Position numbers and translations under genes: made by a program. This document shows, piece after piece, positions 1 to 64,000 of a DNA stretch of 64,000 nt. Source of the DNA: Citrobacter amalonaticus. GTDB taxonomy: Bacteria; Pseudomonadota; Gammaproteobacteria; Enterobacterales; Enterobacteriaceae. Under the pieces are notes generated by a model. The model saw nothing but the letters and a program-made list of their open reading frames with translations. It was not told where the DNA came from and did no database searches. The stretch is taken from assembly GCF_018323885.1 (NCBI RefSeq), contig NZ_AP024585.1:2666001-2730000 (forward strand). Reading direction: 5' to 3'. The first letter of the stretch is position 1, and each line of letters begins with the position of its first letter.

Positions 1-99
1 CGCCTGACCGCTGCTCATACCCTGTGACATCAGTTCCTGAATACGCTCAACCGCTTTCTGTTGCTGTTCGTGACTGAGTGAAGGTAAACCTGCAAACAT
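1..99 (-). CDS. yoaH: YoaH family protein, 5' part only
   Basis: The first 33 codons, read leftward from an ATG at 97-99, begin [20 protein letters not shown] and match the start of the small uncharacterised YoaH protein (about 59 residues in E. coli). The rest lies outside the window. It is divergent from pabB, as in E. coli, with about 70 bases between the two starts. Its function is unknown. Confidence 0.9.
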
Positions 100-172
100 C
101 GTTAACTCCTGCTAAATTGTCTGCGCTAATTATTTCATGCAACCCGGAACATAGCCAGTACAGTCAGGATCA

Positions 173-1534
173 ATGAAGACGTTATCTCCCGCTATTATCA
201 CGCTCCCCTGGCGTCAGGACGCCGCCGAACAGTATTTCGCGCCAATAAGCCATCTGCCGTGGGCAATGCTGCTGCATTCCGGTCACGCGGATCACCCACA
301 TAGCCGTTTTGACATTGTGGTAGCCGATCCGCTTTGCACCGTGAAAACGCACGGCGAAACCACGCAGATTCGCGATGCGCAAGGCTGTCGTCTTACTCAT
401 GACGATCCGCTGGCCGTACTGCAAAGCACACTGACCGCGCTGAATCTTCAGCCGCCAGTGAACGCCGATTTACCGTTCCAGGGTGGCGCGCTGGGGTTAT
501 TTGGCTACGATCTGGGACGCCGCTTCGAATCTTTGCCCAGCTATGCCCGGCAGGATATCGCGCTGGCGGACATGGCGATAGGCCTCTACGACTGGGCGCT
601 GATTGTCGATCATCAGCGCCAGACCGTGAGCTTACTCAGCCACACGGACGCCCACGCCAGACTCGCCTGGCTGGAAAGCCAGCAACCTCCTGCGCGTGTG
701 CCGTTCAGGTTAACCACCGACTGGCAATCGAACATGACGCGTGAGCAATACGGCGAAAAATTCCGCCAGGTGCAGGCGTATCTGCACAGTGGCGACTGCT
801 ATCAGGTCAATCTGGCCCAGCGTTTTCAGGCGTCTTATCAGGGCGATGAGTGGCTGGCCTTCGCGCGGCTCAATCAGGCGAACCGCGCCCCGTTCAGCGC
901 GTTTTTACGCCTGGATGACGGCGCCATTCTGAGCCTGTCGCCTGAACGGTTTATTCTTCTGGCTGATGGCGACATTCAGACCCGCCCCATTAAGGGCACC
1001 CTGCCGCGATTGCCGCAGGAAGAGGCAGACCGGAAACAGGCGCAGAAACTGGCGAACTCAGCAAAGGATCGGGCGGAAAACGTAATGATTGTCGATCTGA
1101 TGCGCAACGACATTGGTCGCGTGGCGGTACCGGGCTCGGTGAAGGTGCCGGAACTGTTCGTGGTTGAACCCTTCCCGGCGGTGCATCATCTGGTCAGCAC
1201 CGTGATCGCGCGGTTACCCCCCACGCGGCATGCCAGTGACCTGCTCCGCGCCGCGTTTCCGGGCGGCTCGATTACCGGGGCACCGAAAGTGCGCGCCATG
1301 GAAATTATTGATGAGCTGGAACCCCACCGCCGTAACGCCTGGTGCGGCAGCATCGGTTATCTGAGCGTCTGCGGCAATATGGATACCAGCATTACCATCC
1401 GCACCCTGACCGCCGTGAACGGTCAACTGTACTGTTCCGCTGGCGGCGGTATTGTCGCCGATAGCGAGGAACAGGCGGAATATCAGGAAACCTTTGATAA
1501 AGTGAATCGTATCCTGCAACAACTGGAGAACTGA
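173..1534 (+). CDS. pabB: Aminodeoxychorismate synthase component I
   Basis: PabB joins with the glutaminase PabA to convert chorismate and ammonia to 4-amino-4-deoxychorismate, the precursor of p-aminobenzoate and folate. The protein is 453 residues, the E. coli length. The N-terminal anthranilate synthase-like domain is followed by the chorismate-binding domain, with the PIKGT motif whose lysine is catalytic in PabB (about residue 274) and a GGSITGAPK segment near the C-terminus. nudL starts 3 bases after its stop, so the two are probably co-transcribed. Confidence 0.97.
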   Translation: MKTLSPAIITLPWRQDAAEQYFAPISHLPWAMLLHSGHADHPHSRFDIVVADPLCTVKTHGETTQIRDAQGCRLTHDDPLAVLQSTLTALNLQPPVNADLPFQGGALGLFGYDLGRRFESLPSYARQDIALADMAIGLYDWALIVDHQRQTVSLLSHTDAHARLAWLESQQPPARVPFRLTTDWQSNMTREQYGEKFRQVQAYLHSGDCYQVNLAQRFQASYQGDEWLAFARLNQANRAPFSAFLRLDDGAILSLSPERFILLADGDIQTRPIKGTLPRLPQEEADRKQAQKLANSAKDRAENVMIVDLMRNDIGRVAVPGSVKVPELFVVEPFPAVHHLVSTVIARLPPTRHASDLLRAAFPGGSITGAPKVRAMEIIDELEPHRRNAWCGSIGYLSVCGNMDTSITIRTLTAVNGQLYCSAGGGIVADSEEQAEYQETFDKVNRILQQLEN

Positions 1535-1537
1535 GAC

Positions 1538-2116
1538 ATGGAGAACAAGAGCCTGACGCTGGATGATTTTCTATCGCGCTTCCAACTTTTGCGCCCGCAG
1601 ATTAATCGCGAGTCGCTGAACCTGCGCCAGGCCGCCGTGCTCATTCCCGTGGTTCGCCGCCCCCAGCCAGGGCTGCTGTTGACCCAGCGTTCGGTGCATT
1701 TACGCAAACACGCCGGGCAGGTGGCCTTCCCCGGCGGCGCGGTTGACAGCACCGACGCCTCTCTCATCGCCGCCGCGCTGCGTGAAGCCGAAGAAGAAGT
1801 GGCAATCCCGCCTGAAGCCGTTGATGTGATCGGCGTGCTGCCGCCGGTGGACAGCGTGACCGGCTTCCAGGTCACGCCGGTAGTGGGCATTATTCCGCCT
1901 AATCTGCCTTACCGCGCCAGCGAAGACGAGGTTTCCGCCGTCTTTGAAATGCCGCTGGCGCAGGCGCTGCATTTAGGCCGCTATCACCCGCTGGATGTCT
2001 GGCGTCGCGGGGATTCGCATCGCGTGTGGCTTTCCTGGTATGAGCATTATTTCGTCTGGGGAATGACCGCCGGAATTATTCGTGAACTGGCGCTACAAAT
2101 TGGTGTGAAGCCCTGA
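1538..2116 (+). CDS. nudL: Nudix hydrolase NudL (YeaB), CoA-diphosphatase type
   Basis: A 192-residue Nudix hydrolase. The Nudix box lies at about residues 66-88, from [12 protein letters not shown] to REAEEEV, giving the glutamates that bind divalent metal. The nearby sequence around [22 protein letters not shown] is typical of the subfamily that cleaves coenzyme A-like diphosphates. The exact substrate is inferred from the family. The start lies 3 bases after the pabB stop, which suggests one operon. Confidence 0.93.
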
Positions 2117-2301
2117 CTATACTTATCTTTACGCGCAGAAGACACAACCTGAAACTCCCGTCACAACATTAGTAAAAACGCGGTTACCCATTAGTTTAAT
2201 TCATGTGAATAGTTAAGCCGATCCCCGCGTTCCCTCTTACACTATGCGCAGTTATTACATCGTTTCTGGAAGTTTCCAGTCACCCTGTCAGGAGTATTAT
2301 C

Positions 2302-3666
2302 GTGATTAGTCTATTCGACATGTTTAAGGTGGGGATTGGTCCCTCATCTTCCCATACTGTAGGGCCTATGAAGGCGGGTAAACAGTTCGTCGATGACCTG
2401 GTCGAAAAAGGATTACTGGATAGCGTTACTCGTGTTGCCGTCGACGTGTATGGTTCACTGTCGCTCACGGGTAAAGGTCACCACACCGATATCGCCATTA
2501 TTATGGGTCTGGCAGGCAATGAGCCAGCCACCGTGGATATTGATAGTATCCCAGGTTTCATTCGCGACGTAGAGACGCGCGGTCGCCTGCTGCTGGCGCA
2601 CGGTCAGCACGAAGTGGATTTCCCCCAAAACGACGGCATGCGTTTTCATAACGGCAACCTGCCGCTGCACGAAAACGGCATGCAGATCCATGCCTATAAC
2701 GGCGATGCCGTCGTTTACAGCAAAACCTACTACTCCATCGGCGGCGGTTTTATCGTCGATGAAGAGCACTTTGGTCAGGATGCGGCAAATGAGGTAAGCG
2801 TTCCTTATCCGTTCAAATCTGCAACCGAGTTGCTGGAGTACTGCAACAACACTGGCCTGTCCCTTTCCGGACTGGCGATGCAGAACGAACTGGCCTTGCA
2901 CGACAAAAAAGAGATTGAAGAATACTTCGGTCACGTCTGGCAGACCATGCAGGCCTGTATCGATCGCGGTATGAATACCGAAGGCGTGTTGCCGGGTCCA
3001 CTGCGCGTTCCGCGTCGCGCCTCTGCGCTGCGTCGGATGTTGGTTTCCAGCGATAAGCTCTCTAACGACCCGATGAATGTGATCGACTGGGTGAACATGT
3101 TCGCCCTCGCGGTCAACGAAGAGAACGCGGCAGGCGGTCGGGTGGTCACCGCGCCAACCAATGGCGCGTGCGGTATCGTGCCAGCCGTTCTGGCCTACTA
3201 CGATCACTTTATTGAGTCCGTCAGTCCCGATATTTATACCCGCTACTTCCTGGCGGCAGGCGCCATCGGCGCGTTGTATAAGATGAATGCCTCGATTTCG
3301 GGAGCGGAAGTCGGCTGTCAGGGCGAAGTGGGCGTGGCTTGCTCAATGGCGGCGGCCGGTCTTGCGGAACTGCTGGGCGCGAGCCCGGAGCAGGTGTGTG
3401 TCGCCGCTGAAATTGGCATGGAGCATAACCTGGGGCTGACCTGCGACCCGGTTGCCGGTCAGGTGCAGGTACCGTGCATTGAACGTAATGCAATTGCCTC
3501 TGTAAAAGCGATCAATGCCGCACGGATGGCGATGCGTCGTACCAGCGCACCGCGCGTCTCACTGGATAAAGTCATCGAAACGATGTACGAAACCGGTAAG
3601 GATATGAACGCCAAATACCGCGAAACCTCACGCGGTGGTCTGGCGATTAAAGTTCAGTGTGACTAA
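2302..3666 (+). CDS. sdaA: L-serine ammonia-lyase (deaminase) 1
   Basis: SdaA deaminates L-serine to pyruvate and ammonia in the cytoplasm using an oxygen-labile 4Fe-4S cluster. The 454-residue protein starts at GTG 2302, preceded by CAGGAG. It opens with the N-terminal beta domain (MISLFDMFKVGIGPSSSHTVGP). The C-terminal alpha domain carries the cysteines of the family, including those in NGACGI and LTCDPVAG. The 185-base upstream region has promoter-like A+T-rich sequence. In E. coli this gene is controlled by Lrp and glycine/leucine. No clear operator was assigned here. Confidence 0.97.
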   Translation: MISLFDMFKVGIGPSSSHTVGPMKAGKQFVDDLVEKGLLDSVTRVAVDVYGSLSLTGKGHHTDIAIIMGLAGNEPATVDIDSIPGFIRDVETRGRLLLAHGQHEVDFPQNDGMRFHNGNLPLHENGMQIHAYNGDAVVYSKTYYSIGGGFIVDEEHFGQDAANEVSVPYPFKSATELLEYCNNTGLSLSGLAMQNELALHDKKEIEEYFGHVWQTMQACIDRGMNTEGVLPGPLRVPRRASALRRMLVSSDKLSNDPMNVIDWVNMFALAVNEENAAGGRVVTAPTNGACGIVPAVLAYYDHFIESVSPDIYTRYFLAAGAIGALYKMNASISGAEVGCQGEVGVACSMAAAGLAELLGASPEQVCVAAEIGMEHNLGLTCDPVAGQVQVPCIERNAIASVKAINAARMAMRRTSAPRVSLDKVIETMYETGKDMNAKYRETSRGGLAIKVQCD

Positions 3667-3699
3667 ATACTTCAGCAAGCGACGCTAATACTTTTTCCT

Positions 3700-3729
3700 C
3701 GCCCATCTGCAACGGATGGGCGAAATTTT
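3700..3729 (+). terminator. Probable sdaA terminator
   Basis: An 8-bp stem CGCCCATC / GATGGGCG with a short loop begins about 33 bases after the sdaA stop and is followed by GAAATTTTG. The U-tract is short, so termination may be partial. Confidence 0.55.
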
Positions 3730-3817
3730 GCCCCCTTTCTCGTCTGCTCGCCAATTCCCCACTACACTTGCTCTGTTACGGTTGGCTTTTGTGGCTGACG
3801 GTTATCAGGCGGCCCGC

Positions 3818-5416
3818 ATGCAGACAGCACAACGGATCATAAAAAAATATCGTCGCAAACGTTTTATCCTGTGCATACTTTGCGCGCTCATTACGCTCAT
3901 CCTGACCCTGGGCGTCCGATTTATTTCACAGCGCAATTTAAATCACCACCACACCGTTACCTTTGCCTCCAGGGCGGTCGCCACGCTCGATGAAGTACTG
4001 CGTCCGTTGCAGAATGGTCGCGATATCCTGTTACCACTGATTGGCCTTCCCTGCTCCGCTACGCATCTCCCGCTGCGCAAACAGGCTGCCAGACTGCAAA
4101 CGGTACGCGCAATTGCCCTGGTCCAGCGCGGCATACTGTACTGTTCCAGCGTCTTTGGCTATCGCAATATCCCGGTTCATCAGCTTCAGCCCGACCTCCC
4201 TACCGCAAACGCGCAACTGCTGTTGTCCACCGATCCACTGCTGATTAAAGGCAGCCCGATTCTCGTCCAGTGGTACCCGGCCTCTCCCGACGGAAAGGAC
4301 GGAATACTGGAGATTATCAATATCGACCTGCTTACCAGGCTGCTGCTGGAACCGCGTAAGCCGCAGATTACCGCTGCCAGCCTGACAGTCGGCAACCGAC
4401 ATTTAATTTACGGGAGCGGCGTAGTACAGCGCCTGCCTGCGCTCAACGATGAGCAACGCTATCAACTCACCTCACAGCACTATCCCTTTACTATTAGCGT
4501 GACCGGGCCAGCGGCAGAGGCTCTGGCGATCAAAGCCCTGCCCGCGCAGTTGCCGCTGGCATTATTGCTCAGTCTGCTGGTGGGCTATCTGGCGTGGCTG
4601 GCCACCGCCAGTCGAATGAGTTTTTCCTGGGAGATTAACCTCGCGCTGGCACAGCGCGAATTTGAGCTTTTTTGCCAGCCGCTACTGAACGGGCGGACCG
4701 GACAGTGCATGGGGGTGGAGATCCTGCTGCGCTGGAATAATCCACGTCAGGGGTGGATTTCACCGGACGTCTTTATCCCGATTGCCGAAGAGCATCACCA
4801 GATCGCACCACTGACGCGTTATGTGCTAGCGGAAACCATTCGGCAACGTCATTTTTTCCCCATGAGCAGCCAGTTTCATATTGGTATTAATGTCGCTGCC
4901 AGCCATTTTCAGCAGGGTGAATTGCTAAAAGATCTCGATCAGTACTGGTTCAGTCAGCAGCCCATTCAGCAACTGGTGATAGAACTGACCGAGCGGGATG
5001 CGCTGCAGGATGTTGATTACCGAATCGTTCACGCGTTGCAACGGCAAAACATCAAGCTGGCGATCGATGATTTTGGAACCGGCAACAGTTCATTGTCATG
5101 GCTGGAAAAGTTGCGCCCTGACATTCTGAAAATTGATAAGTCTTTTACCCATGCGATTGGTACTGATGCGGTCAATTCAACGGTGACCGACATCATCATC
5201 GCCCTTGGGCAACGACTGAATATCGAACTGGTCGCGGAGGGAGTTGAAACGCAGGAGCAGGCGCAGCATCTGCGTCGCCACGGTGTGGATTTACTGCAGG
5301 GATTTTTATTTGCGAAGCCGATGCCGCTGCGCGATTTTCCGCAGTGGCTGGCGGGCAGTAACCCGCCGCCGCCCAGGCATAACGGACGCATCGCGCCCGT
5401 TATGCCCCTGCGTTAG
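3818..5416 (+). CDS. pdeD: CSS-domain cyclic-di-GMP phosphodiesterase
   Basis: A membrane phosphodiesterase that hydrolyses c-di-GMP (formerly YoaD). The frame is open upstream to 3716, but ATG 3818 gives MQTAQRIIKKYRR and 532 residues, the E. coli length. An N-terminal membrane segment is followed by a periplasmic CSS domain with LPCSATHLP and YCSSVFGY, a second membrane segment near residues 250-275, and a cytoplasmic EAL domain. The EAL domain shows EILLRW, the catalytic-site DDFGTGNSS and EGVETQEQ, so it looks enzymatically intact. It converges with yoaE, only 6 bases from that stop. Confidence 0.93.
   Translation: MQTAQRIIKKYRRKRFILCILCALITLILTLGVRFISQRNLNHHHTVTFASRAVATLDEVLRPLQNGRDILLPLIGLPCSATHLPLRKQAARLQTVRAIALVQRGILYCSSVFGYRNIPVHQLQPDLPTANAQLLLSTDPLLIKGSPILVQWYPASPDGKDGILEIINIDLLTRLLLEPRKPQITAASLTVGNRHLIYGSGVVQRLPALNDEQRYQLTSQHYPFTISVTGPAAEALAIKALPAQLPLALLLSLLVGYLAWLATASRMSFSWEINLALAQREFELFCQPLLNGRTGQCMGVEILLRWNNPRQGWISPDVFIPIAEEHHQIAPLTRYVLAETIRQRHFFPMSSQFHIGINVAASHFQQGELLKDLDQYWFSQQPIQQLVIELTERDALQDVDYRIVHALQRQNIKLAIDDFGTGNSSLSWLEKLRPDILKIDKSFTHAIGTDAVNSTVTDIIIALGQRLNIELVAEGVETQEQAQHLRRHGVDLLQGFLFAKPMPLRDFPQWLAGSNPPPPRHNGRIAPVMPLR
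5376..5406. repeat. Perfect 10-bp hairpin in the pdeD 3' end
   Basis: GGCATAACGG (5376-5385) and CCGTTATGCC (5397-5406) form a perfect 10-bp inverted repeat within the last codons of pdeD, just before the convergent yoaE stop. There is no U-tract on either side. It may damp read-through or protect the mRNA 3' end, which is an inference. Confidence 0.5.
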
Positions 5417-5422
5417 AGAGGA

Positions 5423-6982
5423 TTATTCCTCTTCTTCTTGCGCAGGTTGTTCTTTAACAATTCGCACCAGATCCACGCGGTAGTCATTAGCGTCGACAAT
5501 GGTAATGCTCAGCGGAGGAACCTCGATCACATCGCCCGTACGGGGAATGTGACCCTTAGCCGCAATCACCAGTCCCGCGACCGTGGCGATGTCTTCGTCT
5601 TCATCAACCAGGTTATCCACCGCCAGCGCCTGTTGCAGGGCATGCAGATCGGTGCCGCCTTTGACTAACCAGCCTTCGCCGTCAACGGTAATTTCCGGCG
5701 TTTCATCAGCATCCGGGAACTCACCGGCAATGGCTTCAAGGACATCCAGCGGCGTAACCAGCCCCTGCACCACGCCAAATTCGTTGGTGACGATAACAAA
5801 GCTACCGCGTGCACGACGCAGGACACCCAACAGGTTGATAGGGTCCAGCGTTTCCGGCACCACGATAGCCGGTGTAGCCGACGCAATAGCCGCGACGTCA
5901 ACGCCCTCTTCCAGCGCCACCAGCAGCTCTTTCGCCCGCACGATACCGATGATCTCATCCAGTTCGCCACGACACACCGGAAACAGGCTGTGCGGCGAGG
6001 AGAGCAACTGCTCGCGGATCTCATCAACGCTCAGATTAGCATCCACCCAGCTGATTTCACCGCGCGGAGTCATGATGCCGCGCAGCGAGCGCTGTGCCAG
6101 CGTCAGCACGCCGTTAATCATATAGCGTTCTTCTTCCGCAAATGCCCCTTCCGGGATCGGAACGGCGGCCTGGCTGTCGGATTCATGCGCTACCGCCGCC
6201 TGACGTTTACCCCCCATCAGACGCAGGATCGCGTCAGCCGTGCGCGCACGCAGCGGCAGTGTTGACTGATGGCGAATAAAGTTGCGACGCGCAATCTGAT
6301 TAAACACTTCGATAATGATCGAGAAGCCAATCGCGGCGTACAGGTAGCCTTTCGGAATATGGAAACCAAAACCTTCGGCGACCAGGCTCAGACCAATCAT
6401 CAGCAGGAAGCTCAGACAGAGCACCACCACCGTCGGATGTTGGTTGACGAAACGCGTCAGCGGCTTGGATGCCAGCAGCATCACCGCCATCGCGATCACA
6501 ACCGCCGCCATCATCACAGGCAGATGGTTCACCATACCGACGGCAGTAATCACCGCATCCAGCGAGAATACCGCATCCAGGATAACGATCTGCGTCACGA
6601 CCACCCAGAAACTGGCATAACCTTTACCATGCCCGGAATCGTGTTCGCGGTTTTCCAGCCGTTCATGAAGTTCCGTCGTGGCTTTAAACAACAGAAAGAT
6701 CCCCCCCAGCAGCATGATCAGATCGCGACCGGAGAAAGTGAAATCCATGACGGTGAACAGCGGTTGGGTCAGGGTGACCATCCACGAAATAATAGACAGC
6801 AAGGCCAGACGCATCACGAGCGCCAGGGATAAACCAATCAGACGCGCTTTGTCACGCTGCTTCGGCGGCAGCTTATCCGCAAGAATCGCAATAAAAACCA
6901 GGTTATCGATACCCAGGACAATTTCCAGGACGACAAGCGTGAGCAAACCCGCCCAAATCGAGGGGTCCATTAAGAATTCCAT
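5423..6982 (-). CDS. yoaE: TerC-family / CBS-domain membrane protein YoaE
   Basis: A 519-residue inner-membrane protein. Residues 1-240 form a TerC-type membrane domain with about seven hydrophobic segments and the acidic motifs [11 protein letters not shown] and [13 protein letters not shown] seen in metal-export TerC proteins. Two CBS repeats follow (about 300-420), then a CorC/HlyC-type C-terminal domain. The start ATG has a good AGGAG six bases upstream. Function is unproven. The family suggests metal-ion homeostasis or coupling to exporters. Confidence 0.93.
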
Positions 6983-7161
6983 GACAAGCTCCTGCTTAAG
7001 GAATGGTTAACAGGCGATAAAACACAGTGCAGATAAAACGTGTGGCAAGACATGCCAGACTGGCAGGCGCGATGCGGCCTGAAAGTGAAATGACGTCGGT
7101 GACGATCCATACAGCAGGCTAGTGCCCTATACTCCTGGTTAGTTAAACAGAACGTAAACAT
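6970..7161 (-). CDS. Possible leader ORF overlapping the yoaE start (YoaL-like)
   Basis: An open frame reading toward yoaE ends with TAA at 6970-6972, 13 bases inside yoaE, a geometry that fits translational coupling. The 63-residue product from ATG 7161 is rich in cysteine, histidine and arginine. The frame is open back to 7278, and another ATG lies at 7110. No candidate start has a strong ribosome binding site. E. coli has an annotated small gene yoaL at this location, but I could not confirm identity, so no symbol is given. Confidence 0.35.
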
Positions 7162-7424
7162 AACAGAGGCAACCTGTTTTTGGCAAAGATTTACCTTCCT
7201 TTGCAAAGTGTTGTAACAGGGATATTTTACTCTACGAAATTTCTCATTGCCGAAAACTAAATTACGGATCTTCATCACATAAAATATTTTTTTCGATATC
7301 TAAAATAATTCACGGACATCATATGTTTTTCATTGTAACCCTTATCTGAATCGATTCTGTTGCGGACGGCGATTCAAATACATCTCTCACGTTGATGTGT
7401 TAACGATAATAAAGGAGGTAGCAA
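6983..7424. other. Divergent regulatory region yoaE-manX (442 bases)
   Basis: This gap separates two divergent operons. The yoaE side carries the candidate leader ORF. The manX side is A+T-rich and holds a CRP-like half site and an Mlc-like palindrome (listed separately), then the GGAGGT ribosome binding site of manX. No other gene is visible. Confidence 0.7.
7261..7307 (+). promoter_or_regulatory. manXYZ operator region: Mlc-like palindrome and weak CRP-like site
   Basis: At 7285-7307 the sequence TATTT...AAAATA around CGATATC resembles the Mlc operator consensus (TATTT-TT-AA-AAATA) and the known E. coli manX site in the same place. A TCACA half-site with a poor partner lies at 7261-7281, where CRP would be expected. 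Mlc repression relieved by PTS sugars is the established control of this operon in E. coli. The assignment here is by resemblance. Confidence 0.55.
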
Positions 7425-8393
7425 GTGACCATTGCTATTGTTATAGGCACACATGGTTGGGCTGCAGAGCAGTTACTCAAGACAGCAGAAATGCTGTTAG
7501 GCGAGCAGGAAAACGTCGGCTGGATCGATTTCGTGCCCGGCGAAAATGCCGAAACGCTGATTGAAAAGTACAACGCTCAGTTGGCAAAACTCGATACCAG
7601 TAACGGCGTGCTGTTTCTCGTCGATACATGGGGAGGCAGTCCGTTCAACGCTGCCAGCCGCATTGTCGTCGACAAAGAACAGTATGAAGTGATTGCCGGG
7701 GTGAACATCCCTATGCTGGTCGAAACGCTGATGGCGCGTGACGACAACCCAAGCTTCGATGAACTGGTCGCGCTGGCAGTTGAAACCGGTCGCGAAGGCG
7801 TGAAAGCGCTGAAAGCGAAACCGGTGGAAAAAGCCGCCCCTGCCCCCGTCGCAACGGCCCCCAAAGCCGCGGCCCCGGCAAAACCAATGGGACCGAACGA
7901 TTATATGCAAATCGGTCTTGCCCGTATTGATGACCGTTTGATCCATGGTCAGGTGGCTACCCGCTGGACCAAAGAAACCAACGTGACCCGCATTATCGTA
8001 GTCAGCGATGAAGTGGCGGCAGACACCGTGCGTAAAACGCTGTTGACGCAGGTGGCGCCTCCTGGCGTGACCGCTCACGTGGTGGATGTTGCCAAGATGA
8101 TTCGCGTTTACAACAACCCGAAATACGCGGGCGAACGTGTAATGCTGCTGTTCACCAATCCGACCGATGTTGAACGCATTGTCGAAGGCGGCGTAAAAAT
8201 CACCTCCGTAAACATTGGCGGCATGGCTTTCCGTCAGGGTAAAACGCAGGTCAACAACGCCATCTCTGTCGATGAGAAAGACATCGAAGCCTTTAACAAA
8301 CTTAATGCCCGCGGTATTGAGCTTGAGGCGCGTAAAGTGTCAACCGATCAGAAACTGAAAATGATGGATTTGATTGCCAAAGTGGGCAAGTAA
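7425..8393 (+). CDS. manX: Mannose PTS IIAB subunit
   Basis: Cytoplasmic phosphocarrier of the mannose/glucose/glucosamine PTS. It starts at GTG 7425 after GGAGGT and is 322 residues. The IIA domain (about 1-130) has the HPr-accepting His10 in GTHGW. An Ala/Pro/Lys-rich hinge (about 132-155) leads to the IIB domain, whose phosphorylated histidine is in DDRLIHGQ near residue 174. It is the first gene of manXYZ, and phosphate passes from IIB to the sugar in the ManYZ pore. Confidence 0.97.
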   Translation: MTIAIVIGTHGWAAEQLLKTAEMLLGEQENVGWIDFVPGENAETLIEKYNAQLAKLDTSNGVLFLVDTWGGSPFNAASRIVVDKEQYEVIAGVNIPMLVETLMARDDNPSFDELVALAVETGREGVKALKAKPVEKAAPAPVATAPKAAAPAKPMGPNDYMQIGLARIDDRLIHGQVATRWTKETNVTRIIVVSDEVAADTVRKTLLTQVAPPGVTAHVVDVAKMIRVYNNPKYAGERVMLLFTNPTDVERIVEGGVKITSVNIGGMAFRQGKTQVNNAISVDEKDIEAFNKLNARGIELEARKVSTDQKLKMMDLIAKVGK

Positions 8394-8451
8394 CCCCTGG
8401 CATTGAATGAGCTTTCACACTTAAGGCTGTTATAGCAATAGGAGAAGTACA

Positions 8452-9252
8452 ATGGAGATTACCACTCTTCAGATTGTGCTGGTGTTCATCGTCGCATGTA
8501 TCGCGGGTATGGAGTCGGTACTCGATGAATTTCAGTTCCACCGCCCACTGGTGGCCTGTACGCTGATTGGTGCCGTTCTCGGGGATATGAAAACCGGTAT
8601 TATCATCGGTGGTACCCTGGAAATGATCGCCCTTGGCTGGATGAACATCGGTGCTGCCGTTGCACCTGATGCCGCACTGGCGTCCATTATCTCTACCGTT
8701 CTGGTTATTGCGGGTCACCAAAGCATCGGTGCCGGTATCGCGCTGGCGATTCCGCTGGCTGCAGCAGGCCAGGTTCTGACGATCATCGTTCGTACTATCA
8801 CCGTGGCATTCCAGCACGCGGCGGATAAAGCGGCGGAAAACGGTAACCTGACAGCGCTCTCCTGGCTGCATGTCTCTTCCCTGTTCCTGCAGGCGATGCG
8901 TATCGCTATCCCGGCGGTTATCGTTGCGATTTCCGTAGGCACCAGCGAAGTTCAGGGCATGCTGAATGCGATTCCGGAAGTGGTGACTGGCGGTCTGAAC
9001 ATCGCCGGTGGCATGATCGTTGTGGTCGGTTACGCGATGGTTATCAACATGATGCGTGCAGGCTACCTGATGCCGTTCTTCTACCTCGGCTTCGTGACTG
9101 CGGCATTTACTAACTTCAACCTGGTTGCTCTGGGTGTGATTGGTGCGGTCATGGCCATCCTCTACATCCAACTGAGCCCGAAATATAACCGCGTGGCGGG
9201 TGCACCAGCACAGGCTGCGGGTGACAACTCCCTCGATAACGAACTGGACTAG
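8452..9252 (+). CDS. manY: Mannose PTS IIC subunit
   Basis: A 266-residue integral membrane protein of the EII-Sor/Man IIC family with several long hydrophobic helices and the conserved GTLEMIALGWMNIG segment. With ManZ it forms the inner-membrane sugar channel. In E. coli the same complex also serves lambda DNA entry and some class II bacteriocins. AGGAG precedes the ATG. manZ follows 3 bases after the stop. Confidence 0.97.
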   Translation: MEITTLQIVLVFIVACIAGMESVLDEFQFHRPLVACTLIGAVLGDMKTGIIIGGTLEMIALGWMNIGAAVAPDAALASIISTVLVIAGHQSIGAGIALAIPLAAAGQVLTIIVRTITVAFQHAADKAAENGNLTALSWLHVSSLFLQAMRIAIPAVIVAISVGTSEVQGMLNAIPEVVTGGLNIAGGMIVVVGYAMVINMMRAGYLMPFFYLGFVTAAFTNFNLVALGVIGAVMAILYIQLSPKYNRVAGAPAQAAGDNSLDNELD

Positions 9253-9255
9253 CAG

Positions 9256-10116
9256 GTGAGCGAAATGGTTGATATGACTAAAACTACCACTGAGAAAAAA
9301 CTCACACAGAGTGACATTCGTGGCGTGTTCATTCGTTCTAACCTGTTTCAGGGTTCATGGAACTTCGAACGTATGCAGGCGCTGGGTTTCTGCTTCTCCA
9401 TGGTACCGGCTATCCGTCGCCTGTATCCAGAGAACAACGATGCGCGTAAGCAAGCCATCAAGCGTCACCTGGAATTCTTTAACACCCATCCGTATGTAGC
9501 CGCGCCGGTGCTCGGCGTAACGCTGGCGATGGAAGAACAGCGTGCTAACGGCGCAGAAATTGACGATGGTGCCATTAACGGTATCAAAGTCGGTCTGATG
9601 GGCCCGTTGGCAGGCGTGGGCGACCCGATTTTCTGGGGTACTGTGCGTCCGGTATTCGCCGCGTTAGGTGCGGGTATCGCGATGAGCGGCAGCCTGCTCG
9701 GTCCCTTGCTGTTCTTCATTCTGTTCAACGCAGTCCGTCTGCTGACCCGTTACTACGGTGTCGCCTACGGTTATCGCAAAGGTGTCGATATCGTTAAAGA
9801 TATGGGCGGCGGATTCCTGCAAAAACTGACTGAGGGGGCGTCAATCCTCGGCCTGTTTGTCATGGGGGCGTTGGTGAACAAGTGGACGCATGTAAACATC
9901 CCGCTGGTGGTTTCAACTATCACCGGTCAGGATGGGCAGACACGTGTTACCACCGTACAGACCATTCTCGACCAGTTGATGCCGGGTCTGGTTCCGCTGC
10001 TGCTGACCTTCGCCTGTATGTGGCTGCTGCGTAAGAAAGTCAACCCACTGTGGATTATCGTTGGCTTCTTTGTCATCGGTATCGCGGGTTATGCGCTCGG
10101 CCTGTTGGGTCTGTAA
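9256..10116 (+). CDS. manZ: Mannose PTS IID subunit
   Basis: A 286-residue IID protein that partners ManY. It begins at GTG 9256 (MSEMVDMTKTT), the start used in E. coli. ATG 9265 is an alternative. Family sequence FQGSWNFERMQ and GPLAGVGDPIFWGTVRP is intact, and the C-terminal 60 residues are strongly hydrophobic. It ends the operon, 17 bases before a strong terminator. Confidence 0.97.
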   Translation: MSEMVDMTKTTTEKKLTQSDIRGVFIRSNLFQGSWNFERMQALGFCFSMVPAIRRLYPENNDARKQAIKRHLEFFNTHPYVAAPVLGVTLAMEEQRANGAEIDDGAINGIKVGLMGPLAGVGDPIFWGTVRPVFAALGAGIAMSGSLLGPLLFFILFNAVRLLTRYYGVAYGYRKGVDIVKDMGGGFLQKLTEGASILGLFVMGALVNKWTHVNIPLVVSTITGQDGQTRVTTVQTILDQLMPGLVPLLLTFACMWLLRKKVNPLWIIVGFFVIGIAGYALGLLGL

Positions 10117-10133
10117 GACTGTAGTACACTACC

Positions 10134-10157
10134 GGGGCCTATAAGGCCCCTTTTTTT
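10134..10157 (+). terminator. manXYZ terminator
   Basis: GGGGCC (10134-10139) and GGCCCC (10145-10150) form a G+C-rich stem followed by seven T residues, a classic intrinsic terminator. It lies about 20 bases before yobD, which probably has separate or read-through expression. Confidence 0.92.
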
Positions 10158-10177
10158 ATCTGGAGGAACAAGGCTCA

Positions 10178-10636
10178 ATGACTATCACGGACCTGGTGCT
10201 GGTTTTCTTTATTGCCGCGTTACTGGCTTATGCCATTTACGATCAGTTCATCATGCCACGCCGCAATGGCCCGACTTTGCTTGCGATTCCCCTGCTGCGC
10301 CGAAGCCGCGTCGACAGCATCATCTTCATTGGCCTCATCGCAATTCTTATCTACAACAATGTCACCAGCCATGGGGCAATCATCACCACCTGGTTATTAT
10401 GTGCTCTGGCCTTAATGGGGTTTTATATTTTCTGGATCCGGGTCCCTAAGATCCTCTTCAAACAGGATGGATTTTTCTTCGCCAACGTCTGGATAGAATA
10501 TAACCGCATTAAAGCGATGAATTTATCGGAAGATGGTGTTCTGGTGATGCAATTAGAGCAACGGCGTCTGCTTATTCGTGTACGGAATATCGACGATCTG
10601 GAAAAGATATATAAACTTCTCGTTTCCTATCAGTAA
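10178..10636 (+). CDS. yobD: DUF986 inner-membrane protein YobD
   Basis: A 152-residue protein with three hydrophobic segments in the first 90 residues and a short, charged cytoplasmic C-terminus. It matches E. coli YobD in length and sequence. The ribosome binding site GGAGG is 14 bases before the ATG. No enzymatic motif is visible and the function is unknown. Its usual position between manXYZ and mntP is conserved. Confidence 0.92.
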
Positions 10637-10675
10637 GTTAGAGATATATCCTGGGCTTTATTTTTCGCAATTTAC

Positions 10676-10706
10676 TTGCAGTTAAAAACATAGCTAAGGC
10701 TATAAT
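10676..10706 (+). promoter_or_regulatory. mntP promoter with MntR-like box
   Basis: AACATAGCTAAGGCTATAAT at 10687-10706 fits the MntR operator type AACATAGC-AAA-GGCTATGTT with few mismatches. Its right end is a consensus -10 TATAAT (10701-10706). TTGCAG at 10676-10681 could be the -35, with a long 19-base spacer. In E. coli MntR with manganese activates mntP. The site position is consistent with that. Confidence 0.75.
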
Positions 10707-10759
10707 ACGACAGCGCAAATGTTATTTATTTTAACGTTCTATCTACCAATAAACCCAAA

Positions 10760-10774
10760 TGAAAATCGTTTTCA
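10760..10774. promoter_or_regulatory. Fur-like palindrome upstream of mntP
   Basis: TGAAAATCGTTTTCA is a near-perfect inverted repeat close to the 7-1-7 Fur model (TGATAAT-N-ATTATCA). It lies about 55 bases downstream of the -10 and upstream of the riboswitch. A regulatory role is inferred from the motif alone. Confidence 0.45.
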
Positions 10775-10840
10775 ACTAGAGATCAAATAATATTTCTCCG
10801 TTGTTGTTTTATATTCTCAAAATATGTTAAGGTTGCGCCG

Positions 10841-11053
10841 TCATTTGGGGAGTAGCCGATTTCCAGACTCCGGAAATGTACGTGTCAACATACTCGTTGC
10901 AAAACGTGGCACGTACGGACTGAAATCTCTTTCAGTCAGGCGAGACCATAGGCACATCAACTGCTATGCATACTGTATGAACCCCGGGTTCAGGTGTGCA
11001 TGTTTACTGGGGGCAGTGGTGTGTTTTATGGAAACCCCGGTCAGGACGCTGTC
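10841..11053 (+). ncRNA. yybP-ykoY manganese riboswitch leader of mntP
   Basis: The region contains the family hallmarks: TTGGGGAGTAGCC at 10845-10857, an arm with the complementary ACGTG...CACGT, and GGCGAGACCATAGG around 10939-10952. Downstream sequence with CCCCGG-type complementary pieces (10981-11040) is the likely expression platform ending near the mntP start. Mn2+ binding relieves structure and raises mntP translation in E. coli. The aptamer call is by motif, and the 3' boundary is uncertain. Confidence 0.85.
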
Positions 11054-11620
11054 ATGAATATCACCGCCACTATTATTCTCGCTTTTGGCATGTCGATGGA
11101 TGCTTTTGCCGCATCAATTGGCAAAGGCGCTACCCTGCATAAACCCAAATTCTCTGAAGCCCTGCGTACCGGTTTAATCTTTGGCGCAGTTGAAACATTA
11201 ACGCCGCTAATCGGCTGGGCGCTCGGTATGTTAGCCAGCAAATTCGTGCTGGAATGGAATCACTGGATTGCTTTCATCCTGCTGGTCTTTCTGGGCGGAC
11301 GAATGATCATTGAGGGATTTCGCGGCGCGGATAATGAAGATGATGAACCACTGCGCCGTCACGGTTTCTGGTTACTGGTCACCACCGCTATCGCCACTAG
11401 CCTCGACGCTATGGCGGTCGGCGTGGGTCTGGCGTTCTTACAGGTCAATATTATCGCGACGGCACTGGCTATTGGCTGTGCCACGCTTATCATGTCCACA
11501 CTGGGGATGATGGTTGGTCGCTTCATTGGCCCGCTGCTTGGCAAACGGGCTGAAATTCTGGGCGGGGTGGTACTGATCGGTATCGGCGTCCAGATCCTCT
11601 GGACGCACTTTCACGGTTAA
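11054..11620 (+). CDS. mntP: Manganese exporter MntP
   Basis: An inner-membrane manganese efflux pump of 188 residues, the E. coli length, with six predicted helices in two repeats. The repeats carry [15 protein letters not shown] (first) and [15 protein letters not shown] (second), whose aspartates are the family's metal-site residues. An acidic loop (GADNEDDEP) lies between. The frame is open upstream to 10994, but ATG 11054 matches the family start. Its stop overlaps the convergent rlmA stop (shared TTAA). Confidence 0.96.
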
Positions 11621-12426
11621 TCCGCACGCTGCCAGAGGTGAAGACGAAAATCTGTCTGGCAGTTAAACACTTCTGTACTTGCCAGACGTTCCCAGACCTC
11701 CGGCTTTGCCCGCCAGGCAAAAGGCGTCATCTGCAATAACGCTACCGCTTCCTTTCCGTTCAGGCGCATCGGATACGCCAGTGCGATATCCTCCAGCAGG
11801 GTGAACCCTTCCAGTTGCTCAGCATGCGGCGCATGGAGTCTGACCTCATCGTAAATCAACCCTTTCAGCTCCATTAAATGGCGCGGTCCCGGCGTTGCCG
11901 TCATCACCCACCCCTGCGGTTTGACCACACGCGCCAGCTCTTGCGCTTTACACGGCGCGTAAATCCGCACAATGGCGTCCTGGCTTGCATCTGCAAACGG
12001 CAAACGATGGCTCGAGGCGACGCAGAATGTCACCTGCGGATAGCGTCTGGCCGCCGCTTTAATAGCCACTTTCGCCACGTCCAGTCCATAGGTGGTCACC
12101 GTCGGCAACGCATCGGCAAAGGCATGAGTGTAATACCCTTCCCCACAGCCGATATCAAGAATCGAGGTTGCCGACGCGTCGAGACGCGCGGAAAGCTGCT
12201 CAACAATAGCATCACGCAAGGGTTGATAATGTCCGGCATCCAGAAACGCACGCCGTGCCTGCATCATCTCCGCGCTGTCGCCCGGATCGCGTGAACGCTT
12301 ATGCTGTACCGGCAACAGGTTAACGTATCCCTCTTTTGCCACATCAAACTGATGCCGCTGCGGACAGATAAAACTGTTATTAACGTGCGCAAGGGGCTGG
12401 TGACAAAGTGGACAGGAAAACGACAT
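11617..12426 (-). CDS. rlmA: 23S rRNA (guanine-745-N1)-methyltransferase
   Basis: RlmA methylates G745 of 23S rRNA with S-adenosylmethionine. Start ATG 12426 gives [12 protein letters not shown] and 269 residues as in E. coli. The open frame extends to 12489 without family support. An N-terminal zinc finger uses CPLC and CPQRH, followed by a Rossmann methyltransferase domain with motif [11 protein letters not shown] (about residue 89). It ends in the convergent overlap with mntP. Confidence 0.95.
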
Positions 12427-12489
12427 AACAACTCCGGCAGGTAAATTCAGGGCGCAAGTGTAACGCGATTTACGCCCCGGGAGAATCAC

Positions 12490-14235
12490 TTAGCGCGTGG
12501 AGTGTGTCGGCGAATTGCTCTGCATCACCAGCAAATGGCTGGAGTCGGCGGGCATCCCATCCGGTTTGACGTTTTCCAGTCGCAGCACATCGCCCATTAT
12601 CTGGCTGAAAACCGGTGCCGACACCGCGCCACCGTAGTAGGCCCCGTTCTGCGGATCGTTGATCACTACCACCAGCGCAAACTTCGGGTTGCTTGCCGGT
12701 GCCACCCCTGCGGTGTAAGCCACATATTTATCAATGTATTTACCGTCAGCGCCGATCTTCTTCGCCGTCCCGGTTTTAACCGCCACGCGATAATCCCGGA
12801 CCGCCGCCTTCGTCCCACCGCCCCCCGGCAGGGCGACGCTTTCCATCATGTGCGCCACCTGTCTGACCAGCGCTTCCGACATGACACGCTTGCCGATAAC
12901 GGGCGGGTCGATGCGCGTGATAGAGAGTGGTCGGTACAGGCCAAAACTGCCAATCGTGGCATAGACGTGCGCCAGTTGCAGCGGCGTCACCATCAGGCCG
13001 TAGCCAAAGGCAAAGGTCGCGCGATCCAGATCGCTCCAGTAACGACGTTGCGGCATCACCCCCTGGCTCTCACCGGTGAGTCCCAGCCCCGTGGGTTGAC
13101 CAAAGCCAAAGCGGCGATAGGTATCGACGACACGCTGGACGGGCATTGCTAATGAAAGATGCGAAACCCCGGTGTCACTCGATTTTTGCAAAATGCCGGT
13201 CAGCGTCAGTTCCGGATAAAAGCCCACATCGCGAATCCGATGCCCGTCGAGGTAAAACGGATGCGTGTCGATCACGCTATCAGGCTGGACAATCCCTTGC
13301 TCAAGCGCCGTCATGATAACCAGCGGTTTCACCGTCGAGCCCGGCTCGAAAGTATCGCTAATCGCACGATTGCGAAAATCATCAAGCACCGCACCATCAC
13401 GATTGTTGGGGTTAAAATCGGGGAAGCTGGCCATCGCCAGGATCTCACCGGTGGCAATGTTCACCAGCACGGCGGCGCCGGATTCCGCTTTGTTCCAGCT
13501 AACCGCATTGTCCAGCGCATCCTCGGTGACGGTCTGCAGCCGCTCATCAATGCTGAGTTGTAGTTCATGCGCAGGCACAGGATTAACTTCCGTGATGTTT
13601 TCAATCACGTGACCGAATTTATCTTTGCGGACCAGGCGGGAGCCCGGCTTTCCGATTAACTGTGCGTTAAAACTTTTCTCAACCCCTTCAATGCCCTGCC
13701 CATCGATATTGGTGAAACCAATCAGATTCGCCGCGACATGTCCTGCCGGATAAAAGCGCCGGGACTCTTCGCGCAAATTGATGCCGGGCAGGTTCAGCTT
13801 ATCGATCCACTGCGCCTGTTGAGGAGAGACCTGACGCGCAAGATAGATAAACCTTGCCGACGGATCGTGGTTAACGCGCGCCGCCAGGTTCGTGAGTGAA
13901 AGATGTAGCGTGTTGGCCAGCGCCTGCCAGCGTTCGTTGTCGCCTACGCCTCCTTTGCTCAATAACGTGTGGGGGTCAGCCCACACCGCATTCACCGGTA
14001 CGCTGACCGCCAATGGTCGCCCCTGCCGATCGGTGATCATTCCACGCGGCGATGCCGTGGTGACTTCACGCAATGAGCGCATATCTTCTTGTTTGACCAG
14101 ACGGTCGGGTTCAACAATCTGCAACCAGGCAACGCGCCCTAGCAACAGTCCCAGGCTCAGCAATATGGCGATACAAAGCAGCGCAAAACGCAGCGGTGTG
14201 AAACTTCGCACCGTACCATCATTTTTCTTTTTCAC
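12490..14235 (-). CDS. FtsI/PBP3-like class B penicillin-binding protein (PBP3SAL type)
   Basis: A second septal-type transpeptidase, clearly homologous to FtsI but absent at this locus in E. coli K-12. GTG 14235, preceded by GGAGAACAG, gives a 581-residue protein. ATG 14253 (587 residues) is the alternative. One N-terminal membrane helix is followed by the dimerisation domain (SPRGMITDRQGRPLAVS) and a transpeptidase domain with EPGSTVKP (Ser300, Lys303), KSSD at 351-354 and KTGT at 487-490. The middle motif is SSD rather than the SSN of E. coli FtsI. Salmonella PBP3SAL, which builds septa in acidic conditions, sits in the same context. That role is inferred here. Confidence 0.9.
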   Translation of the reverse strand: MKKKNDGTVRSFTPLRFALLCIAILLSLGLLLGRVAWLQIVEPDRLVKQEDMRSLREVTTASPRGMITDRQGRPLAVSVPVNAVWADPHTLLSKGGVGDNERWQALANTLHLSLTNLAARVNHDPSARFIYLARQVSPQQAQWIDKLNLPGINLREESRRFYPAGHVAANLIGFTNIDGQGIEGVEKSFNAQLIGKPGSRLVRKDKFGHVIENITEVNPVPAHELQLSIDERLQTVTEDALDNAVSWNKAESGAAVLVNIATGEILAMASFPDFNPNNRDGAVLDDFRNRAISDTFEPGSTVKPLVIMTALEQGIVQPDSVIDTHPFYLDGHRIRDVGFYPELTLTGILQKSSDTGVSHLSLAMPVQRVVDTYRRFGFGQPTGLGLTGESQGVMPQRRYWSDLDRATFAFGYGLMVTPLQLAHVYATIGSFGLYRPLSITRIDPPVIGKRVMSEALVRQVAHMMESVALPGGGGTKAAVRDYRVAVKTGTAKKIGADGKYIDKYVAYTAGVAPASNPKFALVVVINDPQNGAYYGGAVSAPVFSQIMGDVLRLENVKPDGMPADSSHLLVMQSNSPTHSTR

Positions 14236-14383
14236 CTGTTCTCCGGCAAACATGATATTCAGGTGACTGATTTAACGGGAATAACGGCGGGAAAGCGGTG
14301 AAAACTATGCTAATAACATCACGGCTTTGCAACAAAGCGCTAACGGAGGAGGCATTCAGACATACTTTGAAGGAAGATGAATG

Positions 14384-14411
14384 AAAAAGCCCCGCATCAG
14401 CGAGGCTTTAA
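14384..14411 (-). terminator. cspC terminator
   Basis: On the minus strand AAAGCCTCGC and GCGGGGCTTT pair around a short loop, followed by a T-rich run, about 45 bases after the cspC stop. Confidence 0.85.
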
Positions 14412-14455
14412 ATCTGAGGTTGATGCGCAGATGCGCTTCAAATCAGTGGTGTCGA

Positions 14456-14665
14456 TCAGATAGCTGTTACGTTAACAGCAGCCGGACCTTTCTGGCCGTC
14501 CTGAATTTCGAACTCAACGTTCTGGCCTTCAGCCAGAGTTTTGAAGCCATTACCCTGGATAGCGGAGAAGTGTACGAACACGTCTTTGCTGCCATCAGCC
14601 GGAGTAATAAAGCCAAAACCTTTAGACTCGTTGAACCACTTAACTTGACCTTTAATCTTTGCCAT
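14456..14665 (-). CDS. cspC: Cold-shock-family RNA chaperone CspC
   Basis: A 69-residue cold-shock domain protein, identical or nearly so to E. coli CspC. The RNA-binding motifs KGFGFIT (RNP1) and DVFVHFSAI (RNP2) are present. The start MAKIKGQ has AAGGAA upstream in the short gap after yobF. CspC is made constitutively, stabilises stress mRNAs such as rpoS, and acts as transcription antiterminator. It is co-transcribed with yobF. Confidence 0.97.
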
Positions 14666-14677
14666 TTGCAAAATTCC

Positions 14678-14821
14678 TTAGAGTGTTTTCTTCGCCCGCA
14701 GGCATAACATAGATAAAACTGAGACATTACTGCTTGAGGCACTAATATAAGGCTCGGCAGAGAAGCGGTATTCAACGACAACGTGTTTACTCAGGACTTC
14801 TTTACTGAAAATGCCACACAT
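14678..14821 (-). CDS. yobF: Small stress-associated protein YobF
   Basis: A 47-residue ORF beginning [13 protein letters not shown] and ending LCLRAKKTL, matching E. coli YobF. It lies 12 bases upstream of cspC in the same direction and is the first gene of the pair. E. coli YobF rises under heat and oxidative stress. No domain is recognised. Confidence 0.93.
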
Positions 14822-15477
14822 AAACAGAACTGTACCTCGTTTAACCCAAAACGTGTTATCACATACAACGTTAATTATGGCAAGCCATTTTTAAACGTGT
14901 CTCGATCGGTCGCACAAATCTCGCCAGTCGATACAGAGTATCTGCACAGTTATGCGTCAATCCTCAAGCCGATATATTCCCGCGCGCTCGCTGAGCCCTT
15001 ACCAGACCCGCAGCGCGGCGGGATCTTTTCAACCATAGCTCAATAATTTCGCGACTTCCAGATCGTTGCGATGTCAAAACGTAGCAATCTGCGGTTATCA
15101 CAAATTCTGCTTTGTTATGCATAATTTGTTTCAACGCAAAATGGCCCGATATCATAATAACGCCACATTTCGCTCCATCTTGATATCTACTGTTCTTATG
15201 CACTCATTTAATGAAAGAATGATGACAATGCACAAAAATAGTGAAAGAAACGTTTCGCTTATTATAAAGCCGATCATTCTCACAAAACGGGGAAGATCAC
15301 ATTATTAACGTATGGAAAAATATAATTACGTGTGTGCTGGCAATAACTCGCACAATGACACAAGAAGGAACGGATATAGCGAAGCGGCATGCGACTGCAC
15401 TAATAGGGTGCAGGATAACAAACCAGGAAGGAAAGACTGGCGAGACGCCAGCCCCTTCGCTTCCTGTTACACGAGGA
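14822..15477. other. Long gap upstream of yobF (656 bases)
   Basis: No credible gene. The region is A+T-rich, includes the likely yobF-cspC promoter and leader, and near its right end the yebO terminator. GAAACGTTTC (15247-15256) is a perfect 10-bp palindrome resembling LacI-family operator cores. Open frames here lack ribosome binding sites and recognisable products. Confidence 0.6.
15425..15452 (-). terminator. Possible yebO terminator
   Basis: CTGGCG (15437-15442) and CGCCAG (15446-15451) make a short stem. On the minus strand it is followed by TCTTTCCTTCC, a broken T-tract, about 27 bases after the yebO stop. Confidence 0.5.
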
Positions 15478-15765
15478 TTAACGTTCTGCGACCAGACGGA
15501 TGATATCCTCATCCTCTTGCGGGTCATTAGCCTTAGGCGATGCCTCTGCCACTTTTTCCGGCTCGTTCGCTTCACAGAGACGACGCAATAGTGCATTTTG
15601 TCGCTTCTGCTGGTCTAACAACGCTTCAAGCAGCTCAATCTGCTCATTGGTTCGCGAGCTCGCACGGTTGATAAAGAACCACAGCACCAGCCCAACAACC
15701 AGAACCCCCACCGATACAATCAACGACGCAAAATTAAGCACGCCGGAATTCAGGACTTCGTTCAT
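15478..15765 (-). CDS. yebO: DUF2594 membrane protein YebO
   Basis: A 95-residue protein with one N-terminal membrane helix (about residues 12-32) followed by a charged, probably coiled-coil region (ASSRTNEQIELLEALLDQQK) and an acidic tail. It matches E. coli YebO end to end. It lies downstream of mgrB in the same direction, 74 bases apart. Function is unknown. Confidence 0.92.
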   Translation of the reverse strand: MNEVLNSGVLNFASLIVSVGVLVVGLVLWFFINRASSRTNEQIELLEALLDQQKRQNALLRRLCEANEPEKVAEASPKANDPQEDEDIIRLVAER

Positions 15766-15839
15766 TTCACCACCTCAATGTAGACGCGCCATTTTACCAC
15801 CGCGCCACAGGAAGGAAATCAACGGATGAAAAAATGATC

Positions 15840-15983
15840 TCACCAGGGGATAAATTTATTGATGGCGCAAATTCCGCTGAAAAATTGTACATCCTGGTCA
15901 CACATGATGTTGAACACCTGGGCCCACAGCAGCAGACACACAAGCACGACCACCACCAGAATTATCCATCGAAACTTTTTCAC
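15840..15983 (-). CDS. mgrB: PhoQ feedback inhibitor MgrB
   Basis: A 47-residue single-pass inner-membrane peptide, GTG start as in E. coli, with AGGAG-like sequence upstream. It begins [20 protein letters not shown] and has the periplasmic cysteines in NIMCDQD and GICAIN that are needed to repress the PhoQ sensor kinase. The gene looks intact. Loss of mgrB raises polymyxin resistance in related bacteria, so an intact copy is worth recording. Confidence 0.96.
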
Positions 15984-16016
15984 TCCACTCTCCGCATCTA
16001 CATCTTATGCCACCAA

Positions 16017-16049
16017 ATTATCATGTGTATCTTAAACCAGGACTAACTA
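16017..16049 (-). promoter_or_regulatory. mgrB promoter with PhoP box
   Basis: Reading leftward, TAGTTA (16049-16044), five bases, then GGTTTA (16038-16033) fits the PhoP direct repeat (T/G)GTTTA-N5-(T/G)GTTTA with mismatches in the first half. A -10 GATAAT (16022-16017) lies ten bases further, the spacing of PhoP-activated promoters. Confidence 0.65.
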
Positions 16050-16143
16050 CAGCAGACATTCGCGATTTTTTAAGAATCATTTACTTGTATCAATGAGCGT
16101 AAGCGCTAAGCTCAATCTAACTTATAGAAGAAAAGAGGTCATA

Positions 16144-16383
16144 ATGCGTTTGATTATTCGCGCTATCGTGTTGTTTGCGCTTGTATGGATTGGATTATTA
16201 CTCAGTGGGTATGGTGTGCTGATAGGCAGTCAGGAGAATGCTGCCGGGCTGGGGTTGCAATGCAAGTATCTCACCGCGCGAGGAACCGCCACCGCGCAAT
16301 ATGTTCATACCGATAGCGGTATCATCGGATTAACGGATTGTCCGATATTGCGCAAGAGTACCGTGGTCGTCGATAACGGTTAA
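16144..16383 (+). CDS. yobH: YobH family small secreted or membrane protein
   Basis: A 79-residue protein with a hydrophobic N-terminus (IVLFALVWIGLLLSGYGVLI) that could be a signal peptide or anchor, then a short domain with two cysteines (LQCKYL, TDCPIL). It matches E. coli YobH. AAGAGGT precedes the ATG. Function unknown. Confidence 0.9.
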   Translation: MRLIIRAIVLFALVWIGLLLSGYGVLIGSQENAAGLGLQCKYLTARGTATAQYVHTDSGIIGLTDCPILRKSTVVVDNG

Positions 16384-16442
16384 TATCCCGTCGTCGTGAG
16401 TCGCGCCTGGCGTATTGCTTAAGCAGAATGTCACAGGATTAA

Positions 16443-16474
16443 AGCGGCCGGCGAAAATGCCGGCCGTTTCTTTA
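16443..16474 (+). terminator. yobH terminator
   Basis: CGGCCGGC (16445-16452) and GCCGGCCG pair around GAAAAT, followed by TTTCTTT. It lies between the convergent yobH and kdgR genes and may work in both directions. Confidence 0.8.
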
Positions 16475-16494
16475 CTATCGACAGCATGACATCG

Positions 16495-17286
16495 TCAGAA
16501 CGGATAATCGTTGTAACCCATCTGCTCAGAGATTTTACGCGCCGCGGTATGCAGCATCGAAACGTAGTCATGCAGTTTTTCTTCAGAAAAACGCAGCGTG
16601 GGGAAGGAGATACTCAGCCCCGCAATCACGACGCCGAAACGATCGAATACCGGTACGCCAATGCAGCGTAAACCTTCTTCTTGTTCTTCGTTATCTTCGC
16701 CATAACCCTGTTCGCGGACTTTATCCAGCACCGGCAGCAATGCTTCCGTGGTGGTGATAGTGCGCCCGGTACTGCGCTTGTACTCAACGCCGTCCAGAAT
16801 CTGCTTCACTTCGTCACGATCGCGCCAGGCCAGCAGCACTTTACCAATCGCGGTGCTGTAAAGCGGGTTGCGGCGACCCACACGCGAATACATGCGCAGG
16901 TTGTACATCGAATCAATCTTATGAATATAGACGATGCTGTCTTCGTCCAGCGCGCCGAGGTGCACCGTCTCTTTCGTCAGACGAGAGAGTTCACGCATCT
17001 GGATGTCCGCACTGCGGATAAGGTCAACATTCTGTAGCGCGCGAGCGCCCAGTTCAAACAGTTTCAGCGTCAGAGAATACTTCTCGGATTCACCTTCCTG
17101 TGACACATATCCCAGTGTTTTCATGGTCTGTAAAAAGCGATAAACGGTGCTTTTTGACATCATGACGCGTTGTGATAACTCGGTAATCCCTATTTCGCGC
17201 TCTTCACCCAGCGCCTGCAGAATGCCAAAAACCTTCAGCACGGAAGATACAGAATCAGGCTGTTTATCCAGATCTGCGTTAGCCAT
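16495..17286 (-). CDS. kdgR: IclR-family repressor KdgR
   Basis: KdgR represses genes for 2-keto-3-deoxygluconate and pectin-derived sugar use, including eda in this window. The 263-residue protein has an N-terminal winged helix-turn-helix (about 15-75, with VMMSKSTVYRFLQTMKTLGYV) and a C-terminal IclR effector domain (about 90-255, with IGKVLLAW and GLRCIGVPVFD). It is divergent from yebQ, which E. coli KdgR is also thought to regulate. Confidence 0.96.
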   Translation of the reverse strand: MANADLDKQPDSVSSVLKVFGILQALGEEREIGITELSQRVMMSKSTVYRFLQTMKTLGYVSQEGESEKYSLTLKLFELGARALQNVDLIRSADIQMRELSRLTKETVHLGALDEDSIVYIHKIDSMYNLRMYSRVGRRNPLYSTAIGKVLLAWRDRDEVKQILDGVEYKRSTGRTITTTEALLPVLDKVREQGYGEDNEEQEEGLRCIGVPVFDRFGVVIAGLSISFPTLRFSEEKLHDYVSMLHTAARKISEQMGYNDYPF

Positions 17287-17312
17287 CTATCACCTCATTA
17301 CGAGTGTTTTAT

Positions 17313-17331
17313 AAAAATCAGAACGATTTTT
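17313..17331. promoter_or_regulatory. Inverted repeat between kdgR and yebQ
   Basis: AAAAATC-AGAAC-GATTTTT is a perfect 7-bp inverted repeat 27 bases upstream of the kdgR start and next to ATTATAAT. Its position suits an operator for kdgR. It is not a clear match to the KdgR consensus. Confidence 0.4.
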
Positions 17332-17462
17332 TATTATAATTTCATGGCCAGGCCCCCGCAATCCATCTTTGCTTACTTCGTTACAAATCTGCGATATAAA
17401 GCCTGAATATCAATGCTAAAATCACTACCCTGATCATATTCTTCGCAAAAACTATCAATCAC

Positions 17463-18836
17463 ATGAATAAATCCCAGACCGACGGCCTGCCGCTTCCACA
17501 GCGATATGGTGCTATTTTAACCATCGTTATTGGTATTTCGATGGCCGTACTGGACGGTGCCATTGCCAACGTGGCGCTCCCCACGATAGCCACTGACTTA
17601 CACGCCTCCGCCGCCAGCTCAATATGGGTCGTCAACGCCTATCAGATCGCCATTGTCGTCTCGTTACTGTCGCTGTCGTTTCTCGGCGATATGTTTGGCT
17701 ATCGACGCATCTATAAATGCGGACTAGTGGTTTTTCTGCTGGCCTCACTGTTTTGCGCTCTCGCGGACTCGCTACAAATGTTGACGATGGCGCGCGTCGT
17801 TCAGGGTTTCGGCGGCGCGGCGCTGATGAGCGTCAACACGGCGTTGATTCGTCTGATTTATCCTCAGCGCCATCTGGGTCGCGGGATGGGTATCAACTCC
17901 TTTATCGTTGCCGTCTCTGCGGCCGCAGGCCCAACCATCGCGGCCGCTATCCTCTCAATTGCCTCGTGGAAATGGCTGTTTCTGATCAATGTGCCGTTAG
18001 GGATTATTGCGTTGATTCTGGCAATGCGCTTTCTGCCGCCTAATGGCTCACGCAGCAATAAACCGCGTTTTGACATCCCCAGCGCCGTGATGAATGCGCT
18101 GACGTTTGGTCTGTTGATCACCGCACTGAGTGGTTTTGCACAGGGACAACCCATGACGCTGATCGGGGCCGAAGTGGCGGCAATAATGGTGGTGGGCTAT
18201 TTCTTTATCCGTCGTCAGCTTTCATTACCGGTACCATTATTGCCGGTCGACCTGCTGCGTATTCCTCTTTTTTCACTGTCGATAGGCACCTCAATCTGCT
18301 CTTTCTGCGCGCAGATGCTGGCGATGGTCTCCCTGCCCTTCTATCTGCAAACGGTACTGGGGCGGAGTGAAGTAGAAACCGGTTTGTTGCTCACCCCCTG
18401 GCCGCTGGCAACGATGGTCATGGCGCCGCTGGCCGGGTATCTGATTGAACGCGTCCATGCCGGTTTACTGGGCGCGCTGGGCCTGCTGGTGATGGCAAGT
18501 GGACTGTTTGCCCTGGTATTACTTCCTGCCGTGCCGTCCGATCTGAATATCATCTGGCCGATGATTCTCTGCGGTGCCGGGTTTGGTTTATTTCAATCCC
18601 CCAATAACCACACGATCATCACCTCTGCGCCACGTGAACGCAGCGGCGGCGCCAGCGGCATGCTGGGCACCGCCCGTCTGTTAGGACAAAGCTCAGGTGC
18701 GGCGTTGGTTGCGCTGTTGTTGAACCAGTTCGGAGATAACGGCACGCATGTTTCTTTGCTGATGGCAGGGATTCTGGCGACCGTGGCAGCGGTGGTGAGC
18801 GGTCTACGCATCACACAGCCCCGGGCACAGGCGTAA
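17463..18836 (+). CDS. yebQ: MFS transporter YebQ (DHA2-like)
   Basis: A 457-residue major facilitator with about 14 hydrophobic segments. The motif-A loop is LGDMFGYRRIYKCG, and a motif-C-like stretch with VDLLRIP and AAGPTIAAAILS follows, typical of DHA2 drug:H+ antiporters. The substrate is unknown. Proximity to kdgR suggests a link to sugar-acid metabolism, but the family more often exports drugs. Confidence 0.9.
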   Translation: MNKSQTDGLPLPQRYGAILTIVIGISMAVLDGAIANVALPTIATDLHASAASSIWVVNAYQIAIVVSLLSLSFLGDMFGYRRIYKCGLVVFLLASLFCALADSLQMLTMARVVQGFGGAALMSVNTALIRLIYPQRHLGRGMGINSFIVAVSAAAGPTIAAAILSIASWKWLFLINVPLGIIALILAMRFLPPNGSRSNKPRFDIPSAVMNALTFGLLITALSGFAQGQPMTLIGAEVAAIMVVGYFFIRRQLSLPVPLLPVDLLRIPLFSLSIGTSICSFCAQMLAMVSLPFYLQTVLGRSEVETGLLLTPWPLATMVMAPLAGYLIERVHAGLLGALGLLVMASGLFALVLLPAVPSDLNIIWPMILCGAGFGLFQSPNNHTIITSAPRERSGGASGMLGTARLLGQSSGAALVALLLNQFGDNGTHVSLLMAGILATVAAVVSGLRITQPRAQA

Positions 18837-18839
18837 AAA

Positions 18840-18863
18840 AAAGCGCGTCCATGGACGCGCTTT
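18840..18863. terminator. Bidirectional terminator yebQ / htpX
   Basis: A perfect 24-bp palindrome, AAAGCGCGTCC plus its complement around CATG, flanked by A-tract on the left and T-rich sequence on the right. It lies between two converging genes and fits a terminator for both. Confidence 0.88.
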
Positions 18864-18881
18864 CTCTTCTTACCGACAGGC

Positions 18882-19763
18882 TTACTTCAGGTATTCCCCA
18901 CTGCGCAGCGCTTCGATACGTTTATCCAGCGGCGGGTGAGTCATAAACAGTTCGCTCAGCGATTTACCTTTACCATTGATACAGAAGGCCATCATGCTGG
19001 ATGCTTCCTGCGGTTCGTAGCTGGTTTTCAGACGCTGAAGCGCAGCAATCATCTTTTCACGGCCGACCAGTTTGGCGGACCCCGCATCAGCGTGGAATTC
19101 ACGGTGACGAGAGAACCACATGGTAATGATGCTCGCCAGAATACCGAACACCAGTTCCAGTACCATTGCGACCGCAAAGTAGATCATCGGGTTGCCATTG
19201 CTGCCTTCGCCTTCATCACGGTTACCACCGAGAAAACCAGCGGCGATCTGCGCCAGAATGCGCGAGATGAAGATAACAAAGGTGTTCACAACCCCCTGGA
19301 TCAGCGTCATGGTAACCATGTCACCGTTCGCGATATGGCTAATTTCGTGAGCAATAACGGCTTCAGCTTCATCCGGGCTCATGTTTTGCAGCAGACCGGT
19401 ACTGACCGCAACCAGAGAGGCATCACGGCGCGCCCCGGTGGCAAACGCGTTAATGTCCGGCGCATGGTAGATAGCGACCTGCGGCATGGCGATACCGGCC
19501 TGACGCGCCTGCGTGGCGACCGTATTCATCAACCAACGCTCTCTTTCGTTACGCGGTTGCTCGATCACTTCCCCACCGACGGAGCGTAAGGCCATCCACT
19601 TTGACATCAGCAGTGAAACGAAGGAACCACCGAAACCGAACAGCAGCGCCATAATCATCAGGCCCTGAACGCTGCTCGACTGAATCCCTGTCAGGCTCAG
19701 CACCAGCCCGAAAACGACCATGACGGCCAGGTTCGTCAACAGGAAAAGCGCGATTCGCATCAT
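18882..19763 (-). CDS. htpX: Membrane zinc metalloprotease HtpX
   Basis: A 293-residue M48 protease of the inner membrane that cleaves misfolded membrane proteins alongside FtsH. Two N-terminal helices precede the zinc site HEISH (His139-Glu140-His143), with the third ligand glutamate in the RHREFHAD region near 222. Two more helices separate these elements. E. coli htpX is induced through CpxR. A clear CpxR box was not identified in the 190-base upstream gap. Confidence 0.96.
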
Positions 19764-19919
19764 AATTTTCTTTTAACCTCAACTTAACAAAACGCACTAT
19801 GCGATTACCCACATCGTATGGGTCGTACGGCTATTTTCAAGCATCAATGCCCGGTAAGTCACCAGAAAGACACAACTTTACATTTTTCTGCATCAGGCTG
19901 ACGACTTCATGCGCTTGTT

Positions 19920-19949
19920 AAAAAAACAGGCACAATTTCTTGTGCCTGT
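19920..19949 (-). terminator. prc terminator
   Basis: ACAGGCACAA and TTGTGCCTGT form a 10-bp stem around four bases just after prc. On the minus strand it is followed by TTTTTTT. Confidence 0.92.
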
Positions 19950-19955
19950 ATGAGG

Positions 19956-22004
19956 TTATTTCGTTGCGGTCGGTTGTACCGCGGGCTTCGCTTTCTCGAG
20001 CGTCGCCAGATCCAGCGCAATCTTCACTGTTTCATCAAGATACGGATCCGGTTCCTGGTAATCTTTTGGCAGGTCGTCCAGTTTCTTCAGAACCGGTTTT
20101 CCTTCTCGTTTAAACCGGTCATTGATTCGCGCCAGGCGCAGCGCATCATCTTCGTTATTCTCTTTTTCACGCTGTGCGTAATTCAGAGATACGATGTTGC
20201 GTTTATCCTTCATCGCATTGAAACGGGCGATATCCTTCATGATGTACTGGAACTCAGGATCCTGCGCGATACGCGCGTTATGATCTTTGAGTAATTCAGG
20301 GCCGAACGGCGTCAGATCGTCTGATTTCACATACGTTGCGGCATCGATGCTATCCCACGGCAACGCATTATCTTCAAATTTCTCACCGGTTTCGGTCTCT
20401 TCATTCCCCGTCGGCATGATGATATCCGGCGTGACGCCTTTACGCTGAGTACTGCCGCCATTCACACGATAGAACTTCTGGATCGTGTACTGAACGGAGC
20501 CCAGTGCGGGCCATTCTGGACGCAGCATCTGATCGTAAATACGATTCAGCGAACGATACTGCTGCACGGTACCTTTACCGAAAGTCGGCTCACCAACAAT
20601 CAGCGCACGACCGTAATCCTGCATGGCCGCGGCGAAAATTTCCGATGCCGACGCGCTGAAGCGATCGACCAGAACCACCAGCGGGCCTTTGTAATACACA
20701 ACGCCATCGGTATCGCTGTCCTCACGGACTTTACCGTTGTTGTCACGAACCTGAACCACCGGACCGGAAGGAATAAACAGACCGGACAGCGAAACAGCCT
20801 CCGTCAGCGCCCCGCCGCCGTTGGTCCGCAGATCGATGACGATGCTGCTGACGTTCTGTTTTTCCAGTTTCTGCAACTGAACTTTGACATCGTCAGTCAG
20901 GCCAACGTAGAAGCCCGGGATATCCAGTACGCCGACTTTCTCTTTACCTACCGTCTTCACAGACATTTTAACGGCACGGTCTTCCAGACGGATACGCTCA
21001 CGCGTCAGTGTGACAATACGGGTTTTTGTGCCTTTGCCGGCAGGCAGAACTTCAAGACGAACCTTGCTGCCTTTTGGCCCTTTGATAAGCGCAACCACAT
21101 CATCCAGGCGCCAGCCGATCACATCGACCATGCTCTTACCGGTCTGACCCACACCGACAATGCGATCGCCGACGCTAATCGCCTTGCTCTTCGCCGCCGG
21201 ACCGCCAGCCACCATGGAGTTAATGACCGTATAGTCATCGTCCATTTGCAGCACGGCACCAATCCCTTCAAGGGACAGGCTCATCTCGGTATTAAACTGC
21301 TCGGTATTGCGTGGCGAGAGATAGTTGGTATGCGGATCGATTTCCCGCGCAAACGCGGTCATCGCCAGTGAGAAGACATCTTCACTGTTAGTTTGCGTCA
21401 GACGACGGATCGCGGATTTATAACGACGCGTCAGCGTCTCACGAATTTCTTTATCGTCTTTGCCGGTCAGTTTCAGACTTAACTCATCGAACTTCACCTT
21501 GCCGTCCCACAGCGCATTCAGCTCAGCCTCATCTTTTGGCCAGGGTGCTTTGCTGCGATCGAGATTGAAGGTGTCAGTCCCGGTGAAGTCCATCGGACGT
21601 TCCAGCACTTTCAGTGCGTACTGAAAACGCTCGAAGCGGCGTTTTTGCGCCAGATTATAGAGATCGTAAAAAACGTCGAGCTTACCCGAACGCAATTCGT
21701 CACCCAGTTGCCCTTTCTTCTTCGCAAACTGTTCAACATCCCCCGCCAACAGCACGTTGTGGCTGTAGTCGAGTAAATTCAGATAGCGGTCGAAAATTTT
21801 GGCGGAAAAGGCCGAATCGAGATCGAACTGACGGTAGTGAGAACGCGTAAAACGCGACGTGACGCGTTCACTCACCGTCGCGTGCTGGGTTTCTTCCTTA
21901 AGTACAGGAATCTGATCGGCACGCGTAATGTCGTCCACTGCGAAGGTCTGGCCTGCTATTGCAAGCAGGCCAGCTAACGCGGTAAGCCTAAAAAATGTGT
22001 TCAT
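19956..22004 (-). CDS. prc: Tail-specific periplasmic protease Prc (Tsp)
   Basis: Prc degrades SsrA-tagged and other proteins with nonpolar C-termini in the periplasm, and with NlpI trims the hydrolase MepS. Start ATG 22004 gives signal peptide MNTFFRLTALAGLLAIAGQTFA and 682 residues as in E. coli. The open frame to 22052 is not supported. A PDZ domain (about 240-330) is followed by the catalytic serine in DRFSASASE (about 452) and lysine in GEPTFGKGTVQQY (about 477). proQ ends 19 bases upstream, so proQ-prc is an operon. Confidence 0.97.
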   Translation of the reverse strand: MNTFFRLTALAGLLAIAGQTFAVDDITRADQIPVLKEETQHATVSERVTSRFTRSHYRQFDLDSAFSAKIFDRYLNLLDYSHNVLLAGDVEQFAKKKGQLGDELRSGKLDVFYDLYNLAQKRRFERFQYALKVLERPMDFTGTDTFNLDRSKAPWPKDEAELNALWDGKVKFDELSLKLTGKDDKEIRETLTRRYKSAIRRLTQTNSEDVFSLAMTAFAREIDPHTNYLSPRNTEQFNTEMSLSLEGIGAVLQMDDDYTVINSMVAGGPAAKSKAISVGDRIVGVGQTGKSMVDVIGWRLDDVVALIKGPKGSKVRLEVLPAGKGTKTRIVTLTRERIRLEDRAVKMSVKTVGKEKVGVLDIPGFYVGLTDDVKVQLQKLEKQNVSSIVIDLRTNGGGALTEAVSLSGLFIPSGPVVQVRDNNGKVREDSDTDGVVYYKGPLVVLVDRFSASASEIFAAAMQDYGRALIVGEPTFGKGTVQQYRSLNRIYDQMLRPEWPALGSVQYTIQKFYRVNGGSTQRKGVTPDIIMPTGNEETETGEKFEDNALPWDSIDAATYVKSDDLTPFGPELLKDHNARIAQDPEFQYIMKDIARFNAMKDKRNIVSLNYAQREKENNEDDALRLARINDRFKREGKPVLKKLDDLPKDYQEPDPYLDETVKIALDLATLEKAKPAVQPTATK

Positions 22005-22023
22005 GCCAGGCCTGGCCTCCGTT

Positions 22024-22710
22024 TCAGAACACCAGGTGTTCTGCGCGTACAATCAAAGACATACCCGAATTCAGCTGTACACGGACGCCATCTTTGGTGA
22101 TTTCTAATACGGTGGCATCCATCGCATCGTTGCCCGCTTTCACCTTCAGAGACTGTCCAACGCTCAGCGCTGAAATATCCGAAACCGGAGTCAATTTCTC
22201 TTCACGAGGTGCGCGAGGCGCTTTCGCGGCAGGTTTTTCAGCACGCGGTTTACGCTCAGTCGCTTCTTTGCGGCGTGGTGCAGGACGCGGCTTACGTTCA
22301 CGACGCGGGGCGTCTTCAGTTTCCCCTGCAGCAGCGGCAGCTTCACGTTTTTTCGCTTGCTGTTCTGCACGCTGCGCCTGAACGCGAGCTTTCGCTTCTT
22401 CAAGCTGCTTACGCGCATGTTCAACGTGCTGCTCATCCAGCTCACCGCACGGGTTGCCGTCGAGATCGACACGCGTTGCGCCCGGCTTAACGCCGTACAG
22501 ATAACGCCAGCTTGAAGTGTAAAGACGTAAAGCGGAACGAAGTTGCGTTTTGCTGAGGTTCATTTCGCCCTCAATACGCTCTACCAGATCCTGAAAAATG
22601 CCAATTTTCGGTGGGCGCGCTTCGCCTTCCGCACTAAAACACTGCGGAAAACGCTCGGCCAAAAACGCGATGACTTCTTTACTGCTATTCAACTTAGGTT
22701 GATTTTCCAT
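22024..22710 (-). CDS. proQ: RNA chaperone ProQ
   Basis: ProQ binds structured sRNAs and mRNA 3' ends. The 228-residue protein has an N-terminal FinO-like domain (about 1-120), a Lys/Arg/Ala-rich linker (about 120-178) and a C-terminal Tudor-like domain ([18 protein letters not shown]). It is four residues shorter than E. coli ProQ, all in the linker, as is common. It is translated just upstream of prc, and ProQ is known to affect ProP levels. Confidence 0.97.
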
Positions 22711-22760
22711 GAAATTTCCTGATTACAACGGACGTAGCCAACAAGCAGCAGGCATGAACA

Positions 22761-22780
22761 GGCGTCATTATAATGACGCC
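22761..22780. repeat. Perfect 20-bp palindrome between msrC and proQ
   Basis: GGCGTCATTA and its exact complement TAATGACGCC abut with no loop. The centre reads TATAAT on both strands. It could be the -10 region and operator of proQ or an msrC 3' hairpin, but no T-tract follows. Confidence 0.6.
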
Positions 22781-22807
22781 ATCAGTAATTGCTACGTTAT
22801 CCGTTGA

Positions 22808-23305
22808 TTATCCTGCGACGCTCGCAAAGAATTTTTTGTAATCCGTCATTGCAAGCACGGTTTCAAGCTGCGCAACGAGCCGGCGAAGCCCCTCTTCATC
22901 CTCAGCGGTGAAGCGCCCAAACGCCGTACTGTCGATGTCCAGCACGCCAATAATATGACCATTGACGGTTAATGGCAGGACAATTTCCGCATTACTGGCC
23001 GCATCGCAGGCGATGTGACCATCAAAGGCGTGAACGTCGTCAACCCGCTGCACCTGGTTGTGGGCAACGGCTGCGCCGCACACACCGCGACCCACCGGGA
23101 TTCGTACACAGGCAATTTTGCCCTGAAACGGACCTAATACCAGCGTATCGCCCTCAAGCAGGTAAAACCCCGCCCAGTTCACTTGCGAAAGACGTTCGTA
23201 TAACAGTGCGCTGGTGTTCGCCAGCGTGGCCAGAAAACTGGTCTCTCCTGCCATTAATGCCTGGAAATCGCGGTTCAGTTCCGCGTATAGCTCTGTCTTG
23301 TTCAT
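22808..23305 (-). CDS. msrC: Free methionine-(R)-sulfoxide reductase
   Basis: A 165-residue GAF-domain enzyme that reduces free methionine-R-sulfoxide. The cysteines in IACVRIP, GRGVCGAA and HIACDAAS correspond to the catalytic and resolving set of fRMsr. The WAGFYLL and LDIDS segments are typical of the GAF fold. It is divergent from letA with 130 bases between. Confidence 0.96.
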   Translation of the reverse strand: MNKTELYAELNRDFQALMAGETSFLATLANTSALLYERLSQVNWAGFYLLEGDTLVLGPFQGKIACVRIPVGRGVCGAAVAHNQVQRVDDVHAFDGHIACDAASNAEIVLPLTVNGHIIGVLDIDSTAFGRFTAEDEEGLRRLVAQLETVLAMTDYKKFFASVAG

Positions 23306-23435
23306 TATATAATCACTTAGTTGTCTTACTCTGATACTGCCAGCCTATTAAAATAAGCATTAAATGCGTTAATGCTCAAGATCATTCCCGTCATGAGTTA
23401 AGATTACATAAATCTAACACTTTGATTCGCGATAC

Positions 23436-24719
23436 ATGGCTCTCAAGACACCCCAGATCACGCCGACAAAAAAAATAGCGATCCGATCCATCAGCGAAGC
23501 ACTGCCTCGTGCGCACTATCAGCGTTGCCCTCAGTGCGATTTGCTGTTTAGTCTGCCGAAGATGCGTTCTCACCAGAGCGCATACTGTCCCCGCTGCCAG
23601 GCGAAAATTCGTGATGGCCGCGACTGGTCGCTGACGCGGCTGGGCGCTATGGCGGTCACCATGCTGTTGCTGATGCCCTTCGCCTGGGGCGAGCCGCTGC
23701 TGCACATCTATCTGCTGGGCATCCGTATTGATGCCAATGTGATGCAGGGGATCTGGCAGATGACAAAACAAGGCGATCCCATTACCGCGGCGATGGTGCT
23801 GTTTTGTGTCGCGGGCGCGCCGCTGATCCTCGTCACCGCAATTGCGTATCTGTGTTTCGGCAATATTCTCGGTATGAATTTGCGCCCGGTGCTGCTAATG
23901 CTGGAAAGGCTTAAAGAGTGGGTGATGCTGGACATCTATCTGGTGGGCATTGGTGTGGCATCGATCAAAGTTCAGGATTACGCTTTTTTGCAGCCGGGCG
24001 TAGGACTTTACGCCTTTATTGCGCTGGTGGTCCTGAGCATCCTGACGCTGTCGCACCTGAACATCGAACAGCTGTGGGAACGTTTTTATCCGCAGAGACC
24101 GGCAAAGCGTCCGGATGAGCAGTTGCGCGTTTGTCTCGGCTGCCATTTTACCGGCTATCCGGACCCGCGTGGCCGCTGCCCGCGCTGCCATATTCCTTTA
24201 CGCGAGCGCCGAAACCAGAGCATCCAAAAATGCTGGGCGGCATTGTTGGCATCGATTGTTTTGCTGCTGCCTGCTAACCTTCTGCCTATCTCGGTTATCT
24301 ACGTGAACGGCGGACGACAGGAAGATACGATCATGTCCGGTATCCTGTCGCTGGCGAACAGCAATGTCGCCGTGGCCGCCGTGGTCTTTATCGCCAGTAT
24401 TCTGGTGCCATTCACTAAAGTGATCGTCATGTTTACGCTGCTACTCAGCATTCAGTTCAAATGCGAACAGGGTTTACGCACGCGAATGCAACTCTTGCGT
24501 CTGGTCACGTGGATCGGTCGCTGGTCGATGCTGGATCTTTTTGTTATCGCTTTAACCATGTCGCTGATTAACCGCGACCAGATTCTTGCTTTTACTATGG
24601 GACCGGCTGCGTTTTATTTCGGCTCAGCGGTCATTTTGACTATTCTTGCAGTGGAATGGCTGGACAGCCGCTTACTTTGGGATGCACATGAGTCAGGAAA
24701 CGCCCGCTTCGCAGACTGA
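23436..24719 (+). CDS. letA: Lipid transport membrane protein LetA (YebS)
   Basis: An inner-membrane partner of LetB in envelope lipid transport, formerly YebS. The 427-residue protein has two PqiA-type modules, each a zinc ribbon then four membrane helices. The ribbons are CPQC...CPRC (about residues 29-53) and CLGCHF...CPRCHI (about 233-252). Transport by LetAB parallels PqiAB. letB starts inside its last 32 bases, which implies translational coupling. Confidence 0.95.
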
Positions 24720-27321
24720 AGCGCAGATTAAAACGAAACGCCGTATCTCACCATTCTGGCTACTCCCGCTGATCGCATTAATGATTGCGGGATGGCTGAT
24801 ATGGAACAGCTATGAAGATCGCGGTAACACTGTGACCATCGACTTCATGTCTGCGGATGGCATTGTCCCGGGCCGTACGCCTGTTCGCTATCAGGGCGTT
24901 GAGGTGGGTACGGTTCAGGACATCAGCCTCAGCAAGGATTTACGCAAAATTGAGGTGCGGGTCAGCATCAAGTCCGACATGAAAGACGCGCTACGCGAAG
25001 AGACGCAGTTCTGGCTGGTGACGCCTAAAGCGTCGCTCGCGGGCGTCTCTGGCCTCGATGCGCTGGTCGGAGGCAATTATATCGGCATGATGCCCGGTAA
25101 AGGTAAAGAGCAAGATCATTTCGTCGCCCTCGACACCCAGCCGAAATATCGGCTGGATAACGGCGATCTGATGATTCATCTCAACGCACCAGACCTCGGA
25201 TCGTTGAACAGCGGCTCGCTGGTTTATTTCCGCAAAATCCCGGTCGGTAAAGTCTACGACTACAGCATTAACCCGAACAAACAGGGCGTCACCATCGACG
25301 TGCTGGTTGAACGCCGCTTTACCAATCTGGTGAAAAAAGGCAGTCGCTTCTGGAACGTTTCCGGCGTGGATGCTGACGTCAGCCTGAGTGGTGCGAAGGT
25401 TAAACTGGAAAGTCTGGCGGCCCTGGTGAATGGTGCAATCGCCTTTGACTCACCCGATGATTCAAAAACGGCAGAGCAAGATGATACCTTCGGCCTGTAT
25501 AAAGATCTGGCCCACAGTCAGCGCGGCGTCATTATTAAACTTGAACTGCCGAGCGGCGAAGGACTGAAGGCTGATTCTACTCCCCTGATGTATCAGGGGC
25601 TCGAAGTCGGCCAGCTCACAAAACTGGATTTACAATCCGGTGGCAAAGTCACCGGTGAAATGACCGTTGACCCCAGCGTCGTAGCGCTGTTACGTGACGG
25701 CACGCGCATTGAATTGCGCAGTCCCAAACTTTCGCTCAGTGACGCTAATATCAGTTCGTTACTGACGGGTAAAACCTTTGAACTGGTGCCCGGCACCGGT
25801 GAACCGCGCAGCGAGTTCGTGGTCGTCCCCGGTGAAAAAGCACTGCTCCACGAACCGGACGTCCTGACCTTTACCCTGACCGCGCCCGAAAGCTACGGTA
25901 TCGATGCAGGTCAACCGCTGATCCTTCACGGCGTCCAGGTGGGCCAGGTGATCGAACGTAAGCTGACCAGCAAAGGGGTCGAGTTTATTGTGGCGGTCGA
26001 TCCGCAACATCGTGGCCTGGTCCAGGGTGACAGCAAATTCGTGGTCAACAGCCGCGTGGATGTCAAAGTAGGTCTGGATGGCGTGGAGTTCCTCGGTGCC
26101 AGCGCCAGCGAATGGATCAGTGGCGGTATTCGCATATTGCCCGGCAGCAAAGGGGAAATGAAATCAAGCTATCCGCTGTATGCCAACCTGGAAAAAGCGG
26201 TAGAGAATAGCCTTAGCGATCTGCCGACCACTACCCTGAGCCTGCGAGCAGAAACATTGCCGGACGTGCAGGCCGGCTCCGTGGTGCTGTATCGTAAATT
26301 TGAAGTGGGTGAAGTGATTACCGTACGCCCGCGCGCCGACGCCTTTGATATCGATCTGCACATCAAACCGGAGTACCGCAACCTGCTGACCAGCAATAGC
26401 GTCTTCTGGGCCGAAGGTGGCGCAAAAGTGCAGCTCAACGGCAGCGGGTTGACCGTGCAGGCCTCTCCCCTGTCGCGTGCGCTGAAGGGGGCGATCAGCT
26501 TTGATAACCTCAGCGGCGCCAGCGCCAGCCAGCGCAAAGGCGACAAGCGCATTTTGTATGCTTCCGAAACCGCCGCACGTGCGGTTGGCGGGCAGATTAC
26601 CCTTCACGCCTTTGATGCCGGGAAACTGGCGGCAGGAATGCCCATTCGCTACCTCGGTATTGATATCGGACAGATCCAGACGCTTGAGCTGCTCACTTCG
26701 CGCAACGAGGTACAGGCGAAGGCGGTATTGTATCCGGAATATGTGCAGACCTTCGCCCGTGGCGGGACGCGCTTCTCTGTGATTACGCCGCAAATCTCGG
26801 CCGCTGGCGTGGAACATCTCGACACGATCCTGCAACCCTACATCAACGTCGAGCCGGGTCGGGGTAATCCGCGCCGTGACTTTGAACTGCAAGAAGCGAC
26901 CATTACCGACTCACGCTACCTTGACGGGCTGAGTATTGTGCTCGAAGTTCCCGAAGCGGGCTCGCTGGCGATCGGTACGCCGGTACTGTTCCGCGGGATT
27001 GAAGTTGGTACTGTCACCGGCATGACGCTCGGCACCCTGTCTGACCGCGTGATGATCGCCTTGCGCATCAGTCAACGCTACCAGCACCTGGTCCGCAACA
27101 ACTCTGTCTTCTGGCTGGCGTCCGGTTACAGTCTGGACTTCGGCCTGACGGGCGGCGTAGTGAAGACCGGTACCTTTAATCAGTTCATTCGCGGCGGCAT
27201 CGCCTTCGCCACGCCCCCTGGCACTCCGCTGGCACCGAAAGCGCAGGCGGGTAAACACTTCCTGCTGCTGGAAAGTGAACCAAAAGAGTGGCGTGAATGG
27301 GGCACCGCGCTGCCACGTTAA
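24688..27321 (+). CDS. letB: MCE-domain lipid tunnel protein LetB (YebT)
   Basis: LetB forms a long periplasmic hexameric tunnel built of stacked MCE rings for lipid movement between the membranes. ATG 24688 gives [12 protein letters not shown] and 877 residues, the E. coli length. The open frame starts at 24646. One N-terminal membrane helix (about 22-42) is followed by seven MCE repeats, visible as recurring [16 protein letters not shown] units (for example [34 protein letters not shown]). It overlaps letA by 32 bases. Confidence 0.96.
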
Positions 27322-27327
27322 TATCCT

Positions 27328-27355
27328 GCTCCGGCGTGCTCGCGCCGGAGCCTTT
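27328..27355 (+). terminator. Probable letAB terminator
   Basis: GCTCCGGCG (27328-27336) and CGCCGGAGC (27343-27351) pair fully, followed by a short CTTTAT. The weak T-tract suggests partial read-through into rsmF, whose start is about 50 bases on. Confidence 0.6.
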
Positions 27356-27398
27356 ATGCTACACTGCGCGCTTGTTTTTCTGCCGGTGGTACTCCCCC

Positions 27399-28838
27399 GT
27401 GACTCAACACGCTGTTTATTTTCCTGACGCCTTTTTAACGCAAATGCGCGAGGCAATGCCTGCGCACCTCTCTTTTGACGATTTTCTCGCCGCTTGTCAG
27501 CGTCCGTTACGCCGCAGCATCCGCGTGAATACGCTTAAGATTTCAGTGGCCGATTTTCTCACCTTAACCGCCCCGTATGGCTGGTCGTTGACGCCCGTTC
27601 CCTGGTGCGAAGAAGGTTTCTGGATTGAGCGTGAGGATGAAGATGCGCTGCCGCTCGGCAGTACCGCCGAGCATCTGAGTGGTCTGTTTTATATTCAGGA
27701 AGCCAGTTCCATGTTGCCGGTTGCCGCCCTGTTTGCCGACGATAATTCCCCCAAACGCGTGATGGACGTTGCTGCCGCGCCTGGCTCAAAAACCACGCAA
27801 ATCGCCGCGCGCATGGGTAATCAGGGCGCGATCCTCGCGAACGAATACTCAGCCAGTCGGGTGAAAGTGCTGCATGCCAATATCAGTCGCTGTGGGATCA
27901 GTAACGTGGCACTGACCCATTTTGACGGCCGCGTATTTGGTGCAGCGCTGCCGGAAATGTTCGATGCGATTTTGCTTGATGCACCTTGCTCGGGTGAAGG
28001 TGTGGTGCGTAAGGATCCGGATGCGCTAAAAAACTGGTCCGTTGAGAGCAATCTTGAGATTGCCGCAACCCAGCGCGAACTGATCGAAAGTGCGTTTCAC
28101 GCCCTGCGCCCTGGCGGTACGCTGGTCTATTCAACCTGTACGTTGAATCGTGAAGAAAACGAGTCGGTGCTGGCCTGGCTGAAAGAGACCTGGCCGGAGG
28201 CAGTGGAATTTTTACCGTTGGGCGATCTTTTTCCTGAGGCGAATCAGGCGCTGACGGCAGAAGGTTTCTTGCATGTGTTCCCGCAGATTTATGACTGCGA
28301 AGGATTCTTCGTCGCCCGCCTGCGTAAAACGGCCTCCATTCCCGCACTGCCAGCACCGAAGTACAAAGTGGGCAACTTCCCCTTCACCCCCGTCAAAGGT
28401 CGCGAAGCCGCGAATCTGACCCAGGCAGCTAATGCCCTCAGTCTGCACTGGGGCGAAAACCTGCACCTCTGGCAGCGTGATAAAGAGGTCTGGCTTTTCC
28501 CGGCGGAGATAGAACCGCTGATCGGCAAAGTCCGTTTCTCCCGCCTCGGTATTAAGCTGGCTGAAACGCATAATAAAGGTTATCGCTGGCAGCACGAAGC
28601 GGTCATCGCGCTGGCTGATGTCAATCATCGCTGTGCGTTTGAACTGTCTCAGCAGGAAGCCGAAGAGTGGTATCGCGGTCGCGATGTCTACCCGCAGACC
28701 GTCCCCGCCACTGACGATGTGCTGGTGACCTTCCAGCATCAGCCGATTGGCCTTGCCAAACGGATCGGCTCGCGCCTGAAAAACAGTTACCCGCGTGAAC
28801 TGGTTCGTGATGGCAAATTGTTTACCGGTAACGTCTGA
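27399..28838 (+). CDS. rsmF: 16S rRNA m5C1407 methyltransferase
   Basis: RsmF methylates C1407 of 16S rRNA. GTG 27399 gives [13 protein letters not shown] and 479 residues as in E. coli. Longer in-frame starts have no family support. SAM-binding [12 protein letters not shown] (about 125) is followed by the two catalytic cysteines in LDAPCSGEG and YSTCTLN, the m5C methyltransferase signature. The C-terminal PUA-like domain completes the protein. No Shine-Dalgarno is obvious before the GTG. Confidence 0.95.
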
Positions 28839-28952
28839 AATCAGAAAATTTGCGCATTTTTTGACTGGCGCTTTTGCCTGCGTTGACTACGCTGAAAAAT
28901 GGACGGCCTAACTGGTCGTACCACAATCAGCGAATTAACGGAGAGCACGATG

Positions 28953-29189
28953 ATGAAAACCAGTGTGCGCATTGGCGCCTTTGAAATTGACGATGCCGAG
29001 TTACACGGCGAGTCGCCGGGAGACCGAACGTTAACCATTCCGTGTAAATCTGATCCGGATTTATGCATGCAACTGGATGCCTGGGACGACGAAACCAGCG
29101 TTCCGGCCCTACTGAATGGCGAACATTCGGTTCTTTTCCGTAAACACTACGATCGTAAGTCTGATGCCTGGATCATGCGTCTTGCCTGA
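28953..29189 (+). CDS. yebV: YebV family small protein
   Basis: A 78-residue protein starting MKTSVRIGAFEIDDAELHGE, matching E. coli YebV. ATG 28953 is the second of two adjacent ATGs, and CGGAGAG lies upstream. It is soluble and acidic, with no known motif. A short terminator follows before yebW. Confidence 0.9.
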   Translation: MKTSVRIGAFEIDDAELHGESPGDRTLTIPCKSDPDLCMQLDAWDDETSVPALLNGEHSVLFRKHYDRKSDAWIMRLA

Positions 29190-29193
29190 TTCA

Positions 29194-29224
29194 AAAAGAA
29201 CCCGTCTGCCGGCGGGTTATTTAT
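29194..29224 (+). terminator. yebV terminator
   Basis: AACCCG (29199-29204) and CGGGTT (29213-29218) pair around a short loop soon after yebV, followed by ATTTATTT. Confidence 0.65.
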
Positions 29225-29290
29225 TTCCCCCTTCCCGCTTGCGTTAATTCCTCCTACACTTTTGTTATGGCTGTACAAAATGAGGATAGG

Positions 29291-29482
29291 ATGTTCGCAC
29301 TGGTTCTGTTTGTCTGTTATCTGGATGGTGGTTGCGAAGATATCGTAGTGGATGTTTACGATACAGAGCGGCAGTGCCTGTATTATATGGACGATCAACG
29401 GATTCGTCAGGGCGGCTGCTTTCCGGTTGAAGATTTTATCGATGGATTCTGGGCGCCCGCCCAGCAATACAGCGACTTTTAA
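29291..29482 (+). CDS. yebW: YebW family small protein
   Basis: A 63-residue protein starting MFALVLFVCYLDGGCEDIVV, matching E. coli YebW. AGGATAGG precedes the ATG. Four cysteines are present. Its stop abuts the convergent pphA stop with no spacer. Function unknown. Confidence 0.88.
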   Translation: MFALVLFVCYLDGGCEDIVVDVYDTERQCLYYMDDQRIRQGGCFPVEDFIDGFWAPAQQYSDF

Positions 29483-30145
29483 TTACTGTAGTTGTACCAG
29501 CGTTAACTCGCCGCCGAATACCGCTCCCGTATCGATGTAGTGCAGATTGTCGCTGTCTACACGTTGACGCAACGGCGTATGGCCAAACCAGAAATGGTCA
29601 GCGCCGGCGATAGCTGTCCCTTCTCCTGCCAGATGCGCACTCAGTCGCGCGCGTCGCCACAACACCTCCGTAAGGTTAACCGGCTTTTGCCACTGATAAA
29701 TATCTTCCGGGTAATCGGCGTGGGCGACCACATGGGTCGCCTCGCGGCAATGCAATTCCAGGATCCACGGCAGATGCTGGCAGTATTCCAGTGCCAGCGT
29801 TGCATGATGCCGTTTCTGCTCAGGCAACGCCGTAAACCAGCCGCCACCATTCATCGTCCACAACGACCACTGTGACGTGCGCAATGCATCTATCGCCATC
29901 TGCTCATGGTTCCCTCTGACTGCCACCATCCAGCGCTTATGCAGCAACTGCAGGCAGCGCAGACTGTCAGGACCGCGATCGATGAGATCGCCCACAGAGA
30001 CCAGTAAATCTTGCCAGGGATCAAAGCGACAGGCCCGCAGCTTTGCCATCAGCAGCGCAAAACAGCCGTGGATATCCCCGACCACCCAGATGTGTCGCCA
30101 CTGTGCCCCTTCGATCATTTGATAGCTTTTTTCAGGCTGTTTCAT
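29483..30145 (-). CDS. pphA: Serine/threonine protein phosphatase PphA (PrpA)
   Basis: A 220-residue metallophosphoesterase of the PPP family. The metal-binding motifs GDIHG (23-27), GDLIDRGPDS (about 52) and GNHE (about 79) are all present. In E. coli PphA dephosphorylates proteins and links misfolded-protein stress to the Cpx/heat-shock response. It lies directly downstream of SdsR in the same direction, and in E. coli SdsR read-through contributes to pphA expression. Confidence 0.95.
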   Translation of the reverse strand: MKQPEKSYQMIEGAQWRHIWVVGDIHGCFALLMAKLRACRFDPWQDLLVSVGDLIDRGPDSLRCLQLLHKRWMVAVRGNHEQMAIDALRTSQWSLWTMNGGGWFTALPEQKRHHATLALEYCQHLPWILELHCREATHVVAHADYPEDIYQWQKPVNLTEVLWRRARLSAHLAGEGTAIAGADHFWFGHTPLRQRVDSDNLHYIDTGAVFGGELTLVQLQ

Positions 30146-30257
30146 GAGAGTTTTTGTCCTCAGTCACGCCCTAACACAAATTTAACAATAGCAGCAAAAA
30201 ACGCTGGACGTTTATGCCCGGGTGTGGGTATGGTTTATTCAGAATGATAAGTGCGAA

Positions 30258-30526
30258 ATGCCATTAGGCTCAGGAAAAGCACCCGTTCTACAGATAAAAA
30301 GAGACCGAATACGATTCCTGTATTCGGTCCAGGGAAATGGCTCTTGGGAGAGAGCCGTGCGCTAAAAGTTGGCATTAATGCAGGCTAAGTCGCCTTGCCT
30401 TTTAAGAATAGATGACGACGCCAGGTTTTCCAGTCTGCGGCTTGCACGGCTGGAAAAAAACGGCGCTGATCACTGGCTGAAATGTAAAAACCGCAAGACG
30501 CTTTACAAAAGACTTGCGGTTTTTTA
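30258..30526 (+). ncRNA. sraC: SraC (RyeA) antisense sRNA
   Basis: An RNA on the plus strand that fully spans SdsR, as known in E. coli, where it acts as an antidote to SdsR. The 3' end is well supported by a strong terminator: AACCGCAAG (30489-30497) pairs with CTTGCGGTT (30513-30521), followed by T residues. The 5' end is placed by analogy and is approximate. Confidence 0.65.
30296..30398 (-). ncRNA. sdsR: SdsR (RyeB) stationary-phase sRNA
   Basis: The minus-strand sequence from GCAAGGCGACTTAGCCTGCA through CCGAATACAGGAATCGTATTCGG and a T-run matches the highly conserved enterobacterial SdsR of about 103 nucleotides. A sigma-S-like -10 (CTATTCTTAA) lies just upstream. SdsR uses Hfq to repress targets such as tolC and mutS in E. 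coli. It overlaps SraC completely. Confidence 0.9.
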
Positions 30527-30554
30527 TTGGAAATCAGAAAGATACTTTTGGTAA

Positions 30555-30893
30555 CTAACAGAGCTTTTCCGCTCGTTCGATAAACGGTGCCAGACTCATT
30601 TTTTCACCCGGTTTTGCCGGATCGTCAATCTGAATCACCGACAGGGGCTGCGCATTTGTTTTACCGCTCGCCACCTGCTCTTGTGCAACATCGTTTAACG
30701 GATACTGAACAAGCGTGCTGGGGTTAATCACATACAGCGCGTTTCCTGGCCGACAGGTCAGCATCACCTCTTCACGATTGAACGCCCATTTATCTTTACC
30801 GATTTCAAAACGGCTTACGGTGATGACCTGCGGTGCCGCCAGCGCAACCCCTGAGCTAGTCAGAAGCAGCAAAGAGAGAATCACTTTTTTCAT
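30555..30893 (-). CDS. yebY: YebY family periplasmic protein
   Basis: A 112-residue protein from ATG 30893 with signal peptide [19 protein letters not shown], then a small domain with cysteines in LTCRPG and at the C-terminus (AEKLC). The open frame to 30965 lies inside yebZ and is not used. It is the last gene of yobA-yebZ-yebY, an operon linked to copper handling by its CopC/CopD members. Confidence 0.92.
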
Positions 30894-30909
30894 GAATTTT
30901 GCCTGTCCT

Positions 30910-31782
30910 TCAGAACGGTTCCAGCGTCGCAAACACACTGACGATTGCCAGCACGACGGCGCCAACTCCCCATTCGATCTTCGTCATCCAAATAAAACAC
31001 CGATTGATGCGTCGACTATCCTGCCGCATTCGTGGTACGAGAAGATACCGATTCGCCAGTGCGATTGCCACCATTAGCAGGACAAGTGCACATTTTAGCA
31101 AAAGCAGTTGTCCCCAGGCGGTCTGCCATGGCAGGGAAAAACCCTGAATAAACAGCACATTGGTGATACCGGTGAGTAATACTCCCGCCACGGCAAGATG
31201 CCCATAGCGGGAAAAACGCATCATGGTGTAAACCGCCTGCTGCTGCCAGCGTCCTTTTGCCATGTGCATGCAATAAATCACCGGTAGCAGTCCTCCAAAC
31301 CAGGTTGCAGCGCAAATCAGATGCATTGCATGGTTTGTCTGCTGGAGCGCACCAATAACCCCCGAGTGCAGTGTGGCATGCCCAACCCCCGTCAGCAGGG
31401 CAAACTGTGCGAGAGTTAAGAGCAGTAATAGTCGCGCTAAATCACGCGGCACAATCAACGCGACAACCAACGTAACCAGCGCCAGAACGATTTGCCAGAG
31501 CCACACACCGCCAAACTGAGTTTGCAATACCGCGCCCCAGACAGACACAGAGATAACATCCGGCCAGCCAGAGCCCATAAGCCCACCCTGGACCGCCAGC
31601 ATCAGTAATGCACTCACAAAACTCCATAACGCAGCATGTTGTTGCAGGCGCAGGAAGCGTCTGCTCATCAGACGGCGGATCGATGCCGGCGCAAGCCATG
31701 CGCCGTAGAGCGCAGAGCCAAACACCAGCATCAGGGCGGTAAAATGGATGAAGCGGAGAACAACCCACGTCAGCGTCAGCAT
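30910..31782 (-). CDS. yebZ: CopD-family inner-membrane protein YebZ
   Basis: A 290-residue protein with about eight hydrophobic segments and the CopD-domain features of conserved histidines ([29 protein letters not shown]). By family it imports copper or takes it from CopC. Its start lies 2 bases after the yobA stop, so translation is probably coupled. Confidence 0.93.
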
Positions 31783-31784
31783 GT

Positions 31785-32159
31785 TTATTTCACACTAAAT
31801 GTGTACTGCCCTTTGGTTTTGTGCCCATCGACAGACACCACGTGCCAGTTCACCGTGTATTGACCCGGCTTCAGCGTTTCATCAAGCGGGACGATGAGCT
31901 GTTTTTTATCCTGTTCGTTACGCTTTGCGGGACGGGTTCTGATTCCCTCTTGTTTTGGACCGGTAATTGTCGCCCCGCTGAATCCGGGCTCAATACCTTC
32001 AGAGAAATTAAGCGTGAGCGCCTGCGGCGCGGCGGTCACCTCGGCATCCGCCGCGGGATACTGGTGTGTCAGATGCGCATGCGCCCACACCGTGGGGGTT
32101 GCCAGAGCGGCTGCCAGAAAAAGGAGCGTATAGCGGAAAGTACGTGCAGGAGAGACCAT
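31785..32159 (-). CDS. yobA: CopC-domain periplasmic protein YobA
   Basis: A 124-residue protein from ATG 32159 (MVSPARTFRYTLL) with a signal peptide cut near TVWA|HAH. The mature N-terminal histidine and HxH are typical copper ligands of CopC/LPMO-like folds, and the C-terminal VSVDGHKTKGQYTF supplies the second ligand region. It heads yobA-yebZ-yebY and is divergent from holE. Confidence 0.93.
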   Translation of the reverse strand: MVSPARTFRYTLLFLAAALATPTVWAHAHLTHQYPAADAEVTAAPQALTLNFSEGIEPGFSGATITGPKQEGIRTRPAKRNEQDKKQLIVPLDETLKPGQYTVNWHVVSVDGHKTKGQYTFSVK

Positions 32160-32296
32160 ATCAACTATTCCCTTTTGTAATGACTTATCCTGAGAGGATA
32201 ACCTTCTATAATGTTCGCGTCGACAATCATCAATTGCGGCTTGCCATTGTGGTCGACTCTTAGTAACTTCTGCGCGCAAGATCGAAGGAGAAGCCC

Positions 32297-32527
32297 ATGC
32301 ACAAAAATCTGGCTCAGCTTGAACAGGCTGAAATGGACAAAGTAAACGTAGATCTGGCCGCTGCCGGCGTCGCGTTTAAAGAGCGCTACAACATGCCCGT
32401 TGTCGCTGAAGTGGTAGAACGTGAGCAACCTGCACATCTGCGCGACTGGTTTCGCGAGCGTCTGATCGCCCATCGTCTGGCGTCCGTTTCGTTGTCCCGT
32501 TTACCGTATGAGCCGAAACCTAAATAA
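32297..32527 (+). CDS. holE: DNA polymerase III theta subunit
   Basis: A 76-residue subunit that binds and stabilises the epsilon proofreading subunit of Pol III core. The sequence is collinear with E. coli HolE ([20 protein letters not shown] at the start, RLPYEPKPK at the end). GAAGGAGAAG precedes the ATG. holE is limited to Enterobacterales, which supports the taxonomic call. Confidence 0.97.
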
Positions 32528-32635
32528 TTTTTCGGCGTGAAGTTACATATCCTTACATATTGCCTGCTACAGTATAAGTGCATTCTTATTCTATGATTTA
32601 AGGATGATTATAGACACTATGAAAAGGAAGTCATT

Positions 32636-33298
32636 ATGTCACGCTGGAAAATCGCTGCTGCACAGTATGAACCGCTAAAAACATCTGTTCGTGAACATAT
32701 CGCTCATCACCTGAATTTCATCGACGCAGCAGCCCGGCAACAGTGCGAACTGTTGGTGTTTCCCGCCCTCTCCTTACTCGGTTGCATGGACGAATCGCAG
32801 TGCCTGCCTGCGCCGCCGGATATCGATATCAGTCTGCTACAACCGCTCTCTCAGGCCGCTCACGCGCACCGCATGACGATCATTGCCGGTCTTCCGGTCG
32901 AGCATAACAACCGTTTTGTCAAAGGGATTGCCGTCTTCGCACCATGGATAACCTCACTGCGTCTGTTTCATCAAAGCCACGGCGCCTGTCTTGGTAAGGG
33001 CCTGAAAACTATCAGCGTGGTGGATGAGCAACCGGAAGGTGTCGATATGGATCCGGCGTTTTCTCTGTTTACTACCAGCCAAAGCGTCAGTGAGCCGGAA
33101 TTGCTGACCTCCACGTCGCAGTTACAACATTTCTCACATCAATTCTCGATTGCCGTACTGATGGCCAATGCGCGAGGAAGTAGCGCATTATGGGATGAAA
33201 GCGGGCAATTAATTGTCCGCGCCGACCGTGGTTCGCTGTTATTAACGGGGCAGCGCACAACGCAGGGTTGGCAAGGTGATATCATTCCATTACGCTAA
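32636..33298 (+). CDS. yobB: Carbon-nitrogen hydrolase-like protein YobB
   Basis: A 220-residue protein with the start of a nitrilase fold (IAAAQYEPL, then LLVFPALSLLGCMDE) matching E. coli YobB. It is shorter than active family members. The usual catalytic glutamate in FPE is alanine here, and the GxxxCYD motif with the nucleophilic cysteine is not found, so it looks catalytically degenerate. AAGGAAG precedes the ATG. Function unknown. Confidence 0.88.
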   Translation: MSRWKIAAAQYEPLKTSVREHIAHHLNFIDAAARQQCELLVFPALSLLGCMDESQCLPAPPDIDISLLQPLSQAAHAHRMTIIAGLPVEHNNRFVKGIAVFAPWITSLRLFHQSHGACLGKGLKTISVVDEQPEGVDMDPAFSLFTTSQSVSEPELLTSTSQLQHFSHQFSIAVLMANARGSSALWDESGQLIVRADRGSLLLTGQRTTQGWQGDIIPLR

Positions 33299-33321
33299 TC
33301 GTTTTCGGTCAGGAGTTTTAC

Positions 33322-33984
33322 ATGCTGCGCATCATCGATACTGAGACCTGTGGCCTGCAGGGCGGGATTGTAGAGATCGCCTCTGTTGACGTGGTTGACG
33401 GTAAGATCGTGAATCCTATGAGCCACCTGGTGCGCCCTGACCGGCCAATCTCGCCACAGGCGATGGCCATTCATCGCATTACCGAAGCGATGGTGGCAGA
33501 TAAGCCGTGGATTGAAGAGGTTATCCCCCACTATTACGGCAGCGAATGGTATGTGGCGCACAACGCCAGCTTTGACCGTCGTGTGCTGCCAGACATGCCA
33601 GGCGAGTGGATCTGCACCATGAAACTTTCCCGCCGCCTCTGGCCGGGGATTAAGTACAGTAATATGGCGCTCTACAAGTCACGTAAACTGAACGTGCAAA
33701 CGCCTGCGGGTCTGCATCACCACCGCGCACTCTATGACTGCTATATTACCGCCGCGCTGCTCATCGATATTATGAATACTTCCGGCTGGACGGCGGAGCA
33801 GATGGTCGATATCACCGGGCGGCCGGGGTTACTGACCACCTTCACCTTTGGTAAGTATCGCGGCAAAGCCGTTTCCGATGTCGCAGAGCGCGATCCGGGC
33901 TATTTGCGCTGGTTGTTTAATAACCTCGACAGCATGAGCCCGGAGCTGCGTTTAACCCTCAAACACTATCTGGATAACGCCTGA
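33322..33984 (+). CDS. exoX: Exodeoxyribonuclease X
   Basis: A 220-residue DEDDh 3'-5' exonuclease that acts in mismatch repair and UV repair. Exo I motif is [18 protein letters not shown] (Asp6, Glu8), and later motifs lie around [12 protein letters not shown] and [11 protein letters not shown]. It lies 23 bases after yobB. Its last 19 bases overlap the convergent ptrB. Confidence 0.96.
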
Positions 33985-36041
33985 ACAGCGCCGTTACCGG
34001 GCAATGTTCCTTGTGCCAGACCAATCAGGAATGCAAATTCCAGCGCCACGCCTTCCCAGGATTTATAACGACCTGACTTACCGCCGTGTCCGGAATCCAT
34101 ATCGGTGCACAGTAACAGCAGATGGTCATCAGTTTTCAGCTCGCGCAGTTTCGCCACCCATTTTGCCGGTTCCCAGTACTGGACCTGCGAATCATGCAGT
34201 CCGGTGGTGACCAACAGATGCGGGTAAGCCTGCGCCCTGACGTTATCGTACGGACTGTAGCTTTTCATGTAAGCGTAATACTGCGGATCTTTCGGATTCC
34301 CCCACTCCTCAAACTCACCGGTCGTCAGGGGTATCGACTCATCCAGCATCGTCGTCACCACATCCACAAACGGCACCTGGGCAACCACGCCATGAAAGCG
34401 TTCGGGACGCTCGTTGATCGCCACGCCCATTAGCATTCCTCCCGCGCTACCGCCCATGCCATAACAGAGAGAGGGCGAGCCGTAGCCCTGGGCAATCAAC
34501 GCATCACAGGCATCAAGATAGTCGTTGAAGGTATTGCGCTTTTTCAGGAATTTACCGTCTTCATACCACTGCTGCCCCAGTTCGCTTCCGCCTCGCACGT
34601 GAACGATGGCATAGACAAATCCACGATCCAGCAGACTTAACCGGCTGCTGCTGAAATCGGCATCCATGCTGGCGCCGTAGGAACCGTAGCCGTAAACCAG
34701 TAACGGATTTTGCCCCTTACGGAAGTATTTCTGATGATAGACCAGTGATACCGGAACCTCGACACCATCACGGGCGGTGATCCACAGGTGTTCACTGCGA
34801 TAGTTGGCGGCGTCAAATCCCGGTACCTCTGTCTGTTTAATTACCCGTCGTTCACCCGTATCCATGTCCAGTTCAAACAGCGTGTCCGGCGTGGTCATCG
34901 AGGAGTAGCCATAGCGCAGGCGTGAGGTTTCCGGTTCCGGATTGTACGCAAGCCAGGTGACATAAGCCGGATCGTCGAAGGCAATCCCCACCTCCTCGCG
35001 AGTTTTACGATTGATCTGCCGCAGGCTGGTTAAGCCACGCTGGCGCTCTTCCACTACCAGCCAGTCGGTAAAAAGCGTAAACCCTTCCAGCATGATTGCT
35101 TCACGGGCCGGGATCAGCGTTTCCCACTTTTTCTCATCGCGCACACGGGTGCGATAAAGACCAAAATTTTTACCCTCGCGGTTCGAACGCAGATAAAACT
35201 TATGTTGATAGTGATCGAGGCTGTATTCGTGGTCCTTGCGGCGCGGCAGAAATATGAAAGGTTCAGCATCAGCCAGTTCAGCATCCAGCAGTAAAACCTC
35301 GCTGGTCGTCGCGCTCGCCAGATGAATGACGAGGTAATGTTGCGACGTCGTTTTGTGCAGGCTGACGTAGAAAGTGTCGTCTTTTTCTTCGTAAATCAGC
35401 TCGTCATCGGCTGAGGGCGTGCCGACGGTATGACGCCAGACCTGGTAAGGTAAGAGCGTCGTGGCATGTTTACGGACGTAGTAAAAGGTCAGGGAATCAT
35501 TTGCCCAGACAAATTCGGGAGCCACATTATCCAGCATCTCCGGATACCAGTTACCGTTTTCCAGATTGCGAAAACGGATCCCGTACTGGCGGCGCGAAAG
35601 ATAATCTTCCGCCAGCGCCATAATGGTGTTATCCGGCGTTATCGCCAGTCGTCCCAGAGTGTAGAACTCACTGTGTGCCGCCCGTTTGTTGCCATCAAGC
35701 AGCGTTTCCCAGTCATCCCATTCCTCACTCAGTGCAGACTGGCGTTGATAAATGGCGTACTCACACCCGGGTTCATAGAGATGGCGATAGCGATAACCGT
35801 TCTTCACGTATGGCGCAGAGGTGTCGCGGGGAGGAATGCGATCGATAATTTCTTTTAGCACGCGATCCTGCAAGGCTTGCTGCGTAGACATAACCTGATG
35901 TCCGTAGCGGTTTTCCTGTTGCAGGTAGTCAAGCACCTCGGGCTGCGAGCGCGTGTCGTCCCGCAGCCAGTAGTAGTTATCAATGCGCGTGTCGCCATGG
36001 ACCGTCATGGCGTAAGGGATTCGATTTGCTTTTGGCAGCAT
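33966..36041 (-). CDS. ptrB: Oligopeptidase B
   Basis: A cytoplasmic serine peptidase of the prolyl oligopeptidase family that cleaves after Lys/Arg in short peptides. ATG 36041 gives [12 protein letters not shown] and 691 residues, five more than E. coli at the C-terminus. ATG 36068 is an alternative. A beta-propeller (about 70-400) covers the alpha/beta hydrolase domain with nucleophile GGSAGG (about 532) and histidine in DSGHGGKSG near the end. Confidence 0.95.
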
Positions 36042-36129
36042 GTGTCTGTTTCTTTCGTCTTTATACATCCTCTAAGGGTGGCAAAAGTCACGAATGATGC
36101 AAGCGAAACATGCTGCGCGCGGTATTTCG

Positions 36130-36789
36130 TTAGCCAGGTAATGCCTGTTTTTGCTGTTTCAGATCCTGCTCAATGCCATCACGGACATCCTGTGGGATCT
36201 TCAGCGCATCACCCAGCGCGTTCAGGTAGCTGCGCTCCATAAAGTGGTCGATATCAATCGCCGCACAGCTGAGGAAATAGATCTCCAGCGCCTCTTCTTC
36301 GTTGCGGATCCCCTGCGCAAGGCGCTGAGGATCGAGCGGCTGCTCAATCGCCTGTTCAATGAAAACGCGCCCCTGCTCTTCTACGCCGGCTTCACGCAGT
36401 TGCTGTTCGATTGCCGCCCGCTCGTTGGCATCGATATGGCCATCACTTTTCGCGGCGAAGACCAGCGCCAGGATCAGCCGTTCGGTGCGCACATCCAGCG
36501 GCGTACTTTGCGCGCCGAACTGTGGTTCACCCTGATGCGCCGCACGGACTTTATCCTTGTACTTGTTCCACAAGACCGTCCCCGCTACCGCACCGCCGCC
36601 GACCAGCAGCGCGCTGGTGCCATATTTGCTGAGCAGTTTGCGTGAGGATTTGTTAGCGACCAGTAACCCCGCCAGACCACCCAACGCGCCGGGTACCAGC
36701 AGCTTACTTAATCCCTGTTCACCTGAAGAAGAGGAGGACGATCCGTTTTGCCCGAGAAGAGAGTGTAATTGATTAAGCCAGTTAGCCAT
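36130..36789 (-). CDS. yebE: DUF533 inner-membrane protein YebE
   Basis: A 219-residue protein from ATG 36789 ([15 protein letters not shown]). After a Ser-rich linker come hydrophobic glycine-rich helices ([20 protein letters not shown] and [13 protein letters not shown]), then a TerB-like helical C-terminus ([19 protein letters not shown]). It is induced by the Cpx envelope stress system in E. coli. Function is unknown. Confidence 0.92.
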
Positions 36790-36883
36790 TTTGCCCCTCA
36801 AGTACTGACAATGAATTGTCAAAGCGTACCCGAGGGGATGTCAGGAAATGTCTGTCAGCGCTAAAGATGCGCAAATGTTCGTG

Positions 36884-37237
36884 CTATTGCGAACGATATT
36901 CCGCCGTGCCGGCCTTGCAGTCGACCTTCACCAGATAATGAATATCCGCACTTTTCCCACGCACGGTCAGCGGTACTACCCACTTACCCTCTCCACCGGT
37001 GATCTCTTTTGGATTAACCCATGCCACCGGGTCGGCCTGACCCACATGTTTTTGATCGTCGGCCCAACGCGCAATGCGATTCTGCTGATAATCGCGCTTA
37101 ACGCTCGCCGCAATACCCTCGGTATCCAGACCTTCACAGTTAAGGAATTTAACCGTCTTACTGTCCGTACCTGCCGCAGACACCGATACGCTGGTGCATA
37201 ACAACAGCAAGCAGGCTAACACGCCCGTTCTTTTCAT
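36884..37237 (-). CDS. yebF: Secreted protein YebF
   Basis: A 117-residue protein from ATG 37237 with a Sec signal peptide ending near SVSA|AGT. Two cysteines (FLNCEGLD and KVDCKAG) match the disulfide of E. coli YebF, which is exported to the medium through OmpF/OmpX. The domain resembles the Cmi colicin-immunity fold. yebG lies upstream in the same direction. Confidence 0.93.
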
Positions 37238-37310
37238 ACTTTTCCCTTTCTCCATAGCACAGTGATACAGGGAAAAGCATGGTACAAAACGTCAGGAGCG
37301 CAAGTCAGAT

Positions 37311-37601
37311 TCAGGCCGCCTGCGTATCGTCCCCGGCAGCGGCGTCATTATTAACCACCTGCGGAGAAGGCAACTTGCCGGTTTTGAGGATGGTGCTCAG
37401 CACCTCTTTTTGTTCGGCCAGCCACAGCGACAGCGCTTCACGCTGTTCGTCTTCCAGCGCTAACGGGGACTGTTCAAGCCAGGTGTCGAGTAGATCCGCC
37501 GTATCCAGCATCTTGTCATACGCATCGGCTTCCTTTTTGCTGGTAAATGACATTTTTTCCTCACCTTCCCGAATGACTACGTATTTAACTTCAACCGCCA
37601 T
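37311..37601 (-). CDS. yebG: SOS-induced protein YebG
   Basis: A 96-residue protein from ATG 37601 (MAVEVKYVVIREGEEKMSFT), matching E. coli YebG. It is soluble and acidic and has no assigned activity. A near-consensus LexA box overlaps its promoter, consistent with DNA-damage induction. It is divergent from purT. Confidence 0.95.
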   Translation of the reverse strand: MAVEVKYVVIREGEEKMSFTSKKEADAYDKMLDTADLLDTWLEQSPLALEDEQREALSLWLAEQKEVLSTILKTGKLPSPQVVNNDAAAGDDTQAA

Positions 37602-37619
37602 GTTGCAGCCTCTCAATAT

Positions 37620-37639
37620 TACTGTATTTATGTACAGTA
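37620..37639 (-). promoter_or_regulatory. LexA box of yebG
   Basis: TACTGTATTTATGTACAGTA keeps both CTGT and ACAG arms and differs from the consensus TACTGTATATATATACAGTA at two central positions. It lies 19 bases upstream of the yebG start. Confidence 0.95.
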
Positions 37640-37681
37640 TATTCTATTTCACCGCTGAAATCAACCTGGCAATAAAGACAG

Positions 37682-37697
37682 ACGCAAACGTTTTCGT
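37682..37697 (+). promoter_or_regulatory. PurR box of purT
   Basis: ACGCAAACGTTTTCGT has one mismatch from the PurR consensus ACGCAAACGTTTGCGT and lies 36 bases before the purT start, so hypoxanthine/guanine-dependent repression is expected. Confidence 0.92.
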
Positions 37698-37732
37698 ATA
37701 TACTGCGGCCAAATTTGTTGGGGGATATTTTC

Positions 37733-38911
37733 ATGACGATATTAGGCACAGCGCTGCGTCCGGCAGCAACTCGGGTGATGTTATTGGGTTCTGGTGAACT
37801 GGGTAAAGAAGTGGCCATCGAGTGCCAGCGTCTCGGCGTGGAAGTGATCGCGGTGGACCGGTATGCCGACGCACCGGCCATGCATGTCGCACATCGTTCT
37901 CACGTCATTAATATGCTGGATGGCGACGCGCTTCGTCGCGTAGTGGAGCTGGAAAAACCGCACTATATCGTGCCAGAGATTGAAGCTATTGCCACGGATA
38001 TGCTGGTGGCGCTGGAACAGGAAGGGTTGAACGTCGTGCCCTGCGCGCGCGCGACAAAACTCACGATGAACCGTGAAGGTATTCGCCGCCTGGCGGCAGA
38101 AGAACTGGCACTGCCCACATCAACCTTCCGTTTTGCCGACAGTGAAGCCACCTTCCGCGACGCCGTGACTGAAATTGGTTATCCCTGCATTGTCAAACCG
38201 GTGATGAGTTCATCCGGCAAGGGACAGAGTTTTATTCGTTCCGAAGCGCAGCTGGCACAAGCCTGGGACTATGCCCAACAGGGCGGTCGCGCGGGTGCCG
38301 GTCGGGTCATCGTCGAAGGGGTTGTGAAGTTTGATTTTGAAATCACCCTGCTCACCGTCAGCGCGGTCGATGGCGTCCATTTCTGTGCACCGGTGGGTCA
38401 TCGCCAGGAAGATGGCGATTATCGTGAATCCTGGCAGCCGCAACAGATGAGCGCACTGGCGCTGGAACGCGCTCAGGACATTGCCCGTAAAGTGGTATTA
38501 GCCCTGGGTGGTCACGGTCTGTTTGGCGTGGAGCTGTTTGTTTGCGGGGATGAGGTCATCTTCAGCGAGGTCTCCCCTCGCCCGCATGATACCGGCATGG
38601 TGACGCTGATCTCTCAGGATCTGTCGGAGTTTGCCCTGCATGTACGCGCTTTCCTCGGACTGCCCGTGGGGGCCATTCGTCAGTATGGTCCGGCAGCTTC
38701 TGCGGTGATTTTACCGCAACTGACCAGTCAGGACGTGACGTTTGGCAATGTTCAGGCCGCCGTCGGTGCCGGTGTGCAGGTCCGTTTCTTCGGTAAGCCG
38801 GAAATTGAAGGATCGCGTCGCCTGGGTGTGGCGCTGGCAACGGCAGACAACGTTGATGACGCTATTGAACGCGCGAAGAACGCCGCCGCGCAGGTGAAAG
38901 TGACTGGGTAA
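37733..38911 (+). CDS. purT: Formate-dependent GAR transformylase
   Basis: PurT uses ATP and formate to make N-formyl-GAR in purine synthesis, an alternative to PurN. ATG 37733 gives [13 protein letters not shown] and 392 residues. The ATP-grasp fold shows the N-terminal [12 protein letters not shown], the P-loop-like SSSGKGQS and the Mg2+ site [21 protein letters not shown] precedes the start. Confidence 0.97.
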
Positions 38912-38920
38912 ACAACAGCA

Positions 38921-39001
38921 GCCGTAGGCCGGATAAGGCAGTCATGCCACCATCCGGCAAAACCCGATGGCGGCGCTAACGCGTCTCATCGGGCCTACGG
39001 C
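38921..39001. repeat. REP/BIME-type repeat after purT
   Basis: GCCGTAGGCCGGATAAGGCA at the left end and the complementary GGGCCTACGGC at the right form the outer arms of a REP pair with inner arms around CATCCGGCAAAA and CGATGGCGGCG. It lies between convergent purT and eda. Confidence 0.88.
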
Positions 39002-39016
39002 TTATACATGGGTAGC

Positions 39017-39658
39017 TTACTGCTTCGCGCCTTCAACCGCTTCGCGAGCCAGTCTGGTGATACGATCGTAGTCACCGGCTTCCAGCGCGTCATTCGGCAC
39101 CAGCCAGGAGCCGCCGATGCACAGCACGCTTTTCAGTGCCAGGTAATCGCGGTAATTAGCGGGAGAGATGCCGCCAGTCGGGCAGAAACGCACCTGAGAG
39201 AACGGACCGGCAATGGCCTGCAGCGCTTTAGTGCCGCCATTGGCTTCTGCCGGGAAGAATTTGAACTCTTTCAGGCCGTAGTCCATACCCAGCATCAGTT
39301 CAGAAACGGTGCTGATGCCAGGAATCAACGGGATCGTGCCTTCGGTTGCCGCTTTCAGCAGCGGCTCGGTCAGACCTGGGCTGATAGCGAACTGCGCACC
39401 GGCTGCAGTAACCTCAGCCAGCTGCTGCGGATTCAGCACCGTACCCGCACCCACAATGGCTTCCGGAACCTCTTTGGCGATAGCGCGGATAGCATCCATC
39501 GCGCAGGCGGTACGTAACGTCACTTCCAGTACGCGCACCCCACCCGCAACCAGCGCTTTTGCCATCGGCACAGCGTGTTCCAGTTTATTCACTACGATCA
39601 CCGGGACAACCGGGCCGGTGGTCAGGATTGCTTCTGCACTTGTTTTCCAGTTTTTCAT
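39017..39658 (-). CDS. eda: KDPG/KHG aldolase
   Basis: Eda cleaves 2-keto-3-deoxy-6-phosphogluconate to pyruvate and glyceraldehyde-3-phosphate, ending the Entner-Doudoroff pathway. The 213-residue class I aldolase has the Schiff-base lysine in [10 protein letters not shown] (Lys133) and the glutamate in VLEVTLRT (Glu45). edd lies 35 bases upstream. In E. coli eda is also expressed from its own promoters under KdgR. Confidence 0.97.
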
Positions 39659-39693
39659 CAGAGTTTTTCTCTCGCCTGATTACAAAATATGCC

Positions 39694-41505
39694 TTAAAAA
39701 TGAATACAGGTTGCGCCCTGTTCTGCGCCGGACAACTGTTCACGCAGCGCGCCGAACATTTCACGCCCCGTACCGATGCGCGATGCGCTCAGATCCGGGA
39801 TATGCGGCTGGCGAGCGGCAAGCTCCGCCTCATCAACCAACAGCGTCAATTCACCTGTCTGTCCGTTCACCCGAATAATGTCGCCATCGCGTACTTTTGC
39901 CAGCAGTCCGCCATCATAGGCCTCCGGGGTTACATGGATGGCTGAAGGCACTTTACCGGACGCACCGGAAAGTCGACCATCAGTAACCAACGCAATTTTG
40001 AAACGACGGTCCAATAATACACCAAGTGGCGGCATGAGTTTATGTAATTCTGGCATTCCGTTCGCTTTTGGTCCCTGATGACGCACAACTACCACGCAGT
40101 CACGGTCCAGCAGACCCGCTTCAAAGGCCGGCAGGACATCATGCTGACTTTCAAAAACAACGGCCGGCGCTTCAATCACCTGATTCTCGGCCGGTACGGC
40201 GGACGTTTTCATAACCGCACGACCGAGGTTACCACTCAGCACTTTAGTGCCACCATGATGCGAGAACGGCTGGTCAAAGGAAGCAATGACATTGCTGTCC
40301 AGCGATTTGGCCGCGCCTTCACGCCAGTCGAGTTCGCCATTGTTCAGCCACGGTTCCAGGGTGTAGCGCTTCAGGCCGTAACCGGCCACGGTGTTGACGT
40401 CTTCATGCAGCAGACCCGCGTTCAGCAGTTCACGCATCAGGACCGGGACACCGCCCGCGGCCTGGAAGTGGTTAATATCCGCCGGGCCGTTAGGATAGAG
40501 ACGCGCCATCAGCGGCACGATGTCGGAGAGGTCAGAGAAGTCATCCCAGTTAATCTGGATACCCGCAGCGCGGGCCATCGCCACCAGGTGCATGGTATGG
40601 TTCGTTGAACCGCCGGTCGCCAACAGCGCGACAATCCCGTTCACCACCACTTTTTCATCAATCATTTTGCCGATCGGCATCCATTCGTTACCGTTACCGG
40701 TCAGGCGCGTCACCTGGCGCGCTGCTGCTGCCGTCAGCGCTTCACGCAACGGAGCATCCGGGTGAACAAACGAGGACCCCGGCAGTTGCATCCCCATGAA
40801 CTCCACCACCATCTGGTTGGTGTTCGCGGTACCGTAGAACGTGCAGGTGCCCGGCGCATGATAGGAGGCGGCTTCAGACTCCAGAAGCGCCATACGATCA
40901 ACTTTACCTTCAGCATAAAGCTGACGAATGCGGACTTTCTCTTTATTCGCCAGGCCGCTCGCCATTGGACCTGACGGCACGAAGATGGAAGGCAGATGAC
41001 CGAATGACAGCGCCGCCATCGCCAAACCCGGGACGATTTTGTCACAGACGCCGAGGAACAGCGCGCCGTCGAACATGTTGTGAGAGAGTCCCACCGCGGC
41101 GGACATCGCAATCACTTCGCGACTCAGCAGCGAAAGCTCCATACCGTCCTGCCCCTGCGTGACGCCGTCACACATTGCCGGAACGCCGCCCGCGACCTGC
41201 CCGACCGCATTGGCTTGATGCAGCGCTTTGCGAATGATGTCCGGATAATGTTCGTAGGGTTGATGTGCGGAGAGCATGTCGTTGTAGGAAGTGATGATCG
41301 CGATATTGTTACGCAACATGCTTTTCAGAGAGGCTTTATCGTCTGGCTGACAAGCCGCGAATCCGTGCGCCAGATTCCCGCATGCCAGTTGTGAGCGGTG
41401 AACGGTCGAGGATTTAGCCTGTTCTATACGAGCGAGGTAGGCAGAACGGGTCTCACGGGAACGTTCAACAATACATTGTGTTACGCGTAACAAATTCGGA
41501 TTCAT
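39694..41505 (-). CDS. edd: Phosphogluconate dehydratase
   Basis: Edd dehydrates 6-phosphogluconate to KDPG. The 603-residue protein belongs to the IlvD/Edd Fe-S dehydratase family, with cluster cysteines in [12 protein letters not shown] and the GVCDK segment, and the later [12 protein letters not shown] motif. It is translated upstream of eda in one operon and lies downstream of zwf, whose terminator separates them. Confidence 0.97.
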
Positions 41506-41628
41506 AGAGGCTCCTGAAATTTATCTGTCAGAGCTACAGGTTTGGCAAGTTCATTTACTGCGTGTATAAATACAGGAAACGCTTGTTCACCGGAGCTCAG
41601 GGGCAAAATCGTTTTAGGCAGTGTAATA

Positions 41629-41664
41629 AAAAAAGCCTCGCGGGTGAATCCACACGAGGCTTAA
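41629..41664 (-). terminator. zwf terminator
   Basis: AAGCCTCG (41633-41640) and CGAGGCTT (41655-41662) form the stem. On the minus strand it is followed by seven Ts. It separates zwf from edd. Confidence 0.9.
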
Positions 41665-41699
41665 AAGTGCAAAAATTGTTCAACAATCTGTGTTAGATC

Positions 41700-41715
41700 A
41701 TGTTACCGGTAAAAT
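41700..41715 (-). promoter_or_regulatory. GntR-like operator upstream of edd
   Basis: ATGTTACCGGTAAAAT is one base off the palindromic GntR site ATGTTA-N4-TAACAT. It lies between zwf and edd, about 195 bases upstream of edd and just after the zwf stop. GntR represses edd in E. coli and gluconate lifts it, so the placement makes sense. Confidence 0.6.
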
Positions 41716-41738
41716 AACACAGGAGTGGCAGACACTTT

Positions 41739-43214
41739 TTACTCGAATTCATTCCAGGAACGACCGTCACGGGTGATCATCGCCACCGAAGCAACCGGCC
41801 CCCAGGTCCCGGCCTGGTACGGTTTCGGCGCATCGTTGTCCATCGCCCACGCTTCGGTAATGGAGTCTACCCACTTCCACGCCTCTTCGACTTCATCACG
41901 ACGCACAAACAGCGCCTGAATGCCGCGCATAGTTTCCAGCAGCAGACGCTCGTAAGCATCCGCCAGATGCGTTTGATTGAAAGTTTCGGAGTAGCTCAGA
42001 TCCAGCTTGGTGATTTGCAGGTTATGCTTGTGGTCAAGACCCGGAACTTTGTTCAGAACCTGGATATCCACGCCTTCATCCGGCTGCAGACGAATGGTTA
42101 GCTTGTTCTGCGGCAGATCCTGCCAGGACTCTTTAAACAGGTTCAATTCAGGCGTTTTGAAGTAAACCACAACTTCAGAACATTTCGTCGGCAGACGTTT
42201 ACCGGTACGCAGGTAGAACGGCACGCCCGCCCAGCGCCAGTTATCAATGTCGACGCGGATCGCCACAAACGTTTCGGTGTTACTGCTCTTGTTCGCACCC
42301 TCTTCTTCCAGATAGCCCGGGACTTTTTTGCCCTGAGCAAAGCCGGTGGTGTACTGGCCGCGAACGGTTTTTTCACGCACATTTGAACGATCGATACGAC
42401 GCAGCGACTTCAGCACCTTCACTTTTTCATCACGAATGGCGTCAGCGCTCAGATCCGACGGCGGCGACATCGCAATCATGCACAGAATTTGCAGCAGGTG
42501 GTTCTGGATCATGTCGCGCATCTGCCCGGCCTGGTCGAAATAACCCCAACGCCCTTCAATGCCCACCTCTTCTGCCACGGTGATTTCCACATGATCGATC
42601 GTGCGGTTATCCCAGTTATTCACAAACAGGGAGTTGGCAAAACGCAGCGCCAGCAAGTTCAGAACGGTCTCTTTTCCCAGATAGTGGTCGATGCGGTAAA
42701 CCTGGCACTCTTCAAAATATTCGCCAACCTGATCGTTGATCTCGCGAGATGTCGCCAGTGAGGTACCCAACGGTTTTTCCATCACCACGCGTGCCGGTTT
42801 GGCATTCAGTTTCGCTTCGCCCAGTCCCTTACAGATTGCGCCAAACGTGCTTGGCGGCATGGCGAAGTAGTTGATCGTGGTGCGGTTTTTCTGATCGAGC
42901 ATCGCCCCAAGACGAGTAAACGCCGCGGTATCATTCACATCCAGATTGCAGAAATCCAGGCGAGCGCTCAGGGTGTCCCACAATCCTTCATCTATCTTTT
43001 CTTTCATGAAGGTTTCGAGCGCTTCGCGCACCACCTTCGTGTAGGCATCTTTATCCCAGTCGGCACGGCCTACCCCGATAATGCGGGTTTCAGGGTTGAG
43101 CTGACCGGCTTTTTCAAGTTGATACAGGGAAGGCAGCAATTTACGACGCGCAAGGTCGCCTTTCGCGCCGAAAATGACCAGGTCACATGCCTGGGCTGTT
43201 TGCGTTACCGCCAT
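41739..43214 (-). CDS. zwf: Glucose-6-phosphate 1-dehydrogenase
   Basis: Zwf oxidises glucose-6-phosphate with NADP+ to start the oxidative pentose phosphate route and feeds Edd. The 491-residue protein has the dinucleotide motif [11 protein letters not shown] near residue 15 and the active-site RIDHYLGKE near 178. GAGAAT precedes the ATG. The HexR site and other palindromes lie in its promoter region. It is divergent from hexR. Confidence 0.97.
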
Positions 43215-43260
43215 GTCATTCTCCTTAGTTAGCTATCCTGGTACTTTGCCAGGCATTACT

Positions 43261-43285
43261 TGTAATTTTATTACAGTGCACTGTA
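43261..43285 (-). promoter_or_regulatory. HexR-type operator overlapped by a second palindrome, zwf promoter
   Basis: TGTAATTTTATTACA (43261-43275) matches the HexR consensus TGTARTwwwAYTACA. A perfect 14-bp palindrome TACAGTGCACTGTA (43272-43285) shares four bases with it. HexR is encoded next door and represses zwf and edd-type genes until KDPG binds, so auto- and cross-regulation is likely. Confidence 0.8.
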
Positions 43286-43499
43286 CTGCTTTTACGTGAT
43301 TCCGGAAACCGTAAACGCTTAACCCACTGTGCGGTTGGCGCTTAACGGCGCAAATTGGTCAAAATTGTCGTTGGTTTGCGACGCATAACGTTGAGTCAAA
43401 ACACGATGTTGATCATGTTATGAAAAAAAACAACAACTCTGCTGACCATTTTGCCCCCTTCTCTGATTAGCAGGGGTACTATCTACCAAAATTGCATCT

Positions 43500-43523
43500 C
43501 GATTTCTTGTATCACTGAAATCG
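43500..43523 (+). promoter_or_regulatory. Inverted repeat before hexR
   Basis: CGATTTC and GAAATCG are perfect 7-bp arms ten bases apart, ending 21 bases before the hexR ATG. It could be an operator or an mRNA hairpin. It does not match the HexR motif. Confidence 0.4.
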
Positions 43524-43544
43524 TTATTTCCGTGGGTCTACATC

Positions 43545-44414
43545 ATGAATATGCTGGAAAAGATCCAGTCTCAACTGGAACATTTGAGCAAATCTGAACG
43601 CAAAGTCGCCGATGTCATCATCGCCTCACCCGAGCGGACCATCCATTGCAGTATTGCCACGCTTGCGCAGGAAGCCAACGTCAGTGAACCGACGGTGAAC
43701 CGTTTTTGTCGCAGCATGGAAACCCGGGGCTTCCCCGATTTTAAACTGCATCTGGCACAAAGTCTGGCAAATGGTACCCCTTATGTTAATCGTAATGTGG
43801 ATGAAGATGACAGTGTCGAATCCTATACGGGCAAGATTTTCGAATCCGCGATGGCCAGTCTTGACCACGTTCGCCAGTCGCTGGACAAATCGGCGATCAA
43901 CCGCGCGGTGGATTTACTGACGCAGGCCAAGAAAATCGCTTTCTTTGGCCTGGGGTCGTCCGCCGCCGTCGCCCATGATGCCATGAACAAGTTTTTCCGT
44001 TTCAACGTTCCGGTTATCTACTCCGACGACGTCGTTTTGCAACGGATGAGCTGTATGAATTGTAGTGACGATGACGTGGTCGTGCTGATTTCGCATACCG
44101 GTCGCACCAAGAGTCTGGTCGAACTGGCGCAGCTTGCACGTGATAACGATGCCATGGTGATCGCGTTAACCTCCGCTGATACGCCGCTGGCGCGTGAAGC
44201 CACGCTGGCAATTACGCTCGATGTGCCGGAAGATACTGACATTTATATGCCCATGGTCTCTCGACTTGCGCAGTTGACCGTGATAGATGTGCTGGCTACG
44301 GGATTTACTTTGCGCCGTGGGGCAAAATTCAGAGATAACTTGAAGCGTGTCAAAGAAGCGCTCAAGGAATCGCGTTTTGATAAAGAACTGCTCATCAAGA
44401 GTAATGACCGCTAA
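43545..44414 (+). CDS. hexR: RpiR-family regulator HexR
   Basis: HexR (YebK) represses central carbon genes and is released by KDPG. The 289-residue protein has an RpiR-type helix-turn-helix (about 1-77, IATLAQEANVSEPTVNRFCR) and a sugar isomerase (SIS) domain (about 120-265, with FFGLGSSAAVAHDAMNKF and LISHTGRTKS). Its position beside zwf, edd and eda matches its role. In other gammaproteobacteria it also controls gap, pyk and glk genes. Confidence 0.95.
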   Translation: MNMLEKIQSQLEHLSKSERKVADVIIASPERTIHCSIATLAQEANVSEPTVNRFCRSMETRGFPDFKLHLAQSLANGTPYVNRNVDEDDSVESYTGKIFESAMASLDHVRQSLDKSAINRAVDLLTQAKKIAFFGLGSSAAVAHDAMNKFFRFNVPVIYSDDVVLQRMSCMNCSDDDVVVLISHTGRTKSLVELAQLARDNDAMVIALTSADTPLAREATLAITLDVPEDTDIYMPMVSRLAQLTVIDVLATGFTLRRGAKFRDNLKRVKEALKESRFDKELLIKSNDR

Positions 44415-44465
44415 TAGCAATAATAAGTACGACTTAAATTCGTCATCCGGTTTTGTTCGCTATGC

Positions 44466-44596
44466 TATGTAGACCCTACGTAATTCGAGTTGTGGAAAGG
44501 CGGCAACACAGCGAATCTTCAGGAGCTTACTGAAATCAGTGACTGGGGTGAGCAAGGAGGCCAACGCACAGGCAACCAGAAGTATGACAGGGGTAA
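44466..44596. repeat. ERIC (IRU) repeat upstream of pykA
   Basis: The segment contains the ERIC core ATCTTCAGGAGCTTACTGAAATCAGTGACTGGGGTGAGC (44515-44553), close to the known ERIC1R/ERIC2 sequences, with the characteristic outer arms CCTACGTAATTCGAGTTG (left) and CAACCAGAAGTATGACAGGG (right). It is about 127-131 bases, the standard size, and lies in the likely 5' leader of pykA. Confidence 0.88.
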
Positions 44597-44661
44597 GGTT
44601 TTCAGAACTGCCGGATCAATTTTCACGCAACACCTAGTTGTTTCAGTCAACGGAGTATTAC

Positions 44662-46105
44662 ATGTCCAGAAGGCTTCGCAGAACCAAAATCGTTACGACA
44701 TTAGGCCCGGCTACCGACCGCGATAACAATCTTGAAAAGATTATCGCTGCTGGTGCTAACGTCGTGCGGATGAATTTCTCTCACGGTTCGCCAGAAGATC
44801 ATAAAATGCGCGCGGATAAAGTTCGTGAGATCGCTGCCAGATTGGGACGCCACGTAGGCATTCTGGGTGATCTCCAGGGGCCAAAAATTCGCGTCTCTAC
44901 CTTTAAAGAAGGCAAAGTATTCCTCAACATCGGTGACAAATTTCTCCTGGATGCCAACCTGGGTAAAGGTGAAGGCGACAAGGAAAAAGTCGGCATTGAC
45001 TACAAAGGTCTGCCAGCAGACGTGGTACCTGGCGACATTCTGCTGCTCGACGATGGCCGCGTGCAGTTAAAAGTGCTGGAAGTTCAGGGTATGAAAGTGT
45101 TCACGGAAGTGACCGTGGGCGGCCCGCTCTCCAACAACAAAGGCATCAACAAGCTGGGCGGCGGTCTCTCCGCAGAAGCCCTGACCGAAAAAGACAAAGC
45201 CGATATCGTGACCGCCGCTCAGATTGGCGTTGACTATCTGGCTGTCTCCTTCCCGCGTTGCGGCGAAGATCTGAACTACGCTCGCCGCCTGGCGCGTGAT
45301 GCGGGCTGTGATGCCAAGATTGTGGCCAAAGTTGAGCGTGCGGAAGCGGTCTGCGACCAGAATGCGATGGATGACATCATTCTGGCTTCTGACGTGGTGA
45401 TGGTCGCTCGTGGCGACCTCGGCGTTGAGATTGGCGATCCGGAACTGGTCGGCATCCAGAAGACGTTGATTCGTCGCGCACGTAAGTTGAACCGCGCGGT
45501 GATTACCGCGACCCAGATGATGGAGTCGATGATCACCAACCCAATGCCAACCCGTGCGGAAGTGATGGACGTCGCGAACGCCGTGCTGGATGGTACTGAT
45601 GCGGTCATGCTGTCAGCCGAAACGGCGGCAGGCCAGTACCCGGCGGAAACCGTCGCGGCGATGGCGCGCGTCTGCCTGGGTGCAGAAAAAAATCCCCAGC
45701 ATCAATGTCTCCAAACATCGTCTGGACGTGCAGTTCGACAATGTTGAAGAAGCGATTGCGATGTCCGCCATGTACGCGGCAAACCACCTGAAAGGGGTGA
45801 CCGCGATCATTACCATGACGGAATCCGGTCGTACTGCGCTGATGACTTCTCGCATCAGCTCCGGCCTGCCGATTTTCGCCATGTCACGTCATGAGCGTAC
45901 GCTGAACCTGACGTCGCTGTACCGTGGCGTCACGCCGGTGCATTTCGACAGTGCGGCGGAAGGCGTTGTCGCAGCAAGCGAAGCGGTGAATCTGCTGCGT
46001 GACAAAGGCTACCTGGTGTCCGGCGATCTGGTGATCGTGACGCAGGGCGACGTGATGAGCACCATTGGCTCAACCAATACCACGCGTATTCTGACCGTCG
46101 AGTAA
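44662..46105 (+). pseudogene. pykA: Pyruvate kinase II, +1 frameshift in an A7 tract
   Basis: PykA makes pyruvate and ATP from phosphoenolpyruvate. The start ATG 44662 ([16 protein letters not shown]-like CGGAG upstream) and the end (TRILTVE) match E. coli, but the frame breaks at 45686-45692, where GAA-AAA-ATC has become GAAAAAAATC with seven As instead of six. Read as given, the product stops at 45747 after 361 residues and loses the C-terminal regulatory domain. Removing one A restores exactly 480 residues. The rest of both halves is well conserved ([23 protein letters not shown]), so the lesion is recent or a sequencing error. Confidence 0.93.
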
Positions 46106-46120
46106 TCGACGGCTGATACA

Positions 46121-46152
46121 AAGAGGCCTCTCATGTGAGAGGCCTTTTTTTA
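46121..46152 (+). terminator. pykA / lpxM terminator
   Basis: AGGCCTCTCA (46124-46133) and TGAGAGGCCT (46136-46145) form a long stem followed by seven Ts, just after pykA and reaching the convergent lpxM stop. Confidence 0.92.
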
Positions 46153-47121
46153 TTTGAGGGGGTAGAGATCTTTGCGCTTATACGGCTGGATCTCGCCCGG
46201 TTTGCGGGTCTTCAGCAGTTTCAGGATCCAGGTATATTGCTCGGGATGCGGGCCAACAAAAATTTCCACCTCTTCATTCATTCGACGGGCAATAGTGTTG
46301 TCATCTGCGGTCAGAAGATCGTCCATGGGCGGGCGCACCTGAATCGTCAACCGGTGGGTATCGCCGTTGTATACCGGGAACAGCGGAATGACGCGCGCCC
46401 GACACACTTTCATCAGTCGACCAATGGCCGGCAACGTCGCTTTATAGGTGGCAAAGAAATCGACAAACTCACTGTGTTCAGGACCATGATCCTGATCAGG
46501 CAGATAATATCCCCAGTACCCCTGACGAACAGACTGAATGAACGGCTTGATGCCGTCATTACGCGCATGCAGGCGACCACCAAAGCGGCGGCGCACCGTG
46601 TTCCAGACGTAATCAAACACCGGGTTTCCCTGATTATGGAACATTGCCGCCATCTTCTGGCCCTGAGACGCCATTAACATTGCCGGAATATCCACACCCC
46701 AGCCATGCGGCACCAGGAAGATCACCTTTTCGTTGTTGCGGTGCATCTCCTCGATGATCTCAAGCCCTTCCCAGTCAACGCGCGACTGAATTTTTTCCGG
46801 ACCGCGAATCGCCAGTTCCGCCATCATCGCCATGGCCTGCGGCGCAGTTGAAAACATCTCATCGACGATAGCCTCGCGCTCAGCTTCGCTACGTTCCGGA
46901 AAGCACAATGACAGGTTAATCAACGCCCGGCGACGCGAGCTTTTACCCAGACGCCCGGCGAAACGGCCCAGTTTTGCCAGCAGCGGGTCGCGAAAGGATG
47001 CAGGCGTTAAGGCGATACCCGCCATCGCCGCGACGCCCAGCCATGCGCCCCAGTAACGCGGATGGCGAAAAGATTTCTCAAACTCAGGGATGTACTCACT
47101 ATTATTTTTTTTTGTTTCCAT
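46150..47121 (-). CDS. lpxM: Lipid A myristoyltransferase LpxM (MsbB)
   Basis: LpxM adds the last acyl chain (myristate) to Kdo2-lipid A, giving hexa-acylated lipid A at the inner membrane. ATG 47121 gives [14 protein letters not shown] and 323 residues as in E. coli. The open frame reaches 47211 without family support. An N-terminal membrane segment is followed by the LpxL/LpxM catalytic HX4D motif, here HGWGVD in [13 protein letters not shown], and later PDQDHGPE. Confidence 0.96.
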
Positions 47122-47193
47122 GCTTATCCAGTGCCTGATGACGCGAAAAGTAAATCTGATGATAGTGTAGCGGCGCACCCTGCCGCGCACAAA

Positions 47194-47230
47194 ATAAAAA
47201 AGCCGGCACACGCGCTGCGTACCGGCTTTG
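47194..47230 (-). terminator. mepM terminator
   Basis: AAAGCCGGTACGC and GTGTGCCGGCTTT pair (47200-47229), followed on the minus strand by TTTTATTT, about 14 bases after the mepM stop. Confidence 0.85.
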
Positions 47231-47243
47231 AGGTCATGAGTGA

Positions 47244-48566
47244 TTAATCGAAGCGTAACTGCGGCAGAACCTCTTTGACCTGCGCCAGGTAATCGGTACG
47301 ATCTTTACCGGTCAGTCCTTCGGTACGCGGCAGTTTCGCCGTCAGCGGGTTAACCGCCTGCTGGTTAATCCAGACTTCATAGTGAAGATGCGGGCCAGTA
47401 GAACGTCCGGTGTTACCGGAGAGTGCGATACGATCGCCACGTTTAACCTTTTGTCCCGGTTTCACCAGCAGTTTACGCAGGTGCATATAGCGCGTGGTAT
47501 AGGTACGACCGTGACGCACCGCCACATAATAGCCAGCCGCACCGCTGCGTTTCGCCACGACGACTTCACCGTCACCCACGGACAGCACCGGCGTCCCCTG
47601 CGGCATCGCGAAGTCCACGCCTCTGTGCGGCGCGACACGTCCGGTAACCGGGTTGGTTCGACGCGGGTTGAAGTTAGACGAAATGCGGAACTGTTTCGCC
47701 GTCGGGAAACGCAGGAAGCCTTTCGCCAGCCCGGTACCATTGCGGTCGTAGAACTTACCGTCTTCGGCACGGATAGCGTAATAATCTTTACCTTCTGAAC
47801 GCAAACGCACGCCCAACAACTGGCTCTGCTCACGCTTGCCGTCCAGCATTTCACGAGACATCAGCACAGAGAACTCATCGCCTTTTTTCAGTTTGCGGAA
47901 GTCCATCTGCCACTGCATCGCTTTGATCACCGCGCTAATTTCAGCGCTGGTCAGCCCGGCAGCTTTCGCACTGGCGACAAAGCTGTTGCCAACGGTGCCT
48001 TTCATCAGGCTGTTTACCCAATCGCCCTGCTGCGTTTCCGCGCTCATTTTAAAGCCGTTCGCCGCAGTACGGTCATAGGTGCGGGTTTCGCGACGCGACA
48101 TTTCCCACGTCAGACGCTGTAAATCGCCGTCCGCGGTCAGCGTCCAGGAGAGCTGTTGACCAATCTTCAGATTACGCAGCTCTTTATCGGACGCGGCAAG
48201 CTGGGTGATATCACCCATATCAATGCCGTACTGATTCAGAATGCTGCTGAGGGTATCGCCCGTCGAAACGACATATTCATGAACGCCCGCTTCTCCCGAG
48301 GTTTTGTCGTCCAGCTCATCCTGAGGAATGGCTTCATCTTCTTGTGCCGCCTGATCGATAGGCTCGCTGGCCTCCGGGAGCAGTGAACGAATTTCGCTCT
48401 TCTCCAGTTCGATCGTTTTAACAATGGGGGCAGATTCCGGGTGATAAACGTAAGGCCGCCAGACAGCAACGGCCAGTGTCAGAACAGTAAGCGACCCCAG
48501 CATAACGCGATGGGGTCTGGGCAGATTATTAAATGCCAGGGCGACAGAGCGGGCTATCTGTTGCAC
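47244..48566 (-). CDS. mepM: Murein DD-endopeptidase MepM
   Basis: MepM cleaves D-Ala-mDAP cross-links to let the cell wall grow. The 440-residue protein has an N-terminal membrane anchor, an OapA-like region, a LysM domain ([19 protein letters not shown], about 97-140) and an M23 zinc peptidase domain. The metal ligands are in [11 protein letters not shown] (His314, Asp318 region) and HLHYEVW (His393). It is divergent from nothing here and shares a 15-base gap with upstream znuA, suggesting co-transcription. Confidence 0.96.
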
Positions 48567-48581
48567 GTATTCACTTCCTCA

Positions 48582-49526
48582 TTAATCTCCTTTCAGGCAG
48601 CTCGCATACTGGTTCGCTAGTTGGTTCAAGAACGCTGAATAGCTCGTTTTACCCAGTTTGATGTTTGTCCCGAGGGGATCCAACGTTCCCATTCGAACGG
48701 ATGTCCCTCTCGCAACGGCTTCAACGACCGCTGGCCTGAACTGTGGCTCAGCAAAAACGCAGGTTGCTTTTTGCTCAACCAACTGTGTTCTTATTTCATG
48801 TAAACGCTGCGCACCAGGTTGTATCTCAGGGTTGACGGTGAAGTGACCCAATGGAGTGAGTCCGTAGTGTTTTTCGTAATAGCCATAGGCGTCATGAAAA
48901 ACGAAATACCCTTTGCCCTTGAGCGGTGCGAGCTCGTTACCGACCTGCTTATCGGTTGCGGCTAATTGTGCCTCAAAATCCTTCAGGTTGGCGTCAAGTT
49001 TGGCTCGACTTTGCGGCATAAGTTCCACTAATTTTTCATGGATTGCAACCGCTGAGGCCCGCGCTATCTCTGGGGAGAGCCAAAGATGCATGTTGTAATC
49101 ACCATGATGGTGATGTGCGTCACCTTTTTCGCCGTGGTCATGATCGTGGTCGTGCTCATCATCATCATCGTCAGCCCCTTTCATGAGCAACGGTTTCACG
49201 TCTTTGAGTTGCGCAATCGTTACCTGTTTAGCGGCGGGAATGTTGCTGACGGACTTTTCCATGAACGCTTCCATTTCCGGCCCAATCCAGACAACTAAGT
49301 CCGCGCCCTGTAAGCGTTTTACGTCAGATGGACGTAGTGAATAATCATGTTCGGATGCCCCATCCGGAAGTAAGACTTGGGTCTCCGTGACGCCATCAGC
49401 AATGGCAGAAGCAATGAACCCTAATGGCTTGAGAGAAGCGACAACGGCGGCATTTGCCGCCTGTGTTGCACTGCCCCAAAGAGCGGCGGATAATGCAGCG
49501 AAAAGAAGCGTATTTTTATGTAACAT
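48582..49526 (-). CDS. znuA: Zinc ABC transporter binding protein ZnuA
   Basis: A periplasmic zinc-binding protein of the ZnuABC importer. ATG 49526 gives signal peptide [23 protein letters not shown] and 314 residues. ATG 49541 is a longer alternative. Zinc ligands lie in [10 protein letters not shown] and NMHLWLSPE, with a His/Asp/Glu-rich loop ([20 protein letters not shown]) between them. The last gene-free 78 bases to znuC hold one Zur box. Confidence 0.96.
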
Positions 49527-49555
49527 AATGCGACCAATCATCGTAATGAATGTGA

Positions 49556-49577
49556 GAAATGTGATATTATAACATTC
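49556..49577. promoter_or_regulatory. Zur box between znuA and znuCB
   Basis: GAAATGTGATATTATAACATTC fits the enterobacterial Zur palindrome GAAATGTTATANTATAACATTTC. It lies 30 bases from znuA and 28 from znuC, so one dimer site can repress both divergent units when zinc is sufficient. Confidence 0.93.
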
Positions 49578-49604
49578 TATAACTTCTGCAAGACTAAAAT
49601 TGAC

Positions 49605-50360
49605 ATGACGACTTTGGTTTCACTGGAAAATGTCTCGGTCTCTTTCGGCCAGCGCCGCGTCCTTTCTGACGTTTCGCTTGAACTGAGACCCGGAAAAATT
49701 TTAACGCTACTCGGCCCAAATGGCGCCGGGAAGTCAACGCTGGTTCGCGTCGTTCTCGGACTGGTCGCCCCGGATGAAGGGGTGATCACGCGTAATGGTA
49801 AGCTGCGAATTGGCTACGTTCCGCAGAAATTGTATCTCGATACCACCCTGCCGCTTACCGTCAGTCGTTTCTTACGCCTGCGCCCCGGTACGAAGAAAGA
49901 TGACATCCTGCCGGCCCTGAAACGTGTACAGGCCGGGCATCTGATTGACGCGCCGATGCAAAAGCTCTCCGGCGGCGAGACGCAGCGCGTCCTGTTAGCG
50001 CGCGCGCTCCTCAATCAGCCACAGCTTCTGGTGCTTGACGAACCCACTCAGGGCGTAGATGTCAACGGCCAGGTCGCGCTGTACGACCTTATCGATCAGT
50101 TACGTCGTGAGCTGGATTGCGCCGTGCTGATGGTGTCCCATGACCTGCATCTGGTGATGGCAAAAACCGACGAAGTGTTGTGTCTGAATCATCACATTTG
50201 CTGTTCAGGTACTCCTGAAATCGTTTCCATGCACCCGGAATTTATCTCGATGTTCGGCCCTCGCGGCGCGGAGCAACTGGGAATTTACCGTCATCATCAT
50301 AATCACCGCCACGACCTGCAGGGTCGTATTGTGTTGCGCCGGGGAAATGGTCAATCATGA
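49605..50360 (+). CDS. znuC: Zinc ABC transporter ATPase ZnuC
   Basis: The 251-residue ATP-binding subunit of ZnuABC. Walker A is GPNGAGKST (about residues 37-45), signature LSGGETQRV, Walker [11 protein letters not shown] and a switch histidine in VSHDLH. A His-rich tail (RHHHNHRH) may sense zinc. Its last 4 bases overlap the znuB start (ATGA). Confidence 0.96.
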
Positions 50361-51142
50361 TTGAATTATTACTGCCTGGCTGGTTAGCCGGGATCATGCT
50401 GGCCTGTGCGGCGGGTCCACTGGGTTCATTTGTCGTCTGGCGTCGGATGTCTTATTTTGGTGATACGCTGGCACATGCGTCGCTGCTCGGCGTCGCTTTT
50501 GGCCTGTTGTTGGATGTGAACCCTTTCTATGCGGTCATTGCCGTGACGCTAATGCTGGCGACAGGCCTGGTCTGGCTGGAGAAGCGCCCTCACCTTGCCA
50601 TCGATACGCTGCTTGGCATTATGGCGCACAGTGCGCTGTCGCTGGGCCTGGTCGTGGTCAGCCTGATGTCGAATATTCGCGTGGATCTGATGGCTTACCT
50701 GTTTGGCGATCTGCTGGCGGTTACGCCGGACGATTTGATCTCTATCGCCATGGGCGTGGTGATCGTGCTGGCAATCCTCTTCTGGCAATGGCGCAATCTG
50801 CTGTCAATGACCATCAGCCCCGATCTGGCATTTGTTGACGGGGTGAAACTGCAGCGCGTGAAGCTTTTACTGATGCTGGTGACAGCATTAACCATTGGCG
50901 TGGCGATGAAGTTCGTCGGGGCGCTGATCATCACCTCGTTGCTGATTATCCCGGCAGCTACGGCGCGTCGTTTTGCGCGGACGCCGGAACAGATGGCTGG
51001 CGTTGCAGTAGGAACTGGTATGATAGCGGTTACAGGTGGGCTGACCTTCTCGGCCTTCTACGATACCCCTGCGGGCCCATCAGTGGTGCTGTGCGCCGCA
51101 CTGCTGTTTATCTTCAGCATGATGAAGAAGCAGGCAAGCTGA
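50357..51142 (+). CDS. znuB: Zinc ABC transporter permease ZnuB
   Basis: A 261-residue inner-membrane permease of the ABC-3 family, with about seven helices, including [21 protein letters not shown], the canonical coupling region. The ATG overlaps the znuC stop, so translation is coupled. Confidence 0.96.
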
Positions 51143-51150
51143 CGGGTATG

Positions 51151-51228
51151 TTGCCGGATGGCAACGCTAACGCGTCTTATCCGGCCTACGTGATTTTGTA
51201 GGCCGGATAAGCGCAGCACCATCAGGCA

Positions 51229-51230
<2 letters not shown>
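51151..51230. repeat. REP-type repeat pair between znuB and ruvB
   Basis: TTGCCGGATGGCAACGCTAA and CGCGTCTTATCCGGCCTACG are followed by the inverted copy TAGGCCGGATAAGCGCAGCACCA. The two inverted REP units face each other between convergent genes. Confidence 0.88.
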
Positions 51231-52242
<1,012 letters not shown>

Positions 52243-52247
52243 TTACC

Positions 52248-52859
52248 TCATAACGCGGCGCGCAGGGCTTCGCGGATCAGTGTTTCACTGCTGGCATCCG
52301 GGCGAGCGATTTTGCTCACCATGCGGCTGGCTTCCTGTGGTTTATAGCCCAGCGCCACCAGCGCCGCAACCGCTTCCTGTTCGGCATCGTCCGTCGCCGG
52401 GCTCGCTGGCGAGGTCAGCACCAGATCGGCGGCTGGCGTAAAGAGATCGCCATGCAGACCCTTGAAACGGTCCTTCATTTCGACAATCAGTCGTTCAGCC
52501 GTTTTTTTGCCAATACCAGGCAGCTTGACCAACGCGCCCAGTTCTTCGCGTTCGACAGCATTGACGAACTGCTGTGCGGACATCCCGGAGAGGATCGCCA
52601 GCGCCAGTTTAGGCCCGACGCCGTTGGTTTTAATGAGTTCTTTAAACAACGTGCGCTCTTGCTTATTGTTAAAACCGTACAGCAGCTGCGCGTCTTCGCG
52701 AACCACGAAGTGGGTAAAGACAACGGCTTCTTTTCCGGATTCCGGGAGCTCATAAAAACAGGTCATGGGCATATGCACTTCATAGCCGACGCCGCCCACT
52801 TCGAGTAACACCAGCGGGGGTTGTTTTTCCAGAATGATGCCTCTGAGTCTGCCTATCAC
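52248..52859 (-). CDS. ruvA: Holliday junction recognition protein RuvA
   Basis: Tetrameric junction-binding protein of 203 residues. Domain I (about 1-64) is an OB fold, domain II has two HhH motifs ([32 protein letters not shown]) and domain III (about 155-203) contacts RuvB. The LexA site upstream controls ruvAB. In E. coli K-12 yebB lies between ruvA and ruvC, but here that gene is absent. Confidence 0.97.
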
Positions 52860-52906
52860 GTTACGCTCCTGCGTTGGGCCGAAAGTAAAGCTGTATCATA
52901 AAAAAA

Positions 52907-52926
52907 GGCTGGATAGATATCCAGCC
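52907..52926 (-). promoter_or_regulatory. LexA box of ruvAB, also the ruvC terminator stem
   Basis: The 20-bp sequence centred on CTGGATAGATATCCAG (52909-52924) has the LexA CTG-N10-CAG form and reads CTGGATATCTATCCAG on the minus strand, the E. coli ruvA SOS box sequence. It is also a hairpin followed by seven Ts on the minus strand, 10 bases after ruvC, so it may end ruvC transcripts too. Confidence 0.85.
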
Positions 52927-52936
52927 TCATTTGTCA

Positions 52937-53458
52937 TTATCGCAAGCGACCTCGGGCAAGATTGAGGCGTGATTCGCTCATTTGCATCGCATTCTGACTA
53001 ACATGGCAGTGCGTAATGGCGATGGCCAACGCATCTGCCGCATCCGCCTGCGGATTCGCGGGCAGTTTCAGCAAGGTTCGCACCATGTGCTGCACCTGAC
53101 TTTTCTCTGCGCTACCAATGCCAACCACCGTCTGCTTGACCTGACGTGCCGCGTATTCAAATACCGGCAGTTCCTGGTTGACCGCCGCCACAATCGCTAC
53201 CCCGCGCGCCTGCCCCAGTTTGAGCGCAGAATCGGCGTTCTTCGCCATAAACACCTGCTCGATGGCAAAGTAGTCGGGCTGAAACTGGGTGATGATTTCC
53301 GTCACGCCGGCATAAATCAGCTTCAGGCGTGACGGAAGATCGTCGACTTTGGTACGAATGCAGCCGCTGCCGAGATACGTCAGTTGTCTACCGACCTGAC
53401 GTATCACGCCGTAACCGGTGATGCGGGAGCCCGGATCAATACCGAGAATGATGGACAT
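52937..53458 (-). CDS. ruvC: Holliday junction resolvase RuvC
   Basis: A 173-residue dimeric endonuclease that cuts Holliday junctions with RuvAB. The catalytic acids are visible: Asp7 in LGIDPGSR, Glu66 in FAIEQVFM, and Asp138/Asp141 in [14 protein letters not shown] 53458 is used. The preceding GTG is an in-frame alternative. yebC lies 34 bases upstream, in the same direction, as in the usual operon. Confidence 0.97.
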
Positions 53459-53492
53459 CACGCGCCTCCGGTTCTAACGGGATTAAGCCCCA

Positions 53493-54236
53493 TCATTCTA
53501 ATGTAGCGGCAACCTCATCAGAGATTTCACCGTTGTGATAAACTTCCTGCACGTCGTCACAATCTTCCAGCATGTCGATCAGACGCATCAGTTTCGGTGC
53601 GGTTTCCGCATCCATTTCCGCTTTGGTCGACGGGATCATAGAGACTTCAGAACTGTCGGCTTTCAGACCGGCGGCTTCCAGTGCGTCACGCACTTTACCC
53701 ATCTCTTCCCATGCCGTGTAGACATCAATCGCGCCATCATCGAAGGTCACCACGTCTTCCGCACCCGCTTCCAGTGCCGCTTCCATAATGGCGTCTTCAT
53801 CCCCTTTCTCGAAAGAGATGACGCCTTTTTTGCTGAACAGGTAGGAAACAGAACCATCCGTGCCCAGGTTACCCCCGGTTTTGCTGAAGGCATGACGCAC
53901 TTCGGCAACGGTACGGTTACGGTTGTCAGACAGACATTCAATCATCACGGCAGTGCCGCCAGGACCATAACCTTCATAGATGATGGTTTCCATGTTCGCA
54001 TCATCATCACCACCCACGCCGCGGGCGATTGCACGGTTCAGCGTGTCACGGGTCATGTTGTTAGCCAGCGCTTTGTCGATAGCCGCACGCAGACGCGGGT
54101 TCGCATCCGGATCGCCGCCGCCCAGTTTGGCTGCTGTCACCAGCTCACGAATAATCTTGGTGAAGATTTTGCCGCGCTTCGCATCCTGCGCCGCTTTACG
54201 GTGTCTGGTGTTGGCCCATTTACTATGACCTGCCAT
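53493..54236 (-). CDS. yebC: YebC/PmpR-family translation or transcription factor
   Basis: A 247-residue cytoplasmic protein of the three-domain YebC family, with the conserved start [23 protein letters not shown] and the central [10 protein letters not shown]. Recent work links the family to ribosome stalling relief at proline-rich sequences, while some members bind DNA. It has one extra C-terminal Glu versus E. coli. Confidence 0.95.
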
Positions 54237-54264
54237 AAATATTTCCTCAAAAAAGCACGCCCTC

Positions 54265-54717
54265 TCAGGCGATGTTAATCACAAATTCTTCAATCGCCTG
54301 CCGGTTGCTCCATGACTTAGTGAGCGCCGCCGCAGCTGGCGCATCAAGCCACTGGTAGGCCAGATGTTCGCTAAAAACGATCTGACGCTCGTGCGGCAGC
54401 GCAAGGCAGAACCAGGATTCTGTATTGCGCAACACACCCGGTGCATAGCGATGACGTAAATGAGAAAAAATCTCAAACTCCACCGTGCGCTGACAGTCAA
54501 TTAAGGTCAGTTGCTCAACCGCAACGTCAATGGCGACCTCTTCCTTTACTTCGCGCATGGCGGCCTGCGACGCGGTCTCTCCCTCTTCCACACTGCCGGT
54601 AACCGACTGCCAGAATTCAGGATCGTCGCGTCGCTGTAACATCAACACCCGTTTCGAGTCCTGCGCGTAGATAACGACCAGAACCGAAACGGGACGCTTA
54701 TACACTTTATCCTTCAC
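54265..54717 (-). CDS. nudB: Dihydroneopterin triphosphate diphosphatase
   Basis: NudB removes pyrophosphate from dihydroneopterin triphosphate in folate synthesis. GTG 54717 ([13 protein letters not shown]) gives 150 residues as in E. coli. The frame is open to 54774. The Nudix box runs from [21 protein letters not shown] (about 40-62). aspS lies upstream in the same direction, separated by about 117 bases. Confidence 0.95.
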
Positions 54718-54834
54718 GCTATCTCGTTGTTGGCTGCCTTCGCTCATCCCATTCATAGTGTTAGCTATGATCATGGGAACTCACTCCGTTGCCGCCGCGA
54801 GGTAGCGCGAATGATTTCGTGCATATCAGCCATA

Positions 54835-56607
54835 TCAGTTTTTCTCTTCCTTCTTCACCACGTCGATACCCAGTTCAGCCAGTGCTGCCGGGTTCGCGAT
54901 GCTCGGCGCTTCGGTCATCAGACACGCCGCAGCGGTGGTTTTCGGGAAGGCGATTACGTCACGAATATTATCGGTGCCGGTCAGCAGCATGGTCAAACGG
55001 TCAAGACCGAATGCCAGACCCGCGTGCGGCGGCGTACCGTATTTCAGCGCGTCGAGCAGGAAGCCAAACTTCTCACGCTGTTCCTGTTCATTGATGCCCA
55101 GAATGCCAAACACGGTCTGCTGCATTTCACCGCTGTGAATACGCACGGAACCACCACCGACTTCGTAGCCGTTGATCACCATATCGTAGGCATTCGCCAC
55201 CGCGTCTTCCGGCGCCGCTTTCAGTTCTGCAGCCGTCATGTCTTTCGGTGAGGTGAACGGGTGGTGCATCGCGGTCAGACCGCCTTCGCCGTCGTCTTCA
55301 AACATCGGGAAGTCGATGACCCACAGCGGCGCCCATTTCGTTTCGTCAGTCAGACCCAGGTCTTTACCCAGTTTCAGACGCAGCGCGCCCAGCGCGTCAG
55401 CCACCACTTTCTTGTTGTCCGCACCGAAGAAAATCATATCGCCGTCCTGCGCGCCAGTGCGCTCAAGGATGGCTTCCACGATTTCCGCATTGAGGAATTT
55501 CGCCACCGGGCTGTTGATACCTTCCAGACCTTTCGCTCGCTCGGTGACTTTGATATAAGCCAGACCTTTCGCGCCGTAGATCTTAATGAAGTTACCGTAG
55601 TCGTCGATCTGCTTACGACTTAAGCTCGCTCCGCCTGGTACACGCAGCGCAGCAACGCGACCTTTCGGATCGTTCGCCGGACCAGAGAACACGGCAAACT
55701 CAACGGCCTTCAGCAGGTCGGCAACGTCCACCAGTTCCATCGGGTTACGCAGGTCCGGTTTGTCAGAACCGTAACGACGCTCGGCTTCAGCAAAAGTCAT
55801 GACCGGGAAGTCACCCAGTTCCACACCTTTCACCTCATTCCACAGGTTACGCACCAGCGCTTCCATCACTTCACGTACCTGTTCGGCGGTCATGAAGGAG
55901 GTTTCCACATCGATCTGGGTAAATTCAGGCTGACGGTCAGCACGCAGGTCTTCGTCGCGGAAGCATTTGACGATCTGGTAGTAACGGTCAAAGCCGGACA
56001 TCATCAGCAGTTGTTTAAACAGCTGAGGTGACTGCGGCAGCGCGTAAAATTTGCCTTTGTGTACACGCGAAGGAACCAGATAGTCACGCGCGCCTTCCGG
56101 CGTGGCTTTGGTCAGCATTGGGGTTTCGATATCGAGGAAACCGTGGTCGTCCATAAAGCGACGTACCAGGCTTGTGATCTTCGCGCGGGTTTTCAGGCGT
56201 TGCGCCATTTCCGGGCGACGCAGATCCAGATAACGGTATTTCAGACGCGCTTCTTCGGTGTTCACGTGGTTAGAGTCAAGCGGCAGTGATTCTGCACGGT
56301 TGATGATCGTCAGCGAAGAGGCCAGCACTTCGATTTCGCCAGTCGCCATTTCGCTGTTAACGTTTTTCTCGTCACGCGCACGCACGGTGCCCGTCACCTG
56401 GATGCAGAACTCATTACGCAGTTCAGAGGCCAGCTTTAACGCGTCCGCACGATCCGGATCGAAAAACACCTGCACGATACCTTCGCGATCGCGCATGTCG
56501 ATGAAGATCAGACTACCAAGATCACGACGACGGTTGACCCAACCACACAGAGTCACCTGCTGCCCCACGTGGGACAGACGCAACTGTCCGCAATATTCTG
56601 TACGCAT
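54835..56607 (-). CDS. aspS: Aspartate--tRNA ligase
   Basis: A class II synthetase of 590 residues. An N-terminal OB-fold anticodon domain (about 1-105) is followed by a catalytic core with motif 2 [18 protein letters not shown], the bacterial GAD insertion (about 285-420) and motif 3 [12 protein letters not shown]. The sequence matches E. coli throughout. nudB follows downstream. Confidence 0.97.
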
Positions 56608-56872
56608 GAGATATCCCTTAATTAGCCGCAGGCGGATTGTCGCCTGTCTTGCAGGCCACGATGTCGCAGCTTTAACTGTATGTCACAACTGAATGAAAAA
56701 AGGCGGCTATTATACTGGAAATTCCGCCGCACGATAAGCCCGGTACTGACTGTACGCCTGTTTCCTGGACGGGCATTGCGTATTCTCACAAAAAATAACA
56801 AAAATTGTCGCTCGTTACACACCCAATCGCGATTAAGGTGTAACGGAATTTCGATTCTTGACGGGAGTTATC

Positions 56873-57439
56873 ATGTTACAACTGAACGCAAAAACGACCG
56901 CCCTGGTCATTATCGACCTGCAGGAAGGGATCCTGCCCTTCGCCGGCGGCCCTCATTCTGCCAATGACGTGGTGGCGCGCGCTGCCCGACTGGCACAGAC
57001 GTTTCGTGCTAACGGCTCCCCAGTGGTAATGGTCCGCGTGGGCTGGTCTGATGATTACGCCGAAGCGCTCAAACAACCCGTAGATGCACAGGCACCAGCC
57101 AACGCGCTGCCGGAAAACTGGTGGACCTATCCGCTTGCGCTGGGCAAAGACGACAGCGATCTGGAAGTGACCAAGCGCCAGTGGGGCGCATTCTATGGCA
57201 CGGATCTTGAGCTTCAGTTACGCCGCCGCGGTATCGACACCATCGTACTGTGCGGGATTTCGACCAATATCGGCGTCGAGTCCACCGCACGTAACGCCTG
57301 GGAGCTGGGTTTTAGCCTGGTGATTGCCGAAGACGCCTGTAGTGCCGCCAGCGCCGACCAGCATAAGAACAGCCTGACGCACATTTTCCCTCGTATTGCG
57401 CGAGTGCGCAGCACAGAAGAGATCATCAACGCCTTATGA
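56873..57439 (+). CDS. yecD: Isochorismatase-like hydrolase YecD
   Basis: A 188-residue cysteine-hydrolase-fold protein from ATG 56873 ([20 protein letters not shown]). The family aspartate in IIDLQEG is present, but the nucleophile cysteine of the usual TN-CVESTAR motif is glycine ([17 protein letters not shown]), as in true isochorismatases. Function is unknown. The stop overlaps the yecE start by 4 bases. Confidence 0.92.
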
Positions 57440-58254
57440 TCTACATTGGCCTGCCGCAATGGTCGCACCCAAAATGGGTGCGTCTTGGCATCACCGGTCT
57501 TGAAGAATACGCCTGCCACTTTAACTGTGTGGAAGGCAACACCACGCTGTATGCGCTACCAAAAGCGGAGATTGTGGCACGCTGGTACGCACAAACGACG
57601 GATGCGTTTCGTTTCTGTTTTAAATTTCCAGCGACCATTTCCCATCAGGCAGCTCTGCGCAATTGCGATGATCTGCTGCACGAATTCCTGACCCGAATGT
57701 CGCCGCTGGAAAGCCGCATCGGTCAGTACTGGCTGCAATTGCCCGCCACCTTTGGCCCACGCGATCTCCCTGCGCTCTGGCATTTTCTCGATGCCCTGCC
57801 ACGGACGTTTACCTACGGCGTCGAAGTCCGTCATCCTGAATTTTTCGCTAAAGGTGACGCTGAACAGCAGCTTAATAGCGGATTGCATCAGCGCGGAGTG
57901 AATCGGGTTATCCTCGACAGTCGTCCGGTACACGCGGCCCATGCGCATAATGAAGCCATCCGCGACGCCCAGCGCAAGAAGCCGAAACTGCCGGTACATG
58001 CAGTAGTGACCGCGAACCATCCGCTGGTGCGCTTTATCGGCAGCGATGATATGCGACAAAACCGGGCGTTCTTTGCCGACTGGCTAAAAAAATTACCGCT
58101 CTGGGAACAGGCCACCACACCGTATCTCTTTTTGCATACCCCGGATATCGCGCAGGCTCCGGAACTGGTCGATACCCTGTGGCAGGACTTGCGAGACGTC
58201 TTACCAGATATCGGAACTGCTCCGTCCATTCCACAGCAATCTTCTCTTTTCTGA
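57436..58254 (+). CDS. yecE: DUF72 family protein YecE
   Basis: A 272-residue protein of the DUF72 TIM-barrel-like family, with the start [18 protein letters not shown] and conserved [11 protein letters not shown]. No catalytic role is established. It is co-translated with yecD (ATGA overlap). Confidence 0.92.
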
Positions 58255-58305
58255 AATTGCCACCTATCATAGACAGTGCCATCAGCCATTTTAAAGGGAG
58301 TTTGT

Positions 58306-60450
<2,145 letters not shown>

Positions 60451-60457
60451 TGTCATG

Positions 60458-60513
60458 GGTCGTAAGCCGGATAAGGCATTTTGCCGGGGGCGCTTCGCGT
60501 GCCCGGCCTACAA
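60458..60513. repeat. REP-type repeat after cmoB
   Basis: GTAAGCCGGATAAGGCATTTTGCCGGG pairs with the complementary CCCGGCCTACAACG across an inner GCGCTTCGCG hairpin, a typical single REP unit between convergent genes. Confidence 0.82.
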
Positions 60514-60537
60514 CGTCATTCATCAGCGAAATTTAGC

Positions 60538-60572
60538 GTAAAAAAAGGCCCCTGTTGAATGGGCAGGGGCCT
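60538..60572 (-). terminator. cutC terminator
   Basis: AGGCCCCTG (60546-60554) and CAGGGGCCT (60564-60572) form the stem, with TTTTTTT on the minus strand side. Confidence 0.9.
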
Positions 60573-60617
60573 GGTACGAGCAAGCATCATATTGGGCGAC
60601 ATGATGCAACGGTAAAA

Positions 60618-61364
60618 TCATTTGGCCTGATGGCGAACAATGATTCTTTTCATTTCAGCAACCGACTTGCCGTCTACCGCATAGCGGGAATATTCATCCG
60701 CTTGCTTATCTGTCGACATTGACAGACCCTGATTGCGATAGCGCATAGGTGAAACCAGCAAGGTTCCGGCGGAACTGTGTACTTCCCGTACTCCGGCATC
60801 CAGGAAACGCGGCAGATTTTCTGCGCGAACCCCCGCTCCGGCCATAATGATTGGAGCACCGGGATGAGCAATAAGTTCAATAATATTTGCTAAACCTTGC
60901 ACTGCATCGGATTTCTGCCCCGACGTCAGCACTCTGGCGACACCCAGTTCCGCAAGATTATTTAGTGCATTTAACGGATTAGCACACATATCGAACGCGC
61001 GGTGAAAGGTCACAGCCAGAGGACCTGCCGCGTCCATAATCTGCCGCATACGTGGCATGTCGACATGACCGTCAGGATCAAGAATGCCTGTCACCAGTCC
61101 GGGAAACCCCAGTTCACGCACGGTCCGTACATCGTCCAGCATCGCCGCGAACTCACCGTCGGTATAACAAAAATCTCCACCGCGCGGCCGAATGATCGGA
61201 TGTACCGGAATCGTCACCGCCTGACGAACCGAGCGCAGCACGCCCAGTGATGGCGTTAAGCCCCCTTCTTTTGGCGCGGCGCACAGTTCAATGCGGTCCG
61301 CGCCGTTTTGCTGCGCCGTAAGCGCGCACTCCATGCTGTAACAACAGATTTCCAGCAATGTCAT
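60618..61364 (-). CDS. cutC: Copper homeostasis protein CutC
   Basis: A 248-residue TIM-barrel protein from ATG 61364 ([12 protein letters not shown]), with AGGAG five bases upstream. Conserved pieces are [23 protein letters not shown] and TFHRAFDMC. It is reported to affect copper tolerance, but the E. coli phenotype is disputed. The gap to upstream yecM is only 2 bases, so the two are an operon. Confidence 0.94.
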
Positions 61365-61366
61365 AT

Positions 61367-61936
61367 TCACTCCTGTTGCTGTTCGCTGGCGACGATTGCC
61401 TCAATTGACCACGGGTGGAATTTGACGGTGACCTTCCCGTCAGTGACCGCCAGCGTCGGGTTCGGCAGACGTTCGTGTTCCCCTTTCGGTGAACTGGTTT
61501 TCACAAAAATGCCCGGCTGGCTCAGTCCGTCATCTGAAAGCAGCGCTAATGCACGGGCATTCAGGGTTTCAGGCTCGCCAGGCAGGACAATCTCAATGTG
61601 TTCCCATCCTTCATGAGGATACCGCTTTTCCCCGGGCCACGGCAGTTCCACAATGCTCAAGCGCCAGTGCGCGACGCACACCGGCTCATGCAGTTTGAAC
61701 AGACAAATTGGTCGCCCGTTGATGGTATTTTCCGACAGCAGCTCGCCGCATTGTTCAAATCCTCGACGCCAGCGTTCAGCAGTGGCGTTCTGATGACAAC
61801 GCAGAGAAATGTGATCGGCCTCAAGCGGTGCAACATCCAGACCGAGGCGAGTGGAAAGTTCTGTGAACGCCTGAGTGAATCGCGGTAAATCTGCGGAAAT
61901 ATCATGCAGTTCGTCAATGGTCTGCCAGTTGGCCAT
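61367..61936 (-). CDS. yecM: VOC-fold metalloprotein YecM
   Basis: A 189-residue protein with the vicinal-oxygen-chelate fold. Likely metal ligands are in [11 protein letters not shown] and EGWEHIEIV. Substrate unknown. It precedes cutC and is divergent from argS, with 238 bases between. Confidence 0.93.
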
Positions 61937-62174
61937 AATAAGAGCTCATATCGGTGTTCAAAGCCGCTAATTTACTCCGTTGACCTCCCGCAACCAACCG
62001 TAGATTGCAGGATTTGCGGTATGCATGCTTATGCACTCCTTTAACGCTTATTTTCTGTACGCGCTTACGGCTGCGCAGTGCTGACGCAGGGGGGCATTTG
62101 CAGTATACTCCCGCCCTTAATTCTTAAACTGGTGCGGTAAACATCAACCCGCTTCATCAACGTAAGGTATTCCG

Positions 62175-63908
62175 GTGAATATTCAGGCTCTTCTCTCAGA
62201 AAAAGTCAGTCAGGCCATGATTGCTGCAGGCGCGCCTGCAGATTGCGAACCGCAGGTTCGTCAGTCAGCAAAAGTACAGTTCGGCGACTATCAGGCCAAT
62301 GGCATGATGGCAGTTGCTAAAAAACTGGGTATGGCTCCACGACAACTGGCTGAGCAGGTGCTGACTCATCTGGATCTGAACGGTATCGCCAGCAAAGTTG
62401 AAATCGCGGGCCCTGGCTTTATCAATATCTTCCTCGACCCGGCATTCCTGGCGGAACATGTGGAACAGGCGTTGACCTCCGATCGTCTCGGCGTGACTAA
62501 ACCGGCGAAGCAGACGGTAGTTGTCGATTACTCCGCGCCAAACGTGGCGAAAGAGATGCACGTCGGCCACCTGCGCTCCACCATTATCGGTGACGCCGCC
62601 GTGCGTACCCTTGAGTTCCTCGGCCACCACGTTATTCGCGCCAACCACGTCGGCGACTGGGGCACTCAGTTCGGCATGCTGATCGCGTATCTGGAAAAAC
62701 AGCAGCAGGAAAACGCCGGTGAAATGGCGCTGGCGGATCTCGAAGGTTTCTATCGTGAAGCCAAAAAACATTACGACGAAGATGAAGCCTTCGCCGAGCG
62801 CGCCCGTAGCTACGTGGTAAAACTGCAGGGTGGCGACGAATACTTCCTGCAGATGTGGCGCAAACTGGTCGACATCACCATGTCCCAGAATCAGATCACC
62901 TATGACCGTTTGAATGTAACCCTGACCCGCGACGATGTGATGGGCGAAAGCCTGTACAACCCGATGCTGCCGGGGATCGTGGCCGATCTGAAAGCCAAGG
63001 GTCTGGCCGTCGAAAGCGAAGGCGCCACCGTCGTATTCCTTGATGAGTATAAAAACAAGGAAGGCGAACCGATGGGGGTCATCATTCAGAAGAAAGATGG
63101 CGGCTATTTGTACACTACCACCGATATTGCCTGCGCCAAGTACCGTTATGAAACATTGCATGCCGATCGCGTGCTCTATTACATCGACTCCCGTCAGCAC
63201 CAGCACCTGATGCAAGCGTGGACCATCGTGCGTAAAGCCGGTTACGTGCCTGACGCCGTGCCGCTGGAACATCACATGTTCGGCATGATGCTGGGCAAAG
63301 ACGGTAAGCCGTTCAAAACGCGCGCAGGCGGTACGGTGAAACTGGCAGACCTGCTGGACGAAGCGCTGGAACGCGCCCGTCGTCTGGTGAGCGAGAAGAA
63401 CCCGGACATGCCGGCAGACGAACTGGAAAAACTGGCCAACGCCGTCGGGATAGGCGCGGTGAAATACGCCGATTTGTCCAAAAACCGCACCACCGACTAC
63501 ATATTCGACTGGGATAACATGCTGGCCTTCGAAGGCAATACCGCGCCTTACATGCAGTATGCCTACACCCGTGTGCTGTCGGTATTCCGTAAATCCGGTC
63601 TGGATGAAAATGATCTGGCGAACGCGAAGGTACAGCTCAGCGAAGATCGCGAAGCGCAACTGGCTGCCCGTCTGCTGCAGTTTGAAGAAACGCTGACCGT
63701 TGTTGCGCGTGAAGGGACGCCGCACGTAATGTGTGCCTACCTGTATGACGTCGCCGGTCTGTTCTCAGGCTTCTACGAACACTGCCCAATCCTGAGTGCA
63801 GAAAACGAAGAAGTTCGTAACAGCCGCCTGAAACTGGCGCTGCTGACGGCGAAAACGTTGAAGCTCGGTCTGGATACTCTGGGTATCGAAACCGTAGAAC
63901 GCATGTAA
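62175..63908 (+). CDS. argS: Arginine--tRNA ligase
   Basis: A class I synthetase of 577 residues, starting at GTG 62175 with AAGGT upstream. The HIGH-like motif is HVGH in [16 protein letters not shown] (about residues 122-132), and the KMSK-like loop region is [16 protein letters not shown]. An N-terminal Add1 domain and a C-terminal DALR anticodon domain are present. The protein matches E. coli throughout. A -10-like TATACT lies at 62103-62108. Confidence 0.97.
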
Positions 63909-63919
63909 GCGATAAACAG

Positions 63920-63947
63920 AACCCGGCAAATGCCGGGTTTTGTTTTT
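63920..63947 (+). terminator. argS terminator
   Basis: AACCCGGCA (63920-63928) and TGCCGGGTT (63931-63939) pair around two bases, followed by TTGTTTTTT. Confidence 0.92.
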
Positions 63948-63955
63948 TCAGGCTA

Positions 63956-64000
63956 TCAGAAATACTTCCGCAAATACTCCGTCAGACACAGCATCGCCAT
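63956..64000 (-). CDS. 3' end of a leftward ORF cut by the window edge
   Basis: Fourteen residues, MAMLCLTEYLRKYF, precede a TGA on the minus strand just after argS, and the frame stays open to the edge. I do not recognise it. In E. coli the neighbourhood leads on to yecT and the flh genes. It may be chance. Confidence 0.25.
   Translation of the reverse strand: MAMLCLTEYLRKYF

Follow-up and report, generated by a model that had tools for sequence, protein, structure and literature searches.

Does this isolate carry a broken gene for pyruvate kinase II (PykA), or does its sequence record hold one A too many? The window, a stretch of 64,000 nucleotides, covers C1:2666001-2730000 of the genome under study (G000; 5.07 Mb in four contigs). 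It contains a pykA gene that begins with an ATG at 44662, ends with a stop at 46105 and is divided between two reading frames. The relevant features are the following.

43545 to 44414, forward strand: hexR, the upstream neighbour, intact
44662 to 45747, forward strand: frame 0 product of pykA, 361 aa, with the whole barrel domain, 18 out-of-frame residues and a stop
45686 to 45692, forward strand: A7 tract, in relatives a six-base tract in frame
45694 to 45697, forward strand: CCC-C, with CCC as codon 345 of frame 0; a +1 slip there leads into the frame of the C-terminal domain
45695 to 46105, forward strand: second pykA frame, 136 residues, with the whole C-terminal alpha/beta domain
46150 to 47121, reverse strand: lpxM (msbB), convergent and downstream of pykA, intact; the start was chosen where the family match begins

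In the assembled sequence seven As occupy exactly positions 45686-45692, where a reading made from the sequence only had placed the extra base. They are flanked by G (45685) on the 5' side and by TCCCC (45693-45697) on the 3' side. Counted from ATG 44662, the frame 0 codons across the tract are GAA AAA AAT CCC CAG, and this frame is closed after 361 residues by a stop codon at 45745-45747 (the ORF list gives 369 aa for the same frame, counted from an upstream TTG). The downstream frame is offset by one base and remains open until 46105. A -1 ribosomal shift at the tract is a dead end with a stop after 32 codons, as the sequence-only reading had foreseen.

The break is located at the hinge between the two domains of PykA, both of which are whole, a point that the sequence-only reading did not contain. 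The barrel domain (PF00224) is complete in residues 6-331 of the frame 0 product (profile positions 2-328 of 328). The C-terminal alpha/beta domain (PF02887) is likewise complete in residues 19-133 of the second piece (profile 1-114 of 114), but it sits in another reading frame than the barrel, and a single frame encoding all of PykA is not found. In the NCBIfam model NF004491 the first half covers positions 3-346 and the second 343-476 of 477. The neighbourhood hexR-pykA-lpxM is present, and the genes adjoining pykA are open. Identity at the locus amounts to 83% with E. coli and 86% with Salmonella records.

Two further genes in the window may be recorded here. Positions 12490-14253 (reverse strand) encode an FtsI-like penicillin-binding protein of 587 aa (NF011685, 911 bits vs a cut-off of 737), which presumably resembles the extra PBP3 of Salmonella. 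An EAL-type protein of 566 aa is encoded at 3716-5416 (forward strand); its nearest model, a c-di-GMP phosphodiesterase, is matched with 332.6 bits vs a cut-off of 461.

We give an even chance to a recent, ordinary replication-slippage mutation, in which the pykA tract was lengthened from six As to seven in the line of this isolate. Translation would then leave the frame at codon 344 and end at 45747, yielding a barrel of 361 residues without the C-terminal domain. In pyruvate kinases the C-terminal domain provides contacts between subunits and houses the effector site, and PykA activity is responsive to AMP. Since this domain would be missing, little or no PykA activity probably remains, and the role of pyruvate kinase would be left to PykF. 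The dependence on PykF that had been proposed for the case of a PykA loss is compatible with the genome, in which pykF is intact (470 residues, 984 bits vs a PykF cut-off of 686). A second copy of pykA was not found; DNA matches in the genome at E <= 0.001 consist of pykA and two pieces of pykF.

The alternative is a residual homopolymer error of the assembly, the cell itself having six As and a normal, intact pykA, and it falls only slightly short of an even chance. The change is a single base in an A run, and a one-base homopolymer difference is a typical residual error of long-read sequencing. The open genes beside pykA point in the same direction. So does the tract elsewhere in the genus, where all seven other genomes have six bases in frame between G and T (GAAAAAATC in six, GAAAAGATC in one; codons GAA, AAA or AAG, ATC and CCC). 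Thus the six-base tract claimed earlier for intact relatives was seen in every one of them.

A DNA search with pykA gave a match in 51 other genomes, and 29 of these became loci. A seven-A pykA occurs in none of the 26 loci that fitted the motif (the regular expression did not fit L017, L021 and L026). Across the family, a degenerate seven-A pattern matches 11 of 392 genomes, which is the chance level because a reversed control gave 12. Ten of these 11 matches became loci (G291 was left out), and the window's own is the sole one in pykA; no other seven-A pykA was found in the nine of ten non-own matches that were examined. The in-frame pattern matches 290 of the 392 genomes, a number that is no denominator for pykA because the pattern also matches other genes. 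Seven As as such are common, with 47 A/T runs of exactly this length in the coding sequence aligned to the nearest relative (G001).

True losses of pykA seem to be rare, since E. coli records keep the gene. Among 5426 E. coli genomes 5375 have a pykA match, and in every one of these 80% or more of the gene lies at a single locus. The 60 rows listed, spread over the ranking, all span bases 1-1443 and carry the annotation pyk, which is also given in all 60 rows listed in a second search; this check of the annotation concerns the rows listed each time, and a frameshift in the remaining records would not show. The assembly error gains weight from this rarity, and the probabilities given here take account of it. 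At the protein level, no protein of 361 residues was found among the 120 listed of 1627 matches to the frame 0 product (8000 candidates scored), in a database in which sister strains are hidden because it is clustered at 90%. Four proteins inspected from this search read as two chimaeras, one duplication and one deletion. Plasmid records searched with the locus gave no informative match.

The age of the change can be estimated from substitutions. Compared with G001, the two halves of pykA show no nonsynonymous and 39 synonymous differences (25 + 14) over 476 codons. On the branch of the studied genome, polarised with two further relatives (G002 and G003), the values are 0 and 15, respectively. 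Each of the remaining 11 genes compared with G001 has 1 to 29 nonsynonymous differences, and pykA is the most constrained among the 12. An old, decayed pseudogene is ruled out by these counts, which give no sign of relaxed selection. Since both halves are free of nonsynonymous change, the extra A is either very recent or unreal; the same counts are in line with an assembly error.

The quality of the assembly argues in the opposite direction. Its completeness is 100 and its contamination 0.06. In 656 kb aligned to G001, length differences affect 8 of the 1051 coding A/T runs of at least five bases and none of the 203 G/C runs, although tests of this kind would overlook a handful of errors per genome. 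The label "coding" refers here to mechanical ORFs of G001 of about 150 aa or more, and therefore some of the eight differing runs lie in probable non-genes. Outside coding sequence, run lengths differ in 32 of 577 cases (not polarised). Private lengths of runs of at least four bases, determined over 200 kb in four genomes, amount to 5/1015 in the studied genome vs 3/1020, 3/1018 and 2/1016 in G001, G002 and G003. The pykA tract is missing from these five private runs because the tract of G003 contains a G. The small surplus is accounted for by the longer branch of the studied genome, with 249 vs 151 synonymous changes for G001 (about 1.65 times, summed over the genes compared). Elsewhere in the family, a genome of 5.1 Mb with a completeness of 49% (G059) might be a frameshift-rich assembly, in contrast to the one studied here.

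A scan for split genes gave a similar picture. Over 1 Mb of the studied genome, 808 mechanical ORFs of G001 were compared: 627 stay open along 93% or more of their length, 48 are matched but not open and 133 are unmatched. Most of the non-open ones were set aside by judgement as over-extended starts or non-genes. Of the 36 listed among the 48, 11 show two frames and 25 in-frame stops only. Among the 11 listed two-frame cases, only that of pykA combines a break in the body of the gene with a protein identity of 99% or more to either side of it. In the other ten, the break lies in the first ~45 residues or near the C-terminus, or at least one side has less than 91% identity and the ORF reads, in our own judgement, like a non-gene. 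Frame changes near a C-terminus were seen at 2625021 and 2567654 of the genome. Hence, apart from pykA, no conserved gene was found over 1 Mb with a clear frame break in its body, and one such split in 1 Mb speaks against frequent error. Of the ORFs in the first 200 kb, 161 are intact and 11 are not (most are absent or differ at an end), with pykA as the sole clear frameshift.

In the reverse scan, 646 of 839 ORFs of the studied genome are open in G001 and 31 more are matched. We judged none of its seven two-frame cases to be a clear split, setting apart one ORF of 210 aa (2173917-2174549 of the studied genome) that is split in G001. In-frame stops occur in the best piece in 31 of 48 cases in the first direction and in 17 of 31 in the reverse direction. 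Many stops in the studied genome fall within the initial 15% of an ORF, and the protein identity of the mid-ORF cases is mostly equal to or below the DNA identity. Some of the mid-ORF stops may be true nonsense changes; an example is the counterpart of G001 4651247-4652872 (541 aa), with two stops at 92.6%. Outside the window, at C1 2455566-2455770, only the start of a 708-aa gene of G001 aligns, with a four-base insertion. This gene reads like a GGDEF/EAL protein, and its copy in the studied genome is possibly another broken gene.

A generally homopolymer-faulty assembly is ruled out by the run-length comparisons together with the split-gene scan, and these are compatible with one residual error. 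The sequence-only reading had left a choice between mutation and sequencing error. Its frameshift stands and a generally faulty assembly does not; the choice itself, now between a slippage mutation and a single assembly error, is nearly even.

Could the two frames be rejoined? It is improbable that the A7 / CCC-C junction is leaky or reversible, with a small fraction of ribosomes (or polymerases) restoring the frame, or with a tract that alternates between six and seven As within the population. Ribosomes are known to slip by +1 at CCC-C (PMC4519876, PMC7803779), and here this motif follows the tract directly in frame 0, so that a +1 slip reaches the frame of the C-terminal domain. Slip rates of about 1-1.4% are given in these two reports for E. 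coli reporters that have CCC-C at codon 2. However, codon 2 is there described as the most shift-prone position (PMC4519876), and rates inside a gene should therefore be lower. The fold z-score of -0.08 for 45640-45760 is nothing beyond chance, and no stimulating RNA structure was detected in this segment. No Rfam match was found within 44400-46300. The seven As are not conserved in relatives: a slippery tract of the kind expected for programmed frameshifting or slippage is absent from pykA in all seven other genomes of the genus. Nothing suggests a programmed element at the junction.

Slippage of RNA polymerase on the A7 tract had been proposed earlier as a source of some intact product. A poly-A tract does rescue tssM in Citrobacter rodentium in this way, but it consists of 11 As (PMC4256274) vs seven in pykA. 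For the E. coli enzyme, no reporter activity is detectable on runs shorter than seven Ts or eight As, and insertions on A7 amount to 0.39% (PMC6260861), which places A7 at or close to the limit of detection. On 7-11 As the efficiency of insertion exceeds that of deletion by a factor of two or more; deletions on such tracts are thereby implied, no more than half as efficient as insertions. Likewise, insertions predominate in A/T runs of E. coli and deletions in homopolymers are rare (PMC5574713). A net loss of one base is needed in pykA. On these published values slippage would be very low and in the wrong direction, and transcript slippage was rejected as the main rescue. A +1 slip at CCC-C, which the sequence-only reading had not considered, would be the better candidate, at a low level; traces of near-full-length PykA may arise in this way. 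A more elaborate version appears very improbable, namely that the A7 / CCC-C hinge is a leaky reversible switch, which would produce mostly barrel-only PykA and ~1% or less full-length enzyme via +1 slips (with Asn for Ile at position 344), while slippage of the tract toggles PykA.

If the recent slippage mutation is genuine, this isolate represents a naturally occurring PykA near-null that relies on PykF, and both its metabolic model and the way it responds to AMP-type pyruvate kinase control would be altered. If it is unreal, the sequence record holds a one-base error. Either way, the break in pykA belongs to a familiar, ordinary class of gene breaks.

The locus resembles PykA of E. coli and its relatives (NF004491 / TIGR01064) in that both halves match NF004491, and the gene order hexR-pykA-lpxM-mepM is common to E. 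coli and this genome. Intact copies are encoded in one frame, whereas the halves lie in different frames here. With the slippage of tssM1 in Citrobacter rodentium it shares a frame break at an A run in an enterobacterial gene; in tssM1, however, eleven As give about 20% slippage (PMC4256274), whereas pykA has seven As and would need slippage in the opposite, disfavoured direction. The in-frame CCC followed by C beside a one-base insertion recalls +1 suppression of the sufB type. There the suppressor tRNA is a mutant (PMC7803779), whereas the wild-type background amounts to about 1-1.4% at codon 2.
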